This document shows, piece after piece, positions 1 through 64,000 of a stretch of 64,000 nt of DNA. Source of the DNA: an uncultured Haliea sp. (GTDB taxonomy: Bacteria; Pseudomonadota; Gammaproteobacteria; Pseudomonadales; Halieaceae); NCBI GenBank assembly GCA_913061145.1, contig CAJXUQ010000005.1, forward strand, positions 1 to 64,000. The letters run 5' to 3'. A program made the position numbers and the translations under genes. The notes under the pieces are model-generated. The model did no database searches. It was not told where the DNA came from and saw nothing but the letters and a program-made list of their open reading frames with translations. Numbering within the stretch: position 1 is the first letter of the stretch; each line of letters opens with the position of its first letter.

Positions 1-47
1 CTACACGTAAGGAGTCGTCGGCAGCGTCAGATGTGTATAAGAGACAG
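1..47 (+). other. Illumina Nextera adapter and i5 index left on the contig end (artifact)
   Basis: This is not genomic DNA. Bases 1-6 match the 3' end of the P5 oligo, bases 7-14 (GTAAGGAG) match the Nextera i5 index S505/N505, and bases 15-47 match the Nextera read 1 transposase adapter. The adapter ends in the 19-base Tn5 mosaic end at 29-47. Translated in frame with the next gene it gives the peptide MYKRQ, a common artifact of this adapter. It shows that the contig starts here and that nothing before base 48 should be annotated. Confidence 0.97.
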
Positions 48-362
48 CATCTGCAGTTCATGCACGGCGAACGGCAGCAGTCCGAAGACGGCGAGGCACC
101 GGACATCAATGGCAGCGCGGCGTCCCCCGAGCACATCCTCGGCGCGCGGGAAAAACTCGGCCTGATCATGGCGGCCGTGGAGGAATTGCCGGTCAATGTG
201 CGCCAGGCCTTCCTGCTGCACCGGCGCAACGGACTCTCCTACGGGGAAATCGCCGATGCCATGCAGGTTTCCGTGTCCAGCGTGGAGAAATACATCCTGC
301 AGGCGCTGCAGCACTGTCGCAAGCGCCTGGCCGCGTTGTATCCGCCGGGCGAGAATGGTTGA
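48..362 (+). CDS. FecI-like ECF RNA polymerase sigma factor, 3' part only
   Basis: The gene is truncated at its 5' side by the contig end; 104 codons remain. What is left is the end of the sigma region 2-4 linker and a full sigma-70 region 4 helix-turn-helix, with the segments LPVNVRQAFLLHRRNGLSYG and EIADAMQVSVSSVEKYILQA, a pattern typical of FecI-type ECF factors. Sigma factors of this family direct RNA polymerase to promoters of outer-membrane receptor genes after a signal relayed by a FecR partner. A FecR-like gene and an STN-containing TonB receptor follow directly on the same strand, which supports this role. The true start codon lies outside the contig. Confidence 0.9.
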   Translation, partial: HLQFMHGERQQSEDGEAPDINGSAASPEHILGAREKLGLIMAAVEELPVNVRQAFLLHRRNGLSYGEIADAMQVSVSSVEKYILQALQHCRKRLAALYPPGENG

Positions 363-490
363 TTGAGACAAATTTACTTGAGGGAACTTTGTGTTTCCTC
401 GTTACACTAACAGGACATAAGACAGGCAAGCGCCCCTGAGGGGCAGCGCCGCACCCCGGGAAGCAACAACCGGCGGGCGTTGGGGACACG

Positions 491-1480
491 ATGAGCCAGA
501 CCTTGACACAAGAATTCGAGCGACATTGCGACACCGCACTGGCGTGGATCGCTCGTTTCCGTGGCGAGGCGACCGACCAGGATCACCGTGAATTCGCCCT
601 GTGGCTGGCTGCCGATGCGGGTCACCGCCAGGCCATGGACCTGATGCTGGAGCTCTGGGATGACCTGGGCAGTGTGCAGCACCTGCCGCTCGAGGTGGAG
701 CAGCCGGAGCCCACGGCCCTGCACAGCGGGCCAACCCGCCGCCAGTGGCTGGCCGGGGCCACAGCGCTCGCCGCCAGCCTGGCCCTGGCTGTCGTGTTGC
801 TGCCTCTGGATCGCGGCCCGGACGTCGTTGAGTCACTGCGCACGGCCCAGGGGGAGCGGACCACCTACACACTCAGCGACACCTCGCGCGTCACCCTGAA
901 CACCGACAGTCAGCTGGATGTGGCGTTCAGCCGCGGCAACCGCCAGCTGACCCTGGTGAAAGGCGAGGCCTATTTCGACGTCGCCCACGATCCGCAGCGA
1001 CCCTTTGCGGTCAGCACCGGTGACGCGACAGTGACCGCCATCGGAACGGCCTTCAATGTGTACCGCCGCGCCGGATCCACCGAAATCACGGTAACCGAGG
1101 GCAGGGTGCGGGTGAGCAACCCGGCCGCCAGCGGCAGCGCAGTGGCCAGCGTACTGCTGGATGCCAACGAGCATCTGGAGACCTCACGCAGCAGTGGCAT
1201 CGGCACCCGCCAGACCGTGGATACCGCACACTACACCGCGTGGCAGCGCGGAGAGATCGTCGCCGACGCCCTGACCCTCGCAGAGCTCGCCAGCGAACTG
1301 GCCCGCTATTCGGATACCCGCATTCTTATCAGCGAGCGCGAGGTCGCCAACCTCACCGTGTCCGGCGTCTTCAGTCTCGACCACCCGGACACTGTCATCC
1401 AGGCCCTTGAACGCAGCCTGGGGTTGCGTGTTGTACGCCTGAACAACGGCTCCGTGCAGTTGCTGAAAGCCCCGCAGTAG
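491..1480 (+). CDS. FecR-family anti-sigma regulator
   Basis: The 329-residue protein has the FecR layout. A cytoplasmic N-terminal sigma-binding domain (DUF4880-like, residues about 10-55) contains the A-L-A-W-I and F-A-L-W-L-A-A-D motifs. One membrane segment spans about 86-105. A periplasmic FecR domain covers about 115-210, and a C-terminal STN-like domain (about 255-325) would contact the receptor's signalling domain. In the known FecIRA system the protein holds the sigma factor inactive until the loaded receptor signals across the envelope. It lies 128 bases after the sigma gene and 94 bases before the STN receptor, so the three probably form one signalling unit. The inducing ligand cannot be read from the sequence. 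Confidence 0.92.
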   Translation: MSQTLTQEFERHCDTALAWIARFRGEATDQDHREFALWLAADAGHRQAMDLMLELWDDLGSVQHLPLEVEQPEPTALHSGPTRRQWLAGATALAASLALAVVLLPLDRGPDVVESLRTAQGERTTYTLSDTSRVTLNTDSQLDVAFSRGNRQLTLVKGEAYFDVAHDPQRPFAVSTGDATVTAIGTAFNVYRRAGSTEITVTEGRVRVSNPAASGSAVASVLLDANEHLETSRSSGIGTRQTVDTAHYTAWQRGEIVADALTLAELASELARYSDTRILISEREVANLTVSGVFSLDHPDTVIQALERSLGLRVVRLNNGSVQLLKAPQ

Positions 1481-1574
1481 GATATAACACCTTCTTGCCT
1501 GGCCAGCTCCCCTGGCCGACAAACTCTCCTGAATTATCAGTGCGTTGCGACCATCAATCTGGCAGGGTGAGAAC

Positions 1575-4547
1575 ATGCTTGCCGCGTCCCGGGCGACAGG
1601 GTTTTTCGCGCAGGGGATCGTTTCGGCGTGGCTGGCGATCTTCATCGTCTTCGGCTGGACTGCGAAAACCGCCGCGGCGGAACCCCTCACGCATTACGAC
1701 ATCCGCGAGAGCTCGCTGTCTGCCGCGCTGATCCAGTTCAGCCGCCAGAGCAATACCCCGATTGTGTTCTCCGACCGGCTTACCGGACACCTCTCGGCAC
1801 CCGCCCTGGTCGGCGACATGGGCCGGGACGACGCCCTCAGCCGCCTGCTGGCAGAGAGCGGACTGGGCTGGGAGCTCATCGATGACCGCATCGTGGCGAT
1901 CTACGCCGAAAACTGCCCGCGCGAACGCTGCGATGATCCGCTGCAGACGGAGGCTTTACTGCCCGTCTATGAGCCGGGCATGGAGCAAACCTACGTCTAT
2001 GGCAGCCGGATGACCGGCTCGCGCATACGCCGGGACCCGAATCGCTTCAGCGCCCCGGTGGAGGTGTATGCGCGCTCCGACATCGAGCGCAGCGGTGCCC
2101 AAACGCTTGGCGAACTGCTGCGCTTCGTCCCGGCGGTCATCGGCAACTCGACCAGCACCGCCATCTCCAACGGCGGTGATGGCACAGCCACTGTCACCCT
2201 GCGCGGACTCCCGGCCAGCAACACGCTCATCCTGATCAACGGGCGCCGCATCGCCAACGACGGGCTGGCTGGCGAGTCCGTGGACCTGAACAGCATTTCC
2301 CCGGCCGCCGTGGAGCGGGTGGAGATACTCAAGGACGGCGCATCCGCGATCTACGGCTCGGATGCAATCGCGGGCGTGGTCAATATCATCATGAAGCGCG
2401 ATTTCCACGGATTTCTGGCGGAATCGTACGTCGGTGAAAGCAGCCGCGGCGACCTCACCACCACGACACAGACGCTGCAGTACGGCACCAGTTTCCGGGA
2501 CGGCGGACTGTTTATCAGCGCCTCGCACTACGAGCAGGAACCGCTGTTCAGCCGCGACCGGGTGGTATCACGCAGCGCAGATACGCGGACGCTGGGCGGT
2601 ACCGATCTGCGCTCCAGCGCCACCCCCGATGCGCGCGTGGTGCTCCCGGATGGCCGCTCGCTGATCGCCGACGGCGCCGGCTACCGACCCGCAGGCAGTG
2701 AGGATCTGTTCGACTACGCGGCATTTACCTCCGCTGTTGTCCCGCTGCGCCGCAGCAGTGTTTATGCGAGTGTCACCCGGGACCTCAGCGAACAGGTGAC
2801 CGCCCTGCTCGAAGCAACCTACCTGCGGACCAACGCCCGTGCCAACCTGGCACCCACCCCATTGTTCACCGGCTTTGAGCAGGAGCCGATCAGCGTTGCC
2901 GCAGACAACATCTACAACGACTTTGCCCAGGAAATAACCGACGTCAGGCGCAGATTAATCGAATTTCCCGGAAGATTGCAGCTGAACGAGTCTGAAGTCG
3001 GCCGCCTGAGCGCCATCGTGGAAGGCCTTTACGCCGATTGGCACTGGGATATCGGGGTGAACTGGAGCCGCAGCCAGGCCCGGGAAACCGCCACCAACCT
3101 GGTCGATGCCAACCGCCTGCGGCGGGCACTGGGGCCGGCCGCCGGTTGCCAGGGGGCCGATGTCGACGGCTGTGTACCCGTGGATATCATGGGGCCGGCG
3201 GGCAGCATCAGTGCCGAGCAGGTGGACTACCTGCGCCTCGACGGGCGCACCCGGGGCGATACCACCCTCTCCAGCGCGGCGCTGAACCTCAGCAACGCGC
3301 TGCTGAACCTGCCGGCGGGGCGGGGTGACCTTGCGCTGGGCCTGGAATTCCGCCACGAATCGACGTCCAAAGTGCCCGACGAGCGGCTGGCCTCAATCGG
3401 CACCATCGGCGCCACCAATTTCCAGCCCACCCGCGGGGAGCGCAAGATTCTGGAACTGTATGCCGAGAGCCGCGTGCCGCTGTGGAGTAACGCCAGCGGT
3501 GGCCGCAACCTGCAACTGGAAGCTGCCATCCGCCACTCCGCCTACAGCGACTTCGGCAGCAGCACCAACCCCAAGGTCGGGTTGAAATGGCAGCTCGGCC
3601 CCTCGCTGACGCTGCGCGGCGGCTATGCCTTCGGCTTCCGTGCCCCCAGCCTGAGCGAGCTCTACGAGGGCAGCAGCGAGCAACAGGCCTTTATCGCTGA
3701 CCCCTGCACCATCGCCGCCAATGTGGGCCAGTTGCCGGGCTGCACGCAACTGGCTGACGCCACCCGCAATCAGTTTCTCACCGTGAAGGGCGGCAACCCG
3801 GATCTGGACCCGGAAACCTCCGAATCCGTGAGTGCCGGGGCCATCTGGACGCCGGTCGTGATACCCGGCCTGCGGGTGTCACTCGACTACTTCGAAATCC
3901 GCCAGGAAGACGTGGTCAGCTCCAGCGCGCAGTCCCTTGTCGACCGCAACGCGGCCACCGGTGCCTTCGCCGACCAGGTCAGCCGCGACGCGCTGGGCAA
4001 TCTCGTCCGGGTCACCGCGAACAATATCAACTTCGGCAAGCGCCGGGTGCGCGGTGCCGACCTCAGCCTCGCCTATTACTTCCCGGATCAGCCCTGGGGC
4101 CAGGTCTCGGTTACCGGCAGCGGAGCCTGGATTCACGAGTACCTCTCCCAGCCCGGCGATGGCGGGCCGCAGATAGACCTGGCCGGCACCTTCCGCGACG
4201 AGGCCTCCGAAGGCCTCGGCGGCATACCCGAGTGGAAGGGCCAGCTCGGCCTGCGCTGGAAACGCGATCGCTGGCTCGCCAGCTACGAGATGCACCACGT
4301 GAGCGCCATGGACGAAGTCCTCCCCGGAACCACACAGACCCGGGAAATTGACAGCTGGACCGTGCACGACATGCAGGTCAGCTACGTGTTCGATGTGCTG
4401 TCGGGGCTGCGGTTGACCCTCGGTATCGACAACCTGTTCGATGCCGCGGCGCCTTTGGCGGCGTCCGCATTTAACGATAACATCGACGCCCGTACCCACG
4501 AACTGAGGGGGCGCTTCTGGTACACCCGTATCAGCCAGCGCTTCTGA
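1575..4547 (+). CDS. TonB-dependent receptor with N-terminal STN signalling domain (FecA type)
   Basis: The 990-residue outer-membrane transporter has a signal peptide ending at the AAA-E site (about residue 35), an STN domain at about 38-112 (L-T-H-Y-D-I-R-E-S-S-L-S-A-A-L), a plug domain at about 150-280 with T-L-R-G-L-P-A and G-A-S-A-I-Y-G-S-D-A-I-A-G-V-V-N, and a C-terminal beta-barrel ending in phenylalanine. ATG 1575 was chosen over a TTG 30 bases upstream because it follows an AGGGTGAG ribosome site and starts the signal peptide directly. STN domains pass the ligand signal to FecR proteins, matching the upstream genes. The substrate (a siderophore, ferric citrate or another nutrient) is unknown. 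Confidence 0.93.
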   Translation: MLAASRATGFFAQGIVSAWLAIFIVFGWTAKTAAAEPLTHYDIRESSLSAALIQFSRQSNTPIVFSDRLTGHLSAPALVGDMGRDDALSRLLAESGLGWELIDDRIVAIYAENCPRERCDDPLQTEALLPVYEPGMEQTYVYGSRMTGSRIRRDPNRFSAPVEVYARSDIERSGAQTLGELLRFVPAVIGNSTSTAISNGGDGTATVTLRGLPASNTLILINGRRIANDGLAGESVDLNSISPAAVERVEILKDGASAIYGSDAIAGVVNIIMKRDFHGFLAESYVGESSRGDLTTTTQTLQYGTSFRDGGLFISASHYEQEPLFSRDRVVSRSADTRTLGGTDLRSSATPDARVVLPDGRSLIADGAGYRPAGSEDLFDYAAFTSAVVPLRRSSVYASVTRDLSEQVTALLEATYLRTNARANLAPTPLFTGFEQEPISVAADNIYNDFAQEITDVRRRLIEFPGRLQLNESEVGRLSAIVEGLYADWHWDIGVNWSRSQARETATNLVDANRLRRALGPAAGCQGADVDGCVPVDIMGPAGSISAEQVDYLRLDGRTRGDTTLSSAALNLSNALLNLPAGRGDLALGLEFRHESTSKVPDERLASIGTIGATNFQPTRGERKILELYAESRVPLWSNASGGRNLQLEAAIRHSAYSDFGSSTNPKVGLKWQLGPSLTLRGGYAFGFRAPSLSELYEGSSEQQAFIADPCTIAANVGQLPGCTQLADATRNQFLTVKGGNPDLDPETSESVSAGAIWTPVVIPGLRVSLDYFEIRQEDVVSSSAQSLVDRNAATGAFADQVSRDALGNLVRVTANNINFGKRRVRGADLSLAYYFPDQPWGQVSVTGSGAWIHEYLSQPGDGGPQIDLAGTFRDEASEGLGGIPEWKGQLGLRWKRDRWLASYEMHHVSAMDEVLPGTTQTREIDSWTVHDMQVSYVFDVLSGLRLTLGIDNLFDAAAPLAASAFNDNIDARTHELRGRFWYTRISQRF

Positions 4548-4561
4548 ACCCGGAGTAGACC

Positions 4562-5032
4562 ATGCGCAGTACCCTGCTTTCCCTGCTGTTCCTCACCGTT
4601 GCCGGCAGCATGCCTGCCCTGGCTGCCGGGCCGGAAGGCGAGTTTCCCGGTGTCGAGAAACTGATGTCCAGCGAGGAGTACCGGGCCGCCGGCCTCGACA
4701 AACTCAGTGACGTCGAGCGCGCAGCGTTGAACCGCTGGCTGGTCACCTACACCGCCGCGGAAGCCCCCACCCTGCTGCGCAGCAACCCGGAAGTGATCGC
4801 GGCCGACGAGTCCATCCGTATCGAGGCCAACATCAAGCCGCCCTTCGAAGGCTGGTCGGGAGAGACCCTCTTTTACCTGGACAACGGGCAGGTCTGGCGG
4901 CAGCGGCTGCCCGGGCGCTACCTGCACCGCGGCGACGACACCGCGGTGGTCATCGACAAGAACTTCCTCGGCTTCTACCGGATGACGGTAACGGCCACCG
5001 ACAAGACCGTGGGGGTGAGCCGCGTACGCTAG
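4562..5032 (+). CDS. Small exported protein of unknown function downstream of the STN receptor
   Basis: The 156-residue protein has a clear signal peptide (hydrophobic core L-L-S-L-L-F-L-T-V-A, cleavage near ALA-AG at about 22). The mature part has no cysteines, no membrane segment and no motif I recognise. It starts 14 bases after the receptor stop with a GGAG ribosome site, so it is almost certainly cotranscribed with the receptor. A periplasmic accessory role in receptor function is possible from context only. No function is assigned. Confidence 0.75.
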   Translation: MRSTLLSLLFLTVAGSMPALAAGPEGEFPGVEKLMSSEEYRAAGLDKLSDVERAALNRWLVTYTAAEAPTLLRSNPEVIAADESIRIEANIKPPFEGWSGETLFYLDNGQVWRQRLPGRYLHRGDDTAVVIDKNFLGFYRMTVTATDKTVGVSRVR

Positions 5033-5130
5033 CACATCGCTCCGCCACCGCCGCTGAAAGTACTTGGATTTCAGCTACCTGCTCGTGTTAGGTCAGGTAA
5101 TTTCTGGTAATTTGCCGAGTTCCCCGCGTT

Positions 5131-5151
5131 TTTTGTGAATAAGTCACAAAA
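5131..5151. promoter_or_regulatory. Perfect inverted repeat upstream of the second TonB receptor (candidate operator)
   Basis: Eight-base arms TTTTGTGA (5131-5138) and TCACAAAA (5144-5151) are separated by five bases. The half-sites TGTGA/TCACA are those of CRP-family sites, but CRP sites have a six-base spacer and this one has five, so CRP itself is doubtful. It lies about 110 bases before the receptor ATG, inside the only sizeable gap (5033-5258) of this region. It may be an operator or a transcribed hairpin. Confidence 0.45.
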
Positions 5152-5258
5152 GTGGCAGGGAACTCTGAGGAACCTGCCGCTGAATTCGTTTAATGTTCGT
5201 CTCCAGTGGCATTGGCCACCGGATTAGCATGCTTACAGTCAAGTACAGGGGTATTGAT

Positions 5259-8132
5259 ATGTTAAGGAAAAATCGTCTGACCATGGCAGTTTCAGCTGCC
5301 CTGGGCATGAGCGCAGCGGCGGTAATGCCGACTGTAGCAAACGCCCAGGACGACCAGCTGATGCTGGAAGAAGTGGTTGTTACCGGTTCGCGTATCCAGC
5401 GGGCAAACCTGGTTTCCGCCAGCCCGGTCACGCAGGTCGATGCCGAGGAATTCAAGTTCCAGGGCACCACCCGCGTTGAAGACCTGATGAAGAACCTGCC
5501 ACAGGTTTACTCCAACCAGAACTCATCCACCTCCAACGGCGCCACGGGTACGGCTACCCTGAACCTGCGCAACCTGGGTGACGAGCGTACCCTGGTACTG
5601 GTCAACGGCCGTCGCCTGCCCGCGGGCTCTCCGCTGCAGGGCGGTACCGGCGCCGACATCAACCAGATCCCGGCAGCCCTGATCCAGCGTGTTGAAGTAC
5701 TGACCGGTGGTGCTTCCGCGACCTACGGTTCCGACGCGGTTGCGGGTGTTGTCAACTTCGTGATGGTTGACGACTTCGAAGGCGTGCAGTTCGACTACCA
5801 GTTCAGCCAGTACCAGCACGACAACGACAACGGTGGCATCCAGCAGATCGTTGGCGATGCGGGCTTCCCCTTCCCCGACGGTAGCAACACCGACGGCGAG
5901 ATCCAGAACTGGTCGCTGGTCATGGGCGGCAACTTCGACAACGGCCGCGGCAACGTGACGGCCTACGCCACCTACCGTGAAATCGACCCCGTTCTGCAGA
6001 GCGAGCGTGACTACAGCGCCTGCGCCCTGAACAACGACGCCACGGGCTGCTTCGGCTCCGGCACCAGCGCTGCGGGCACCATCATCCCCGGCGACGGCAG
6101 CCAGGGTGTATACCGTGTCTCCGGCAACCAGCTGGTCACCCCCACCGAGGTCTACAACTACGGCCCCCTGAACTACTACCAGCGTCCCGACGAGCGTTAC
6201 ACCGCTGGTGCCTTTGGTCGTTACCAGATCAACGAGCACGTAGAGACCTACACCGAACTGATGTTCATGGACAACCAGACCAACGCGCAGATCGCGCCGT
6301 CTGGCTCGTTCTTCCTGACCGTACCCATCGCCTGTGACAACCCGCTGCTGTCTGACCAGCAGGTCGGCGCCATCTGTGGCGACTACGGCCTGGGTGCCGA
6401 CGACACGCAAACTGTCACGGTTGGTCGCCGCAACGTAGAAGGCGGCCCGCGTAACCAGGACCTGCGTCACACCTCCTTCCGCGGTGTGCTGGGCTTCCGT
6501 GGTGACATCAACGACACCTGGCGTTACGACGTGTCTGGCCTGTACTCAGAAGTCAGCATGGAAAACACCTACAACAACGACCTGTCCAACGCCAAAATCC
6601 AGAACGCGCTGAACGCCGTACTGGACGACGAGGGCAACATCACCTGTCAGTCCGTTGTTGACGGCAGCGACCCGAACTGTGTGCCCTGGAACATCTGGGA
6701 AACCGGTGGTGTAACACCCGAAGCCGCCGAATACCTGACCCTGCCCCTGTTCGCACGCGGTACCACCACGCAGAAAGTGTTCAACGCCTTCGTTGCGGGT
6801 AGCCTGGGCGACTACGGCTTCAAGCTGCCTTCCGCCAACAACGGCGTGGAAGTGGTTATCGGTACTGAATACCGCAAGGAAACGCTGGACTTCAACCCGG
6901 ACGAAGGCTTCCGCCTCGGCCTGGGCGCTGGCCAGGGCGGTGCCACTGGTGCGGTTTCCGGTGACTACGACGTGACTGAATACTTCATGGAAGCCAGCAT
7001 CCCGCTGGTGGAAGGCGCTGCCTTCGCTGAAGAAATCACGCTGGACCTGGGCTACCGCTACTCCGATTACTCCACTGACGTGACCACCGATACCTACGGT
7101 GTGCGCGGCGGCTGGGCAATCAACCAGGACGTGAAGCTGCGTGCCAGCTACCAGCGCGCTGTCCGCGCTGCCAACATCCGCGAACTGTTCCTGCCCCAGG
7201 GCTTCAACCTGTTTGACATGGATGTGGACCCCTGTGGTGGCCCTACCCCCGAGCGTAGCCTGGAAGATTGCGCCCGCACCGGAGTCACTGCTGCCCAGTA
7301 CGGCAACATCCTGAACTCCTTCGCAGGTCAGTACAACTTCCTCCAGGGCGGTAACACCGAACTGGCACCGGAAGAGTCGGATACCTACTCCGTGGGCTTC
7401 ATCTGGTCGCCGGCGTTCGTGGAAGGCCTGGTGCTGAGCGTTGACTACTACTCGATCGAAATCGAGAAAGGCATCTCCAACCTTGGCCCCGAGTTCATCC
7501 TCAACCAGTGTCTGGACGGCAACGACGCCCTGTGTGAAAACGTCCGTCGCGGCCCGCTGGGTGACCTGTGGATCGGTTCTGATGTGAACACCAGTGGCCG
7601 TGTATCCGCCCTGCTGGACAACCTCGCCATCGAGGAAGTGACTGGTTGGGACGTGATCGCCGACTACGACCTGACCATCGGCGACATGGGCAGCCTGGCC
7701 TTCAACAACACCATGTCCATCATCGACACCTGGGACCAGCAGGAACTCGAAGGTGCACCGGTTGTTGACTGCAAGGGCAACTGGGGCGGTGAGTGCGGTT
7801 ACCCCACACCGGATTTCCGCAACAACCTGCGCGCTACCTGGATGACTCCCTGGGACGTGAGCGTGAGCGCCTACTGGCGTCACATCAGCTCAGTGACTGA
7901 CCTGAACGGTAACCGTGACCTGCCTTCCGTCAACTACCTTGACCTGGCCGGTTCCTGGGATGTCACCGAGAACGCCTCTGTGCGCCTTGGTGTGAACAAC
8001 ATCACTGACAAAGAGCCGCCGATCGCGGGCAACGCAGCCGGTCCGTCTATCAACGGTAACGGTAACGTGTTCCCCGGCATGTACGACGCACTGGGTCGCT
8101 ACATGTTCGTCGGCGTCAGCGTCAGCTTCTAA
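5259..8132 (+). CDS. TonB-dependent receptor, no STN domain
   Basis: The 957-residue outer-membrane receptor has a signal peptide (MLRKNRLTMAVSAAL..., cut after ANA), a TonB box-like E-E-V-V-V-T-G-S-R just after it, a plug with N-L-R-N-L-G and G-A-S-A-T-Y-G-S-D-A-V-A-G-V-V-N-F, and a barrel ending F-V-G-V-S-V-S-F. ATG 5259 follows a good AGGGG ribosome site; in-frame starts further upstream would spoil the signal peptide. Unlike the first receptor it has no STN domain, so it does not itself signal through FecR. Codon choice is visibly different from its neighbours (more GTT, CGT and GGT), which suggests strong expression. It is followed by its own terminator. Substrate unknown; proteins of this type import large nutrients such as siderophores, glycans or peptides. 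Confidence 0.93.
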   Translation: MLRKNRLTMAVSAALGMSAAAVMPTVANAQDDQLMLEEVVVTGSRIQRANLVSASPVTQVDAEEFKFQGTTRVEDLMKNLPQVYSNQNSSTSNGATGTATLNLRNLGDERTLVLVNGRRLPAGSPLQGGTGADINQIPAALIQRVEVLTGGASATYGSDAVAGVVNFVMVDDFEGVQFDYQFSQYQHDNDNGGIQQIVGDAGFPFPDGSNTDGEIQNWSLVMGGNFDNGRGNVTAYATYREIDPVLQSERDYSACALNNDATGCFGSGTSAAGTIIPGDGSQGVYRVSGNQLVTPTEVYNYGPLNYYQRPDERYTAGAFGRYQINEHVETYTELMFMDNQTNAQIAPSGSFFLTVPIACDNPLLSDQQVGAICGDYGLGADDTQTVTVGRRNVEGGPRNQDLRHTSFRGVLGFRGDINDTWRYDVSGLYSEVSMENTYNNDLSNAKIQNALNAVLDDEGNITCQSVVDGSDPNCVPWNIWETGGVTPEAAEYLTLPLFARGTTTQKVFNAFVAGSLGDYGFKLPSANNGVEVVIGTEYRKETLDFNPDEGFRLGLGAGQGGATGAVSGDYDVTEYFMEASIPLVEGAAFAEEITLDLGYRYSDYSTDVTTDTYGVRGGWAINQDVKLRASYQRAVRAANIRELFLPQGFNLFDMDVDPCGGPTPERSLEDCARTGVTAAQYGNILNSFAGQYNFLQGGNTELAPEESDTYSVGFIWSPAFVEGLVLSVDYYSIEIEKGISNLGPEFILNQCLDGNDALCENVRRGPLGDLWIGSDVNTSGRVSALLDNLAIEEVTGWDVIADYDLTIGDMGSLAFNNTMSIIDTWDQQELEGAPVVDCKGNWGGECGYPTPDFRNNLRATWMTPWDVSVSAYWRHISSVTDLNGNRDLPSVNYLDLAGSWDVTENASVRLGVNNITDKEPPIAGNAAGPSINGNGNVFPGMYDALGRYMFVGVSVSF

Positions 8133-8140
8133 GCTACCCC

Positions 8141-8170
8141 CATCAGGCGGCCGGTACCGGCCGCCTGATG
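8141..8170. repeat. 30-base perfect palindrome after the receptor stop codon
   Basis: The 30 bases read the same on both strands, centred on GGTACC. It starts eight bases after the receptor stop and lies just before the intrinsic terminator. As RNA it could form a long stem protecting the mRNA 3' end; as DNA it could be a protein-binding site. Confidence 0.8.
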
Positions 8171-8181
8171 GTGCAGGACCC

Positions 8182-8210
8182 AGCCCGGCCTCGTGCCGGG
8201 CTTTTTATTT
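8182..8210 (+). terminator. Rho-independent terminator of the second TonB receptor
   Basis: An eight-base-pair GC-rich stem AGCCCGGC (8182-8189) / GCCGGGCT (8195-8202) with a five-base loop is followed by a T-rich run TTTTATTT (8203-8210). This is a textbook intrinsic terminator at the end of the receptor transcript. Confidence 0.92.
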
Positions 8211-8294
8211 CATCGTTTTCAGGCAAGTCCACAAACAGCGGATTGACCTGCAGAACGTCACAGTGGAGACTGAACAGTCACTCAGGAGACAGCT

Positions 8295-8579
8295 ATGAAA
8301 CGTTACCTTACCGTTTGCGCGGCCGGCGCCGCACTGGCCATGCTCGCGGCCTGCTCAAGCACCAGCCCCTCAGCGACCGCCGATGCCAGCGCGCCGGCCC
8401 AGGCCGTTGCAAGCACCGACAACCTGACCTGCCGCAACATCATCAAGACCGGAACGCGGCTGGGCACGCGGGTGTGCAAGACCGAAGCGCAATGGAAACA
8501 GGAATCCATGGACAGCCGCGACGCGGCCACCGGAATCCAGAACAACAGTGCGCAAAGTGCCGGCCCCAGCGGCGGTTGA
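8295..8579 (+). CDS. Small lipoprotein of unknown function
   Basis: The 94-residue protein has a lipoprotein signal with lipobox L-A-A-C (Cys20). A Ser/Thr/Ala linker follows, then a compact conserved-looking part C-R-N-I-I-K-T-G-T-R-L-G-T-R-V-C-K-T with two cysteines and a following Q-W-K-Q motif. This Cys...TG-R-LG-R-C-T-AQW pattern is seen in many small gammaproteobacterial lipoproteins without known function. A good AGGAG ribosome site precedes ATG 8295. It stands alone after the receptor terminator and converges on the methyltransferase gene. Confidence 0.8.
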   Translation: MKRYLTVCAAGAALAMLAACSSTSPSATADASAPAQAVASTDNLTCRNIIKTGTRLGTRVCKTEAQWKQESMDSRDAATGIQNNSAQSAGPSGG

Positions 8580-8625
8580 GAGGCCGCCGCGGCGTATTTG
8601 ACAACGCCGGTGAACGCGCCAGTGC

Positions 8626-9591
8626 TCAGCGGCGTTGCGCCACCAGCACCCAGGCTGCTGCCTGCGCCTGCTTCGACACCCGCAGCTGCGATAGCTCGCG
8701 CAGGCTGAAACCGGTTGCGCCCAGCCGCTCCGCCACGGCATCCATGCCGGCACGGCTAAAGCCGGCGTCCAGCATTGATTGCATCCTGCCGATATAGGCG
8801 GTGAGTTCCCGGTCCATCCCGTCCAGCCAGTTGCGCACATCGTCGGGCGCATAGGCCGACATGCGCCGGTACATGTGCGCAATATCGGTGTACAGCTGCT
8901 GCAAAAGGCCCCCGGCCGCCTGCGGGCCGCGTGTCTGCAACAGCTGTTCCAGCCCCCTCACGGCGGGCGTAAACGCCCGTTCCGCCGCCTTGAAGGCCTC
9001 GGGCGTGCCGATCCCCGCATTCAGTGCAAAGCCGGCGTCAAATGCCGCCTGCGCCAGGCCGAGAATGTTCAGCTCCCGCAGCGCCATTACCGTATCGCGG
9101 TTATCCGCGCACTCGCGGTAAATCGCCCCGCCCTCCACATGCACCAGCAGGGCCAGCGTGCCGCCGGTAGCGACCAGCCGCGCCGCCTCGTACGGCGCTT
9201 CCGGCCCGGCGTACTCGACGCCAAACTGGCTGACCACCAGATCGAAGCTGGCGTCCGCAAAGGGTGTATGACCGGCATCGGCCACCACACAGCGCGCCCT
9301 GGGGTAGCGCTGTTGCAGCCCCTGCAGGGCACTGAGCGAGTAGTCACTGCAACAGGGCGCCAGGGACGGTGACACCTGCAGCGCATGGCCGGTCACCGCG
9401 CCGTGGCCGCAGGCGAGGTCGAGCAGGGCCGGCGGATTGCCGGTGGCCAATGCCGTCTGGAAAAAACTGGCCCAGAAAGCCGCAAGCACCGGTTCCTGGG
9501 GGCCGCCTTCGCGATGGGCTGCATTCTCCCGGGTGCCGCGCCAGTAGGTATCCCAGGCACCGGCGTGGCTGGCAGGGCCCCGCGCCGTCAC
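8626..9591 (-). CDS. Class I SAM-dependent methyltransferase
   Basis: The 321-residue protein has a Rossmann-type SAM-binding domain: motif I L-L-D-L-A-C-G-H-G at about 58-66, motif II around C-S-D-Y-S, and a post-I/IV segment F-D-L-V-V-S-Q-F-G-V-E-Y (about 115-126). The C-terminal half is alpha-helical with no recognised domain. Its GTG start overlaps the stop of the upstream hydroxylase gene by four bases (GTGA), implying translational coupling. The substrate is unknown. Coupling to an AspH-type hydroxylase suggests that the two enzymes modify the same molecule, but this is inference. Confidence 0.85.
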   Translation of the reverse strand: MTARGPASHAGAWDTYWRGTRENAAHREGGPQEPVLAAFWASFFQTALATGNPPALLDLACGHGAVTGHALQVSPSLAPCCSDYSLSALQGLQQRYPRARCVVADAGHTPFADASFDLVVSQFGVEYAGPEAPYEAARLVATGGTLALLVHVEGGAIYRECADNRDTVMALRELNILGLAQAAFDAGFALNAGIGTPEAFKAAERAFTPAVRGLEQLLQTRGPQAAGGLLQQLYTDIAHMYRRMSAYAPDDVRNWLDGMDRELTAYIGRMQSMLDAGFSRAGMDAVAERLGATGFSLRELSQLRVSKQAQAAAWVLVAQRR

Positions 9592-10742
9592 AGGGCTTCG
9601 TAGGCCTTCACGGCCTGCAGCATGGCCGACACCCAGTGCCGCTCGGCTTCGCTGAGCTCGGGTCGCCAGATGTCGAACAACAGGACCACTCGCTCATCGC
9701 GACTCTCATTCCAGGCCTCGTGCTCCATGCTGTCATCAAACACCAGCAGCTCGCCCTCCCGCCAGCTGCGCCGGTCGTTGCCCACCCGCAGTTCGCCGCA
9801 CTGTGGCGGCACCACCAGCGGCAAGTGACAGATCAGCCGTGTGTTGACGGCGCCGTGGTGGGGCTCAATACGCGCACCCGGCGCCAGACGCGAAAACAGC
9901 GCCGAGGGCATCTGCCCCGGCACACGGCACAGGGGCACGGCCTCCAGTGCGGCAAAGGTCGCCGGGCAGCGCTCTGCCAGTGCCTCGACACGCACGCCGT
10001 CGCGCCACAGGTAGCAGGCACTCCAGTCCATCCTGTCCAGATTGCGGCTGATATTCAGTTGCGGCTGGTCGGGGCTGGACTCCAGGTAGGGCTGAAAGTG
10101 ACCGTCATCGCGCATGACGGCCAGCAGCTCGTCGCGGATCTGCGCCGTCTGCGCTTCCAGCGCCGCCGCCCAGGGGAACATCTCGCGAGGATAGAAGGTG
10201 CGCTGCGGCAGGCCGGGGAAATAGTAGCGGGTGGGCTGCTGCAGCTGCACAGGCGCTTTGCCACAGGCAATATCCAGGGATTCCGCAAAGCGCGGGAACT
10301 CGGCGCGGGTAAACCCCGCCTGCTCCAGATTCTCCAGCAGGTAGTTCTCGTAGTGCGCAGCCCAGCGATCGCAGACCTCTTCCGCGCGCGCCAGCCCGCG
10401 CCGCACATCCTCGGGTATCTGCGCCATGCTGGCGGCAACGCGCAGGGCACCCTGGTAGAAGCCCAGCGCCGTGCGTTCACGCCCCAGCCGGTCGAGATGA
10501 TCGGCCTTGAACAACAGGGCGCGAATATTGCGCGGCTCCAGCTGCAGCGCGCGGTCCACGGCCAGCAGTGCGTCCTCTGCCCGATCCAGATTGACGCGGG
10601 CAAAGGCCAGTGCCAGCCAGGTCGAGGCCACCGCGTTGCCGCCACGGGTCAGCTCATCAAGCAGCGCTTCCGCCTCAGCCGCACGCCCGGCTCGCAGTGC
10701 TTCCAGTGCCGACTGCAGGCGTTGTTGGGGTGCACCGCTCAT
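9588..10742 (-). CDS. TPR plus aspartyl/asparaginyl beta-hydroxylase (AspH) domain protein
   Basis: The 384-residue protein has N-terminal TPR-like helices (about 1-110) and a C-terminal AspH domain (about 165-375), the Fe(II)/2-oxoglutarate dioxygenase family that hydroxylates Asp or Asn. The iron-binding histidines of human ASPH (679 and 725, 46 apart) correspond to His295 in E-P-H-H-G-A-V-N and His341 in F-D-D-S-M-E-H-E-A-W, also 46 apart, so the active site looks intact. No signal peptide: cytoplasmic. It shares a stop/start overlap with the downstream methyltransferase and follows the TPR lipoprotein by 143 bases. The natural substrate is unknown; hydroxylation of a peptide or small molecule is the family expectation. 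Confidence 0.88.
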   Translation of the reverse strand: MSGAPQQRLQSALEALRAGRAAEAEALLDELTRGGNAVASTWLALAFARVNLDRAEDALLAVDRALQLEPRNIRALLFKADHLDRLGRERTALGFYQGALRVAASMAQIPEDVRRGLARAEEVCDRWAAHYENYLLENLEQAGFTRAEFPRFAESLDIACGKAPVQLQQPTRYYFPGLPQRTFYPREMFPWAAALEAQTAQIRDELLAVMRDDGHFQPYLESSPDQPQLNISRNLDRMDWSACYLWRDGVRVEALAERCPATFAALEAVPLCRVPGQMPSALFSRLAPGARIEPHHGAVNTRLICHLPLVVPPQCGELRVGNDRRSWREGELLVFDDSMEHEAWNESRDERVVLLFDIWRPELSEAERHWVSAMLQAVKAYEAL

Positions 10743-10885
10743 GCGCAGGCACCGGCGCGTGGAGGCACCGCGCTGCCGCAGACCCCCGATTGCAATAGCT
10801 TCATTGACTCCCCCAAGACCGACCCGACTCCAGAAGCGTCCAGTTTACCAGAGGGTCCTGTGCAATTCTGCGCAACCGGCGCAGA

Positions 10886-12028
10886 TCACTGCCCTGCCAG
10901 CAGCTCCAGCTTGTGCCGGTAACGCGCCCCGGCCTCGGCATCGGCGTGCGCGAGTGCTGCAGTGAAATGATCAGCCGCGGCACGCAAATCGCCCTGCTGC
11001 AGGTCAGTGAGACCCAGCAGACGATAGAACTCATGCTCGTCGGGCTGTTTGCGAATGGCCCGCTGCAACAGACGCTGTGCCGCGGGATAGTCCGCTGACG
11101 CATAGGCCTCCCGCGCAAGGTGCAGCAGATAATAGGGGTTCTGCTGACGGAACAGCTGCACGCGGTTCCGATACCAGTCACTCAATGCCTGCTCACCGAG
11201 CTGGGCGTAAAGGCGCGCAAGGTTGCTGTTGGCGGCGGCATCATCGGCAAGGTCGACGGCACGCAGATAGCTCGACTCCGCCGCGGCCAGATCGCCGGCA
11301 CGCCGGTAGAGGGTGCCTAGATTGGTCCACACGTGAGCAGTGCGAGGGCGCAGTGAGAGCGCCTCCCGAAAGTGCAGGAAGGCGCGCTGCCCCTCGTCCT
11401 CGGTCATCCAGTGCACACCCATGTTGTTGTGATAGCGCACCAGCGCCTCTTCGTCACTCAGGACGCGCCGGTGCAGACCGGGATCGTAATCCCCGAGGTT
11501 GAAGTCCACCACCTGCTCGGCCCCCGGCAGTTTGACCAACGCGTTGATGTGCAGGTTATAGCGCCAGGTGTCGCCCTCCGCAGTCCACGAGGGCGGTATC
11601 TCCACCTCCTGGTAATGCACCTTGACGCCCGCCTCGCGTGCCAGGGCGACAAACAGGTTGGTGAAGGACATGCAGTTCCCCTCGCGGCTATAGAACGCCT
11701 CCTGCGCCGTGAGGGTGCGGAAATTATCGTAGCGCAGCTGCAGTCCGTCATCCAGAATCGCCTGCAGTATCAACTCGATGGTCCGGGTGGGTCCGAGCCC
11801 GGCAGGAACATGCTGGCGCAGAAACTCGCGCATATCGTCGTTTACCGCCGTGAGCGCGGCGGTCGACGGGCGGGCGTTCGCCGCCACGCCCAGCCGCGCG
11901 CCGGACAGCAGTTCGGCCTGCGTTACCGCCACGGCACGCTCCACAGGTGGCTGCGCCGCACAGGCGCTGAGCAGCGCAGCAGCGGCGAGCACCGTGCCGC
12001 GCAAAAACGCGTTTATCGACTGTGTCAC
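10886..12028 (-). CDS. Lipoprotein with transglutaminase-like domain and TPR repeats
   Basis: The 380-residue protein has a lipobox L-S-A-C (Cys23). A transglutaminase-like cysteine-protease fold follows (about 85-200) with a likely triad: Cys in E-G-N-C-M-S-F, His in L-H-I-N-A-L-V and Asp in V-V-D-F-N-L. The rest (about 205-375) is several TPR repeats (for example H-V-W-T-N-L-G-T-L-Y-R-R-A-G-D). It should sit on the periplasmic side of a membrane. TPR modules mediate protein contacts; the transglutaminase-like part may cleave or bind peptides. It is first of three minus-strand genes and reads toward the AspH and methyltransferase genes. Function is otherwise unknown. Confidence 0.82.
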   Translation of the reverse strand: MTQSINAFLRGTVLAAAALLSACAAQPPVERAVAVTQAELLSGARLGVAANARPSTAALTAVNDDMREFLRQHVPAGLGPTRTIELILQAILDDGLQLRYDNFRTLTAQEAFYSREGNCMSFTNLFVALAREAGVKVHYQEVEIPPSWTAEGDTWRYNLHINALVKLPGAEQVVDFNLGDYDPGLHRRVLSDEEALVRYHNNMGVHWMTEDEGQRAFLHFREALSLRPRTAHVWTNLGTLYRRAGDLAAAESSYLRAVDLADDAAANSNLARLYAQLGEQALSDWYRNRVQLFRQQNPYYLLHLAREAYASADYPAAQRLLQRAIRKQPDEHEFYRLLGLTDLQQGDLRAAADHFTAALAHADAEAGARYRHKLELLAGQ

Positions 12029-12143
12029 GTTACGTTCCTCCCACAGTGCATGCCTTCAGCATAGCACCGGGACCCGCATGATGCGCCCCTACTGCCGGAC
12101 GCCCCCCGCGGGTTACACTGGGTGCTGCTGCTTCGGAGTTCAC

Positions 12144-12740
12144 ATGGATACCATTTCCGCTTTTGTCACCCTCGCCTTCGTGATGGATCCGCTGGGCAAC
12201 GTGCCCATCTTCCTCTCGGTACTGAAGGATGTAGAGCCGCGACGTCGTCAGTGGGTGATCTTCCGCGAACTGGTCATCGCCCTGATCGTGCTGCTGCTTT
12301 TCCTCTATGCGGGCTCCGCCATGCTCGACGTGCTGAACCTGCGACAGGAGTCGATCAGCATTGCCGGCGCCATCATCCTGTTCCTGATAGCACTGCGCAT
12401 GATTTTCCCCTCGCCCTATGGCCTGATGGGGGACACGCCGGATGGCGAACCCTTTATCGTGCCGCTGGCCATTCCCATGGTTGCCGGGCCGTCGGCGCTG
12501 GCCATTACCATGCTGTTGGTGCACAAGGATCCGGACCGGATGATGGACTGGACCATTGCAGTTGTCGGGGCCTGGGGCGTGTGCGCGGCGCTGCTGATGA
12601 TGGCGCCGCTACTGCTCAAGGCCCTGGGCGCCCGCGGCCTGCTCGCCATGGAGCGCTTGATGGGGATGATCCTGGTGATCATTTCGGTGCAGATGTTCTT
12701 TGACGGTGTGCAGAAGTTTCTCAACCTGACGGGGGGTTGA
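12144..12740 (+). CDS. MarC/YhgN-family integral membrane protein
   Basis: The 198-residue protein has six predicted membrane segments and family motifs near the N-terminus (F-V-M-D-P-L-G-N-V-P-I-F) and in the middle (V-P-L-A-I-P-M-V-A-G-P-S-A-L). ATG 12144 follows CGGAGT and gives the usual family length; upstream in-frame codons lack membrane character and were discarded. MarC proteins (UPF0056) are inner-membrane proteins of unknown function, once linked wrongly to multiple antibiotic resistance. It diverges from the TPR lipoprotein gene. Bases 12741-12869 after it hold nothing I can assign. Confidence 0.88.
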   Translation: MDTISAFVTLAFVMDPLGNVPIFLSVLKDVEPRRRQWVIFRELVIALIVLLLFLYAGSAMLDVLNLRQESISIAGAIILFLIALRMIFPSPYGLMGDTPDGEPFIVPLAIPMVAGPSALAITMLLVHKDPDRMMDWTIAVVGAWGVCAALLMMAPLLLKALGARGLLAMERLMGMILVIISVQMFFDGVQKFLNLTGG

Positions 12741-12869
12741 CGAGGTATCGCGTAGCCGTGAGGGGCGCTTCGTAGCGCGGGGCGCGAGGCGGGGTGTACG
12801 GCGTGCCCTCGAGAGCGCCAACACCCCCAGAGCCGACTTCAGGGCACGCATAATTACAGGCCACAGAAC

Positions 12870-13820
12870 TCAACCCCACCCCAGATACCGATCCACCTGC
12901 CGCAGATAGCGCGCACGCAACGGCTCGGACTCGTTCGCCAGCTGGTGCCCGGCACCGTGCAGCAGTTCGATACGCAGCCCGGGAAACAGCTGGCCGTAAC
13001 GCGGCAGGTTGAAGCGCCAGTCCACCGTACCGTCCGCATCGCCCTGTACCAGCAGCGCCGGCCCCACGCCGAGATCGGCAATGGGCAGCTCCGCCAGCCA
13101 GCGGCGCAGGGCACCGACCCAGCTCACATGAATGCGCCGCGACTGCAGTGGATCGGCGCGCACAAAGGCAAGAAAATCCGCGTCAGAGGAATTCTGTGCA
13201 AAGCCGCGCGGCACGCTGTCAACAAAGCGGTGGATGAGCGCGTGGGCCGCGCGCACGCGCTGCCAGCCGGCAGGACGCAACAGCGGTGCCAGCAGTACCG
13301 TGCCGGTGAAGGGCCAGGCGGCGCACTGCCGGGCATAGGCGACCAGCGCCGCGCCCCCGGTGCTCTGGCCCACCACCTGCAACGGCAGCGGTGGCAGGTC
13401 GACGGCATGGAGTACAGCCTGGATGGCATCGGCGTATTCGCTGAAATCATTGATCGCCGTCGGAGTCCCCGTCGACAGGCCATGCCCGGGCAGGTCAAAG
13501 GCGATGACATTGCACTGGCGCGCCAGGGCATGCCCGATGATATGACGGTACAGGCCAACGTGGTCGAGAAAGCCGTGCACCAGCAACAGGGTGTGGCGTG
13601 CACCGGGCAGCTCCCAGCACTGGGTGGCGAGTGCGTAGGGGCCGGAGGCAACATGCCCTATCCGGTGTCGGCAGGCGACGTACTCACGGCTGAATGCCAG
13701 CCCGTAGAAGGCCAGGTAGCGGTCCAGCCCGGGAACCCGGGCCTCGTCCCCGAAGCGCGGCAAGGCAGCGCGCAGGGCCTGCAGGCTTGCGGCATCCGGC
13801 GCCACGTCGCTGAGGGGCAT
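12870..13820 (-). CDS. Alpha/beta hydrolase, monoacylglycerol lipase/lysophospholipase-like
   Basis: The 316-residue cytoplasmic protein has the full alpha/beta-hydrolase catalytic set: oxyanion H-G-F (82-84), nucleophile Ser153 in G-Q-S-T-G-G, an acid in Q-G-D-A-D-G-T-V-D, and His in G-A-G-H-Q-L. The pattern D-L-P-G-H-G-L-S is typical of the monoglyceride lipase/lysophospholipase group. It is last in a minus-strand run and its ATG abuts the fba stop codon with no gap, so it is probably a passenger of the tkt-epd-pgk-fba transcript. The substrate is unknown; a medium- or long-chain ester is likely. Confidence 0.85.
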   Translation of the reverse strand: MPLSDVAPDAASLQALRAALPRFGDEARVPGLDRYLAFYGLAFSREYVACRHRIGHVASGPYALATQCWELPGARHTLLLVHGFLDHVGLYRHIIGHALARQCNVIAFDLPGHGLSTGTPTAINDFSEYADAIQAVLHAVDLPPLPLQVVGQSTGGAALVAYARQCAAWPFTGTVLLAPLLRPAGWQRVRAAHALIHRFVDSVPRGFAQNSSDADFLAFVRADPLQSRRIHVSWVGALRRWLAELPIADLGVGPALLVQGDADGTVDWRFNLPRYGQLFPGLRIELLHGAGHQLANESEPLRARYLRQVDRYLGWG

Positions 13821-14885
13821 CTACCGCGGCTGCGGCCCCAACTTCCCGGCGTCGTACGCCTCCTGCATGGCAATCAGTGAACGCACCTTGATCTTGTCGG
13901 CGTGGCCGGCGGTACCGAAGGCTTCGTAGCGCGCCACGCAGATCTCTTTCATGGCCGTGGTGGTCACCGCGAGGAATTTACGCGGGTCGAATTCAGCGGG
14001 GTTCTGGGCCAGGAAACGGCGCACGGCGCCGGTCGATGCCAGCCGCAGGTCGGTGTCGATGTTGATCTTGCGCACGCCGTGGCGGATGCCTTCCTGAATC
14101 TGCTCCACGGGAACGCCATAGGTTTCCGGGATATTGCCGCCGAACTCATTGATGATTGCCAGCCACTCCTGCGGTACCGAAGACGAGCCGTGCATCACCA
14201 GGTGGGTGTTGGGTATACGTGCATTGATTTCCTTGATCCGGTCGATGGCGAGGATATCGCCGGTGGGCGGCCGGCTGAACTTGTAGGCACCGTGGCTGGT
14301 GCCGCAGGCGATCGCCAGTGCATCGACGCTGGTGGCGGCAACAAAGGCCGCCGCTTCTTCGGGATCAGTGAGCATCTGATCATGGCTCAGGGTGCCCTCT
14401 GCGCCGACACCGTCTTCCTCACCGGCCTGCCCCGTTTCCAGCGAACCGAGGCAGCCCAGCTCACCCTCGACCGATACGCCGCAGGCGTGGGCCATTTCGA
14501 CCACGCGACGGGTTACGTCGACATTGTAGTCGTAATCCATGGGCGTCTTGCCGTCCGTGCCCAGCGAGCCGTCCATCATCACCGAGCTGAAACCCAGCTG
14601 GATGGAGCGCTGGCAAACGGCGGGAGACACTCCGTGATCCTGGTGCATCACCACGGGAATGTGGGGAAACTCCTCAATGGCCGCCTGGATGAGGTGGCGC
14701 AGGAACGGCGCGCCGGCATATTTGCGCGCGCCCGCACTGGCCTGCATGATCACCGGCGAGTTGGTGGCGTCAGCGGCCTCCATGATGGCGCGGGTCTGCT
14801 CCAGGTTATTGACGTTGAACGCGGGCACGCCATAGCCATACTCTGCGGCGTGGTCCAGCAGTTGACGCATACTGATAAGTGCCAT
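13821..14885 (-). CDS. fba: Fructose-bisphosphate aldolase, class II
   Basis: The 354-residue zinc-dependent aldolase splits fructose 1,6-bisphosphate into two triose phosphates in glycolysis and runs the reverse in gluconeogenesis. Family signatures are visible: the zinc/substrate region V-V-M-H-Q-D-H-G near 80, the E-G-E-L-G motif near 140, C-G-T-S-H-G-A-Y, and K-I-N-I-D-T-D-L-R near the C-terminus. The length equals that of the Pseudomonas-type and Calvin-cycle class II enzymes. ATG 14885 gives the usual N-terminus [13 protein letters not shown]. It is the fourth gene of the tkt-epd-pgk-fba cluster, 37 bases after pgk. Confidence 0.97.
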
Positions 14886-14922
14886 AGCTCTATCCTCAAT
14901 GGGTTCTGGTGCAGGTGCGCCC

Positions 14923-16083
14923 TCAGGCCTCTTCCCCGCGCTGTTGTAAAATGGCCACCGCCGGCAGCGTTTTGCCCTCGACATACTCGAGGAACGCACC
15001 GCCACCGGTAGAAATATAGGACACCTGGTCGGCGATGCCGTATTTGTCGATTGCCGCCAGCGTGTCGCCACCACCGGCCAGGGAAAATGCCGGGCTTGCG
15101 GCGATGGCGCGGGCCAGTGCTTCTGTGCCCCCACCGAACTGGTCGAATTCGAACACACCCACCGGACCGTTCCACAGGATGGTACCCGCCTGGGCCAGAA
15201 TGTCACTGATGGCTGCCGCGGCCAACGGGCCGATATCGAAAATCATGTCATCGTCGACCACGGCACTGGCCAGCTTGGTTTCGGCGACAGCGGATTCGGA
15301 GAAGGCTTTGCCGGTAACGACGTCTGCAGGCAGGGGAATATGCGTCTTGCGCATCAGCGCCTGTGCCGCGGGGATCAGGTCGTGTTCGCACAGCGACTTG
15401 CCCACCGGTTGACCGCTGGCGGCGAGGAAGGTGTTGGCAATACCGCCGCCCACCACCAGTTGATCCACCTTGTCGGCCAGGGTTTCCAGGACCGTCAGCT
15501 TGGTAGACACCTTGGAGCCCCCGACAATCGCCACGAGGGGACGGGCCGGGTTGGCCAGGGCCTTGTCCAGTGCTTCCAGTTCCGCAGCGAGCAGGGGGCC
15601 AGCACAGGCGACGGGGGCAAAACGGGCCACTCCGTGTGTTGAGGCCTGGGCGCGGTGGGCCGTACCAAATGCGTCCATGACAAACACATCACACAGGGCC
15701 GCGTAGGCGCGCGACAGCGTTTCGTCGTCTTTTTTCTCGCCGGCATTGAAGCGTACGTTTTCCAACAGTGCGATCTCGCCATCAGCGAGGGTCACGCCCT
15801 GCTGCCAGTCCTGCAGCAGAGACACCGGCTGACCCAGCAGTTGCGACAGACGCCGCGCGACCGGAGCCAGGGAGAATTCCTCGGCAAATACGCCTTCCTC
15901 CGGACGCCCCAGATGCGACATCACCAGCACCTGCGCCCCCGCCGCCTGTGCCTGCTGCAGTGTCGGCAGGGCCGCGCGTATGCGCGCATCGCTGCTCACT
16001 TCGCCGGCTTTCAGCGGCACATTGAGGTCCTCGCGAATCAGCACGCGCTTGCCGGCGAGGTCGATATCGGTCATCCGCTTCAT
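14923..16083 (-). CDS. pgk: Phosphoglycerate kinase
   Basis: The 386-residue enzyme transfers the acyl phosphate of 1,3-bisphosphoglycerate to ADP in glycolysis. It shows the PGK signature at the N-terminus ([12 protein letters not shown]), [22 protein letters not shown], and the C-terminal S-T-G-G-G-A-F-L-E motif. ATG 16083 overlaps the epd stop codon by four bases (ATGA) and is preceded by AGGAGA, so it was preferred over an in-frame codon 18 bases upstream. Translational coupling to epd is likely. Confidence 0.97.
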
Positions 16084-17120
16084 GTCTGCTCTCCTGCGCA
16101 ATCAGTCAATTCGCAGCCGCCCCAGCAGGCAGCCACATCCAGCATGCGGTTGGCATAGGCCCATTCATTGTCGAACCAGGTGAGCACCTTCACCAGGCGC
16201 CGACCGCTGACCCGGGTCTGGCTGGCGTCTACGATACTTGAGCGCGGGTCGTGGTTGAAGTCGCAGGACGCCAGCGGCTCCATGGTGAAGCCCAACACCC
16301 CGTGGTAGGCATTCGCCGCAGCATCGCGCAGGATCCGGTTCACCTCCTGCTCGGTGGTATCGCGCATGACCTGCACGGTCAGGTCCATCGCCGACACGTT
16401 CTGTGTGGGCACGCGCAGGGCCTGCGCCGTGAAGCGCCCGGCCAGCTCCGGCAGTATCCGCTCGATGCCCCGCGCCAGTGCGGTATCCACGGGAATAATC
16501 GACTGCGACGCGGCGCGGGTTTTACGCAGGTCAGTATGGTGGTAGGCATCCAGTACGGGCTGATCGTTCATCGCCGAGTGGATGGTGGTGATGGTGCCGC
16601 TTTCCACGCCAAGGGCCCGGTGCAACGCATCGATCACCGGCACAATGCCGTTGGTGGTACAGGATGCCGCCGAGGCGATGCGATGCTCCGGCAGCAGGGT
16701 CTCGTGGTTGACACCGAAGACCACGGTGGCGTCCACATCCATCTGCGCGGGCTGCGAAAACAACACCCGACCCGCGCCGCCCTGCAGGTGCAGCTCCGCC
16801 GTTGCCCGGTCGCTGAAGGCGCCGGTGCATTCGAGCACCAGGTCCACGCCCTGTTGCGCCCAGGGCAGGCGAGCGACATCCGGTTGGCTGAGCAGGGCGA
16901 TGCGATCGCCGTCGATATTCATTTCGCCCACAGCGCCGGTCAGCGGCAGGGTGAAGCGACCGTGTGTGCTGTCGTAGCGCGTCAGGTGCAGCACCGTGCG
17001 CGCGTCGGCCAGCTCATTGATGGCGACGATCTGCATGTGCTGCCGCTGCCGCCCCTCATACAGCGCGCGCAGGATACTGCGCCCGATGCGGCCATAGCCA
17101 TTGATGGCGAGACGCAGCAC
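16080..17120 (-). CDS. epd: Erythrose-4-phosphate dehydrogenase (GAPDH family)
   Basis: The 346-residue NAD-dependent dehydrogenase oxidises erythrose 4-phosphate to erythronate 4-phosphate for pyridoxal phosphate synthesis. It has the Rossmann motif I-N-G-Y-G-R-I-G-R and catalytic Cys154 in A-S-C-T-T-N, matching Cys155 of E. coli Epd. I call Epd rather than GAPDH because of the segment [18 protein letters not shown], typical of Epd, and because it sits between tkt and pgk as in Pseudomonas. The GTG start at 17120 gives the normal N-terminus. A GAPDH side activity cannot be excluded. Confidence 0.93.
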
Positions 17121-17124
17121 GGCC

Positions 17125-19128
17125 TCAGTCTCTCGACAGGACCTCGTCTGCGGCAGCCACAACGGCATCCACCGTGAAACCGAAATACGCCATGAGATCC
17201 GCGGCCGGCGCAGACTCGCCAAAACTGGTCATGCCGACGATGCGCCCATCGAGGCCGACAAACTTGTACCAGTAGTCGGCGTGGGCGGCCTCTACGGCGA
17301 CCCGTGCCAGCACATCGCTGGGCAGTACCGCCTCGCGGTAGGCCGCGTCCTGCTCCATGAACAGCTCCGCACAGGGCAGCGACACCACGCGCACACGACG
17401 CCCTGCCGCAGCGAGGCGCTCGGCGGCCTCCACCGCGAGCTGCACTTCCGATCCGGTGCCGATGAGGATCAGCTCGGGGTGCCCCTCACAGTCCACCAGG
17501 GTGTAGCCTCCACGGGCGATATCCGCCACCTGGGCCGGGGTGCGCGCCTGGTGGGCCAGGTTCTGGCGAGAGAAGACCAGGGCAGTGGGGCCCACTGTGC
17601 GCTGCAGGGCAGCGCTCCAGGACACCGCGGATTCCACAGTATCGCAGGGCCGCCAGGTGTGCAGGTTGGGTGTCGCGCGCAGCGCGGTAAGCTGCTCCAC
17701 TGGCTGGTGCGTCGGGCCATCCTCGCCGAGTCCGATGGAGTCGTGGGTGTACACGAAGATGCTGCGCAGCTTCATCAGGGCCGCCATGCGCACGGCGTTG
17801 CGCGCGTATTCCATGAACATGAGGAAGGTCGCGCCGTAGGGCACAAACCCGCCGTGCAGGGCGATGCCGTTCATGATGGCGGACATGCCGAACTCGCGCA
17901 CGCCGTAATACACGTAATTGCCGGACGCGTCCTCCCGGGTGATGCCCTGCGCGCCTTGCCACAGGGTCAGATTGGAGCCGGCGAGATCCGCCGAACCGCC
18001 GAGCAGCTCCGGCAGCAGCGGGCCGAACGCGCTCAGGCAATTCTGTGACGCCTTGCGCGAGGCGATGCTCTGGCCCTCGGCCTGGCACTGGTCTATCCAG
18101 GCCTGGGCACGGGTCTGGAAATCCGCCGGCAGCTCTCCTGCCAGTCGGCGGCGGAGTTCCGCGGCCTCTTCGGGGAACGCCGCTGCATAGGCGTCCATGC
18201 TCGCCTCCCAGGCCTGCTCCCGCGTTGCACCCGCGGCCCGCGCGTCCCAGCCGCCGTAGATCGCCTCGGGGATCTCGAAGGGGGCATGCGTCCAACCCAG
18301 GGCCTCGCGCGCCGCGGCAATTTCGTCCGCGCCCAGGGGAGCGCCGTGACAGGATTCCTTGCCCTGCTTGTTCGGCGCACCCTTGCCGATAATGGTTTTG
18401 CAGCAGATCAGTGTGGGCATACCCTGTTCGGCGCGCGCGGTCTCGATCGCCTGGCGCACCTCCTCCGGGTCGTGGCCGTCCACACGGGGGATCACCTGCC
18501 AGCCGTAGGCCCGGAACCGTGCCGGTGTGTCATCGGTGAACCAGCCCTCGACCTCGCCGTCAATGGAGATGCCATTGTCGTCATAAAACGCAATCAGTTT
18601 GCCCAGGCCCAGCGTGCCGGCGAGGGAGCAGGCCTCATGGGAAATACCCTCCATCAGGCAGCCGTCACCCAGAAACGCATAGGTGTAGTGATCAACCACG
18701 GTGTGTCCGGGGCGGTTGAACTGCGCCGCCAGCACTTTCTCGGCAAGCGCCATGCCGACCGCGTTGCTGATGCCCTGGCCCAGCGGCCCGGTGGTCGTTT
18801 CCACCCCCGGGGCATAACCGTACTCGGGATGCCCGGGCGTGCGGCTGTGCAGCTGGCGGAACTTCTGTAACTCCTCCATGGGCAGCTCGTATCCACTCAG
18901 GTGCAGCAGCGAGTAGATCAGCATGGAGCCGTGGCCGTTGGACAACACAAAGCGGTCGCGGTTGGGCCAGTGTGGATTCGCCGGGTTGTGCTGCAGGAAG
19001 TCGTTCCAGAGGACCTCGGCGATATCTGCCATGCCCATCGGCGCACCGGGGTGACCACTGTTGGCGCGCTGGACAGCATCCATACTGAGGGCACGAATGG
19101 CGTTGGCGAGTTCAAGGCGGGATGGCAT
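17125..19128 (-). CDS. tkt: Transketolase
   Basis: The 667-residue thiamine-diphosphate enzyme moves two-carbon units between sugar phosphates in the pentose phosphate pathway and supplies erythrose 4-phosphate to Epd, the next gene. Family features: N-terminal [20 protein letters not shown], the ThDP motif G-D-G-C-L-M-E-G...N, D-G-H-D, and the pyrimidine-binding part with [21 protein letters not shown] 19128 lies seven bases after GGAG and matches the usual start M-x-S-R-x-E-L-A-N; another ATG six bases upstream is too close to the ribosome site. It is the first gene of the tkt-epd-pgk-fba operon. Confidence 0.97.
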
Positions 19129-19257
19129 TGGCATGCTCCGTGGGCTGGGCGCTGGGGCCGGTGAACAAAGGGGCGCTATTTTCGCGTAAGCGGCGGCCCA
19201 CGGCAAACAAATCGCCAACATATTGCGCGCCTGGGCGGCCTGCCGGAAGGGATTGGC

Positions 19258-19303
19258 ATCTATATCAATTTTTTTTGATATAGATTGCAGGGCCTGCTAC
19301 ACT
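19258..19303 (+). promoter_or_regulatory. Operator and promoter of the SAM-cycle operon
   Basis: A perfect inverted repeat has 11-base arms ATCTATATCAA (19258-19268) and TTGATATAGAT (19275-19285) around six T's. The right arm contains a -35 box TTGATA (19275-19280). Exactly 17 bases later lies TACACT (19298-19303), a fair -10 box. Transcription would start near 19309-19312, at or next to the ATG at 19312. The operator covers the -35 box, so the ArsR-type protein encoded next is the obvious candidate repressor. The layout resembles SahR-type control of the SAM cycle known from other proteobacteria. Confidence 0.8.
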
Positions 19304-19311
19304 CCGCTGCC

Positions 19312-20328
19312 ATGCTACTTGCCAGCCCACAATCCAGTCCGCGCGATACCAGCCCCGATGCGCGCATCGAATCCCTGGCCAACCTGTGCAAGGCCAGCGC
19401 AGACCCTCTGCGCCTGCAGATCCTGCGTGTACTGCGCAACGACTCCTTCGCCGTGTCCGAACTCTGTGCCCTGTTCGCGACCCGGCAGCCCGCGCTGAGC
19501 CATCACCTCAAGGTACTCGCCGGCATGGGGCTGGTGGCGTCACGACGCGAGGGCAACTCCATTTTCTACCGGCGCAGCGAGCTCGGCCAGCAACCCGGCC
19601 TGGAGGCCCTGCAGCAGCAGCTCTTCGACGCCCTGGACGCCGTGCCCCTGCCGCCATTGCTGGAACAGCGGCTGCAGCAGGTACAGTGCCAGCGGGAGGC
19701 CAATTCACGCCATTTCTTCCGCGACAACGCCCATAAATTCCGCCAGCAGCAGGACCTCATCGCCAGCTATGAGCAGTATGCCGACACCGTCGCCCAGGTG
19801 TTGCGGGACGCCCCGCTGCCCCGTTTCGACACGGCACTGGAAGTGGGCCCCGGTGACGGCAGTTTCCTGCTCACCCTGGCCCCCCGGTTCCGCCATGTCG
19901 TCGCGCTGGACAATGCCGCCGCCATGCTCGAGCGGGCTCGCGCCACCACGCAGGGGCTGGACAACATCGAATTTGTGCATGGCGACACCGGCCACGAGCG
20001 GCTGGCCAGCCTGCAGGCGGACTGCGTCGTCATCAACATGGTGCTGCACCACACCCCGCAGCCCCGGCAGATCCTGCGCGACATCGCCACCTGCCTGGCG
20101 CCCGGCGGCGTGGTGCTGGTCACCGATCTCTGCCGCCACGACCAGGCCTGGGCGCGGGAAAACTGCGGTGATCTGTGGCTGGGCTTCGCCCCCGAAGACC
20201 TCGCGGCATGGGCCAGCGATGCCGGCCTGAACGACATTGCCAGTGTCTACCTGGCCCAGCGCAACGGATTTCAGATACAGGTGCGCCTCTTCGGCCACCC
20301 ACACACAGCAACAGGAACCACGGTATGA
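19312..20328 (+). CDS. ArsR-family regulator fused to a SAM-dependent methyltransferase domain (SahR-like)
   Basis: The 338-residue protein has an N-terminal ArsR winged helix (about 15-100; L-R-L-Q-I-L-R-V-L, then recognition helix [12 protein letters not shown]) and a C-terminal class I SAM-binding domain (about 160-300; [21 protein letters not shown]). ArsR proteins of this build, sitting upstream of metK/ahcY, are known as SAM/SAH-sensing repressors of the methionine cycle. The methyltransferase fold probably binds SAM or SAH as the effector; whether it is catalytic is unclear. No ribosome site precedes ATG 19312 and the predicted transcription start is at the ATG, so the mRNA may be leaderless. 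Its stop overlaps metK by four bases. Confidence 0.9.
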
Positions 20329-21479
20329 GCGAGTACGCGATTTTCACCTCCGAATCAGTGTCCGAAGGGCACCCCGACAAAATGGCCGACCAGATCTCCG
20401 ACGCCATTCTGGACAAAATACTCGCCGACGATGCCGACGCGCGTGTCGCCGTGGAGACCCTGGTCAAGACCGGCATGGTCGTGATTGCCGGCGAAGTGAC
20501 CACCAAGACCTACGTTGACCTGGAAGATGTGGTGCGCAACGTGGTGCTGGATATTGGCTACAACAGCTCAAAGGTGGGCTTCGACGGTGCCTCCTGCGCG
20601 GTGCTCAACGCCATCGGCAAACAGAGCCCGGACATCGCCCAGGGCGTTGATGCCAGCGACGAAAAGGAACAGGGCGCGGGTGACCAGGGCCTGATGTTCG
20701 GCTACGCCACCAACGAAACCGACACGCTGATGCCCGCTCCAATCTACTACGCACACCGCCTCGTCGAGCGCCAGGCCGAATTGCGCAAACATGGAACACT
20801 GCCCTGGCTGCGCCCGGACGCCAAGAGCCAGGTGACCCTGCGCTACGAGAATGGCAAGCCCGTCGGCATCGACGCGGTGGTACTGTCCACCCAGCACGAT
20901 GAAAGCATCAGCCAGGCCGATATTCACCAGGCGGTCATGGACCTGATCATCAAGGAAGTGCTGCCCGCAGAGTGGCTCAGCGCCGACACCCGCTACCACA
21001 TCAATCCCACCGGTGTGTTTATCATCGGCGGTCCGGTTGGCGACTGTGGGCTGACCGGGCGCAAGATCATTGTCGACACCTACGGCGGCATGGCGCGCCA
21101 CGGCGGCGGCGCCTTCTCTGGCAAGGACCCATCAAAAGTCGACCGCTCCGCCGCCTATGCCGGTCGCTACGTGGCCAAGAATATCGTCGCCGCCGGCCTG
21201 GCAGACCGCTGCGAGATCCAGGTGTCCTACGCGATCGGGGTGGCTGAGCCGACGTCGATTTCGATCAACACCTTCGGCACGGGCAAGCTGTCTGATGCCA
21301 GCATTGTGAAGCTGGTGCGCGAGCATTTCGACCTGCGCCCGAAGGGCATTATCGACATGCTGGATCTGAAGCGGCCGATTTACCGTAAAACCGCTGCATA
21401 TGGCCATTTTGGCCGCGAGGATGCGGATTTTACCTGGGAGAAAACCGACAAGGCGGAGGTGTTGCGCAGGGCGATGTGA
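20325..21479 (+). CDS. metK: S-adenosylmethionine synthetase
   Basis: The 384-residue enzyme makes SAM from methionine and ATP. It carries the family signatures [12 protein letters not shown] and G-G-G-A-F-S-G-K-D, the N-terminal [14 protein letters not shown] motif, and normal length. ATG 20325 overlaps the stop of the ArsR-methyltransferase gene (ATGA), so regulator and enzyme are translationally coupled. In the operon it provides the methyl donor whose product SAH is removed by ahcY, the next gene after a long spacer. Confidence 0.98.
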
Positions 21480-21592
21480 CTCGGGCGGGTCAGACGCTCC
21501 CGCAGGCGTGAGTCGATGGGACTCTGTGAGGCCGGCGCGGCAGGCGGGCAGGGTTTGCGGGACACGCCGTGAATACGTCCCTGTAGGCTTGG

Positions 21593-21612
21593 CTGAAACA
21601 TCCATGTTTCAG
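21593..21612. repeat. Hairpin with nine-base perfect arms in the metK-ahcY spacer
   Basis: Arms CTGAAACAT (21593-21601) and ATGTTTCAG (21604-21612) are separated by two bases. The surrounding 21559-21620 stretch resembles, from memory, dispersed intergenic repeats of marine gammaproteobacteria. No second copy occurs in this window. Confidence 0.7.
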
Positions 21613-21701
21613 ACAGTCCCGCCCCGCCGCGCCTCGACTGGTTGCCGCATGGGGTCCGGTGGTGTCGTCCTGGCCAAGACGTCGACCTGGCAGTAACCCG
21701 A

Positions 21702-21902
21702 GGCCCCGCCTGCCCTCCGCCGCGAGAGGACCGTAGAGGGCGCCGAACGAAGGCCCCTGCGCAGGGCCTGGAGGCACAGGGATGTGCCGGAAAGCCCCGT
21801 CGCGCAGGAAGCGCGTCGGGGCGGGGCCCGGAGCAGGGGCCGCAGTGAGGGCAGCCAACGGCCGCCCGACCGGGCCGCCCGCGGCGGAGGGCAGGCGAGG
21901 CC
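21702..21902. repeat. 201-base nested inverted-repeat element (structured RNA or MITE-like repeat)
   Basis: Outer arms of 23 bases (21702-21724 and 21880-21902) pair with a single mismatch. Inside lie a six-base-pair hairpin with a GNRA-type GGGA loop (GGCACA 21773-21778 / TGTGCC 21783-21788), a 12-base-pair interrupted stem (GCCCCG 21794-21799 and CGCGC 21801-21805, paired with GCGCG 21811-21815 and CGGGGC 21817-21822, loop AGGAA), a hairpin GGCCC 21825-21829 / GGGCC 21837-21841, and a 12-base palindrome at 21755-21766. No target-site duplication flanks the arms and no transposase is nearby. Confidence 0.75.
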
Positions 21903-21979
21903 GCACGACAGCGCGCCCAAACCAGAAACACGAAACACAAACAGTAGCAATCGAATCAACCAGCAAGAAGGACATGACC

Positions 21980-23371
21980 ATGAGCACAGTGACCAAACTC
22001 GACAACAAGCCCGACTACAAAGTCGCCGATATTTCCCTCGCCGACTGGGGCCGCCGCGAGCTCGAGATCGCCGAGACCGAAATGCCGGCCCTCATGGCCA
22101 TGCGCGAAAAATACCGCGCCAGCCAGCCGCTGGCCGGTGCCAAGATCCTCGGCTGCATCCACATGACCATCCAGACCGGGGTGCTTATCGAAACCCTGAT
22201 CGAACTGGGTGCCGAAGTGCGCTGGTCATCCTGCAACATCTTCTCTACCCAGGACCACGCCGCTGCTGCGATCGCCGCGGCCGGCATACCGGTCTTCGCC
22301 TGGAAAGGCGAAACCGAGGAAGAGTATGAATGGTGCCTCGAACAGACGATCCTCAAGGACGGCAAGCCCTGGGACGCCAACATGGTGCTGGACGATGGCG
22401 GCGACCTGACCGCCATGCTGCACCAGAAATACCCCGCGATGCTGGACCATATCCACGGGGTCACCGAGGAAACCACGACCGGCGTGCATCGCCTGCAGGA
22501 AATGCTGGCGCGCGGCGAGCTGAAGATTCCAGCGGTAAACGTCAACGACTCCATCACCAAGTCCAAGAACGACAACAAGTACGGCTGCCGCCACAGCCTG
22601 AACGATGCCGTGAAGCGCGGCACCGACCACCTGCTGGCCGGCAAAAAGGCACTGGTCATCGGTTACGGCGACGTGGGCAAGGGTTCCGCGCAGTCGCTGC
22701 GCCAGGAGGGCATGATCGTGCGCGTCACGGAGATCGATCCGATCTGTGCCATGCAGGCCTGCATGGATGGCTACGAAGTGGTGTCGCCTTTCATCGACGG
22801 CGTCAACACCGGCGCCGCTGACTGCATCGACACGAATGTGCTGGGCAACGTGGATCTGCTGGTCACCACCACCGGCAACTACAACGTCTGCGACGAAAAC
22901 ATGCTGCGCGCCCTGAAGAGCGGCACGGTGGTGTGCAACATCGGCCACTTCGACAACGAAATCGACACCGCTTTCATGCGCCGTAACTGGCAGTGGGAAG
23001 AAGTGAAGCCGCAGGTACACAAGGTCTATCGGGACGACAGCCGCAGCGACTACCTGATTCTGCTGTCTGAGGGCCGCCTGGTGAACCTGGGTAATGCGAC
23101 CGGCCACCCCTCGCGCATCATGGATGGCTCCTTCGCCAACCAGGTACTGGCGCAGATTTATCTCTACGAACGCCGCTTCGCCAACCTGGAGCCGGAAATG
23201 AAACCCGCGGCGCTGCGTGTGGAAGTCCTGCCGAAAAAACTCGACGAGGAAGTGGCTGCGCACATGGTGGCCGGCTTTGGTGGCGTCATCACCAGACTGA
23301 CCAAGGCGCAGGCGGAGTACATCAACGTCAAGCAGGAAGGCCCCTTCAAGCCTGACAGCTACAAGTACTAG
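21980..23371 (+). CDS. ahcY: S-adenosylhomocysteine hydrolase
   Basis: The 463-residue NAD-dependent enzyme splits SAH into adenosine and homocysteine, relieving product inhibition of methyltransferases. Signatures: N-terminal [46 protein letters not shown], the NAD motif G-Y-G-D-V-G-K-G, and C-terminal P-D-S-Y-K-Y. ATG 21980 lies eight bases after AGAAGG; a second ATG at 21974 is in frame but too close to it. The gene follows metK after the 500-base spacer and precedes metF by seven bases. Confidence 0.97.
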
Positions 23372-23378
23372 GCGCGCC

Positions 23379-24206
23379 ATGCCCACCATCAGCTTCGAGT
23401 ACTTCCCGCCCAAGACGGCGGACGGAAAAACAGCCCTGCTGGAGCGGACCACCCCCGCTCTGCAGGCGCTGGACCCCGGTTTCTTTTCGGTCACCTACGG
23501 CGCCGGCGGGTCGACACGCGACAGCACCTTCGGCGTGGTATCGGCACTGCGCGAGCGCGACATCGACGTTGCGCCGCACCTGAGCTTTGGTGGCGACGGT
23601 GAAGACACCATCCGCGACCTGCTGCAGCGCTATCGGGAGATGGGTGTGCGTCGTCTGGTGGCCCTGCGCGGCGACATGCCCTCCGGCATGGGGGGTGCGA
23701 GCCAGCTGGTGTATGCCAGCCAGCTGGTGTCGTTTATCCGGGAACACACGGGGGATCATTTCCATATCGAGGTGGCTGCGTATCCGGAAATCCACCCGCA
23801 GGCCGAAAGTTACGACAGCGACCTGCGGTTTCTCAAGGAAAAGCTGGATGCCGGTGCCGACAGCGCCATCACCCAGTATTTCTATAATGTCGAGTCCTAC
23901 TTCTACTTCCTCGACCAGTGCGCCGCCATCGGTATCGACAAGCCCATCGTCGCGGGGATCATGCCCATCACCAACTTTGCCAACCTGGCGCGTTTTTCAC
24001 GCAACTGTGGCGCCGAAATCCCGCGCTGGATATGCCAGCGCATAGAGGGCTTCGGCAACGACCAGGAGAGCATTCGGCAGTTCGGCATCGACGTGGTGAC
24101 CCAGCTGTGCCAGACACTGCTCGAAAGCGGTGCGCCGGGCCTGCACTTCTACACCATGAACCAGATAGAACCGACGCGGCAGATTCGCAACAACCTGGGG
24201 CTGTAA
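23379..24206 (+). CDS. metF: 5,10-methylenetetrahydrofolate reductase
   Basis: The 275-residue FAD enzyme makes 5-methyltetrahydrofolate, the methyl donor for remethylating homocysteine. Motifs: F-E-Y-F-P-P-K near the N-terminus, F-F-S-V-T-Y-G-A-G-G-S-T, L-R-G-D, a Y-P-E-I-H-P strand and I-T-Q-Y-F-Y-N. It is slightly shorter than the E. coli enzyme at the C-terminus but looks complete. It starts seven bases after ahcY, completing the regulator-metK-ahcY-metF set for SAM recycling. No methionine synthase lies in the window. Confidence 0.95.
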   Translation: MPTISFEYFPPKTADGKTALLERTTPALQALDPGFFSVTYGAGGSTRDSTFGVVSALRERDIDVAPHLSFGGDGEDTIRDLLQRYREMGVRRLVALRGDMPSGMGGASQLVYASQLVSFIREHTGDHFHIEVAAYPEIHPQAESYDSDLRFLKEKLDAGADSAITQYFYNVESYFYFLDQCAAIGIDKPIVAGIMPITNFANLARFSRNCGAEIPRWICQRIEGFGNDQESIRQFGIDVVTQLCQTLLESGAPGLHFYTMNQIEPTRQIRNNLGL

Positions 24207-24215
24207 GGCGCAGCG

Positions 24216-24953
24216 ATGCGGATCCCACGCATTTTTACGGCCCAGGCGCTTGCCGGCGGCAGCAGCCTGACGCTGGAGGCCGGCCCCAGCCAGCACCTGG
24301 CCAAAGTGCTGCGTATGGGCCCCGGCGCGGCGGTCTGCCTGTTCGACGGCAGCGGCAGCGATTTTCCAGCCACCATCCTGACAGCGGACAAGCGCGCCGT
24401 GACGGTGGCGCTGGAACAGGGCCAGCCCGGTCTGGCCGAGTCGCCGCTGCGCATTCATCTGGGCATCGGTGTCTCGCGCGGAGAGCGCATGGACTGGGTG
24501 GTACAGAAGGCCACTGAACTGGGCGTGGCCGCCATCACTCCCCTGTATACCGAGCGTACCGAGGTGCGCCTGCGGGGGGAGCGGGAGGCACGCAAGCTGC
24601 AACACTGGCAGCAGATCACCGTAAGTGCCTGCGAACAGTCCGGCCGCAGTTGCCTGCCTCAGGTATTCGCGCCAGAGACACTGCCCTCCTGGCTGGACAA
24701 CTGCACAGACGACCAGCGACTGGTGCTGCACCACCGCGCCGTAGCACTGCCCTCCGCCGCAGCCCCACCCGCTTCACTGAGCCTGCTGGTCGGGCCCGAA
24801 GGCGGGCTCAGTGCGGCCGAAATCGACGCCGCGGAAGGCGCCGGCTTCCTGCCCCTGGCACTGGGACCGCGCGTACTGCGCACGGAGACGGCGCCGCTGG
24901 CAGCACTGGCCATACTGCAGGCCCACTGGGGCGATATGCCGCTGCACGGCTAG
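24216..24953 (+). CDS. rsmE: 16S rRNA m3U1498 methyltransferase
   Basis: The 245-residue SPOUT-class enzyme methylates U1498 of 16S rRNA. It has the N-terminal PUA-like part (R-I-F; H-L-A-K-V-L-R-M), the central G-E-R-M-D-W-V-V-Q-K-A-T-E-L-G-V and E-R-T-E-V-R motifs, and the C-terminal SAM-binding knot L-L-V-G-P-E-G-G-L-S with L-G-x-R-V-L-R-T-E-T-A. It starts nine bases after metF and precedes gshB, the usual neighbour in Pseudomonas-like genomes. Confidence 0.95.
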   Translation: MRIPRIFTAQALAGGSSLTLEAGPSQHLAKVLRMGPGAAVCLFDGSGSDFPATILTADKRAVTVALEQGQPGLAESPLRIHLGIGVSRGERMDWVVQKATELGVAAITPLYTERTEVRLRGEREARKLQHWQQITVSACEQSGRSCLPQVFAPETLPSWLDNCTDDQRLVLHHRAVALPSAAAPPASLSLLVGPEGGLSAAEIDAAEGAGFLPLALGPRVLRTETAPLAALAILQAHWGDMPLHG

Positions 24954-25040
24954 CAGCGCCGGCAGCGCGGGCCGCTGCTGCGCTTGCGCAGGACACACCC
25001 ATTGCGTACTTTACGGCAACACTAATTGCGGACAGCAGTG

Positions 25041-25994
25041 ATGACCACCAAGATCGGCGTTGTAATGGATCCCATCTCCCGGGTGCAGTTCAAGAAGGAC
25101 AGCACCCTGGCCATGCTCTGGGCCGCACAGGCCCGTGACTGGCAGCTCTACTACATGGAGCCCGGCGACCTGTTCCTGGAACAGGGCAAGGCCCGCGCCA
25201 GCGTCTCGCACCTGACGGTGTTCCGCGATCCGGACAGCTGGTACACCCTGGGCGACGCACATGTCCAGGACCTTACCGAACTCGATGCCATCCTCATGCG
25301 CAAGGATCCGCCCTTCGACAACGAGTACGTGTACGCCACGTACATACTTGAGGCCGCAGAGCGGGAAGGTACGCTCATCGTCAACCGCTGCCACAGTCTG
25401 CGCGACTGCAACGAGAAGGTGTTCGCCACCCAGTTCCCCCAGTGCTGTCCGCCCGTGCTGGTGAGCAGCAATACACGACGCCTGAAGGCCTTCCAGACCG
25501 AGCATGGCGATGTGATCTTCAAGCCGCTGGACGGCATGGGCGGATCGTCCATTTTCCGGGTGAAACCCGGCGACCCCAACCTGAACGTGATTCTGGAAAC
25601 GCTGACGGATTTCGGCAGGCGCACGATCATGGCCCAGCGCTTCATTCCCGAAATCACAGAGGGGGACAAGCGCATACTCATGATCAATGGTGAGCCGATA
25701 CCCTACTGCCTGGCGCGGGTTCCCTCGGTCGGTGAAACCCGTGGCAACCTTGCGGCCGGGGGCACCGGGCGGCCGCAACCGCTGTCCGCGCGGGATCGCT
25801 GGATTGCCGAGCAGGTGGGTCCCAGCCTGCGCCAGCGCGGCCTGTATTTTGTCGGCCTGGACGTCATTGGCGACTACCTGACCGAAATCAACGTGACCAG
25901 CCCCACCGGTATCCAGGAAATCGAGCGCGCCTACGATGTCGATATCGGCGGCCAGCTCATGGACTGCATTGCCGCGGAGCTGGCCTCCCGCTAG
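25041..25994 (+). CDS. gshB: Glutathione synthetase
   Basis: The 317-residue ATP-grasp enzyme joins gamma-glutamylcysteine and glycine. Signatures: N-terminal I-G-V-V-M-D-P-I, K-D-S-T-L-A-M-L, M-R-K-D-P-P-F-D, the phosphate loop F-K-P-L-D-G-M-G-G-S-S-I-F, and D-V-I-G-D-Y-L-T-E-I-N-V-T-S-P-T-G. ATG 25041 gives the normal short N-terminus; a start 15 bases upstream adds residues unlike the family. It is followed by tonB after 12 bases, as in Pseudomonas. Confidence 0.97.
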   Translation: MTTKIGVVMDPISRVQFKKDSTLAMLWAAQARDWQLYYMEPGDLFLEQGKARASVSHLTVFRDPDSWYTLGDAHVQDLTELDAILMRKDPPFDNEYVYATYILEAAEREGTLIVNRCHSLRDCNEKVFATQFPQCCPPVLVSSNTRRLKAFQTEHGDVIFKPLDGMGGSSIFRVKPGDPNLNVILETLTDFGRRTIMAQRFIPEITEGDKRILMINGEPIPYCLARVPSVGETRGNLAAGGTGRPQPLSARDRWIAEQVGPSLRQRGLYFVGLDVIGDYLTEINVTSPTGIQEIERAYDVDIGGQLMDCIAAELASR

Positions 25995-26006
25995 GGCACG
26001 CTGCAG

Positions 26007-26852
26007 ATGTCCGCAACAACCGCTCCGCCGGTGGACAACCGTTTCAGCATAGCGCTGTTCCTGGCGGGGGCCCTGCATCTCATTCTGCTGCTCGGTCTCG
26101 GCTTCGACTTCGAACCACCGACGCCACCGGCGCCCCAACTGGCGATCACCCTCGCCCAGCAGCGCAGTGCACTGACCCCGGAGGACATCACCCACCTCGC
26201 CCAGTTCAGCCAGGTGGGCAGCGGCGATGCGGCCAACGAGGACCGCATGGGGGGGCGCACCTCCGGTGCACCGGAACAGGCGCAGGCGCGGGAAGCGAGC
26301 GACACGTCGGAAGCGACCCGCGCCGATACCGCGCTGAGCGCGCGCAGCAGTCGTGAGCAGACCGCTGAAGAGCGCGAGCGGCAACGCGAAGCCACGCCGA
26401 TGGCGGCCCCCCAACCCGTTGGCCTGACCGCCCGCCTGCAGGACGAGCGCGCCGAACTGGATATCGATGAGGACCTGGACACCCGGTCCAGCGCGCCCCG
26501 TGTGCGTCGCCTCAGTGCTGTTTCGGCCAAAGAGGCCATCGACGCCGCCTACCTGCACGACTGGCGCCGGCGCGTGGAAGCGGTGGGCAACCAGTATTAC
26601 CCGGAGGCCTCTATCCGCTACGGGCTGTATGGCAGCCTGCAGTTGCTGGTCGTGATCAACTACGAGGGGCAGCTGGAGGACATTCGTATCCTCAGCTCCT
26701 CGGGCTACGCCGTGCTCGATGAAGCGGCGATGAAAATCGTCCGCATGGCGGCGCCGTTCGCGCCGTTTCCTGCCGCGTTAAAGGCGACCACCGACAAGCT
26801 GGAGATCGTCCGGACGTGGCAATTTGAAGAAAACCGGCTAAGCTCAGGGTGA
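26007..26852 (+). CDS. tonB: TonB-family energy transducer
   Basis: The 281-residue protein has one N-terminal membrane anchor (about 13-35), a long charged Ala/Glu/Arg-rich periplasmic linker in place of the usual Pro-rich one, and a C-terminal TonB domain (about 185-275) with Y-P-x-x-A-I-R-Y-G-L-Y-G and V-L-D-E-A-A-M. TonB proteins carry proton-motive energy from ExbB/ExbD to outer-membrane receptors. In Pseudomonas a tonB paralogue in the same gshB-tonB-yqgE slot affects twitching motility; pilT/pilU are close by here too. Whether it serves the two receptors at the start of the window cannot be decided. No exbB/exbD is in the window. Confidence 0.88.
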   Translation: MSATTAPPVDNRFSIALFLAGALHLILLLGLGFDFEPPTPPAPQLAITLAQQRSALTPEDITHLAQFSQVGSGDAANEDRMGGRTSGAPEQAQAREASDTSEATRADTALSARSSREQTAEERERQREATPMAAPQPVGLTARLQDERAELDIDEDLDTRSSAPRVRRLSAVSAKEAIDAAYLHDWRRRVEAVGNQYYPEASIRYGLYGSLQLLVVINYEGQLEDIRILSSSGYAVLDEAAMKIVRMAAPFAPFPAALKATTDKLEIVRTWQFEENRLSSG

Positions 26853-26883
26853 GCGTACCGCCACAACGGCGGTACGGGTTGTC

Positions 26884-27489
26884 ATGAGGTCAACACCCAC
26901 TCACATGCCGGTTTCCAGCAACGTCAGCAACAGCGGCGCCTGCCTTCGTGATCACTTCCTGCTGGCCATGCCCAGCCTCAACGAGGGCCTGTTCTCGCAC
27001 AGCGTCACCTACCTCTGCGAGCACGGTGAGAGTGGCGCCATGGGCCTGGTGATCAACCAGCCCCTCGACCTGAGCGTCGCCGAGATCTTCGAGCACCTGA
27101 AAATCCGGCCCAGCCGCGACTTCAGTGACGAACCGGTCATGGCCGGGGGGCCCGTGCAGCTGGATCACGGTTTTGTGCTGCACCGCGGCGCCAACAAGCA
27201 CTGGGACGCCAGTCTCAAGGTCACCGACGACATCACCCTCACCACATCGCGCGATATTCTCGTGGCGATCGCGGACGGCAGCGGCCCGCAGGAGTACCTG
27301 ATCGCACTGGGTTACGCAGGCTGGTCTGCGGGTCAGCTGGAAGACGAGCTGTCGCGCAACAGCTGGCTCACCGTCCCCGCCAACAGCGATATCCTGTTTG
27401 CGACGCCCTGGCAACGCCGCATGTCGGCGGCGGCGGGCGCGCTGGGCATCGACATGAACCTGATCAGTGCCCAGGCCGGGCATGCCTGA
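26884..27489 (+). CDS. yqgE: YqgE/AlgH family protein
   Basis: The 201-residue soluble protein has family motifs D-H-F-L-L-A-M-P, F-S-H-S-V-T-Y-L-C-E-H, G-A-M-G-L-V-I-N and G-G-P-V. In Pseudomonas this gene (algH) affects alginate and other virulence traits; its molecular role is not known. ATG 26884 is used. An in-frame ATG at 26905 would still leave the conserved part intact and neither has a clear ribosome site, so the start is uncertain by seven residues. The stop overlaps ruvX by eight bases, the normal arrangement. Confidence 0.92.
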   Translation: MRSTPTHMPVSSNVSNSGACLRDHFLLAMPSLNEGLFSHSVTYLCEHGESGAMGLVINQPLDLSVAEIFEHLKIRPSRDFSDEPVMAGGPVQLDHGFVLHRGANKHWDASLKVTDDITLTTSRDILVAIADGSGPQEYLIALGYAGWSAGQLEDELSRNSWLTVPANSDILFATPWQRRMSAAAGALGIDMNLISAQAGHA

Positions 27490-27931
27490 GCCACCGCCCG
27501 ACGCCCGGGCGGGCAGCAGCACCCTGCTGGCCTTCGACTATGGCCTGCGCCAGATCGGCGTGGCGGTGGGCAACTCCCTGCTCGGCACCTGCCAGCCGCT
27601 CTGCGTGCTGCGGGCCCGCGATGGCATACCGGACTGGGAACAGGTCAACGCGCTGGTGGCCGAGTGGCAGCCCGGGTTGATCGTGGTAGGTGATCCGCTG
27701 AACATGGACGGTAGCGTGAGCCCACTGGCACTGCGGGCACGCAAATTCGCCCGGCGCCTGCACGGACGCCTGGGAATACCTGTGGAAATGAGTGACGAGC
27801 GTCTGACAAGCTACGCAGTGAAAGCCGAACAGCGCGAGCGGGGACACCGGGGCGACTACCGCGCGGTGCCCGTTGACAGTCACGCAGCAGAATTGATCCT
27901 GCAGGCCTGGCTCAACCGGCAGAGCGCCTGA
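27482..27931 (+). CDS. ruvX: Putative pre-16S rRNA nuclease (Holliday junction resolvase-like)
   Basis: The 149-residue RNase H-fold protein of the YqgF/RuvX family takes part in 16S rRNA 5'-end maturation. It has the catalytic strand A-F-D-Y-G-L-R-Q-I-G-V-A, the L-I-V-V-G-D-P-L-N-M-D-G segment, S-D-E-R-L-T-S and the C-terminal D-S-H-A-A-E-L-I-L-Q. ATG 27482 overlaps yqgE by eight bases; the short Pro/Ala-rich N-terminus is non-conserved. It converges on pilU. Confidence 0.94.
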   Translation: MPEPPPDARAGSSTLLAFDYGLRQIGVAVGNSLLGTCQPLCVLRARDGIPDWEQVNALVAEWQPGLIVVGDPLNMDGSVSPLALRARKFARRLHGRLGIPVEMSDERLTSYAVKAEQRERGHRGDYRAVPVDSHAAELILQAWLNRQSA

Positions 27932-27948
27932 ACAGCCCTGCAGGCGCT
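27923..27948. repeat. Hairpin between convergent ruvX and pilU
   Basis: Arms AGCGCCTG (27923-27930) and CAGGCGCT (27941-27948) are perfect eight-base complements around a ten-base loop. It overlaps both stop codons. There is no T-run, so at best it is a weak terminator or an mRNA 3'-end stabiliser for both genes. Confidence 0.5.
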
Positions 27949-29086
27949 ACTTGCGACCCATATGCTTGCCGCGATCCGATTCGTCGAAGCTCAGGTCGAG
28001 GTCGTCACCGACCGTCGCCTGCCCCTTGTCGAACATCTTGATCATCAGCCGCACATCGTTGGCCGAGTCGGCATAGCGAATCGCGTCCTCGCGGCTGATC
28101 AGGTTGTTCTTGTAGGCGTGAATCAACGACTGGTCCATGGTCTGCATGCCCTGCTCCGTGGACTTCGCCATCACATCCTTGATCAGGTGCACGTCGCCCT
28201 TGCGGATGTAGTCCTGGATCAGCGGTGAGTTCAGGAGCACCTCCACCACTGGCGTTCGCCCCTTGCCCTCTTTGTGCGGCAGCAGTTGCTGGGCCACCAT
28301 GGCTTTCAGGTTCAGTGACAGGTCCATCCACACCTGGGAGTGCAGGTCGGCAGGGAAAAAACTCTGGATACGATCCAGCGCCTGGTTGGCGTTGTTGGCG
28401 TGCAGGGTGCAGAGGCACAGGTGGCCGGTTTCGGCGAAAGTCAGCGCCTGGGCCATGGTATCGGCGGAGCGCACCTCGCCGATCATGATGACGTCCGGCG
28501 CCTGGCGCAGTGTATTCTTCAGCGCCACGTCGAAGGACTCGGTGTCGATACCCACCTCACGCTGGGTGACCAGGCAGTTGCCGTGATCGTGCATGAATTC
28601 GATCGGATCTTCGATGCTGATGATATGGCCGCGGCTGTTCTGGTTGCGGTAGCCCACCATCGCGGCGAGGGAGGTGGACTTACCAGTGCCTGTGGCACCG
28701 ACAAAGATCACCAGGCCACGCTTGGTCATGGCCAGTTCCTTGATAATCGGTGGCAGACCCAGCGCCTCGATCTCGGGGATTTCTGTATGGATGCGGCGAA
28801 CGACGAGGCCCATGCTGCCGCGCTGCACCAGGGCATTGACCCGGAAACGGCCGAGCTCCGGCACGGCCAGCGCAAAGTTGCACTCGTGAGTGCGCAGGAA
28901 CTCTTCCTGCTGCCGCTCACTCATGGTCGACAGCACGATCTCGCGGGTCTGCTCATCGGTATAGCGGGTCTTGCTGATCGGGTAGATCTGGCCGTCAATC
29001 TTGATACTCGGCGGCGCACCCGCCGTGATGAAGCCGTCGGAAGCCTGTTCCTTGACGACCCGTCGCAACAACTCATCAATCAACAT
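27947..29086 (-). CDS. pilU: Type IV pilus retraction ATPase PilU
   Basis: The 379-residue secretion-type ATPase is an accessory retraction motor that works with PilT in twitching motility. Walker A is G-A-T-G-T-G-K-S-T-S, followed by the Asp box I-S-I-E-D-P-I-E-F, Walker B (I-M-I-G-E-V-R) and His box T-L-H-A-N-N. The acidic and basic C-terminal tail (D-L-D-L-S-F-D-E-S-D-R-G-K) is typical of PilU. It lies 24 bases downstream of pilT on the same strand. Confidence 0.96.
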   Translation of the reverse strand: MLIDELLRRVVKEQASDGFITAGAPPSIKIDGQIYPISKTRYTDEQTREIVLSTMSERQQEEFLRTHECNFALAVPELGRFRVNALVQRGSMGLVVRRIHTEIPEIEALGLPPIIKELAMTKRGLVIFVGATGTGKSTSLAAMVGYRNQNSRGHIISIEDPIEFMHDHGNCLVTQREVGIDTESFDVALKNTLRQAPDVIMIGEVRSADTMAQALTFAETGHLCLCTLHANNANQALDRIQSFFPADLHSQVWMDLSLNLKAMVAQQLLPHKEGKGRTPVVEVLLNSPLIQDYIRKGDVHLIKDVMAKSTEQGMQTMDQSLIHAYKNNLISREDAIRYADSANDVRLMIKMFDKGQATVGDDLDLSFDESDRGKHMGRK

Positions 29087-29110
29087 GATCCGTTCTCCAA
29101 TCCGTGAGTT

Positions 29111-30145
29111 CTAGAAGTTTTCCGGCATGCGCGCCTTTTCCCGGGCCACATCACGGGTAATGACACGGCGTTCCACAAGGTCCTTGAGGCACTGGTCCAT
29201 GGTCTGCATGCCCAGCGCGTGCCCGGTCTGGATCGCCGAATACATCTGGGCCACTTTGTCCTCACGGATCAGGTTGCGGATGGCCGAGGTGCCACGCATG
29301 ATTTCGTGCGCCGCCACGCGGCCACCGGTGGCGCGCTTGAGCAGGGTCTGCGACACAACCGCCTGCAGCGATTCAGACAGCATGGAGCGCACCATGGACT
29401 TCTCTGTCGCGGGGAACACATCGACAATGCGGTCGATGGTTTTCGCAGCGGAGGTTGTGTGCAGCGTGCCGAACACCAGGTGGCCGGTTTCCGCGGCAGT
29501 CAGCGCCAGGCGGATGGTTTCCAGGTCGCGCATCTCACCCACCAGGATAATGTCCGGGTCCTCCCGCAACGCCGAGCGCAACGCCTCGGAGAAGCCGAGT
29601 GTGTCGCGGTGCACCTCGCGCTGGTTGACCAGGCACTTTTTGCTCTCGTGCACGAATTCGATAGGGTCCTCGATGGTGAGGATGTGCTCGTACTTGTTGT
29701 CGTTGATATGGTCGACCATGGCCGCCAGTGTGGTTGACTTGCCGGAACCGGTGGGCCCGGTCACCAGTACCAGCCCCCGGGGCATCATGGAGATATCGCG
29801 GAATACCGGGCCCATGCCAAGATCTTCCATGGTCAGCACTTTGGAGGGAATGGTACGGAATACCGCCCCTGCGCCGCGGTTCTGGTTGAAGGCGTTGACC
29901 CGGAAACGCGCAACGCCCGGCACCTCGAACGAGAAGTCGGTCTCCAGGAACTCCTCGTAGTCCTTGCGCTGCTTGTCGTTCATGATGTCGTAGATGAGAT
30001 CGTGTACCTGCTTGTGATCCATCGGCGGCAGGTTGATGCGGCGCACATCGCCATCGACACGGATCATGGGCGGCAGGCCGGCAGACAGGTGCAGATCCGA
30101 TGCACCCTGTTTGGCACTGAACGCGAGAAGCTCTGTAATATCCAC
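29111..30145 (-). CDS. pilT: Type IV pilus retraction ATPase PilT
   Basis: The 344-residue hexameric ATPase drives depolymerisation of pilins. Starting from GTG 30145 the protein begins V-D-I-T-E-L-L-A-F-S, as in P. aeruginosa PilT, and has the same length; a GGGAG ribosome site precedes it. Walker A is G-P-T-G-S-G-K-S-T-T, Walker B L-V-G-E-M-R-D, His box T-L-H-T-T-S, and the C-terminal A-I-R-N-L-I-R-E motif required for retraction is intact. Divergent from yggS. Confidence 0.97.
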   Translation of the reverse strand: MDITELLAFSAKQGASDLHLSAGLPPMIRVDGDVRRINLPPMDHKQVHDLIYDIMNDKQRKDYEEFLETDFSFEVPGVARFRVNAFNQNRGAGAVFRTIPSKVLTMEDLGMGPVFRDISMMPRGLVLVTGPTGSGKSTTLAAMVDHINDNKYEHILTIEDPIEFVHESKKCLVNQREVHRDTLGFSEALRSALREDPDIILVGEMRDLETIRLALTAAETGHLVFGTLHTTSAAKTIDRIVDVFPATEKSMVRSMLSESLQAVVSQTLLKRATGGRVAAHEIMRGTSAIRNLIREDKVAQMYSAIQTGHALGMQTMDQCLKDLVERRVITRDVAREKARMPENF

Positions 30146-30267
30146 CGTTCCACTCCCTCTGGGCCGGTCCGACGCGCGCACCGGAGTCTGCTGCGCACCG
30201 CACGCCGCACGGCAACACATGATTCTCAACTCGCCTGGGAGTAGCAAAATCCGCTACCATCTGCGGC

Positions 30268-30972
30268 ATGCAGAATGAAGAACTCGCTCAACGCATTTCC
30301 AGGCTCCTCGGAAGAGTACGACTCAGCGCGGAAAAAAGCCAGCGCGCGCCGGAGGCGATACGCGTGCTCGCAGTCAGCAAAACCCGCGATGCAGAAGAGG
30401 TGCGGGCCGCTGCCGCCCTTGGGCTGCGGGATTTCGGCGAAAACTATGTGCAGGAGGGCCTGGCGAAGATCGAGGCACTGGCCGGGCTCGATCTCTGCTG
30501 GCACTTCATCGGCCCCATACAGTCCAACAAGACACGCGCCATCGCCGAGCATTTTGCCTGGGTGCACAGTGTCGACCGGCTCAAGATCGCCCAGCGCCTG
30601 AGTGCGCAGCGTCCGGCGCAGCTGCCGGACCTGCAGGTCTGCCTGCAGGTCAACATTTCCGGGGAAGACAGCAAGTCGGGCGTCGACCCCACCGAACTGA
30701 TGGCGCTGGCCACAGCCGTAGCGCAACTGCCCCGGCTGCAGCTGCGCGGCCTGATGGCAATTCCAGCGCCCGCTGACACGCTGGCCCAGCAACGCGTGCC
30801 CTTCGCCCGCCTGCGCAGCGCCCTGGTAGCGCTACAGGCAACACTGCCCACGCTGGACACCCTTTCCATGGGCATGTCTGGCGACCTCGAGGCGGCCATT
30901 GCCGAAGGCGCGACCATTGTGCGTGTAGGCACCGACCTGTTCGGGCCCCGCGCAACGCCGCCGGGCGGATGA
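30268..30972 (+). CDS. yggS: YggS/PLPBP-family pyridoxal phosphate-binding protein
   Basis: The 234-residue single-domain TIM-barrel protein binds PLP without known catalysis and helps PLP and amino-acid homeostasis. The PLP lysine lies in V-S-K-T-R (about 38), with F-G-E-N-Y-V-Q-E, W-H-F-I-G-x-x-Q-S-N-K, L-S-M-G-M-S-G-D and V-R-V-G-T-D-L-F-G as further signatures. It heads the run yggS-proC-yggT, as in Pseudomonas. Confidence 0.95.
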   Translation: MQNEELAQRISRLLGRVRLSAEKSQRAPEAIRVLAVSKTRDAEEVRAAAALGLRDFGENYVQEGLAKIEALAGLDLCWHFIGPIQSNKTRAIAEHFAWVHSVDRLKIAQRLSAQRPAQLPDLQVCLQVNISGEDSKSGVDPTELMALATAVAQLPRLQLRGLMAIPAPADTLAQQRVPFARLRSALVALQATLPTLDTLSMGMSGDLEAAIAEGATIVRVGTDLFGPRATPPGG

Positions 30973-31031
30973 TTTCGGCGAGCTGCGGCGTGTATACTGC
31001 GCCCTTTCCCTGAGCAACCGACACACAGACT

Positions 31032-31865
31032 ATGACCAACGCGGTTATCGCTTTTATTGGCGCCGGCAACATGGCCTCAAGCATTATCGGGGGCCTGCTC
31101 GAGAGCGGTCACCCTGCAAGCAGCCTGCACGCTGCCGACCCCTCCGCAGAGAGCCTGGCGAACCTGCGCAAGCTGGGCCCGGTGCACACCTACCACAACA
31201 ATGCCGACGCCTGCGCCCAAGCGGATGTAGTGATAGTGGCGGTAAAGCCGCAGGTCATGCGCGCAGCGCTGGAGAGCATTGCGGCGCCTGTTCGCAAGCG
31301 CGGGGCGCTGGTCCTTTCCATTGCAGCGGGCACCACCATTGCCAGCATGGAGCAGTCACTCGGTGAAGGTGCCGCCATTGTGCGCTGCATGCCGAACACG
31401 CCGGCCCTTCTGGGTGTAGGCGCCAGTGGGGTATACGCCAACGCGCAGGTAGCGCCGGGCCAGCGCGAGCTCGCCGACCGCATCCTTGGCGCCGTCGGCC
31501 TGGTGGAGTGGGTCGATGCTGAACCCCTGCTGGATGCAATCACCGCCCTCTCCGGCAGTGGCCCGGCCTACTTTTTCCTGTTCATGGAAGCGATGATCAA
31601 TGCCGGCTGCAGCATGGGGCTGTCCCGCGAATGTGCAACAACGCTCACCCGACAGACGGCCCTGGGCGCCGCGCGCATGGCGCTGGAGAGCGATGTCGAC
31701 CTGGTGGAGCTGCGGCGGCGGGTGACCAGCCCGGGCGGCACAACGGAACGCGCCGTCGAGTGTTTTGAGCACGAGGGGCTGCGGGATCTGGTGGCCCATG
31801 CGATGACGGCTGCGCAACAACGCGCCGCAGACATGGCCGCTGACTCGGAACAGGAGACGCCATGA
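31032..31865 (+). CDS. proC: Pyrroline-5-carboxylate reductase
   Basis: The 277-residue enzyme catalyses the last step of proline synthesis. It has the N-terminal NAD(P) motif F-I-G-A-G-N-M-A, A-V-K-P-Q, R-C-M-P-N-T-P-A, the signature A-L-S-G-S-G-P-A-Y, and the C-terminal V-T-S-P-G-G-T-T. The stop overlaps yggT by four bases (ATGA). Confidence 0.97.
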   Translation: MTNAVIAFIGAGNMASSIIGGLLESGHPASSLHAADPSAESLANLRKLGPVHTYHNNADACAQADVVIVAVKPQVMRAALESIAAPVRKRGALVLSIAAGTTIASMEQSLGEGAAIVRCMPNTPALLGVGASGVYANAQVAPGQRELADRILGAVGLVEWVDAEPLLDAITALSGSGPAYFFLFMEAMINAGCSMGLSRECATTLTRQTALGAARMALESDVDLVELRRRVTSPGGTTERAVECFEHEGLRDLVAHAMTAAQQRAADMAADSEQETP

Positions 31866-32449
31866 ACGCGCTCAGCGACATCCTTGCCTACCTGCTGCAG
31901 ACCGTACTCAATCTGGCGCTACTCGCCATGCTGCTGCGCTTTCTGCTGCAGCTGGTGAGGGCCGACTACTACAACCCGGTCAGCCAGTTTCTGGCGAAGG
32001 TGACCAACCCGCTGGTTCTGCCTCTGCGCCGTCTGATTCCCAGTGTGCGGGGCCTGGACCTGTCCACGCTGCTGCTCGCGCTGCTGCTGCAGATGGCAGC
32101 CATTGTGGCACTGCTGGCCCTGAACGGCTTCGGCCCGCCCGGGGTGCTGACCCTGCTCGTCTGGTCGATACTGGGGCTTGTGGGCCTGCTGGTGAATGTC
32201 TACTTCTTCGCCCTGCTGGCGATGATCATTCTCAGCTGGGTGGCCCCCGGCAGCCGACACCCCGCACTGTTGCTGCTGTTTCAGCTGACGGAGCCGGTGA
32301 TGGCGCCCTTCCGGCGCATGCTGCCGGACATGGGTGGAATCGACTTCTCACCCATACTGGTCTTTATCCTGATCAACGTGATCCAGATCGCGCTGGGGCA
32401 CATGGCAGCCGCCGTGGGCCTGCCGGCAGCACTGGTTATCGGGCTCTGA
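31862..32449 (+). CDS. yggT: YggT-family inner-membrane protein
   Basis: The 195-residue protein has two YggT repeats, each with two membrane helices and the motif Y-N-P-V-S-Q/P-x-L-x-x-x-T-x-P-L (first copy complete; second as [11 protein letters not shown]). Function is not settled; the family is linked to osmotic stress and to cell-division or organelle-positioning proteins in other organisms. Overlaps proC; followed by metX after ten bases. Confidence 0.92.
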
Positions 32450-32459
32450 ACGCGGCCCC

Positions 32460-33596
32460 GTGAAGACCTCAAGCGTCGGCATCGTCACCCCGCAGCGCGC
32501 CCGCTTCGACGAACCGCTGGCGCTGGCCTGCGGCCGCGTGCTCACCGCGTATGAGCTGGTGTACGAGACTTATGGAACCCTGAACAGCGCGCGCTCGAAT
32601 GCCGTGCTGGTATGTCACGCACTCTCCGGCCACCACCACGCCGCCGGCTACCACAGTGCCGAGGATCGCAAGCCCGGCTGGTGGGACGAGTGCATCGGCC
32701 CGGGCAAGCCGATCGATACCAACCACTTTTTCGTGGTCAGCCTGAACAATCTCGGCGGCTGCCACGGCTCTACCGGTCCCACCAGCATCAACCCCGAAAC
32801 CGGCGCGCCCTGGGGTCCGGACTTCCCCTCCCTGCGGGTGCGCGACTGGGTGCACAGCCAGGCCCGTCTTGCAGACCGGCTGGGTATCGACTGCTGGGCG
32901 GCCGTGGTAGGCGGCAGCCTGGGCGGTATGCAGGCCATGCGCTGGGCGCTGCTCTATCCGCAACGCCTGCGGCACTGCGTGGTGATCGCCTCGGCCATGC
33001 GCCTGAGTGCCCAGAACATCGCTTTCAACGAGATAGCCCGCCAGGCCATTCAGGCAGATCCGGGTTTTGCCGACGGCCATTACCTCGCGCGCAACACCGT
33101 GCCCGCGAAGGGTCTGGCGCTGGCACGCATGGTGGGACACATCACCTACCTGTCAGACGATGCGATGGCCGACAAGTTCGGCCGTGACCTGCGCTCCGGC
33201 AGCCTTGAGCTGGGCGGTGAAGAACCCGCCGAATTCCAGGTACAGAGCTACCTGCGCTACCAGGGGAGCCAGTTCTCCGGCAGCTTTGATGCCAACACGT
33301 ATATCCTCATGACCCAGGCCCTGGACTTTTTTGACCTCGCCCGCGAATACGGCGACGATCCGGTCGCGGCATTCCGCGCGGCAAACTGCGCGTTCCTGGT
33401 GCTGTCCTTTTCCACCGACTGGCGCTTTTCACCCAGCCGTTCCCGGGAGATTGTCGACGCGCTGATCGCCGCGGACCGGCCGGTCACCTATGCGGAAATC
33501 GAGGCCAACGAGGGGCATGACGCGTTCCTCATGCCGATTCCCCGCTACCTCGCCCTGTTCGGGGCCTATATGCAGCGCGTGCGGGGAGCCTGTTGA
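32460..33596 (+). CDS. metX: Homoserine O-acyltransferase (MetX type, probably succinyl-specific)
   Basis: The 378-residue alpha/beta-hydrolase-fold enzyme activates homoserine for methionine synthesis. Signatures: [25 protein letters not shown], nucleophile Ser in V-G-G-S-L-G-G-M-Q, and the C-terminal E-G-H-D-A-F-L. Family work shows that MetX enzymes of Pseudomonas-like bacteria paired with metW often use succinyl-CoA rather than acetyl-CoA; I infer that here from context. The start is GTG 32460. Its stop overlaps metW (TGATG). Confidence 0.93.
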
Positions 33597-34186
33597 TGCG
33601 CCTGGATTTGACCCACATCCAGCGGTGGATAGCACCGGGCTCCAAGGTCCTGGATCTGGGCTGCGGCAACGGCGAATTCCTGCAGCGGCTGGCGCTGGAG
33701 CGCCAGGTGCGCGGCCTGGGACTGGAAATCGACCCGGATAAGATCACCAATGCGGTTGCCCGCGGGTTGAACATTGTTGAACAGGACATGGACGCGGGCC
33801 TGAGTAATTTCCCGGACCAGAGTTTTGACACGGTGGTCATGGCGCACGCCCTGCAGGCTGTGCATTTTCCCGACCGCGTGCTGGAAGAGATGCTGCGCAT
33901 TGGTCGCCAGGGCATTGTCACATTTCCGAACTTCGCCCATTGGCGCTGCCGACTGTACCTCGGATCCCGCGGGCGTATGCCTGTTTCCCGGTTTATGCCG
34001 TATAACTGGTATGACACACCCAATATCCATTTTTGTACGGTGAAGGATTTCGAGGCCCTGTGCGAAGAACGCGGCATTCGCATACTCGCCCGGGATATGG
34101 TGGGCAACACGCAGCGTCGCCCGTTGTTGGCGAGCGCCTGGCCCAACCTGTTCGCCGTCACCGCGATCTATCTCATCAGCCGCTGA
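33596..34186 (+). CDS. metW: Methionine biosynthesis protein MetW
   Basis: The 196-residue SAM-methyltransferase-fold protein has motif I V-L-D-L-G-C-G-N-G-E and the family strings A-L-Q-A-V, F-P-N-F-A-H-W and M-P-Y-x-W-Y-D-T-P-N-I-H. It is required together with MetX for homoserine acylation in several proteobacteria. ATG 33596 shares its A with the metX stop codon, so the two are tightly coupled. Confidence 0.95.
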   Translation: MRLDLTHIQRWIAPGSKVLDLGCGNGEFLQRLALERQVRGLGLEIDPDKITNAVARGLNIVEQDMDAGLSNFPDQSFDTVVMAHALQAVHFPDRVLEEMLRIGRQGIVTFPNFAHWRCRLYLGSRGRMPVSRFMPYNWYDTPNIHFCTVKDFEALCEERGIRILARDMVGNTQRRPLLASAWPNLFAVTAIYLISR

Positions 34187-34196
34187 GGAGAGCACC

Positions 34197-34628
34197 ATGA
34201 TCAGGACACTCTGCCTTGCGCTGGCGGCGCTGCTGTCCGCCGCTTTCGCCTCGGCCCAGCAGTCGGAAATGTTCGGCCGCTACGAGCTGCATTACAGCGT
34301 GGTCAACACGACCTTCCTGGAACCACGTGTCGCCGCTAGCTACGGCATCACCCGCGGCAAGAACCGCGGTATTCTCAATCTTGCCGTACGCGAACACGTC
34401 GATGGCGGCACTGAGGCTCGTCCCATGCTGCTGCAGGGCTATACCCGCGATCTGATTACCGGCCAGCCGCTGGAGTTCCTGGAGGTGCGGGAAAGCGGCG
34501 CCATCTACTACATTGCCGAATTTGATTTCATCAACGAGGAGTGGCGGTTTTTCGATATCGATTTCCGGCCGGAGGGCTCCGACACCACCTTCCGGTTTGA
34601 ACATCGCCACCAGCTGTATATCAACTGA
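34197..34628 (+). CDS. Exported DUF4426 protein
   Basis: The 143-residue protein has a signal peptide (cut after ASA-Q, about 20) and a beta-rich mature part with [13 protein letters not shown] and Y-G-I-T-R-G-K-N-R. This DUF4426 family is regularly found between metW and rdgB in gammaproteobacteria; its function is unknown. It lies 10 bases after metW and overlaps rdgB by one base. A periplasmic location is predicted, odd for a gene in a methionine/nucleotide run. Confidence 0.9.
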
Positions 34629-35251
34629 TGACTGACGCGCGCCTGCCGCAACCAGTGGTGCTCGCCAGCGGCAACGCCGGCAAGCTCGCGGAGCTGTCAC
34701 GGATTCTCGCGCCGCTGGGCTTCACCCTGCGGGCACAGTCCGAATTCGGCGTGCCGGAGGTTGCCGAAACCGGGCTCACCTTTGTCGAGAACGCGATTCT
34801 CAAGGCGCGCGCCGCCGCCCAGCACACGGGACTGCCTGCCATCGCCGACGACTCCGGACTGGAGGTGGACTGGCTGCAGGGTGCACCGGGCATCCACTCA
34901 GCGCGCTATTCCGGGGCGGGCGATGAGGGCAACAATCGCAAGCTGCTGGAGGCTCTGCAGGGGGTGCACCGGGAACAGCGCAGCGCACGCTACCAGTGCG
35001 TGATCGTCTACCTGCGCCACGCAACAGATCCCACGCCAATTATCTGCCAGGGCAGCTGGGAGGGACATATTCTCGAGGCGCCCCAGGGCGACGGCGGCTT
35101 TGGCTATGACCCGTTGTTCCATGTGGCGGCGTTCAACTGCAGTGCCGCGCAGCTGGCGCCCCGCACCAAAAACCGGGTGAGCCACCGCGCGGTGGCCTGC
35201 GCGCAGCTGGTTGCGGCACTGGAACGCAGCCTGCCACCGCCCCCGGGCTGA
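34628..35251 (+). CDS. rdgB: XTP/dITP pyrophosphatase
   Basis: The 207-residue Ham1-family enzyme removes dITP, XTP and similar deaminated nucleotides. Signatures: N-terminal [10 protein letters not shown]-x-G-x-T-F-V-E-N-A-x-x-K-A-R, [17 protein letters not shown] and a C-terminal S-H-R-A. It shares one base with DUF4426 and one with hemW. Confidence 0.96.
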
Positions 35252-36393
35252 TGGGCGCACTGCAACTCCCCCCGCTGAGTCTTTACGTGCACCTGCCCTG
35301 GTGCGAGCGCAAATGCCCCTATTGCGATTTCAATTCCCACGAGACGCGCACGCTGCCGGAAGCCGAGTATATTTCTACACTGCTGGCAGATCTGGAGGCG
35401 GATCTGCCCTTCGTGCAGGACCGCGTCGTGCAGACCCTGTTCATCGGGGGCGGCACGCCCAGCCTGTTCAGTGCCGCGGGGATTCACCGCCTGATGCGTG
35501 GCATCGCCGATCGGGTGGCGCTGGCCGACGACCTCGAGGCGACACTGGAAGCCAATCCCGGCAGTGCAGAGGCCGCGAAGTTTGCCGGTTTTCGCGCCGC
35601 CGGTATCAACCGCCTGTCGCTGGGGATACAGTCTTTCCAGGACGCGCAGCTGGCAGCTCTGGGCCGGGTACATGACAGCAACCAGGCCCACGCCGCCGTG
35701 GCCGCGGCGCGTGACGCGGGCTTTACCCGGATCAATCTCGACCTGATGCATGGACTGCCGGGGCAGAGTACCGCCGCCGCGATGGCCGACCTGGACGTCG
35801 CCAGCGCCTACCGGACAGGACACCTGTCCTGGTACCAGCTCACGATCGAGCAGAACACGGTGTTCTACAAACAGCCCCCCATCCTGCCTGTGGAGGACGT
35901 ACTGGCGGATATCCAGGACGCGGGCGAGCACCGGCTGCAGGCGGCGGGCCTGCACCCGTATGAGGTCTCTGCCTGGGCCGCGACCGGTGAGCACTGCCGC
36001 CACAACCTGAATTACTGGGAGTTCGGTGACTATCTCGGCATCGGCGCCGGCGCGCACGGCAAAGTGAGCTTTCCCGACGGGCGCATCCTGCGCTACGCCA
36101 AACGCCGCCAGCCCGACGCCTACCTGGCCGCCTCTGGTGACTGGCGCGTACAGCCGCAGTGGCTGGGCGATGAGGAAAGGCCGGGGGAATTCATGCTCAA
36201 TGCACTGCGCCTGAATGCCGGCTTTGCGCTGGCGGATTATACGGCGCGCACCGGCCTCCCCCTGTCCACGCTGCAACCGGCGCTGGACACCCTGCTGGCG
36301 CGGGGCCTGTTAGTGCAGGAGGGAAATCGGTTGCGCGCCAGCGCCCTCGGGCGGCGCTTTCTCGATTCTGTGGTGACGGAATTTCTCTGCTGA
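35251..36393 (+). CDS. hemW: HemW-type radical SAM protein (heme chaperone)
   Basis: The 380-residue radical SAM protein has the cluster motif C-E-R-K-C-P-Y-C at about 18-25, G-G-G-T-P-S and the C-terminal HemN-like domain. HemW proteins bind heme and deliver it to respiratory enzymes; they lack true coproporphyrinogen oxidase activity although often misnamed HemN. Standard position after rdgB. It converges on trmB; a hairpin at 36390-36419 (imperfect CTGAGG...GCGCCTCAG arms) spans both stop codons. Confidence 0.94.
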   Translation: MGALQLPPLSLYVHLPWCERKCPYCDFNSHETRTLPEAEYISTLLADLEADLPFVQDRVVQTLFIGGGTPSLFSAAGIHRLMRGIADRVALADDLEATLEANPGSAEAAKFAGFRAAGINRLSLGIQSFQDAQLAALGRVHDSNQAHAAVAAARDAGFTRINLDLMHGLPGQSTAAAMADLDVASAYRTGHLSWYQLTIEQNTVFYKQPPILPVEDVLADIQDAGEHRLQAAGLHPYEVSAWAATGEHCRHNLNYWEFGDYLGIGAGAHGKVSFPDGRILRYAKRRQPDAYLAASGDWRVQPQWLGDEERPGEFMLNALRLNAGFALADYTARTGLPLSTLQPALDTLLARGLLVQEGNRLRASALGRRFLDSVVTEFLC

Positions 36394-36415
36394 GGGGCGC
36401 AGCATCAGCAGCGCC

Positions 36416-37105
36416 TCAGTCGCCCAACCGGCTGAACATGAGGTCCCAGACGCCGTGCCCAAGGCGCTCACCGCGCTGCTCGAACTTGGTCAAAGGCCGC
36501 TGTGGGGGCCTGGGTACATAGTTGCCATCTGGCGCCAGATTGCGCAAGCCCGGCGTGGCGCCCAGTACCTCCAGCATCTGCTCTGCATAGTTTTCCCAGT
36601 CGGTGGCCAGGTGCAGCACGCCGCCGGGTTTCAGGTACCTGACCAACTCCGTCGTGAAGGCGGGCTGAATCAGCCGGCGCTTGTGATGGCGCTTCTTGTG
36701 CCACGGGTCGGGGAAGAAGATCTGGATAGTGTCCAGTGACGCAGGCGCAATGCAGTCACGCAACACTTCCACCGCATCGTGGCAGTACACCCGGATGTTC
36801 TGCACGCCACGCTCTGCCATGCTGTGCAGCATTTTTCCCACCCCGGGACGGTGCACCTCGATGCCGATAAAGTCGGTGTCCGGGGCGGCTGCAGCCATTT
36901 CAACAAAGGATTGCCCCATGCCGAAGCCGATTTCCAGCACACGCGGCGCCTCGCGGCCGAACGCTTCGCGGTAGTCCAGTGGTCCATCACTGTGCAGCAG
37001 CCCATAGCGCGGCCAGTACTGATCCCAGGCCCGCTGCTGGCCGCTCGTGAGTCGCCCCATTCGCAGCACGTAGCTGCGAATGGGGCGGTGCGCGGTATCG
37101 CTCAT
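36416..37105 (-). CDS. trmB: tRNA (guanine-46-N7) methyltransferase
   Basis: The 229-residue enzyme makes m7G46 in tRNA. It has R-S-Y-V-L-R-M-G-R near the N-terminus, the SAM motif [13 protein letters not shown], and the family signature [18 protein letters not shown] 37105 shares one base with the stop of the DUF423 gene, so it was chosen over an in-frame codon 36 bases upstream. Confidence 0.96.
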
Positions 37106-37482
37106 CAGACCGCCAGTTTCCAGCTCGCCGCCGCCAGGCAACCCCAGGCCGCGATGAATGACAGGCCGCCGAGCGGCGCAATGGCGCCCAGCCAGCGCAG
37201 GCCGGACAGGCTGAGCACATAAAGGCTGCCAGAAAACAACAGCATGCCGAGCAGGAACAGCCAGCCACTGCTGCGCAGCAACCCCAGCTCGCTGTTCTGC
37301 AGCAGCAGGATACCGACGCCCAGCAGGGCCAGCGAGTGAATGAAGTGATACTGGACGGCGGTCTGGAAGACATCCAGGGAATAGCTATCCAGCCGGGCCT
37401 TCAGCGCGTGGGCGCCAAAGGCACCGAAACTGACCGCGAGGGCGCCACTGATCGCCGCACTGGCAATGAAAAACTGTGCCAT
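37105..37482 (-). CDS. DUF423 small membrane protein
   Basis: The 125-residue protein has four membrane helices and the DUF423 motif F-G-A-F-G-A-H-A-L near the N-terminus, then Y-H-F-I-H-S-L-A-L. Function unknown (YgdD-like). It is coupled to trmB by a TGATG overlap and lies 51 bases downstream of rpoH. Confidence 0.9.
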
Positions 37483-37533
37483 GGGGGAACTCCGGAAAAC
37501 ACGGGAGTGCAGTGTAGCACTCCCGGGGATGCG

Positions 37534-38388
37534 TCAGGCCGCGATTGCGCTGCGCAGTTTCTTCATGGCGTTCTGCTCAAGCTGGCGAATGCGCTCCGCC
37601 GACACCTCGTACTTGGCTGCCAATTCATGCAGGGTGGCCTTTTTCTCCGCCAGCCAGCGCTGGGCGAGAATATCCCGGCTGCGTTCGTCCAGTTCACCCA
37701 GTGCCTGGTAAAGCTGGTCCTCGCTGTTTTCCTGCCAGTTGTCGGATTCGACAGACAGGGCAGGATCGCTGCGTTGATCTTCAAGGTAGTATTGTGGGGC
37801 CTGCCAGGCTTCGTCATCGTCCTGACCCACGGGTGCATCGAAGGCAACATCGCGGCTGCTGAGCCGGCCTTCCATACGCTGGACTTCGGCGATATCGACG
37901 CCGAGGTCGTCCGCAACCGCCTGCGCCTCTTCCCGGCTCAGCCAGGAGAGATCCTTTTTTGCCCCGCGCAGGTTGAAGAACAGCTTGCGTTGCGCCTTGG
38001 TTGTCGCAACCTTGACGATGCGCCAGTTACGCAGGATAAATTCGTGCATCTCGGCCTTGATCCAGTGCACGGCAAAGGACACCAGTCGCACACCTTTTTC
38101 AGGATTGAAGCGCTTCACCGCTTTCATCAGGCCAACGTTGCCTTCCTGGATAAGGTCTGCCTCGGGAAGACCGTAGCCAGAGTAGCTGCGGGCAATATGC
38201 ACGACAAAGCGCAGGTGCGACATCACCAGCTCACGCGCCGCCTCCAGATTACTGTTGAAATAGAGATCCTCCGCCAGCGCTTTTTCGCGCTCCGGAGTCA
38301 GTAACGGGATGCTGCTTACCGCCTGTACATAGGCCGCAAGATTGGCGCCTGGCACCATCTGGTCTACTGGCAGCAACGCTTTGCTCAT
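37534..38388 (-). CDS. rpoH: RNA polymerase heat-shock sigma factor (sigma-32)
   Basis: The 284-residue sigma factor has the same length as E. coli RpoH. Region 2 ([17 protein letters not shown]), the [12 protein letters not shown] motif, the RpoH-box Q-R-K-L-F-F-N-L-R that binds core and chaperones, and region 4 with [19 protein letters not shown] are all present. ATG 38388 gives the usual N-terminus, nine bases after GAGGGG. A perfect CIRCE element lies in its promoter, suggesting direct repression by HrcA. It is downstream of ftsX, the conserved position. Confidence 0.97.
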
Positions 38389-38419
38389 GCGGATATCCCC
38401 CTCTGTCATGTGCCTGATT

Positions 38420-38446
38420 TTAGCACTCTTTTCCTTAGAGTGCTAA
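38420..38446 (-). promoter_or_regulatory. CIRCE element (HrcA operator) in the rpoH promoter
   Basis: TTAGCACTC (38420-38428), nine bases, GAGTGCTAA (38438-38446): this is a perfect match to the CIRCE consensus bound by the HrcA heat-shock repressor. It lies between ftsX and rpoH, 31 bases before the rpoH ATG. On the minus strand a -10-like TAAAAT overlaps the proximal end of the element (38439-38444 pairs inside the arm) or starts just at it, with TTAGCA of the distal arm as a possible -35. HrcA binding would therefore block polymerase. The hrcA gene is not in this window. Confidence 0.92.
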
Positions 38447-38481
38447 CAGCAGAAAAGTTCCCTGGAAGGCCCGTGAACCCA

Positions 38482-39456
38482 CTAGCGCGGGGCGATCAGG
38501 CGCAGGTGTCTGGCGACCGCCAGCCAGGCGCCGGCGAGCCCCAGCAAGCCGCCGATGAGCACCAGATTGAGGCTGCCCATGATGCCCAACCCACCGAGCC
38601 GGAAGTTGCTCTGGTAGAGTTCGGCGAGACGGGTCACCGGGCCGCCGAGAAACCACAGCGCCGCAGCCACCAGCAAGGCGGCAAAGGCACCGCCGCCCAC
38701 GCCGTACCAGAGCCCTGTGTAGAGGAACGGGCGTCGCACGAAGGCATTGCTCCCACCCACCAGCTTGATCACCACTATCTCCTCGCGCCGGCTCTCGATG
38801 GCCAGGCGAATGGTGTTGCCCAGGATCAACACGACACCAGCCACCAGTACGCTGCCCAGCGCCAGCACCACGCGTCGGCTGAGCTGCATGAGGGTGTTCA
38901 GGCGTTCCAGCCAGGCCATGTCCAACACCACCTCGGCAATCCGGGGGTCGCCCTTGAGCTCGGCGTACAATGCCGTCACCGCATCGGACCCCGGCAGCGG
39001 GGTGACCAGCAACACATCCGGCAGCGGGTTGCGCTCCAGCGTATCGAGCACGTCGGCAAAACCTGAAAGGGCGCTGAATTCGGCCAGCGCGGCGTCGCGC
39101 GAGACAAATACAACCTGCTCGATATCCTCGCGCTGCTGCAGTGCAGCCTGCAGCGCCTGTGCTTCATCGGCGCTCACTGACCCGCTGAGGAACAGCGACA
39201 GCTGCGCCGGACTGTCCCAGCGGTCACTCAGGGCACGCGCATTGTCCAGGGCCACAGTCAGCGCAGCCGGTAACGCCAGTGCGATGCCCAGAACCAGCCA
39301 GGTCAGGGCGCTGGAAAACGGGTGATCCAGCACGCGGGCCAGGCTGTCCGCGGCAGACAGGCGATGGTGCGCGAGCCAGCCCTGCAGCAGATGCCGCAGG
39401 CGTGTGCGGCGCGCGCTGGCGCCATCCCGCCGCGGTTTGTTCTCTGCAGCACTCAT
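38482..39456 (-). CDS. ftsX: Cell division protein FtsX
   Basis: The 324-residue ABC-transporter-like membrane protein of the divisome has a cytoplasmic N-terminus, a first membrane helix at about 50-72, a periplasmic loop that would contact a murein hydrolase activator, and three C-terminal helices. Motifs E-S-R-R-E-E-I-x-V-I-K-L-V-G and a final helix L-L-G-L-A-G-A-W are family-typical. Overlaps ftsE by four bases (ATGA). Confidence 0.95.
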   Translation of the reverse strand: MSAAENKPRRDGASARRTRLRHLLQGWLAHHRLSAADSLARVLDHPFSSALTWLVLGIALALPAALTVALDNARALSDRWDSPAQLSLFLSGSVSADEAQALQAALQQREDIEQVVFVSRDAALAEFSALSGFADVLDTLERNPLPDVLLVTPLPGSDAVTALYAELKGDPRIAEVVLDMAWLERLNTLMQLSRRVVLALGSVLVAGVVLILGNTIRLAIESRREEIVVIKLVGGSNAFVRRPFLYTGLWYGVGGGAFAALLVAAALWFLGGPVTRLAELYQSNFRLGGLGIMGSLNLVLIGGLLGLAGAWLAVARHLRLIAPR

Positions 39457-40115
39457 GACCCGGCTCCCACAAGGCGGCCGTTGCGAAGGGTGAGAATGCG
39501 GTGCCGCAGCCGTGAAATCAGCGCCAGGTCGTGGCTGGCGATCAGCACCGTGACGCCCACCTGGCTGAAGGCTTCGAACAGTTGCATGATCTCTGCCGAG
39601 AGCAGAGGGTCGAGGTTGCCCGTGGGCTCGTCGGCGAGGAGAATCCGCGGGCGTGCCACCACCGCACGCGCAATACCCACACGCTGCTGCTCGCCGCCTG
39701 ACAGGGTCACCGGCAGTGCACGCTCCTTTGACAGCAGACCCACCTTGTCCAGCGCGGCGCGCACGCGACGGCCGATTTCCCTGTGCTCGTAACCGGCGAT
39801 CACCAGCGGCAGGGCCACGTTATCGAACACGTTGCGGTCGAACAGCAGCTGGTGATTCTGGAACACAACACCGATATTCCGCCGGTGGCGCGGAATGCCG
39901 CGCTCGCCCACCTTGGCCAGATTGACCCCGTCGACAATGACCTGGCCGCGGGTGGGCCGCTCAATGAGCATGATCAAACGCAGCAGCGTACTCTTGCCGG
40001 CGCCGGAATGGCCGGTGAGGAACACCATTTCATCCTGGCGGATATCGACACTGATTTCACTCAGTGCCTCATGACCTTCGGCGTAGCGCTTGCTGACCCG
40101 GTCAAAGGTGATCAT
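39453..40115 (-). CDS. ftsE: Cell division ATP-binding protein FtsE
   Basis: The 220-residue ABC ATPase is the partner of FtsX. Walker A G-H-S-G-A-G-K-S-T-L, Q-loop F-Q-N-H-Q, signature L-S-G-G-E-Q-Q-R and Walker B I-L-L-A-D-E-P-T-G-N-L-D are intact. It starts M-I-T-F-D-R-V-S-K-R-Y and overlaps ftsY by four bases. The FtsEX complex couples ATP hydrolysis to septal peptidoglycan cleavage. Confidence 0.97.
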   Translation of the reverse strand: MITFDRVSKRYAEGHEALSEISVDIRQDEMVFLTGHSGAGKSTLLRLIMLIERPTRGQVIVDGVNLAKVGERGIPRHRRNIGVVFQNHQLLFDRNVFDNVALPLVIAGYEHREIGRRVRAALDKVGLLSKERALPVTLSGGEQQRVGIARAVVARPRILLADEPTGNLDPLLSAEIMQLFEAFSQVGVTVLIASHDLALISRLRHRILTLRNGRLVGAGS

Positions 40116-41323
40116 GGCTCGACGTCGGCACCTGCAAACAAGGCGTCAATGAAAGGCTCGGCCGCGAAGGGGCGCAGATCCTCTGCGGTTTCCCCCACGC
40201 CGATGAACCTGATGGGCAGGCCGAGCTTGCGGGCAATGGCAAAAATGACGCCGCCCTTGGCGGTGCCGTCGAGCTTGGTCAGGGTGAGTCCGGTCACGCC
40301 GACAACCTGCTGGAACTGGCTGGCCTGGGCGAGAGCGTTCTGCCCGGTACCCGCATCCAGCACCAGCATCACCTCGTGCGGTGCGGCGGCGTCGAGCTTG
40401 CCCATCACCCGCACCACCTTGCGCAGCTCTTCCATCAGATTGTCCTTGTTGTGCAGGCGACCGGCTGTGTCGGCGATCAGCACATCGACCTTGCGCGCCT
40501 GAGCCGCCTGCAGCGCATCGTAGATCACTGAGGCGCTGTCGGCGCCGGTATGCTGGGCGATGACGGGCACATTGTGGCGCTGGCCCCAAACCTGCAGTTG
40601 CTCGACAGCCGCGGCGCGGAAGGTATCCCCCGCCGCCAGCATGACGGAGCGTCCCTCCGCCTGGAAGCGGCGCGCAAGCTTGCCGATGGTCGTGGTTTTG
40701 CCCACGCCGTTCACGCCCACCATCAGAATCACATAAGGCTTGTGGCCGCTCACATCCAGCGGCACCTCGCAGGGCTGCAGCAGGCTCAGCAGCTCTTCCT
40801 GCAGGGCGCGCTGCAGGGCGTCTGGCCGGGTCAGCTCCCTGCGCGACACGCGCTGCGTCAGGCGCCCGATGATGTCGACGGTTGCGTCGACGCCTGCATC
40901 CGCGAGCAGCAGCCGCGACTCCAGTTCCTCCATCAGCTCCGCATCGATCTCCTTGCGCCCCAGAAACAGGGTTCCCAGCCCCTCTACCAGCGTGTTGCTG
41001 GTCTTCCCCAGGCCGCGCCGCAGGCGAGCAAAAAATCCGGCCTCCGAGGCAGCCACTGGCCGCTCCACCGGTTGCTGCACCGGCGCCTCCGCGGGTTGCT
41101 CAGCCGCGGGGGTCGGTACCAGCGCGTCGGCGGCGGGCACCGGGATGGACGCCGCCTTCGCCGCACTATCCGGCTCGCCGCCCGCTGGTAGTACAGATTC
41201 TGCTGACGATTGAACCTCAGCGTCCGTTTCAGGTGCGGCCGGCTTCGGTGCGGCCGGCTCAGGTGCGGCCTGCGTCGGCGCGCCTGACGCAGGCGTCTTT
41301 TTACTGCGTTTGAAAAACTTCAT
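40112..41323 (-). CDS. ftsY: Signal recognition particle receptor FtsY
   Basis: The 403-residue GTPase docks ribosome-SRP complexes at the inner membrane. An Ala/Pro/Glu-rich N-terminal region with A-A-P-x-P-A-A-P repeats (about 10-95) replaces the strongly acidic A-domain of E. coli. The NG domain follows: G-V-N-G-V-G-K-T-T-T, D-T-F-R-A-A-A, D-T-A-G-R-L and T-K-L-D-G-T-A-K-G-G. ATG 41323 (M-K-F-F-K-R) is the first plausible start; the long in-frame extension before it is non-protein-like and overlaps rsmD. Divergent from rsmD with 73 bases between. Confidence 0.96.
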   Translation of the reverse strand: MKFFKRSKKTPASGAPTQAAPEPAAPKPAAPETDAEVQSSAESVLPAGGEPDSAAKAASIPVPAADALVPTPAAEQPAEAPVQQPVERPVAASEAGFFARLRRGLGKTSNTLVEGLGTLFLGRKEIDAELMEELESRLLLADAGVDATVDIIGRLTQRVSRRELTRPDALQRALQEELLSLLQPCEVPLDVSGHKPYVILMVGVNGVGKTTTIGKLARRFQAEGRSVMLAAGDTFRAAAVEQLQVWGQRHNVPVIAQHTGADSASVIYDALQAAQARKVDVLIADTAGRLHNKDNLMEELRKVVRVMGKLDAAAPHEVMLVLDAGTGQNALAQASQFQQVVGVTGLTLTKLDGTAKGGVIFAIARKLGLPIRFIGVGETAEDLRPFAAEPFIDALFAGADVEP

Positions 41324-41396
41324 GGGTCTCGTGATACAGTTCGCGGGAGGCATCCGCAGGACTGCGTATCCTAACACTCCTGAAGGGGGCGACGAA

Positions 41397-42011
41397 ATGA
41401 CAGCACCGCGCGGGCGGTCAGCGAGGCGGCCGGCCTCGGCGCGACCGGCGTCGACCAGCAGCAGCCTGCGCATCATCGGGGGTCGCTGGCGTGGCCGCAA
41501 GCTGCGCTTCACTGCGGCACAAGGGCTGCGCCCCACCGGTGACCGCATCCGCGAGACCCTGTTCAACTGGCTGGCGGCAGAGCTGCCGGAGGCACGTTGT
41601 GCCGATTTGTTCAGCGGCTCCGGCGCCCTCGGCCTGGAGGCCCTGTCCCGGGGCGCGGCACACTGCGATTTCATCGACACCAACCCCGAGAGCCTGGCCC
41701 AGATCCGCCACCATCTGAACGCGCTCGGTGCGACCAGCCAGGCCCGCTGCCACGCCTGTAACGCCCTCGACCTGCTCTCCGCCGGCGCCGGGCCCTGGGA
41801 TATCGTCTTCATCGACCCCCCCTTCGGCCTGCAACTGGTGGAGCCCAGCTGCGCCCTGCTGGCGCAATGCGGCGCGCTGGCGCCGGGCGCCAGCATTTAT
41901 GTAGAAACCGGGGCCGACGAACCCGAGGCAGCGCTGCCTGCGGATTGGCTGCTGCACCGCGACAAAACCTCTGGCGCCGTTCGCTACCGCCTGTTCCACA
42001 CGGGGGCGTGA
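41397..42011 (+). CDS. rsmD: 16S rRNA m2G966 methyltransferase
   Basis: The 204-residue enzyme has R-I-I-G-G-x-W-R-G-R-K-L, the R-P-T-x-D-R-x-R-E-T-L-F-N-W motif, S-G-S-G-A-L-G-L-E-A-L-S-R-G-A and catalytic F-I-D-P-P-F. ATG 41397 follows GAAGGGGG. Classical position opposite ftsY and before coaD. Confidence 0.96.
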   Translation: MTAPRGRSARRPASARPASTSSSLRIIGGRWRGRKLRFTAAQGLRPTGDRIRETLFNWLAAELPEARCADLFSGSGALGLEALSRGAAHCDFIDTNPESLAQIRHHLNALGATSQARCHACNALDLLSAGAGPWDIVFIDPPFGLQLVEPSCALLAQCGALAPGASIYVETGADEPEAALPADWLLHRDKTSGAVRYRLFHTGA

Positions 42012-42076
42012 TGGTGCTCCCGTTTGCGCCCGCGACAGTGAGTGTTTACCATCCGCAGCTTGTTCTCAGGCACTGA

Positions 42077-42933
<857 letters not shown>

Positions 42934-42989
42934 TGTTCACTCCCCCGCGGGACATAGCCCCTACCATACAGACGCTGAGTGTAGCCTGT

Positions 42990-43802
42990 TCAGCGCTGAC
43001 AGGCCACGCAATACACCGTACTGCGTTGCCCCAGCCGCACCTCGCGCAATGACTTCCCGCAGCAGGTACAGGGCTGGCCACCACGACCGTACACGGACAA
43101 CTGCTGAGCAAAATAGCCCGGCTTGCCATCACCGCCGACAAAATCACGCAATGTAGTGCCGCCGTGCCCTATCGCAAAAGTAAGTACTCGCTTCACTTCA
43201 TCTGCGAGGCGCTGGTAACGGGTCAGACCGATCTTCCCTGCAGGGCGGTCCGGGCGGATACCGGCCAGAAACAGGGCTTCGTTGGCGTAAATATTACCCA
43301 CACCGACAACCACCCGGCCATCCATCAGAAACGGCTTTACCGGCCCGCGACGGCCACGGGACCGCTGGTAAAGCAGGTCCCCCGTGAAGGCCTCCGACAG
43401 CGGTTCCGGCCCGAGACCGGCCAGCAGCGGGTGGCACTCACCGGGCGCCAGCCAGAGCATGCAGCCAAACCGCCGGGGGTCGTTGTAGCGCAGACGGTCC
43501 CCACTGGAAAGCAGGATCTGCACGTGATCATGACGCAACAGGGGGCTATCGTCGCGAATCACCCGCAGGGAGCCGGACATGCCGAGGTGCACCAGCAGGC
43601 TGCCGGAGGTGGTGTGGAACAGCAGGTACTTGGCGCGGCGTTCCACTGCGGTGATTTCCTGGCCCTGCAGGCGCTGCGCAAGGTCCGCCGGTACCGGCCA
43701 GCGCAGGCGTGGCTCCCGCACCTCCACGGACAGCACGCGCCGCCCCTCCGCCCAGGGCGCGACGCCGCGGCGGGTGGTTTCAACTTCAGGCAATTCAGGC
43801 AT
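42990..43802 (-). CDS. mutM: Formamidopyrimidine-DNA glycosylase
   Basis: The 270-residue bifunctional glycosylase/AP lyase excises 8-oxoguanine and formamidopyrimidines. The mature N-terminus is P-E-L-P-E-V-E-T with catalytic Pro and Glu. A catalytic lysine lies in R-R-A-K-Y-L-L, and the C-terminal zinc finger (C-T-C-C-G-K...C-V-A-C-Q-R) is complete. It is downstream of the rpmB-rpmG terminator, so it probably has its own promoter or depends on readthrough. Confidence 0.97.
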
Positions 43803-43813
43803 ATTGCGTGGCC

Positions 43814-43841
43814 ATAAAAAACCCCGACACAGGCCGGGGTT
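43814..43841 (-). terminator. Rho-independent terminator of rpmB-rpmG
   Basis: On the minus strand a stem AACCCCG / CGGGGTT (43835-43841 with 43820-43826) and an eight-base loop is followed by six T's (43816-43821 region). It lies 28 bases after the rpmG stop codon and just before mutM. Confidence 0.88.
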
Positions 43842-43868
43842 CCAGGCGTATCAAAAAACAGGGTCCCG

Positions 43869-44024
43869 TTACTTGATCTTGCCTTCCTTGTACATGACAT
43901 GCTTGCGCACAACTGGATCGTACTTTTTCATTTCCAGCTTGTCGGGGGTGGTGCGCTTGTTCTTGTCAGTGGTATAGAAATGGCCCGTACCGGCTGACGA
44001 AATCATTCTGATCTTGTCTCTCAT
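43869..44024 (-). CDS. rpmG: 50S ribosomal protein L33
   Basis: The 51-residue protein was read directly from the minus strand: it starts [19 protein letters not shown] and ends Y-K-E-G-K-I-K. This is the gammaproteobacterial L33 of normal length, without zinc-binding cysteines (the C-minus type). It lies 26 bases after rpmB, with GGAGAG as ribosome site, and is followed by a terminator. Confidence 0.97.
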
Positions 44025-44050
44025 GACTGCTCTCCTTCAGATTCCGCCGC

Positions 44051-44287
44051 TCAGACCTTGACGCCGCTGGCGCGAATATCGCTCAGCACCTGGTCAATGC
44101 CCTTCTTGTCGATGATGCGCATACCTTTGCTGGACACGCGCAGGGACACGAAACGCTTCTCGGACTCAACCCAGAAACGGTGGTGGTGCAGGTTCGGCAA
44201 AAAACGGCGGCGAGTGCGATTTTTTGCGTGTGATACGTTGTTCCCTGTGACCGGACGCTTGCCGGTGACCTGACATACTCTTGCCAT
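44051..44287 (-). CDS. rpmB: 50S ribosomal protein L28
   Basis: The 78-residue protein of standard length starts [12 protein letters not shown] and contains [14 protein letters not shown] and D-K-K-G-I-D. ATG 44287 follows GGGAGAGG. It has a good sigma-70 promoter 88 bases upstream and forms a two-gene operon with rpmG. Confidence 0.98.
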
Positions 44288-44374
44288 GATTGCCTCTCCC
44301 ATATACCACGGGACTTGTCGAATTTGTGTGGCCAAACGGGTCTGAAAGGGTACCCCGGCCGCGCGGAGCGCGAC

Positions 44375-44403
44375 TTTATACCAGAACAGCAGGGGCATCG
44401 CAA
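44375..44403 (-). promoter_or_regulatory. Sigma-70 promoter of rpmB-rpmG
   Basis: On the minus strand, -35 TTGCGA (44398-44403) and -10 TATAAA (44375-44380) are separated by 17 bases. Transcription would start near 44368, giving an 80-base leader before rpmB. Confidence 0.75.
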
Positions 44404-44415
44404 GCAAAACCCGCG

Positions 44416-45090
44416 CTACAGCAAACCGCTCTCCGCGAAGGAATAGCTCTGTCCGCGGCCCACGATGATGTGGTCCAGCACCCGGATATCCAGCAGGCCC
44501 AGCGCCGCCTGCAAGCGCTCTGTGATGCGCCGGTCCGCATGACTGGGTTCGGCAACGCCCGAGGGGTGGTTGTGGGCGAGAATGACCGCCGCCGCATGGT
44601 ACTGCAGAGCGCGAACCGCCACTTCGCGGGGATACACGGCAGCCCCATCCAGCGTGCCGAAGAACAGGTCCTCACAGCGCAGGATACGGTGCTGGTTGTC
44701 AAGAAACAGGCAGGTAAACACCTCCCGCGCCTGACTCCCGAGGTGATGCTGCAGAAACTGCCGCGTGGCCTGGGGGCTGCACAGTGCACTTCCGGCGCGC
44801 GCCTGCTCCAGCGCGTGCCGTCGGGCCAGCTCCAGCCCTGCCCTGAGCACGGCATACTTGCCGGCGCCCAGGCCGGGGTAGCCCAGCAACGTCTCCTGAC
44901 TGGCCCGCAGCAAGCCGCCCAGGCTACCGAAACGCTGCAACAGATCGCGGCCAAGGTCGAGCGCCGAATAGCCCCGGCGACCGGTTCGCAACAGCACGGC
45001 CAGCAGCTCGGCATCGGAGAGTGTCTTCGCCCCCCGCTGCAGCAGCTTGTCGCGCGGCCCCTCCCCCGCGGCCCATTCCCTGATCGACAT
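44416..45090 (-). CDS. radC: RadC/YicR-family JAMM-domain protein
   Basis: The 224-residue protein has an N-terminal helix-hairpin-helix part ([18 protein letters not shown]) and a C-terminal JAMM metalloprotease-like domain with H-N-H-P-S-G. Despite the name, a DNA repair role is not supported; function is unclear. ATG 45090 gives the usual length; an extended frame upstream overlaps coaBC. Divergent from coaBC; a perfect ten-base palindrome CCCAATTGGG (45175-45184) lies in the gap. Confidence 0.93.
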
Positions 45091-45192
45091 GGCGACGCCC
45101 TCCCTGGCTGTGGCCCTGCGGTGTCCAAACACCCGGTGTAATGGTATTGTTCGGCATCTGTATTCATCTATTGTCCCAATTGGGTAGCCGCA

Positions 45193-46390
45193 GTGGCACA
45201 TCTTTTCAATCGCAATGTTGTGCTCGGCGTCAGCGGCGGCATCGCCGCGTACAAATCGGCAGAGCTCATTCGCCAGCTCAAGGAACTCGGCGCCGATGTA
45301 CGGGTGATCATGACGCGCGGCGCCCAGGAGTTCATTACGCCGCTGACCCTGCAGGCCCTGTCCGGCCATCCGGTGCACACCGACCTTCTGGACGCCGACG
45401 CCGAACTCGGCATGGGCCACATCGAGCTCGCGCGCTGGGCCGACCTGCTGCTTATCGCCCCTGCCACCGCTGACCTGATCGCCCGCCTTGCAGGCGGACG
45501 CGCCGATGACCTGCTCACCACGGTGACCCTGGCGACCGCGGCGCACAAGCTGATCGCGCCGGCGATGAATCAGCAGATGTGGCGCGACCCGGCAACCGCA
45601 GCCAACATTGCAACGCTCCAGGACCGGGGTATGTCACTGGTGGGCCCAGCCTCCGGCGAGCAAGCCTGCGGTGATATCGGTCCGGGGCGCATGGAGCAAC
45701 CGGTCAATATCGCACTCGCCGCAGCGGGGCTGTTTGCCAGTGGTGCACTTGCCGGGCGCCGGGTCATGATCACTGCGGGCCCGACACGCGAAGCGCTGGA
45801 CCCGGTGCGCTACCTGTCCAACCACAGCTCCGGCAAAATGGGCTATGCGCTGGCCAGGGCCGCTGTCGATGCAGGCGCACAGGTCACGCTGGTCAGCGGC
45901 CCGGTTCAGCTCGCGACCCCGGACCATGTCACCCGGATTGATGTCGTCAGTGCCGCCGACATGCTGGAAGCCTGTCTGGCGAGGGTAGACGACTGCGACC
46001 TGTTCATCGCCTGTGCCGCGGTTGCGGATTACCGGCCCGTCAGGGTCGCCGCGCAGAAGATAAAGAAGGATGCTGCAGGCATCACCCTGGCGTTGGAGCG
46101 CAATGCGGATATCCTGGCGACAGTCAGCGCCCACGCACAGGCACCCTTCACCGTCGGTTTTGCGGCAGAAACCCAGGATGTGGAACGCTATGCGCGCGAC
46201 AAACTTGAGCGCAAACACCTGGACATGATCGTCGCCAACGATGTGTCCGATACAGCGATTGGCTTCAACAGCGACCGCAATGCCGTCACGGTCCTCTGGC
46301 ACAATGGCAGCCAGGCGCTTGCCGAGGCCAGCAAGGCCACGATCGCACGCGAGCTGATTTCACTGATCGCCCAGCGCATGGAGGCGGCTG

Positions 46391-46398
<8 letters not shown>
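45193..46398 (+). CDS. coaBC: Bifunctional phosphopantothenoylcysteine decarboxylase/synthetase
   Basis: The 401-residue fusion has an N-terminal flavin decarboxylase (CoaC, about 1-185; G-V-S-G-G-I-A-A-Y-K, P-A-M-N-x-x-M-W, catalytic Cys in G-E-Q-A-C-G-D-x-G-x-G-R-M) and a C-terminal CTP-dependent synthetase (CoaB; I-T-A-G-P-T-R-E-x-x-D-P-V-R-Y-L-S-N-H-S-S-G-K-M-G). The start is GTG 45193. Normally dut follows; here the stop overlaps algC by eight bases and no dut is present. Confidence 0.97.
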
Positions 46399-49901
<3,503 letters not shown>

Positions 49902-49976
49902 ACCCGTGCACCAATCCGGCCAGCGTGTTGCAGCGGCCCCGACGAGCCGATAGCATTAGGTCACCCGCCAACGATC

Positions 49977-50621
49977 GTGAGCGACATGCCGCCGAAAAAA
50001 TCCCAACGCCGTCAGCAGATCCTGGAGGCCCTCGCCCAGATGCTGGAGGCAAGCCCCGGTAATCGCATCACCACCGCCGGGCTGGCGCGCGAGGTTGGCG
50101 TTTCCGAGGCGGCCCTCTATCGCCATTTCCCCAGCAAGGGGAAAATGTTCGAGGGCCTGATCGAGTTTATTGAAGACACCCTGTTTTCCCGCATCAACAT
50201 CATTCTCAGTGAGGAAGCCGGCGTAGCCAGGCGCTGTGAAAAAATGTTGCTGCTGTTGCTGGCCTTCACCGAACGCAACCCGGGTATCACCCGCATACTC
50301 ACCGGTGATGCCCTTGCAGGCGAGAACGATCGACTGCACCAGCGCGTGGCGCAGCTGTTCGACCGCTATGAGACCCAGCTCAAGCAGGTGCTGCGCGAAG
50401 CCGAGCTGCGGGAAGGCCTGCGACCGGTGATTCCACTGCCCGCGGCCGCCAATCTGTTGATGGCGACGGCGGAGGGGCGCATCGCACAGTTTGTGCGCAG
50501 CGGCTTCAGCCGCTCTCCAACGGAAAACTGGCAGGAGCAATGGTCTCTTCTGCTGAACGGCTTCTTCCGCCAGGCGGTGACCTCGCCCCTGGTGGATCCG
50601 GCCGGCTCCGCGGCGCGCTGA
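49977..50621 (+). CDS. slmA: TetR-fold nucleoid occlusion factor SlmA
   Basis: The 214-residue protein has an N-terminal helix-turn-helix ([21 protein letters not shown]) followed by P-S-K-x-x-M-F-x-x-L-I-E-F-I-E-D, and [15 protein letters not shown], all SlmA-specific. SlmA binds chromosomal sites and blocks FtsZ assembly over the nucleoid. GTG 49977 or ATG 49986 may be the start; neither has a clear ribosome site. The C-terminal tail is Pro/Ala-rich. Confidence 0.93.
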
Positions 50622-50669
50622 CGCAGGCTACCTGGCGCGCACCACCGGCACGCACCCCAGAATCCCCAC

Positions 50670-50702
50670 AAAAAAGCCCCGCAGGCTTTCACCTGCGGGG
50701 CT
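50670..50702 (-). terminator. Rho-independent terminator of the sulfatase gene
   Basis: An 11-base-pair stem AGCCCCGCAGG (50675-50685) / CCTGCGGGGCT (50692-50702) with a six-base loop is followed, on the minus strand, by at least six T's (50670-50675). It lies 13 bases after the sulfatase stop. It may also slow plus-strand transcription from slmA. Confidence 0.92.
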
Positions 50703-50715
50703 GTGGACCATCGCC

Positions 50716-52275
50716 TCAGGGCGTACCGGCGGGCGCCGTCAGTTTTTCCATCACCTGATCCAGCGAGAAGCTGGCGGCTTTCTGCCGAGGTGGGTACTCT
50801 TTGAAGGTCGCGAGGAACTGCGCCACGTAGTCCTGCGCGGGCACCAGCAGGTAGGCCCGGTCCAACATCCAGTCATAGTAGGTGTTGGATGTGATCTGGG
50901 CGCGCTCGTAGGGATCGCGACGCAGGTTGAAGATGTAGGGGAGACGCAGCTCCACAAACGGCTCCTGCCAGGCCTGCAGCGTTTGCGCTACGCGCTGCTC
51001 CAGGAACACCAGCTTCCACGCGTCATAACGCAAGGCCGTAAGGTCACCGTCATCGGAGAAGTAGAAAATCTCCCGGCGCGGCCCGGTATCCACTTCCCCG
51101 GTGAGGAAGGGCAGGAAGTTGTAACCGTCCAGGTGCACTTTGTATTTGCGGTTGATCGCGCGGTGCCCCTTGAGCAGTTTCTCCTTCACATCAGGCTCGC
51201 CCGCTACCGCCAGGAAGGTGGGCAACCAGTCCATGTGGTGCATGATATCGTTGGAGACACTGCCAGCAGGGATCTTGCCAGGCCAGCGCACCGCTGCAGG
51301 TACCCGCCAGCCGCCTTCCCAGTTGGTGTTCTTCTCACCGCGGAAGGGCGTCATTGCCGCGTCCGGCCAGGTGTTCATGTGCGGGCCGTTGTCGGTGGAG
51401 TAGAACACCAGCGTGTTGTCCGCCACACCCAGCTCGTCGAGCAACGTGAGGAACTCTCCGATGTGCATGTCATGCTCAATCATGCCGGCGGTGTACTCAT
51501 CCGCGTGGGGATACTGTTTTTTCACCATCGCCATTTTTTCGTCGCTGACATGGGTGCGGAAGTGCATACGCGTGCCACTCCACCAGACGAAGAACGGGGT
51601 ATCGGCTTTCACCGCACGGGTGATGAAGTCTTTCGCCGCCGCGACCGTTTCGTCGTCAACGGTTTCCATGCGCCGCCTGGTCAGCGGGCCGGTGTCTTCG
51701 ATGCGACCGTCAGCATAGGAGCGGATGACGCCACGCGGGCCGTATTTCTCACGGAAGGCGGGATCGGTGGGATAGTCCTCGTTTTCGGGCTCCTCTTCCG
51801 CATTCAGGTGATAGAGATTGCCGAAGAACTCATCGAATCCGTGATTGGTCGGCAGGTGCTCGTCCTTGTCGCCCAGGTGGTTCTTGCCGAATTGGCCCGT
51901 CATGTAGCCGTGGTTTTTCAACAGCCCGGCGATGGTCGGGTCCTCTTCCTGCATACCCAGTTCAGCGCCTGGCAGGCCCACCTTGGACAGCCCGGTGCGG
52001 AACACCGATTGCCCCATGATGAAGGAGGCCCGACCGGCGGTGCAGCTCTGCTCACCGTAGTAGTCGGTGAACAACATGCCCTCGTTGGCAATGCGGTCGA
52101 TGTTTGGCGTGTGATAGCCCATCAGGCCACGGGTGTAGGCGCTGATGTTGGACTGGCCAACGTCGTCGCCCCAGATCACCAGGATGTTCGGTTTGTCGGC
52201 TGCCAGCACCGAGCCGGCTGATAGCGCCCCAAAAAGCGCCAGGCAACGCCCGACGCGCTGGATCAGTGGATGCAT
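50716..52275 (-). CDS. Exported arylsulfatase-type sulfatase
   Basis: The 519-residue protein has a signal peptide (cut after VLA-A, about 26) and a type I sulfatase fold: metal ligands in W-G-D-D (36-38), Cys78 in the motif C-T-A-G-R, which fits C-x-A/P-x-R and would be converted to formylglycine, and S-T-D-N-G. It should hydrolyse sulfate esters in the periplasm or outside; the substrate (sulfated polysaccharide or aryl sulfate) is not evident. It stands alone between slmA and a coiled-coil gene, with its own terminator; no formylglycine-generating enzyme or carbohydrate-utilisation genes are nearby. The position looks like an accessory insertion in an otherwise conserved neighbourhood. Confidence 0.9.
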   Translation of the reverse strand: MHPLIQRVGRCLALFGALSAGSVLAADKPNILVIWGDDVGQSNISAYTRGLMGYHTPNIDRIANEGMLFTDYYGEQSCTAGRASFIMGQSVFRTGLSKVGLPGAELGMQEEDPTIAGLLKNHGYMTGQFGKNHLGDKDEHLPTNHGFDEFFGNLYHLNAEEEPENEDYPTDPAFREKYGPRGVIRSYADGRIEDTGPLTRRRMETVDDETVAAAKDFITRAVKADTPFFVWWSGTRMHFRTHVSDEKMAMVKKQYPHADEYTAGMIEHDMHIGEFLTLLDELGVADNTLVFYSTDNGPHMNTWPDAAMTPFRGEKNTNWEGGWRVPAAVRWPGKIPAGSVSNDIMHHMDWLPTFLAVAGEPDVKEKLLKGHRAINRKYKVHLDGYNFLPFLTGEVDTGPRREIFYFSDDGDLTALRYDAWKLVFLEQRVAQTLQAWQEPFVELRLPYIFNLRRDPYERAQITSNTYYDWMLDRAYLLVPAQDYVAQFLATFKEYPPRQKAASFSLDQVMEKLTAPAGTP

Positions 52276-52384
52276 ACTCTTCCCTCACTTTTTTTTCAGT
52301 TCTTCGCTAAGCGTTGCACATTGTGGCAAAAGTGCAAGGAAAAAAAGTGTGGCGCTTTCATGATTGCGCCAAGCGATGGCAGCG

Positions 52385-53056
52385 CTAGTCCGCCCTTGCG
52401 GCTTTTGAGCTCAGCTCGCGGCGCAGGCGCACCGCCTCCTCCAGCATCCTGAAGCGCTCGATGTCGGCCTCGAAACTGGCCCGCACTTCCTCAACTTCTT
52501 CATTGCGGTCGGCGATCTGCCGATCGGTGGCGGCGAGCTCCTTTTGCAGGCTGGCGATCGCCTTCAGCAGGGCCTCATCCACCGTCTGGCCACGGCGCTC
52601 AAGATCAGCCGCCTGGGACTGGTAGGTTTCGATCTGCTGCTTGTAATTGCGCCGGTTGCTCTTCAGGATACCTACCCGCAACCTCAGGTCGGCCAGCGCC
52701 CGGTCGCGGTGTGCCTCGATATCCTCAATCGAGCTGTAGCGCAACAGCAGGGTCTGGTCCCACTTGCGCAGGCGCTGCTCCTCCAGTGCCGCGGCTTCCT
52801 CCAACCTCAGCTGCGAGTTCGCGTCCGCGAGCTCTTCGGGGGTGAGCACCCTCGGCACCACACGAATGACCACGCCACGCTCGTTCAGCACTTCGTAGCC
52901 GCGGGCGACGTATTCGGGCGGCACACTGTCGTCAACCACCACCACATCCTGGTCGTTGCGATAGCGATACAGCTCGTTGCCCTGTGCCATCACCTGGGCC
53001 GCCAGGAAGATGCACAACGCCGCGCTGATGAACTGTATGACCGCCCGTCTTTTCAT
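52385..53056 (-). CDS. Exported coiled-coil protein of unknown function
   Basis: The 223-residue protein has a signal peptide (I-S-A-A-L-C-I-F-L-A-A-Q-V-M-A-Q, cut about 24), a short N-terminal part resembling DUF4124-like domains (Y-R-Y-R-N-D-Q-D-V-V-V-V-D-D-S-V-P-P) and a long charged coiled coil (about 85-218). Similar proteins occur beside pyrE in related genomes. ATG 53056 is the first start with a signal peptide; an in-frame extension further upstream lies antisense to pyrE and was discarded. Likely periplasmic; partner unknown. Confidence 0.8.
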   Translation of the reverse strand: MKRRAVIQFISAALCIFLAAQVMAQGNELYRYRNDQDVVVVDDSVPPEYVARGYEVLNERGVVIRVVPRVLTPEELADANSQLRLEEAAALEEQRLRKWDQTLLLRYSSIEDIEAHRDRALADLRLRVGILKSNRRNYKQQIETYQSQAADLERRGQTVDEALLKAIASLQKELAATDRQIADRNEEVEEVRASFEADIERFRMLEEAVRLRRELSSKAARAD

Positions 53057-53093
53057 GGAGTCCAATATAGAGGTTGCCAGCCGGGGCAACAAG

Positions 53094-53738
53094 TCACACG
53101 CCGTAGCGCTTTCGATAATCGCGCATGGCGGCCAGCACATCCGTGTAGGCCTCTCCCGCGGCCTGCAGGTAATCGATGATGTGGCCCATATTGATAATAC
53201 TGAGGACCGGAATACCCTGCTCGCGCTCCAGCTCCTGTATCGCAGAGGCGGAGCCGACACCGCGCTCCTGGCGGTCGAGGCCAATGGCAACGCCGGCAAG
53301 CTGTGCGCCCGCTGCCTCTATCATGGCGATGACTTCGCGTACTGCCGTGCCCGCGGTGATCACGTCGTCGATGACCAGCACGCGGCCCTGCAACGGTGCT
53401 CCCACCAGGGTTCCCCCTTCGCCGTGGGTCTTGGCTTCCTTGCGGTTGTAGGCGAAGGGCACATCGCGCCCGTGATGATCGGCGAGCGCCACAGCGGTGG
53501 CAGCTGCCAGCGGTATCCCCTTGTAGGCTGGCCCGAGCAGAACATCGAAGTCGATTCCCGACTCCACGATGCTCTGCGCATAGCAGCGCCCGAGCGTTGC
53601 CAGCGCCGCCCCGCTGGAGAAGGCCCCCGCATTGAAGAAATAGGGGCTGACGCGCCCGGACTTCAGCGTGAACTCACCGAACTTGAGAACATCGTGACGG
53701 CGTGCGAGTTCTATGAACTCCTGCTGGTATGCGTTCAT
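53094..53738 (-). CDS. pyrE: Orotate phosphoribosyltransferase
   Basis: The 214-residue enzyme makes OMP from orotate and PRPP. It has the PRPP loop [20 protein letters not shown]-x-S-P-Y-F-F-N, G-P-A-Y-K-G-I-P and A-Y-N-R-K-E-A-K-x-H-G-E-G-G. Divergent from the crc-like gene, exactly as in Pseudomonas. Confidence 0.97.
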
Positions 53739-53931
53739 ATATGACTCCGAGGGGGAGCAAGAGCTGCGAATTGGCCAGTTTGGGGTTATGCTTTTCCGGT
53801 GACGCCGGTATCATAGGCAGCGTGGAGCAGTAAGCGTTCCACTTCTACCGGGATTGGACATTCGACACAGTGCCGCCGCCCGGCGAACCCGAACTCGGCA
53901 TGATACACGCTCTCTCAGCAAGGGGCCAAGA

Positions 53932-54696
53932 ATGAGGATCATCAGCTTCAGTGCCGACGGCATCCAGAACGCCGCTGGTAACGGATTTTATGACTGGCTG
54001 AGCGAGCAGGATGCCGACTTCATCTGTATCCAGGACCTGCGCTGCACCGAGTACGATCTTCGCGACGATCTCTACTTCCCGCGCGAGTACAACGCCTACT
54101 TCTACGACGACGTGGACGGCAAGTCCAACGGCGTGGCCATTTACTGCCGCAAGCTGCCGAAGGCCATCATGACCGGCCTGGGGTTCACCGATTTCGATAT
54201 GGAAGGTCGCTACATCCAGGCCGACTACGAGAACCTGAGTGTAGGCTGCCTGCTGGCCCCCTATGCGGCACCCGGCAACGCAGAACAGCTGACGCGGAAA
54301 AACGAGTTCTACAGCCTGCTGCAGAACCACCTGCAGAAAATTCGTAACAAACGCCGCGAGTTCATCATCTGCGGCAACTGGCATCTGGCGCACACCGCAG
54401 CTGATGTCCAGGACACGGAGCGCAACAGCACTGTCCCCGGGTTCCTCGCTGAAGAGCGCCAGTGGATGGACGAGCTCATCGACGGCGGCTATGTCGATGC
54501 ATTCCGGGAAATCAACTCTGACCGCGATGAGTTCAGCTGGTGGCCGGATGGTGAGCCGGGCAGCAACGGCTGGCGTACCGACTTCCAGATCATTTCGAAG
54601 GGCCTGAAGTACGCGGTGGACTACGGCGCCATCTACAAGGCGCGGGTGTTCTCCACCCACGCCCCGGTCATCATGGATTACGACATCGAAGTCTGA
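53932..54696 (+). CDS. crc: Crc-like protein (exonuclease III fold, degenerate active site)
   Basis: The 254-residue protein has the exonuclease III/AP-endonuclease fold but lacks the catalytic set. The usual L-Q-E is C-I-Q-D, the G-D-x-N motif is G-N-W-H, and S-D-H is S-T-H. P. aeruginosa Crc shares the fold and the loss of activity; it acts with Hfq in translational carbon catabolite repression. Shared strings with Crc include M-R-I-I-S, G-L-G-F, G-R-Y-x-Q-A-D, P-G-F-L-A-x-E-R-x-W-M-D-E, S-W-W-P-D and H-A-P-V-I-x-D-Y-D. It is divergent from pyrE and convergent with rph, the crc position. Alternatively it could be a non-Crc ExoIII paralogue. Confidence 0.8.
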   Translation: MRIISFSADGIQNAAGNGFYDWLSEQDADFICIQDLRCTEYDLRDDLYFPREYNAYFYDDVDGKSNGVAIYCRKLPKAIMTGLGFTDFDMEGRYIQADYENLSVGCLLAPYAAPGNAEQLTRKNEFYSLLQNHLQKIRNKRREFIICGNWHLAHTAADVQDTERNSTVPGFLAEERQWMDELIDGGYVDAFREINSDRDEFSWWPDGEPGSNGWRTDFQIISKGLKYAVDYGAIYKARVFSTHAPVIMDYDIEV

Positions 54697-54702
54697 ACCG
54701 GC

Positions 54703-55422
54703 TCAGCCCGCCAGCGCCCGTCTCTGGGCCTCGAAAAGCTGGCGTATACCGGTTTCTGCCAGATCCAGCATGGCGTTCATTTCATCGCGCTGGAAGGGCT
54801 GTCCCTCGGCGGTGCCCTGTACTTCAATAAACCCGCCATCCTCTCCCATCACGACATTCATGTCCGTATCGGCCCGGGAATCCTCCCGGTAATCCAGATC
54901 CAGCACGGGTACGCCCTGGAAGACACCGACGGACACCGACGCCACCATCTGCAACAGCGGGTCGGTGGTGATCAGCTTCTTGCGCTGCAGGTGATTCAGC
55001 GCATCCACCAGTGCCACGCAGGCACCGGTGATGGCAGCGGTCCGGGTGCCGCCGTCAGCCTGAATCACATCGCAGTCGACGGTGATGGTGTATTCACCCA
55101 GCTTTTTCAGGTCCACCGCCGAACGCAGTGAGCGGCCAATCAGCCGCTGTATTTCCAGCGTGCGACCACCCTGCTTGCCGCGACTGGCCTCGCGGTCCAT
55201 GCGCGAACCGGTAGAGCGCGGCAGCATACCGTACTCGGCCGTGACCCAGCCGCTGCCCGTGCCGCGCAGAAAACGGGGTACGCCGGGCTCAACGGAGGCT
55301 GTGCAGATGACCCGGGTGGCACCAAACTCGACCAGCACAGAACCCTCCGCGTGGCAGGTGAAATCCCGGGTGAGGATGACAGTTCTCAGGTCGTCAGGCG
55401 CGCGGCCGCTGGGTCGTTGCAT
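54703..55422 (-). CDS. rph: Ribonuclease PH
   Basis: The 239-residue phosphorolytic 3'-exoribonuclease trims tRNA precursors. Signatures: R-P-S-G-R-x-x-D-x-L-R, G[11 protein letters not shown] near the start, [31 protein letters not shown] and M-N-V-V-M. ATG 55422 gives the usual start M-Q-R-P-S-G-R. Confidence 0.97.
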
Positions 55423-55521
55423 GGGGAGTCTCCGGTCAGTGGGTCGCGCAGTATACGCGAGCCGGGAGCTGGCTGCAGTGCGCCACCGGCCGGTCGCCCC
55501 CTGCTGCGCTGCGACAGGCAT

Positions 55522-56193
55522 CTAGCGCGGCGCGCGCAATACCGCCTGCAGCCAGCGGCTGATGTCCTGAATCTCCGCCATGCACACTTCATGGGCCATG
55601 GGGTACTCATGCCATTCGACTAAGTAACCCGCGTTCTTGAGGGTAGTGAGCGCTGACTTTCCCAGGGAAATCGGCAGGACTCCGTCGCGCTGGCCGTGGC
55701 ACAGCAATACGGGAATCTGTGCGTTCGCCTGCGCGTTCGCGCTACCCAGGTTGGCGGCGTCAGCCAGAAAGGTCGACAGGGCAAGGATGCCGGCAAGGCG
55801 CTTGGGGTAGAACAGGGCCGTGTGAAACGCCAGCACACCCCCCTGTGAAAAGCCCGCCAGCAGAATGCGCTCGGCCGGTGTTCCGCTGTCGATCTCGTTC
55901 TGGATGAGGTCACGCACCTGCCGTGCGGATCTCTCCAGGCCGGGCAGGTCCAGCCCCGCGCCGGGGTCAAAATCGAACCACGCCCGCGCCCGCTGGCCGC
56001 CAAATGCCGTGACCTCACGCTCGGGCGCATGCGGAAACACGAAGCGAACCGGCAGGTCAGCGGGCAGCTGCAACTGCGGAACGATGGGTTCGAAATCGTG
56101 GCCATCAGCACCGAGGCCATGCAACCAGATCACGACCGCAGCCGGCGTGGTTGCTGGATTCACCTCGACGGTTGGTAACGGTACAGACAACAT
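55522..56193 (-). CDS. Phospholipase/carboxylesterase family hydrolase
   Basis: The 223-residue alpha/beta hydrolase of the acyl-protein-thioesterase-like EstB group has W-L-H-G-L-G-A-D-G-H-D, nucleophile Ser117 in G-F-S-Q-G-G, Asp in C-H-G-Q-R-D-G-V-L-P and His in Y-P-M-A-H-E-V. It hydrolyses short-chain esters; the natural substrate is unknown. ATG 56193 lies seven bases after AAGGAAA and was preferred over a start 51 bases upstream without a ribosome site. Upstream of rph on the same strand, divergent from yicC. Confidence 0.9.
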   Translation of the reverse strand: MLSVPLPTVEVNPATTPAAVVIWLHGLGADGHDFEPIVPQLQLPADLPVRFVFPHAPEREVTAFGGQRARAWFDFDPGAGLDLPGLERSARQVRDLIQNEIDSGTPAERILLAGFSQGGVLAFHTALFYPKRLAGILALSTFLADAANLGSANAQANAQIPVLLCHGQRDGVLPISLGKSALTTLKNAGYLVEWHEYPMAHEVCMAEIQDISRWLQAVLRAPR

Positions 56194-56335
56194 CGGTATT
56201 TTCCTTGCGGTTCGCGGAACCGGAATCTCTTCCCGGGCAAGCATAACAGACCCTGGAGGCGACGCGCCGGGACGGGTGTGAGCCAGCGTTACAGGCTGCT
56301 AGACTCCGAGGGTACCTTCAGAGGAGGCAAGACGC

Positions 56336-57211
56336 TTGACGACTTCTATTTACAGCATGACGGCCTTCGCAAGGGAGAGCACCAGCGGGAGTGAGGGCGA
56401 GCTTACCGTGGAGCTCCGCACCGTCAACCATCGGTACCTCGATTGCAGCTTCAAACTGCCCGACGTGCTGCGCAGCGCAGAAACCTCCCTGCGCGCCCGC
56501 GCCGCGGCGCGCCTGTCCCGTGGCAAGCTCGATTGTCTGGTGCGCTTCCAGGCCAGCGCGACAGAGGCGTCGGCGCTGCAGGTCAACCGGGAACACCTGC
56601 AAAAGGTCATTGAGACCGCCCTGGACATCGCGCACGCACTGCCGGCCGCGCAACCGATCAACCCGCTGGAGCTGTTGCAGTTTCCAGGCGTGTGCAGCGC
56701 GGCACTGACTGACGAAACGACACTGCTGCACAGCGTCAACGCGCTGTTCGACACCGCACTGGATACCCTGATGGAAAACCGGGCTCGCGAGGGCGCCCAG
56801 CTGGCGGCGCTCATTCGCGACCGCCTGAACCAGGTCGAAGCTGCCACCGCAGCGGCCCGCGCACAGATACCGGCGCTGCGCGAGCAACAGCAGGCACGAC
56901 TGCGGACGCGCCTCGCGGAATTGCGGGTGGAGGTCGACCAGGAGCGGCTGGAGCAGGAACTGGTCTACCTGGCGCAGAAGGCCGATGTGGAAGAAGAGCT
57001 GGACCGGCTGCAGGCCCATATTCGCGAAGTGCGGCACACGCTGGACACCGGTGGCCCCTGCGGGCGGCGCCTGGATTTTCTCATGCAGGAGCTGAACCGG
57101 GAGGCGAACACCCTGTCCTCCAAGTCGATCGCCAGTAGCACCACGCACAATGCGGTTGAACTGAAGGTGCTGATCGAGCAAATGCGGGAGCAGGTGCAGA
57201 ATATCGAGTGA
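56336..57211 (+). CDS. yicC: YicC-family endoribonuclease
   Basis: The 291-residue protein has the N-terminal Y-S-M-T-A-F-A-R motif, V-E-L-R-T-V-N-H-R-Y-L-D, a central helical region and the C-terminal G-R-x-L-D-F-L-M-Q-E-L-N-R-E-A-N-T-L-x-S-K-S. YicC in E. coli is an endoribonuclease that promotes decay of a small RNA. The start is TTG 56336, eight bases after a strong GAGGAGG ribosome site; no ATG fits. Normally gmk follows; here the next gene is an unrelated LysR regulator on the other strand. Confidence 0.94.
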   Translation: MTTSIYSMTAFARESTSGSEGELTVELRTVNHRYLDCSFKLPDVLRSAETSLRARAAARLSRGKLDCLVRFQASATEASALQVNREHLQKVIETALDIAHALPAAQPINPLELLQFPGVCSAALTDETTLLHSVNALFDTALDTLMENRAREGAQLAALIRDRLNQVEAATAAARAQIPALREQQQARLRTRLAELRVEVDQERLEQELVYLAQKADVEEELDRLQAHIREVRHTLDTGGPCGRRLDFLMQELNREANTLSSKSIASSTTHNAVELKVLIEQMREQVQNIE

Positions 57212-57259
57212 GGCAAACGGCCACCCCCCAAACCTGCAGCCCGGGAGCGCTGCTGCAAC

Positions 57260-58171
57260 TCAGGACAGGGTTCCCGCAAGCGGGTCGAAACGCAGCTGCT
57301 TGAGGCGATCGACAAACCAGTTGAGACCCCTTCCCTCCTTACCGCGCGACCAGGCCACCGATATTTCAACGGGCGCCTTGGGGACATCCAGCTCCAGAAT
57401 CCGCAAGCGCCCCTCTGCCAGCTCCCGAACAATGCGATGGCGCGGCAGGTAACCAACACCCAGACCCTTGCACTGCACCTCGATTTTATGGTCGATCGTG
57501 GGCACGATGATGCGGCTCTGGCCATCCAGCAGCCGGGCCGAGCGCACGGGCAGGCGCCGCGAGCTGTCCGCGACGATGACCGTTGGATAGTCCAGGATGG
57601 CGCTAGCGGGAAGCGGTAACGGCAGCGCCGTCAAGGGATGATCAGAGGCAACCGCGAACTCAAAAATGACCTCCCCCAGGACATGCCGCAGGAAGCCGCT
57701 GGCAGGAGGCGAGCCCGTCGCGCCGATCACCAGATCACAGCGATCATGACTCAAAGCGTCCCAGCTACCACCGAGAACCTCTTCGGTAAGACGAATCTCG
57801 GTCTTGGGCTGTATGCGCTGAAAGGCCTCGATCAACTCGTAGATGGGCTCGCAGTTCAGAACACTGTCGACGCCAATCCGCAACTCGACTTCCCAGCCGT
57901 CGGCCTCGCGGCGGGCCATCGCCGTCAGTTCTTCCGCGGCTTTGAGAATCTCCCGACCCTGCCTCAGAACCAATCGGCCAATGGCGGTCAACTCGGCCTT
58001 GCGTCGGCTCCGATCAAACAGGCTGACCCCGAGGTCCTCCTCCAACTTATTCACTGTGTAAGAAACGGCTGATGGCACGCGATGCAATTCTTCCGCCGCT
58101 GCGGCAAAGCTCTGGCGCCGCTCTATCGCATCCAGTGTCAGCAGGGCATCCAGCGTTAACAGTAAACGCAT
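57260..58171 (-). CDS. LysR-family transcriptional regulator
   Basis: The 303-residue protein has an N-terminal winged helix (about 5-65; A-I-E-R-R-Q-S-F-A-A-A-A-E-E-L-H-R-V-P-S-A-V-S-Y-T-V-N-K-L-E) and an effector domain of two Rossmann-like lobes. It diverges from doxX, so it most likely controls doxX and the CDGSH/glutamate-synthase gene. A five-base inverted repeat in the gap is a candidate site. The inducer is unknown. Confidence 0.93.
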   Translation of the reverse strand: MRLLLTLDALLTLDAIERRQSFAAAAEELHRVPSAVSYTVNKLEEDLGVSLFDRSRRKAELTAIGRLVLRQGREILKAAEELTAMARREADGWEVELRIGVDSVLNCEPIYELIEAFQRIQPKTEIRLTEEVLGGSWDALSHDRCDLVIGATGSPPASGFLRHVLGEVIFEFAVASDHPLTALPLPLPASAILDYPTVIVADSSRRLPVRSARLLDGQSRIIVPTIDHKIEVQCKGLGVGYLPRHRIVRELAEGRLRILELDVPKAPVEISVAWSRGKEGRGLNWFVDRLKQLRFDPLAGTLS

Positions 58172-58204
58172 ACTTCAATATTTCTGACCATATTGCTCAA
58201 ATCA

Positions 58205-58222
58205 TTCCGCTATTTTACGGAA
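58205..58222. promoter_or_regulatory. Candidate LysR operator in the lysR-doxX gap
   Basis: TTCCG (58205-58209) and CGGAA (58218-58222) are exact inverted arms around an eight-base AT-rich spacer. The 111-base gap is strikingly AT-rich compared with the genes around it, as expected for a divergent promoter region. A -10-like TACTAT lies nearby at 58234-58239. Confidence 0.45.
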
Positions 58223-58282
58223 AAGATAATTAATACTATGCACATGGGCAACAAATATTCTGAATTAATTAGGAAAAACATC

Positions 58283-58729
58283 ATGAACAAGACTCTTTTT
58301 ATGCGCACTATCGAGACCAACGACCAGATCGCAAGCCTTGCGCTTCGCATTCCGGCAGGCATCATCTTCATCGCCCATGGCGCACAGAAACTGTTCGGCA
58401 GCTTCGGCGGATATGGGCTGGAAGGCACGGGGCAATGGATGGCCTCCATCGGTTTGGAGCCGGGCTACCTGATGGCACTGGCAGCGGGCAGCGCCGAATT
58501 TTTCGGGGGTCTGGCATTACTCCTGGGCTTGCTCACACGACCGGCCGCCTGCGTTCTGGCGGTGACCATACTGGTCGCCATCGTCGCAGTGCATCTTCCA
58601 CACGGCCTGTTCTTGAGCAACAACGGCTATGAGTTTGGCCTTGCCCTGCTGGGGATGACCATAGCCTTGACCTTTGCCGGTGGCGGAAAGTACTCGCTGG
58701 ACCGTACACTGGCTGAGCGGAATGGCTGA
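58283..58729 (+). CDS. DoxX-family membrane protein
   Basis: The 148-residue protein has four membrane helices and the DoxX motif R-I-P-A-G-I-I-F-I-A-H-G-A-Q-K-L-F-G, then G-S-A-E-F-F-G-G-L-A-L-L-L-G. DoxX-like proteins are often induced by oxidative or electrophilic stress and appear next to LysR regulators. ATG 58283 follows AGGAAAA. It leads the plus-strand pair with the CDGSH/glutamate-synthase gene, 88 bases downstream. Confidence 0.9.
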   Translation: MNKTLFMRTIETNDQIASLALRIPAGIIFIAHGAQKLFGSFGGYGLEGTGQWMASIGLEPGYLMALAAGSAEFFGGLALLLGLLTRPAACVLAVTILVAIVAVHLPHGLFLSNNGYEFGLALLGMTIALTFAGGGKYSLDRTLAERNG

Positions 58730-58817
58730 AGATCTGCGCCACTGCGATCACGACAGCCCTGGTGACACAGGCCGAATGCCGCCGCTCCAGCCGGCCCAGC
58801 ACAGACGGAGCAAGCTC

Positions 58818-60356
58818 ATGAACCCCATCGTCGCGGATAACAAGCCGATAAAAGTTGAACTCGAAAAGGGCAAGGAGTATCACTTCTGCACCTGTGGCCG
58901 CTCTCAGTCCCAGCCGTTTTGTGACGGCTCGCACGCGGGCACAGCGTTCACACCAAAACCTTTTACGCCGGAGGAATCCGGCGCGTCCCTCCTGTGCCAG
59001 TGCAAGCAGTCGGCAGATACCCCCTTCTGCGATGGTTCTCACAACAAGCTGGATGACAGCGAGGTCGGCCAGGAAGGACCGGCCATCGACAAAGACGACA
59101 CCAAGGCTCCCGCCGCCAGCGCAACGACAGAGGAGCCCACGGTAGAGTTCATCCATCAATTGGCCCGTGACGGCCTGGCCACGCTGGGAAGTCATGGGCC
59201 GATGGCCGCAATGGGCATCCCCCGACACCTGCTGCCCCAGTGGGATGACCTGCAAATCCTGACCGCGCAGATGGCAACCAAACCGCTGCCCGAGAGCGCA
59301 GCAGTGCGCACCGAGCTCGTGATTGGCCCGGCATCCAGAAAACCCCTGCAACTCACTACGCCACTGCTGGTTTCCGACATGAGTTTCGGCGCGCTTTCCG
59401 AGGAAGCAAAAATCGCCCTGGCCACAGGCGCCGAGCTTGCAGGAACGGGTATCTGCTCCGGAGAGGGAGGCATGTTGCCGGAGGAGCAAGCTGCAAATTC
59501 TCGCTACTTCTACGAGTTGGCCAGCGCGCAGTTCGGCTACGACGAGAATGCATTACGGAATGTTCAGGCGTTCCACTTCAAGGGCGGCCAGGGGGCGAAA
59601 ACGGGCACCGGCGGCCACCTGCCCGGCAGCAAAAACACCGGCAGGATTGCTGAAATCCGCGGCATCCCTGCAGGAGAGCCCGCGGTGTCGCCCCCTGCAT
59701 TCGCCGAGTTGACGACCGCCAGGGACTTCAGGCGCTTCGCCGATCGCGTTCGCGAAATAACCGGTGGAATACCGATCGGCTTCAAGCTCAGCGCCAACCA
59801 TATCGAGCGTGACATCCAGTTTGCCCTGGACGCCAGCGCCGACTACATCATTCTGGACGGACGCGGGGGCGGCACGGGTGCCGCACCGCAAATGTTCCGG
59901 GATCACATCAGTGTGCCTACAATACCGGCCCTGGCGAGGGCACGACGCTATCTGGACAAGCAGGGTGTCAGTGGGCAGGTAACGCTGATCATCACGGGCG
60001 GCCTGCGTACACCCATGGATTTCGTGAAGGCGCTCGCGCTGGGTGCCGACGGCGTTGCGATTGCAACCAGCGCTATGCAGGCAATAGGCTGCGTTGCCGC
60101 ACGCATCTGCAACACCAACAACTGCCCGGCGGGGATAGCCACACAACGCGCGGACCTGCGACAGCGACTGAATATCGACAAATCGGCAGGACAGTTGAGA
60201 AACTTCCTGGACGCGTCTGTGGAGCTCATGCGGGTTATGGCGCGAGCCTGCGGTCACGACGCACTTCACTTGTTCAACAAGAATGACCTGGCAACCTGGC
60301 AACGCGAAATGGCCCTGTTGTCCGGCGTCGCTTTTTCCGGTGTAACGGAACCCTGA
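58818..60356 (+). CDS. Two CDGSH iron-sulfur domains fused to a glutamate synthase-like FMN domain
   Basis: The 512-residue fusion has two CDGSH-type 2Fe-2S motifs at the N-terminus (Cys24, Cys26, Cys35, His39 and Cys60, Cys62, Cys71, His75). From about 130 on it has a GltB-type FMN-binding barrel, with F-G-A-L-S-x-E-A, G-x-G-G-M-L-P-E-E, K-x-G-Q-G-A-K-x-G-x-G-G-x-L-P and G-G-L-R-T-P. The 3Fe-4S pattern C-x5-C-x4-C of glutamate synthase is kept before P-A-G-I-A-T-Q. The amidotransferase domain of GltB is absent, so it cannot be a normal glutamate synthase; an FMN/Fe-S redox enzyme is likely. ATG 58818 follows GGAG. Substrate unknown. Confidence 0.9.
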   Translation: MNPIVADNKPIKVELEKGKEYHFCTCGRSQSQPFCDGSHAGTAFTPKPFTPEESGASLLCQCKQSADTPFCDGSHNKLDDSEVGQEGPAIDKDDTKAPAASATTEEPTVEFIHQLARDGLATLGSHGPMAAMGIPRHLLPQWDDLQILTAQMATKPLPESAAVRTELVIGPASRKPLQLTTPLLVSDMSFGALSEEAKIALATGAELAGTGICSGEGGMLPEEQAANSRYFYELASAQFGYDENALRNVQAFHFKGGQGAKTGTGGHLPGSKNTGRIAEIRGIPAGEPAVSPPAFAELTTARDFRRFADRVREITGGIPIGFKLSANHIERDIQFALDASADYIILDGRGGGTGAAPQMFRDHISVPTIPALARARRYLDKQGVSGQVTLIITGGLRTPMDFVKALALGADGVAIATSAMQAIGCVAARICNTNNCPAGIATQRADLRQRLNIDKSAGQLRNFLDASVELMRVMARACGHDALHLFNKNDLATWQREMALLSGVAFSGVTEP

Positions 60357-60403
60357 AGCCACCGGTAAACGCTCTATCTTCTACCAACAGACAGGAATAC
60401 CTC

Positions 60404-60772
60404 ATGAAACAAGCCGCCGCCATCGGCGCCACCTTATTGCTGCTGTCCGGGTGCGCAAACCCGCCGCATGACAATAAGGACGGTGCCGGAGAACAGGACG
60501 TGACACAGCACACCCAGACGGTGCATACCTACCGCTGCGCCAGCGGCGCAACCATTACGGCAATCTACCCCACTACCGAATCGGCAGAAGTGCTTTATCA
60601 GGGTAGAACCTACCTCATGCGCAGTGCCGTGTCCGCCAGTGGTGCGCGTTACGTGGGGGATGATCGGGAGTGGTGGACACGCGGCTCGGGCCCCGGCGCC
60701 GAGGGCACGCTGTTTCGTCATCTGCCGGACAAGACCTCCGGCGAACCTCTCGAGGTTTGCACAGAATCCTGA
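60404..60772 (+). CDS. MliC-like lipoprotein (possible C-type lysozyme inhibitor)
   Basis: The 122-residue lipoprotein has lipobox L-S-G-C (Cys17) and a C-terminal MliC-type domain (about 43-120) with Y-R-C-A-S-G, the S-A-S-G-A-R-Y loop central to lysozyme inhibition in MliC/PliC, W-W-x-x-G and a closing cysteine in E-V-C-T-E. It would protect peptidoglycan from host or predator lysozyme. AGGAA precedes ATG 60404. It is 47 bases after the fusion gene and may be cotranscribed. Confidence 0.82.
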   Translation: MKQAAAIGATLLLLSGCANPPHDNKDGAGEQDVTQHTQTVHTYRCASGATITAIYPTTESAEVLYQGRTYLMRSAVSASGARYVGDDREWWTRGSGPGAEGTLFRHLPDKTSGEPLEVCTES

Positions 60773-60900
60773 ATCCGCGCTGGCGGGGGAGCGGTTCCAT
60801 CATGCTGTGTTGTTGCGCGCTATCCCCTAAAATCGTGCACAGGAAGAGGGCGATCCGATACGCTGTCGAGGCATCGGGCAAACACCAGAGGACATGCAAA

Positions 60901-62085
60901 ATGAACGGCAAGCAGGACTTGAGGCGCAGGCTTCCCTCTGTAGACCGTGTGCTGCAGACCTCTCAGGAGCTGGTTGCGCGCTGGGGCCATCAGAGGGTCA
61001 GCGACGCCATACGCCGAGAGCTGCACCGCCTGCGCAATGCCGCGGAACCCGCCACGGCGTCAGACTGCACCCCGACCGATGTGCGCGAGGCTGTCGCCGG
61101 ACGGCTGCAGGCCATGGATGCGGGGGGCTTGCGCCCGGTCATCAACCTGTCCGGCATTGTACTGCATACCAATCTGGGCCGGGCCTGTCTTCCCCTTGCG
61201 GCCGCCGACGCCGCGAGGGCAGCGGCGATATTCCCCAACAACCTCGAGTACGACCTGAAGACGGGGAAAAGAGGCAACCGTGACAGTCACATCGAAGCAT
61301 TGATCTGCGAGCTCACCGGCTGCGAAGCCGCCACCGTGGTCAACAACAATGCGGCCGCCGTTGTGCTTGTGCTGAGCACGCTGGCGCGCGGTATGGAGGT
61401 GCCTGTGTCGCGCGGTGAACTGGTAGAGATCGGCGGCTCCTTTCGAGTACCCGAGGTGATGGAATCCTCTGGCTGCAGGCTGGTGGAAGTCGGTGCCACC
61501 AATCGCACCCACCTGAAAGACTACCGTGCCGCCATTTCCGCGAACACGGCCCTGCTGATGAAAGTGCATACCAGCAATTATCGACTGGAAGGGTTTACCG
61601 CTTCGGTTGATGAAAAAACGCTTGCGGCGCTCGCTCATGAACATGGTCTGCCCTGCATGGTGGACCTGGGCAGTGGCTGTCTTGTCGACTTTAACACCCT
61701 GGGCCTGCCCGGTGAGCCGAAGGCTTCTGACTATATTGACAGCGGCGTCGACCTGATCACCTTCAGTGGCGACAAGCTACTCGGCGGGCCCCAGTCCGGC
61801 ATCATAGCCGGCAAGAAAGCGCTGCTGCAGCGAATTTGTGAAAACCCGCTGAAGCGGGCATTGCGCGTCGACAGCATGACCCTGGCAGCGCTGGCCGAAG
61901 TGCTCAAGCTTTACCGCCATCCGGAGACGCTCACGGAAACGCTGCCTACGCTGCGCCAGCTCACCCGGCCCGTGGCAGACATCGAAGCACAGGCAAACCG
62001 TCTGTGTGCGGAACTGGCCCGCCACCTGCCAGCGCCCTTCACGGCGGCGGTAACCCCCTGTCACGGACGCTGGCGTCGTCCTTGA
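60901..62085 (+). pseudogene. selA: selA, L-seryl-tRNA(Sec) selenium transferase, truncated at the 3' end
   Basis: SelA converts Ser-tRNA(Sec) to Sec-tRNA(Sec) with selenophosphate and PLP. The first 390 residues are convincing: V-I-N-L-S-G-I-V-L-H-T-N-L-G-R, E-Y-D-L-x-x-G-K-R-G-x-R, V-N-N-N-A-A-A-V, V-H-x-S-N-Y-R-x-x-G-F-T, and PLP-lysine 292 in S-G-D-K-L-L-G-G-P-Q (Lys295 in E. coli). After T-P-C-H-G-R the similarity ends and five unrelated residues lead to a stop. E. coli SelA has about 463 residues, so some 70 are missing, including the conserved G-S-G-x-L-P end region. ATG 60901 follows AGAGGA. The break at about 62,070 coincides with the break of the gene on the other strand. selB, selC and selD are not in the window. 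Confidence 0.85.
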
Positions 62086-62341
62086 TGAGGATATCGTCTC
62101 TCACCTCGATCCCGCGGTCGCGCAGCACGGCCTGGGCGTACTTCATGACGAGCCTGGAGTTGGGTTTGTGATGATCCACGAATGTCACTCTGGCAACCCG
62201 TGGCTTGAGCGTGATCGTGATCGGATCTGGTGTCGGACGGGGTATGGGGTCGACCATCAACTCACAACTGACATCGCCGCAGCTGACAAGCTGCTTGGCA
62301 GGTGGGTTGCCGCTCGGCCCATGACTGGACGCCTGCGTCAT
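62039..62341 (-). pseudogene. 5' fragment of a UGSC-like (seleno)protein gene
   Basis: The 100-residue open frame starts at ATG 62341 after a strong AGGAGAG ribosome site, so it was a real gene. The part V-D-P-I-P-R-P...V-T-F-V-D-H-H-K-P-N-S-R-L-V-M-K-Y-A-Q resembles, from memory, the N-terminal half of UGSC-family (seleno)proteins. Their U/C-G-S-C motif lies further on and is missing here. Similarity stops at about 62,070; the last residues (R-D-R-G-L-P-P-P) are read antisense through selA. So the gene has lost its 3' part at the same point as selA. It lies 21 bases after its partner gene on the same strand. Family assignment is moderate. Confidence 0.55.
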
Positions 62342-62362
62342 TGCACTCTCCTGTATTGCTGG

Positions 62363-63376
62363 TTAAACAATCTGTTTGCAGACCGCGTGCGTGCTGCCGA
62401 CCCAGCGCGGGATAACCGCTGAAAAGCGCCCGCCGGTGCCGCCACATTCCACAAAGGTCAGTTGCTGTGGATTTTTCAGGGGCGACCGCAGTTCGCCCGG
62501 TACTACCTCTGCAAACGCAATCGGCGCCTTCGCGATACGCCCTACCTTCTCAAGATCGTCGGTCTGGCGTCGCGCCTGCGCGTAGATATACTCCACCGCC
62601 TGCGCCCGGCTGAAATCTCTGGCCACCAGCGCCATGTGATCGGGTGGAATAACCACCACAAAGCCACCCGACCGGTAATACCAGGCAGTCTGCCCGAAGT
62701 GGCAGAGGCAGTCCGCAATGGTATCCAGAACCTGGGCGCCCGTATCGCCATAGTGGTTATTACTGGAGTTGGGCCCCTCGGTAGACATCACCGTGACCGC
62801 CGACACCCCCTCCGGCAATCCATGCTGGGTGTGGTAGGCGCCCCACTCGGTGTGCGGATGCTCGGCGACACAGAAGCTGATCCGGCCTGGGTGGCCGATG
62901 GTGCCGTGGGATTGCAGGACGCCGCCACCGCGCCCGCAGAAATAGCGCATCATTTGCGCGAAACGACCCACGGTGGCATTGGCCCGACAATTGGCGCCCA
63001 GGGCGTTGGAGCCGTGCTCAAAGCCAAGGTCTTCAACCACAGGGCCGCTGACAATCACCAGCACGGCGGCTCCGCCGGTGGTCACTTCGACGCCGCTCAG
63101 GTTGAAAGCGGGGTCGAGCACGGCTTCGGTCAGGGCGCGGAGCAAGGCACCGTATTCCACCTTGCAGCCCGCCATCACCGCCGTTGCCGCTGCCTTCTCG
63201 GCGCGGATGACGATGTTCTGGCTCGGAATCTCACCCACGACATCGTGCGCCTGCCAGCCCATCGCCTCCAGCATTGCATCAACCAGACTGCCGTAGGGCG
63301 GAATAACCGGAAGCCCATCAGTCCAGCCGTTGTTCATGCAGTTTTCGATATCTTCCAGTGTTGCGTACGTTGTCAT
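62363..63376 (-). CDS. Conserved hypothetical protein, probable partner of UGSC-like proteins
   Basis: The 337-residue cytoplasmic protein has G-W-T-D-G-L-P-V-I-P-P near the N-terminus, A-T-A-V-M-A-G-C-K-V-E-Y, A-V-L-D-P-A-F-N-L-S-G-V-x-x-T-T-G, V-I-V-S-G-P-V and G-A-N-C-R-A-N-A-T-V-G-R. I recognise this as a widespread uncharacterised family commonly next to UGSC-type genes; no enzymatic role is known to me. It has several conserved-looking cysteines but no radical-SAM or Walker motif. ATG 63376 is used; GTG 63385 is possible but sits only three bases after GGGAG. Confidence 0.7.
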   Translation of the reverse strand: MTTYATLEDIENCMNNGWTDGLPVIPPYGSLVDAMLEAMGWQAHDVVGEIPSQNIVIRAEKAAATAVMAGCKVEYGALLRALTEAVLDPAFNLSGVEVTTGGAAVLVIVSGPVVEDLGFEHGSNALGANCRANATVGRFAQMMRYFCGRGGGVLQSHGTIGHPGRISFCVAEHPHTEWGAYHTQHGLPEGVSAVTVMSTEGPNSSNNHYGDTGAQVLDTIADCLCHFGQTAWYYRSGGFVVVIPPDHMALVARDFSRAQAVEYIYAQARRQTDDLEKVGRIAKAPIAFAEVVPGELRSPLKNPQQLTFVECGGTGGRFSAVIPRWVGSTHAVCKQIV

Positions 63377-63433
63377 AGTGTCCACATGCTCCCTTGGCCC
63401 AGCCTAGCAGCCGAGTTATCCGACTGGCACCGT

Positions 63434-63451
63434 ACACCTGTACTAAGGTGT
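63434..63451. promoter_or_regulatory. Small inverted repeat between the LuxR-type gene and the UGSC partner gene
   Basis: ACACCT (63434-63439) and AGGTGT (63446-63451) are exact inverted arms around six bases. It lies just after the LuxR-type stop codon and about 60 bases before the next gene's start, a plausible place for an operator, but the arms are short. Confidence 0.3.
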
Positions 63452-63455
63452 TCGC

Positions 63456-64000
63456 TCAATCCCAGTGCGCGGCGACCGCACCCGAAACAAGCCTGACCAG
63501 CTGGTTTTGACGGTTGACGCCGGTTTTGGTGAAGACCGAGGCCAATTGACCGCGCGCGGTGTTGCGGGAAATGCCCAGCGCTTTGGCCGCTGCGGTCAGC
63601 GTCTGACCGTCGGCCAGATGCGCGACCAGTTTGGCTTCCGCGGGCGTGACACCAAACAGGTCCATAAGGCGTGCCTGACTGGGGACGCAGTCTCGAACCG
63701 GACCCCGTAACAGCAACACCAGCTCGGGTCCGCCCTCGCCGAACGTCACGTTTTTCTTTTCCACGCTGCGAACCTGCACATTCCATTTCGCATCAAGCCC
63801 CGTGCGCTGCACGGTCAGCGTGCGCGCGGCGGGCGGGCCCTGCTCGCCCTGAACCGCGTCGAGCACATTGCGACACTGCTCCTCGAGCTTTTGTTGATCG
63901 GCACTCTCGGCACAGGCGAGGACGTTATGGCGCAGCAATACGCCATCGCGAGCCGCGAGAATCTCGCTGGCCTGCCGGTTGGCGGAGAGCACCTCCAGCC
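63456..64000 (-). CDS. LuxR-type helix-turn-helix regulator, 5' end outside the window
   Basis: At least 181 residues run in from the right edge. A C-terminal LuxR/GerE helix-turn-helix is clear (about the last 65 residues: L-F-G-V-T-P-A-E-A-K-L-V-A-H-L-A-D-G-Q-T-L, then A-A-A-K-A-L-G-I-S-R-N-T-A-R-G-Q-L). The visible N-terminal part looks PAS-like (V-L-S-A-N-R-Q-A-S-E-I-L). A GTG at 63992 is in frame, but the open frame continues beyond the window, so the start is unknown. It reads toward the UGSC partner gene and may control it. Confidence 0.85.
   Translation of the reverse strand, partial: LEVLSANRQASEILAARDGVLLRHNVLACAESADQQKLEEQCRNVLDAVQGEQGPPAARTLTVQRTGLDAKWNVQVRSVEKKNVTFGEGGPELVLLLRGPVRDCVPSQARLMDLFGVTPAEAKLVAHLADGQTLTAAAKALGISRNTARGQLASVFTKTGVNRQNQLVRLVSGAVAAHWD

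Follow-up and report, generated by a model that had tools for sequence, protein, structure and literature searches.

The locus described here raises the question of whether HrcA acts on the gene of the heat-shock sigma factor itself. Repression by HrcA and activation by sigma32 are usually described as separate circuits, and Escherichia coli serves as the gammaproteobacterial model. The window, that is, the whole 64-kb stretch of DNA from an uncultured Haliea sp. that was analysed, carries a CIRCE palindrome directly upstream of rpoH. A preliminary description of the window regarded this as a joining of circuits that normally run in parallel, with the whole RpoH regulon placed under HrcA.

The CIRCE element and the predicted promoters it overlaps

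The palindrome TTAGCACTC-N9-GAGTGCTAA at positions 38420-38446 matches the CIRCE consensus with zero mismatches, in agreement with the preliminary description. It is the single CIRCE match in the 64-kb window at up to 3 mismatches, where shuffled sequences give an expectation of 0.02. The element is located in the 93 bases between the ftsX stop codon (38482) and the rpoH ATG (38388), leaving a gap of 31 bases to the ATG and of 35 bases to the end of ftsX on the other flank (Table 1). The gene order on the minus strand is ftsY-ftsE-ftsX-rpoH, with ftsX and rpoH confirmed by NCBIfam models and ftsY and ftsE assigned by eye. More specifically, RpoH reaches 397 bits with TIGR02392 (cut-off 323), and FtsX scores above the TIGR00439 cut-off. 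Sequence, position and gene content are in this respect direct observations. The rpoH start was set at 38388 because the alignments of homologues begin there. A second in-frame ATG is found at 38409, 21 bases 5' of this likely start and right at the predicted sigma70 transcription start, and a longer, near-leaderless RpoH may be made from it.

Table 1. Coordinates of the features at the rpoH locus of the window.
Feature	Position	Strand	Basis
CIRCE, predicted HrcA operator of rpoH	38420..38446	.	exact consensus; conserved at rpoH in relatives
rpoH (sigma32)	37534..38388	-	TIGR02392 above cut-off
ftsX, upstream same-strand neighbour	38482..39456	-	TIGR00439 above cut-off
Sigma70-like -35 TTAGCA	38441..38446	-	within CIRCE arm; promoter scan
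Sigma70-like -10 TAAAAT	38417..38422	-	half in CIRCE arm, TGC before; promoter scan
Sigma-E-type -35 GGAACTT	38455..38461	-	GAAC in register at 66/70 relatives' sites, 1.0 expected
Sigma-E-type -10 TCTAA	38435..38439	-	CIRCE arm TC + spacer TAA; 15 bases after -35
Purine-rich ribosome-binding-site-like stretch AGAGGGGG	38397..38404	-	8 bases 5' of ATG; by eye

The element had also been placed over the likely rpoH promoter, and the promoter scan bears this out: the sole sigma70-like match between positions 37800 and 39000, TTAGCA-N18-TAAAAT, lies on CIRCE, with a mean of 0.3 matches in shuffled sequences. Judged against a TTGACA-N16/18-TATAAT-like pattern, its hexamers agree at 9 of 12 positions with a spacer of 18, and TG precedes the -10. 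The sigma70-like -35 and half of the -10 come from the CIRCE arms, and conservation extends beyond the operator. When 70 sites from relatives were aligned on CIRCE, positions 28-30 were A (81%), A (80%) and T (98%), which together with the operator's own end give TA(A/G)AAT. The final T of the -10 is also found at 96% of 78 named sites among the matches listed in a scan of GTDB species genomes (see below).

A second promoter-like motif, absent from the preliminary description, is woven into the same element. The sigma-E (RpoE) promoter consensus is GGAACTT-N15/17-TCTRA. Against this consensus, the GGAACTT-N15-TCTAA of the window, ending within CIRCE, matches at 12 of 12 positions. In the 70 sites from relatives, GGAACTTT at -14 to -7 shows a per-base conservation of 80-97%, no base separating it from CIRCE exceeds 65%, and the initial three bases of the CIRCE spacer, TAA, are conserved at 92, 87 and 95%. 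A sigma-E-type motif with at least 10 of 12 matching bases is present at 65 of these 70 sites, compared to 0.9 expected when the CIRCE arms are held and the rest is shuffled. These conserved promoter-like bases are again directly visible in the alignments.

Among the matches listed for the 78 named sites, the motif at the same threshold is found at 51 (1.1 expected) and is missing at 27, while GAAC is present at 46. Beyond the relatives, the -10 is kept more loosely, and TC(T/C)(A/G)A is found in the main register at only 21 of the 78 named sites among the matches listed. The -35 starts at -14, -15 or -16, paired with spacers of 15, 16 and 17, and the sigma-E -10 therefore begins at the same base. 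Furthermore, a second register with the -10 four bases further on occurs at six named sites (-11, spacer 16) and at one more (-12, spacer 17), and two named-site matches lie elsewhere, all among the matches listed. Upstream of 46 rpoH genes that have no CIRCE, the motif was found in 20 (250 bases scanned, 3.8 expected). The window genome encodes both RpoE (TIGR02939, 321 bits, cut-off 236) and RseA (PF03872, 59 bits, cut-off 24), and the two genes adjoin on contig C4.

These motifs and their conservation point to an element that probably functions as an HrcA operator and into which two overlapping rpoH promoters are merged. HrcA would shut the housekeeping promoter as well as the envelope-stress promoter, and heat would free the two. 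Alternatively, HrcA could repress the sigma70-like promoter alone, with GGAACTT/TCTAA representing another element or a hardly used promoter. The weak conservation of the sigma-E -10 at the named sites is what such an arrangement would lead one to expect, but we consider it unlikely, given the fixed GGAACTT-TCTAA spacing in the relatives, a -35 that moves with the spacer while the -10 stays put, a second register that is also properly spaced, and the recovery of the E. coli rpoH sigma-E promoter by the same scan.

HrcA and its predicted sites in the window genome

The preliminary description had proposed a search for hrcA and for other CIRCE sites in the genome, and both were found. The assembly (G000) comprises 3.52 Mb in 53 contigs and is 97.8% complete. 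It contains one hrcA of full length (PF01628, E 3e-61; TIGR00331, 326 bits, cut-off 197), followed by grpE and dnaK, both named by eye. The genome CIRCE search returned no CIRCE upstream of hrcA, and CTTGAAA-type sigma32-like motifs were read by eye, unscored, 5' of grpE and dnaK. In several other genomes of the class, unlike this one, CIRCE lies just 5' of hrcA (G197:C36:64665, G129:C1:1680043, G117:C8:12076 and G264:C30:12166), and HrcA may control its own gene there.

A second CIRCE element with 1 mismatch is located 105 bp 5' of groES, in front of groESL. A third match with 3 mismatches (L004) falls inside an unrelated ORF and was rejected as chance, because a backward control pattern likewise yields one match. 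As predicted from sequence, the credible HrcA sites of this genome are thus two, groESL and rpoH. A similar number is seen in most genomes of the family, where sites at up to 2 mismatches number two in 50 of the 61 genomes, one in 9, none in 2 and more in 0.

The second site belongs to groESL in all 21 cases checked, which comprise 20 second sites picked by hand from relatives and that of the window genome. The groESL and rpoH elements share the same operator, with one site per target gene. They differ in what surrounds the operator: neither the conserved -10 overlap nor the sigma-E block was found at the 21 groESL sites, and a sigma32-like promoter directly follows CIRCE in 17 of them (L003:1501-1527, L304-L323), so that groESL looks to be under HrcA and sigma32 at once.

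Conservation of the element and its association with hrcA

To follow the element across related bacteria, we searched 97 genomes of relatives, the window genome included, for RpoH, CIRCE and HrcA, and took 95 rpoH upstream regions. An hrcA gene is present in 70 of the 97. CIRCE (up to 3 mismatches) stands before rpoH in 66 of 66 hrcA-bearing relatives with upstream DNA, at 27-189 bp from the start of the RpoH match, compared to 4 of 26 relatives that have no hrcA match. These four are G048 and G058 (83% complete), G062 (75%) and G076 (96%); in the remaining 22 the best match has at least 5 mismatches. The count leaves out two genomes with an hrcA match and no good RpoH match (G036, G060) and three with contigs ending at rpoH (G029, G038, G082). 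Second RpoH copies occur in G063, G127 and G271, of which that of G063 (G063:C22:351237-352028), with 50% identity, is located some 10 kb away from hrcA. With hrcA present in the genome and the element conserved in relatives, neither of the two findings that the preliminary description had named as speaking against it was obtained.

The same association is observed across the class, in an evenly drawn sample of 203 genomes that includes the window genome. Here hrcA is present in 144 genomes, and a strict motif (CIRCE core plus -10) occurs in 107, at 126 sites. An RpoH match was obtained in 187 genomes, with its position among the matches listed for 148, and it is these 148 that the following counts cover. 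Among the matches listed, CIRCE (up to 3 mismatches) lies before rpoH in 108 of 113 genomes with hrcA, compared to 9 of 35 without. The strict motif is found 29-219 bp 5' of rpoH in 83 of the 113; of the 30 that remain, 25 have CIRCE at up to 3 mismatches. One of the 108 (G271) has a damaged arm. In five hrcA-bearing genomes (G167, G208, G243, G246, G296), no CIRCE was found before the listed rpoH. Judged by these motif matches, CIRCE at rpoH is the usual arrangement in the sampled hrcA-bearing gammaproteobacteria, and in this sample the joining of the two circuits appears to be no rarity but the rule where hrcA exists.

Among the matches listed, the nine sites in genomes without hrcA comprise seven strict ones, one with 1 mismatch (G111) and one with 3 (G170). 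Five of the seven genomes with strict sites are 62-85% complete, and two (G189, G223) are 98-99% complete. The sites in these 9 of 35 genomes indicate that the site can outlast its repressor, or that hrcA was missed. G172, which also has no hrcA match and was not counted, carries a relic-like CIRCE copy that is apparently broken by an indel. In genomes with no hrcA match, intact or decayed rpoH operators are seen at L274 (G172), L268 (G170), L291 (G111) and L105 (G076). They may be left over from a repressor since lost, or the assembly may lack an hrcA that the genome has.

The association between hrcA and the operator has a Fisher p of 1e-16 with kinship ignored, and genome counts are non-independent events. 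Built from 53 rows and 143 columns, with the family thinned by hand to 18 members, the RpoH tree is poorly resolved and offers only 2 independent pairs on supported branches. Both pairs agree in most of 200 random pairings, a number of pairs at which the sign test cannot attain 0.05. The tree is too weak to count losses, and we argue co-loss from the non-independent counts.

Across GTDB species genomes, a pattern scan in which matches were also selected by distance yielded at least 120 stretches and at least 80 loci. In 79 of 80 named loci among the matches listed, CIRCE precedes an RpoH that is 41-84% identical to that of the window; the remaining one, L148 (Virgibacillus), is without RpoH. 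The alignment used 78 of them, one having fewer than 60 bases upstream. The titles of the named loci among the matches listed include Alcanivorax, Methylocaldum, Woeseiaceae, Halothiobacillus, Dyella, Pseudoalteromonas, Nitrosomonas, Variovorax, Thiobacillus and Geobacteraceae. Three loci titled Verrucomicrobia (L133), Bordetella parapertussis (L141) and Chitinophaga (L183) carry an RpoH that is 54-57% identical to that of the window, and the Verrucomicrobia and Chitinophaga titles suggest metagenome bins that are mislabelled or mixed.

At the level of the phylum, we analysed 160 genomes for exact sites (TTRGCACTC-N9-GAGTGCTAA). Counting the window genome, the site lies before a listed rpoH in 8 of 9 class genomes that have it; outside the class this holds for 6 of 43 genomes. 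All six belong to one family, f212 (G303, G311, G314, G333, G348, G378), with CIRCE 48-86 bp 5' of rpoH. The other non-class genomes comprise 8 without a listed rpoH and 29 with the site elsewhere, where other rpoH copies may be unlisted. These counts suggest that CIRCE before rpoH is no rule for all Proteobacteria.

Proposed control of rpoH and comparison with known systems

From the conservation of the element and its link with hrcA, both of which are observed, we infer HrcA binding and repression, start sites for sigma70 and sigma-E, feedback through GroE and a response to heat. In unstressed cells, HrcA on CIRCE would cover both sigma70-like hexamers and the sigma-E-type -10, and its occupancy would keep rpoH transcription low. 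GroE keeps HrcA active. When GroE is engaged by unfolded proteins, or HrcA is inactivated by heat, the repressor would depart and sigma70 polymerase would raise rpoH; under envelope stress, with HrcA gone, sigma-E polymerase would add to the output. Sigma32 would in turn act on groESL and other chaperone genes, and once GroE is restored, HrcA would become active again. A loss of HrcA activity with heat is reported for Helicobacter pylori in the available portion of PMC10696704.

How far such an operator would govern sigma32 is a separate matter. The statement that the whole RpoH regulon is placed under HrcA goes too far, as what the DNA supports is control of two promoters that overlap, transcription may also run through from ftsX, and sigma32 synthesis in E. 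coli is modulated mainly at translation, according to the accessible part of PMC5745026. HrcA might accordingly bind while local rpoH transcription is minor, with ftsX read-through and translation or proteolysis setting the sigma32 level as in E. coli. The same-strand ftsX, the short gap and a terminator scan that found none on CIRCE would suit this arrangement, as would the translational control of sigma32 described there. We nevertheless hold it to be improbable: the operator has been retained wherever hrcA has, which would be difficult to account for if the operator had little effect, and read-through might itself be stopped by HrcA on its site.

We also considered whether HrcA control has taken the place of an RNA thermometer. 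In folding predictions for 30 and 42 °C, the accessibility of the rpoH start does not differ between 69 relatives with CIRCE and 22 without (p 0.49; change, p 0.91). The value for the E. coli control changed little, from 0.44 to 0.52, which renders this folding comparison too weak to speak for or against either this idea or a sigma32 level set by translation.

Finally, it is hardly credible that the palindrome has no HrcA function, being instead a relic, a terminator or a match by chance. The position of an inverted repeat between two genes and the sites that remain in hrcA-less class genomes among the matches listed are outweighed by the rarity of such a match in the window, its conservation in hrcA-bearing relatives, a full-length hrcA above its cut-off, and the negative terminator scan.

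Beyond an operator fused with two promoters, the reading we favour, there is a broader proposal, on which our judgement is evenly divided. In it, the fusion of HrcA operator, sigma-E and sigma70 promoters in about 45 bp would be the old rpoH control throughout the gammaproteobacterial class with its beta lineages. The state of E. coli would be derived, hrcA and then the operator having been lost and the sigma-E promoter kept, and the overlap would act as an AND gate in which envelope stress raises rpoH only after HrcA leaves. Our data suggest that in hrcA-bearing members the circuits run in series, with HrcA above sigma32 and sigma-E entering at the same 45 bp. If so, the way in which betaproteobacteria and many gammaproteobacteria of sea and soil respond to heat would have to be read differently, and the short piece of DNA involved allows series control to be tested directly.

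A CIRCE upstream of rpoH was already published in 2004: Table 8 of Rodionov et al. (PMC545781) gives an exact CIRCE before rpoH of Geobacter sulfurreducens, at -51, predicted from sequence. In our literature search, CIRCE before rpoH turned up in the accessible text of that paper alone, and neither the class-wide rule nor the promoter fusion was found; earlier notice is quite possible. G. sulfurreducens resembles the window in having an exact CIRCE shortly 5' of rpoH. Among the delta-proteobacteria studied there, the element is reported for this one, with the promoters left without comment in the portion available (PMC545781). The Geobacteraceae locus of our scan (L172) differs from the window in having neither the -10 bases nor the GGAACTT block.

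In Bordetella, SigE transcribes the Bordetella rpoH in vitro, the B. bronchiseptica gene being called fam, and rpoHP3 of E. coli is sigma-E dependent; HrcA and CIRCE go unmentioned in the available part of this paper (PMC3490749). The E. coli rpoH resembles that of the window in its sigma-E-type promoter, which our scan identified as TGAACTT-N16-TCTGA, and differs from it in having no CIRCE, the best match showing 7 mismatches. E. coli also gave no HrcA match in the control panel of the HrcA profile search, and as a species without HrcA it may be the exception.
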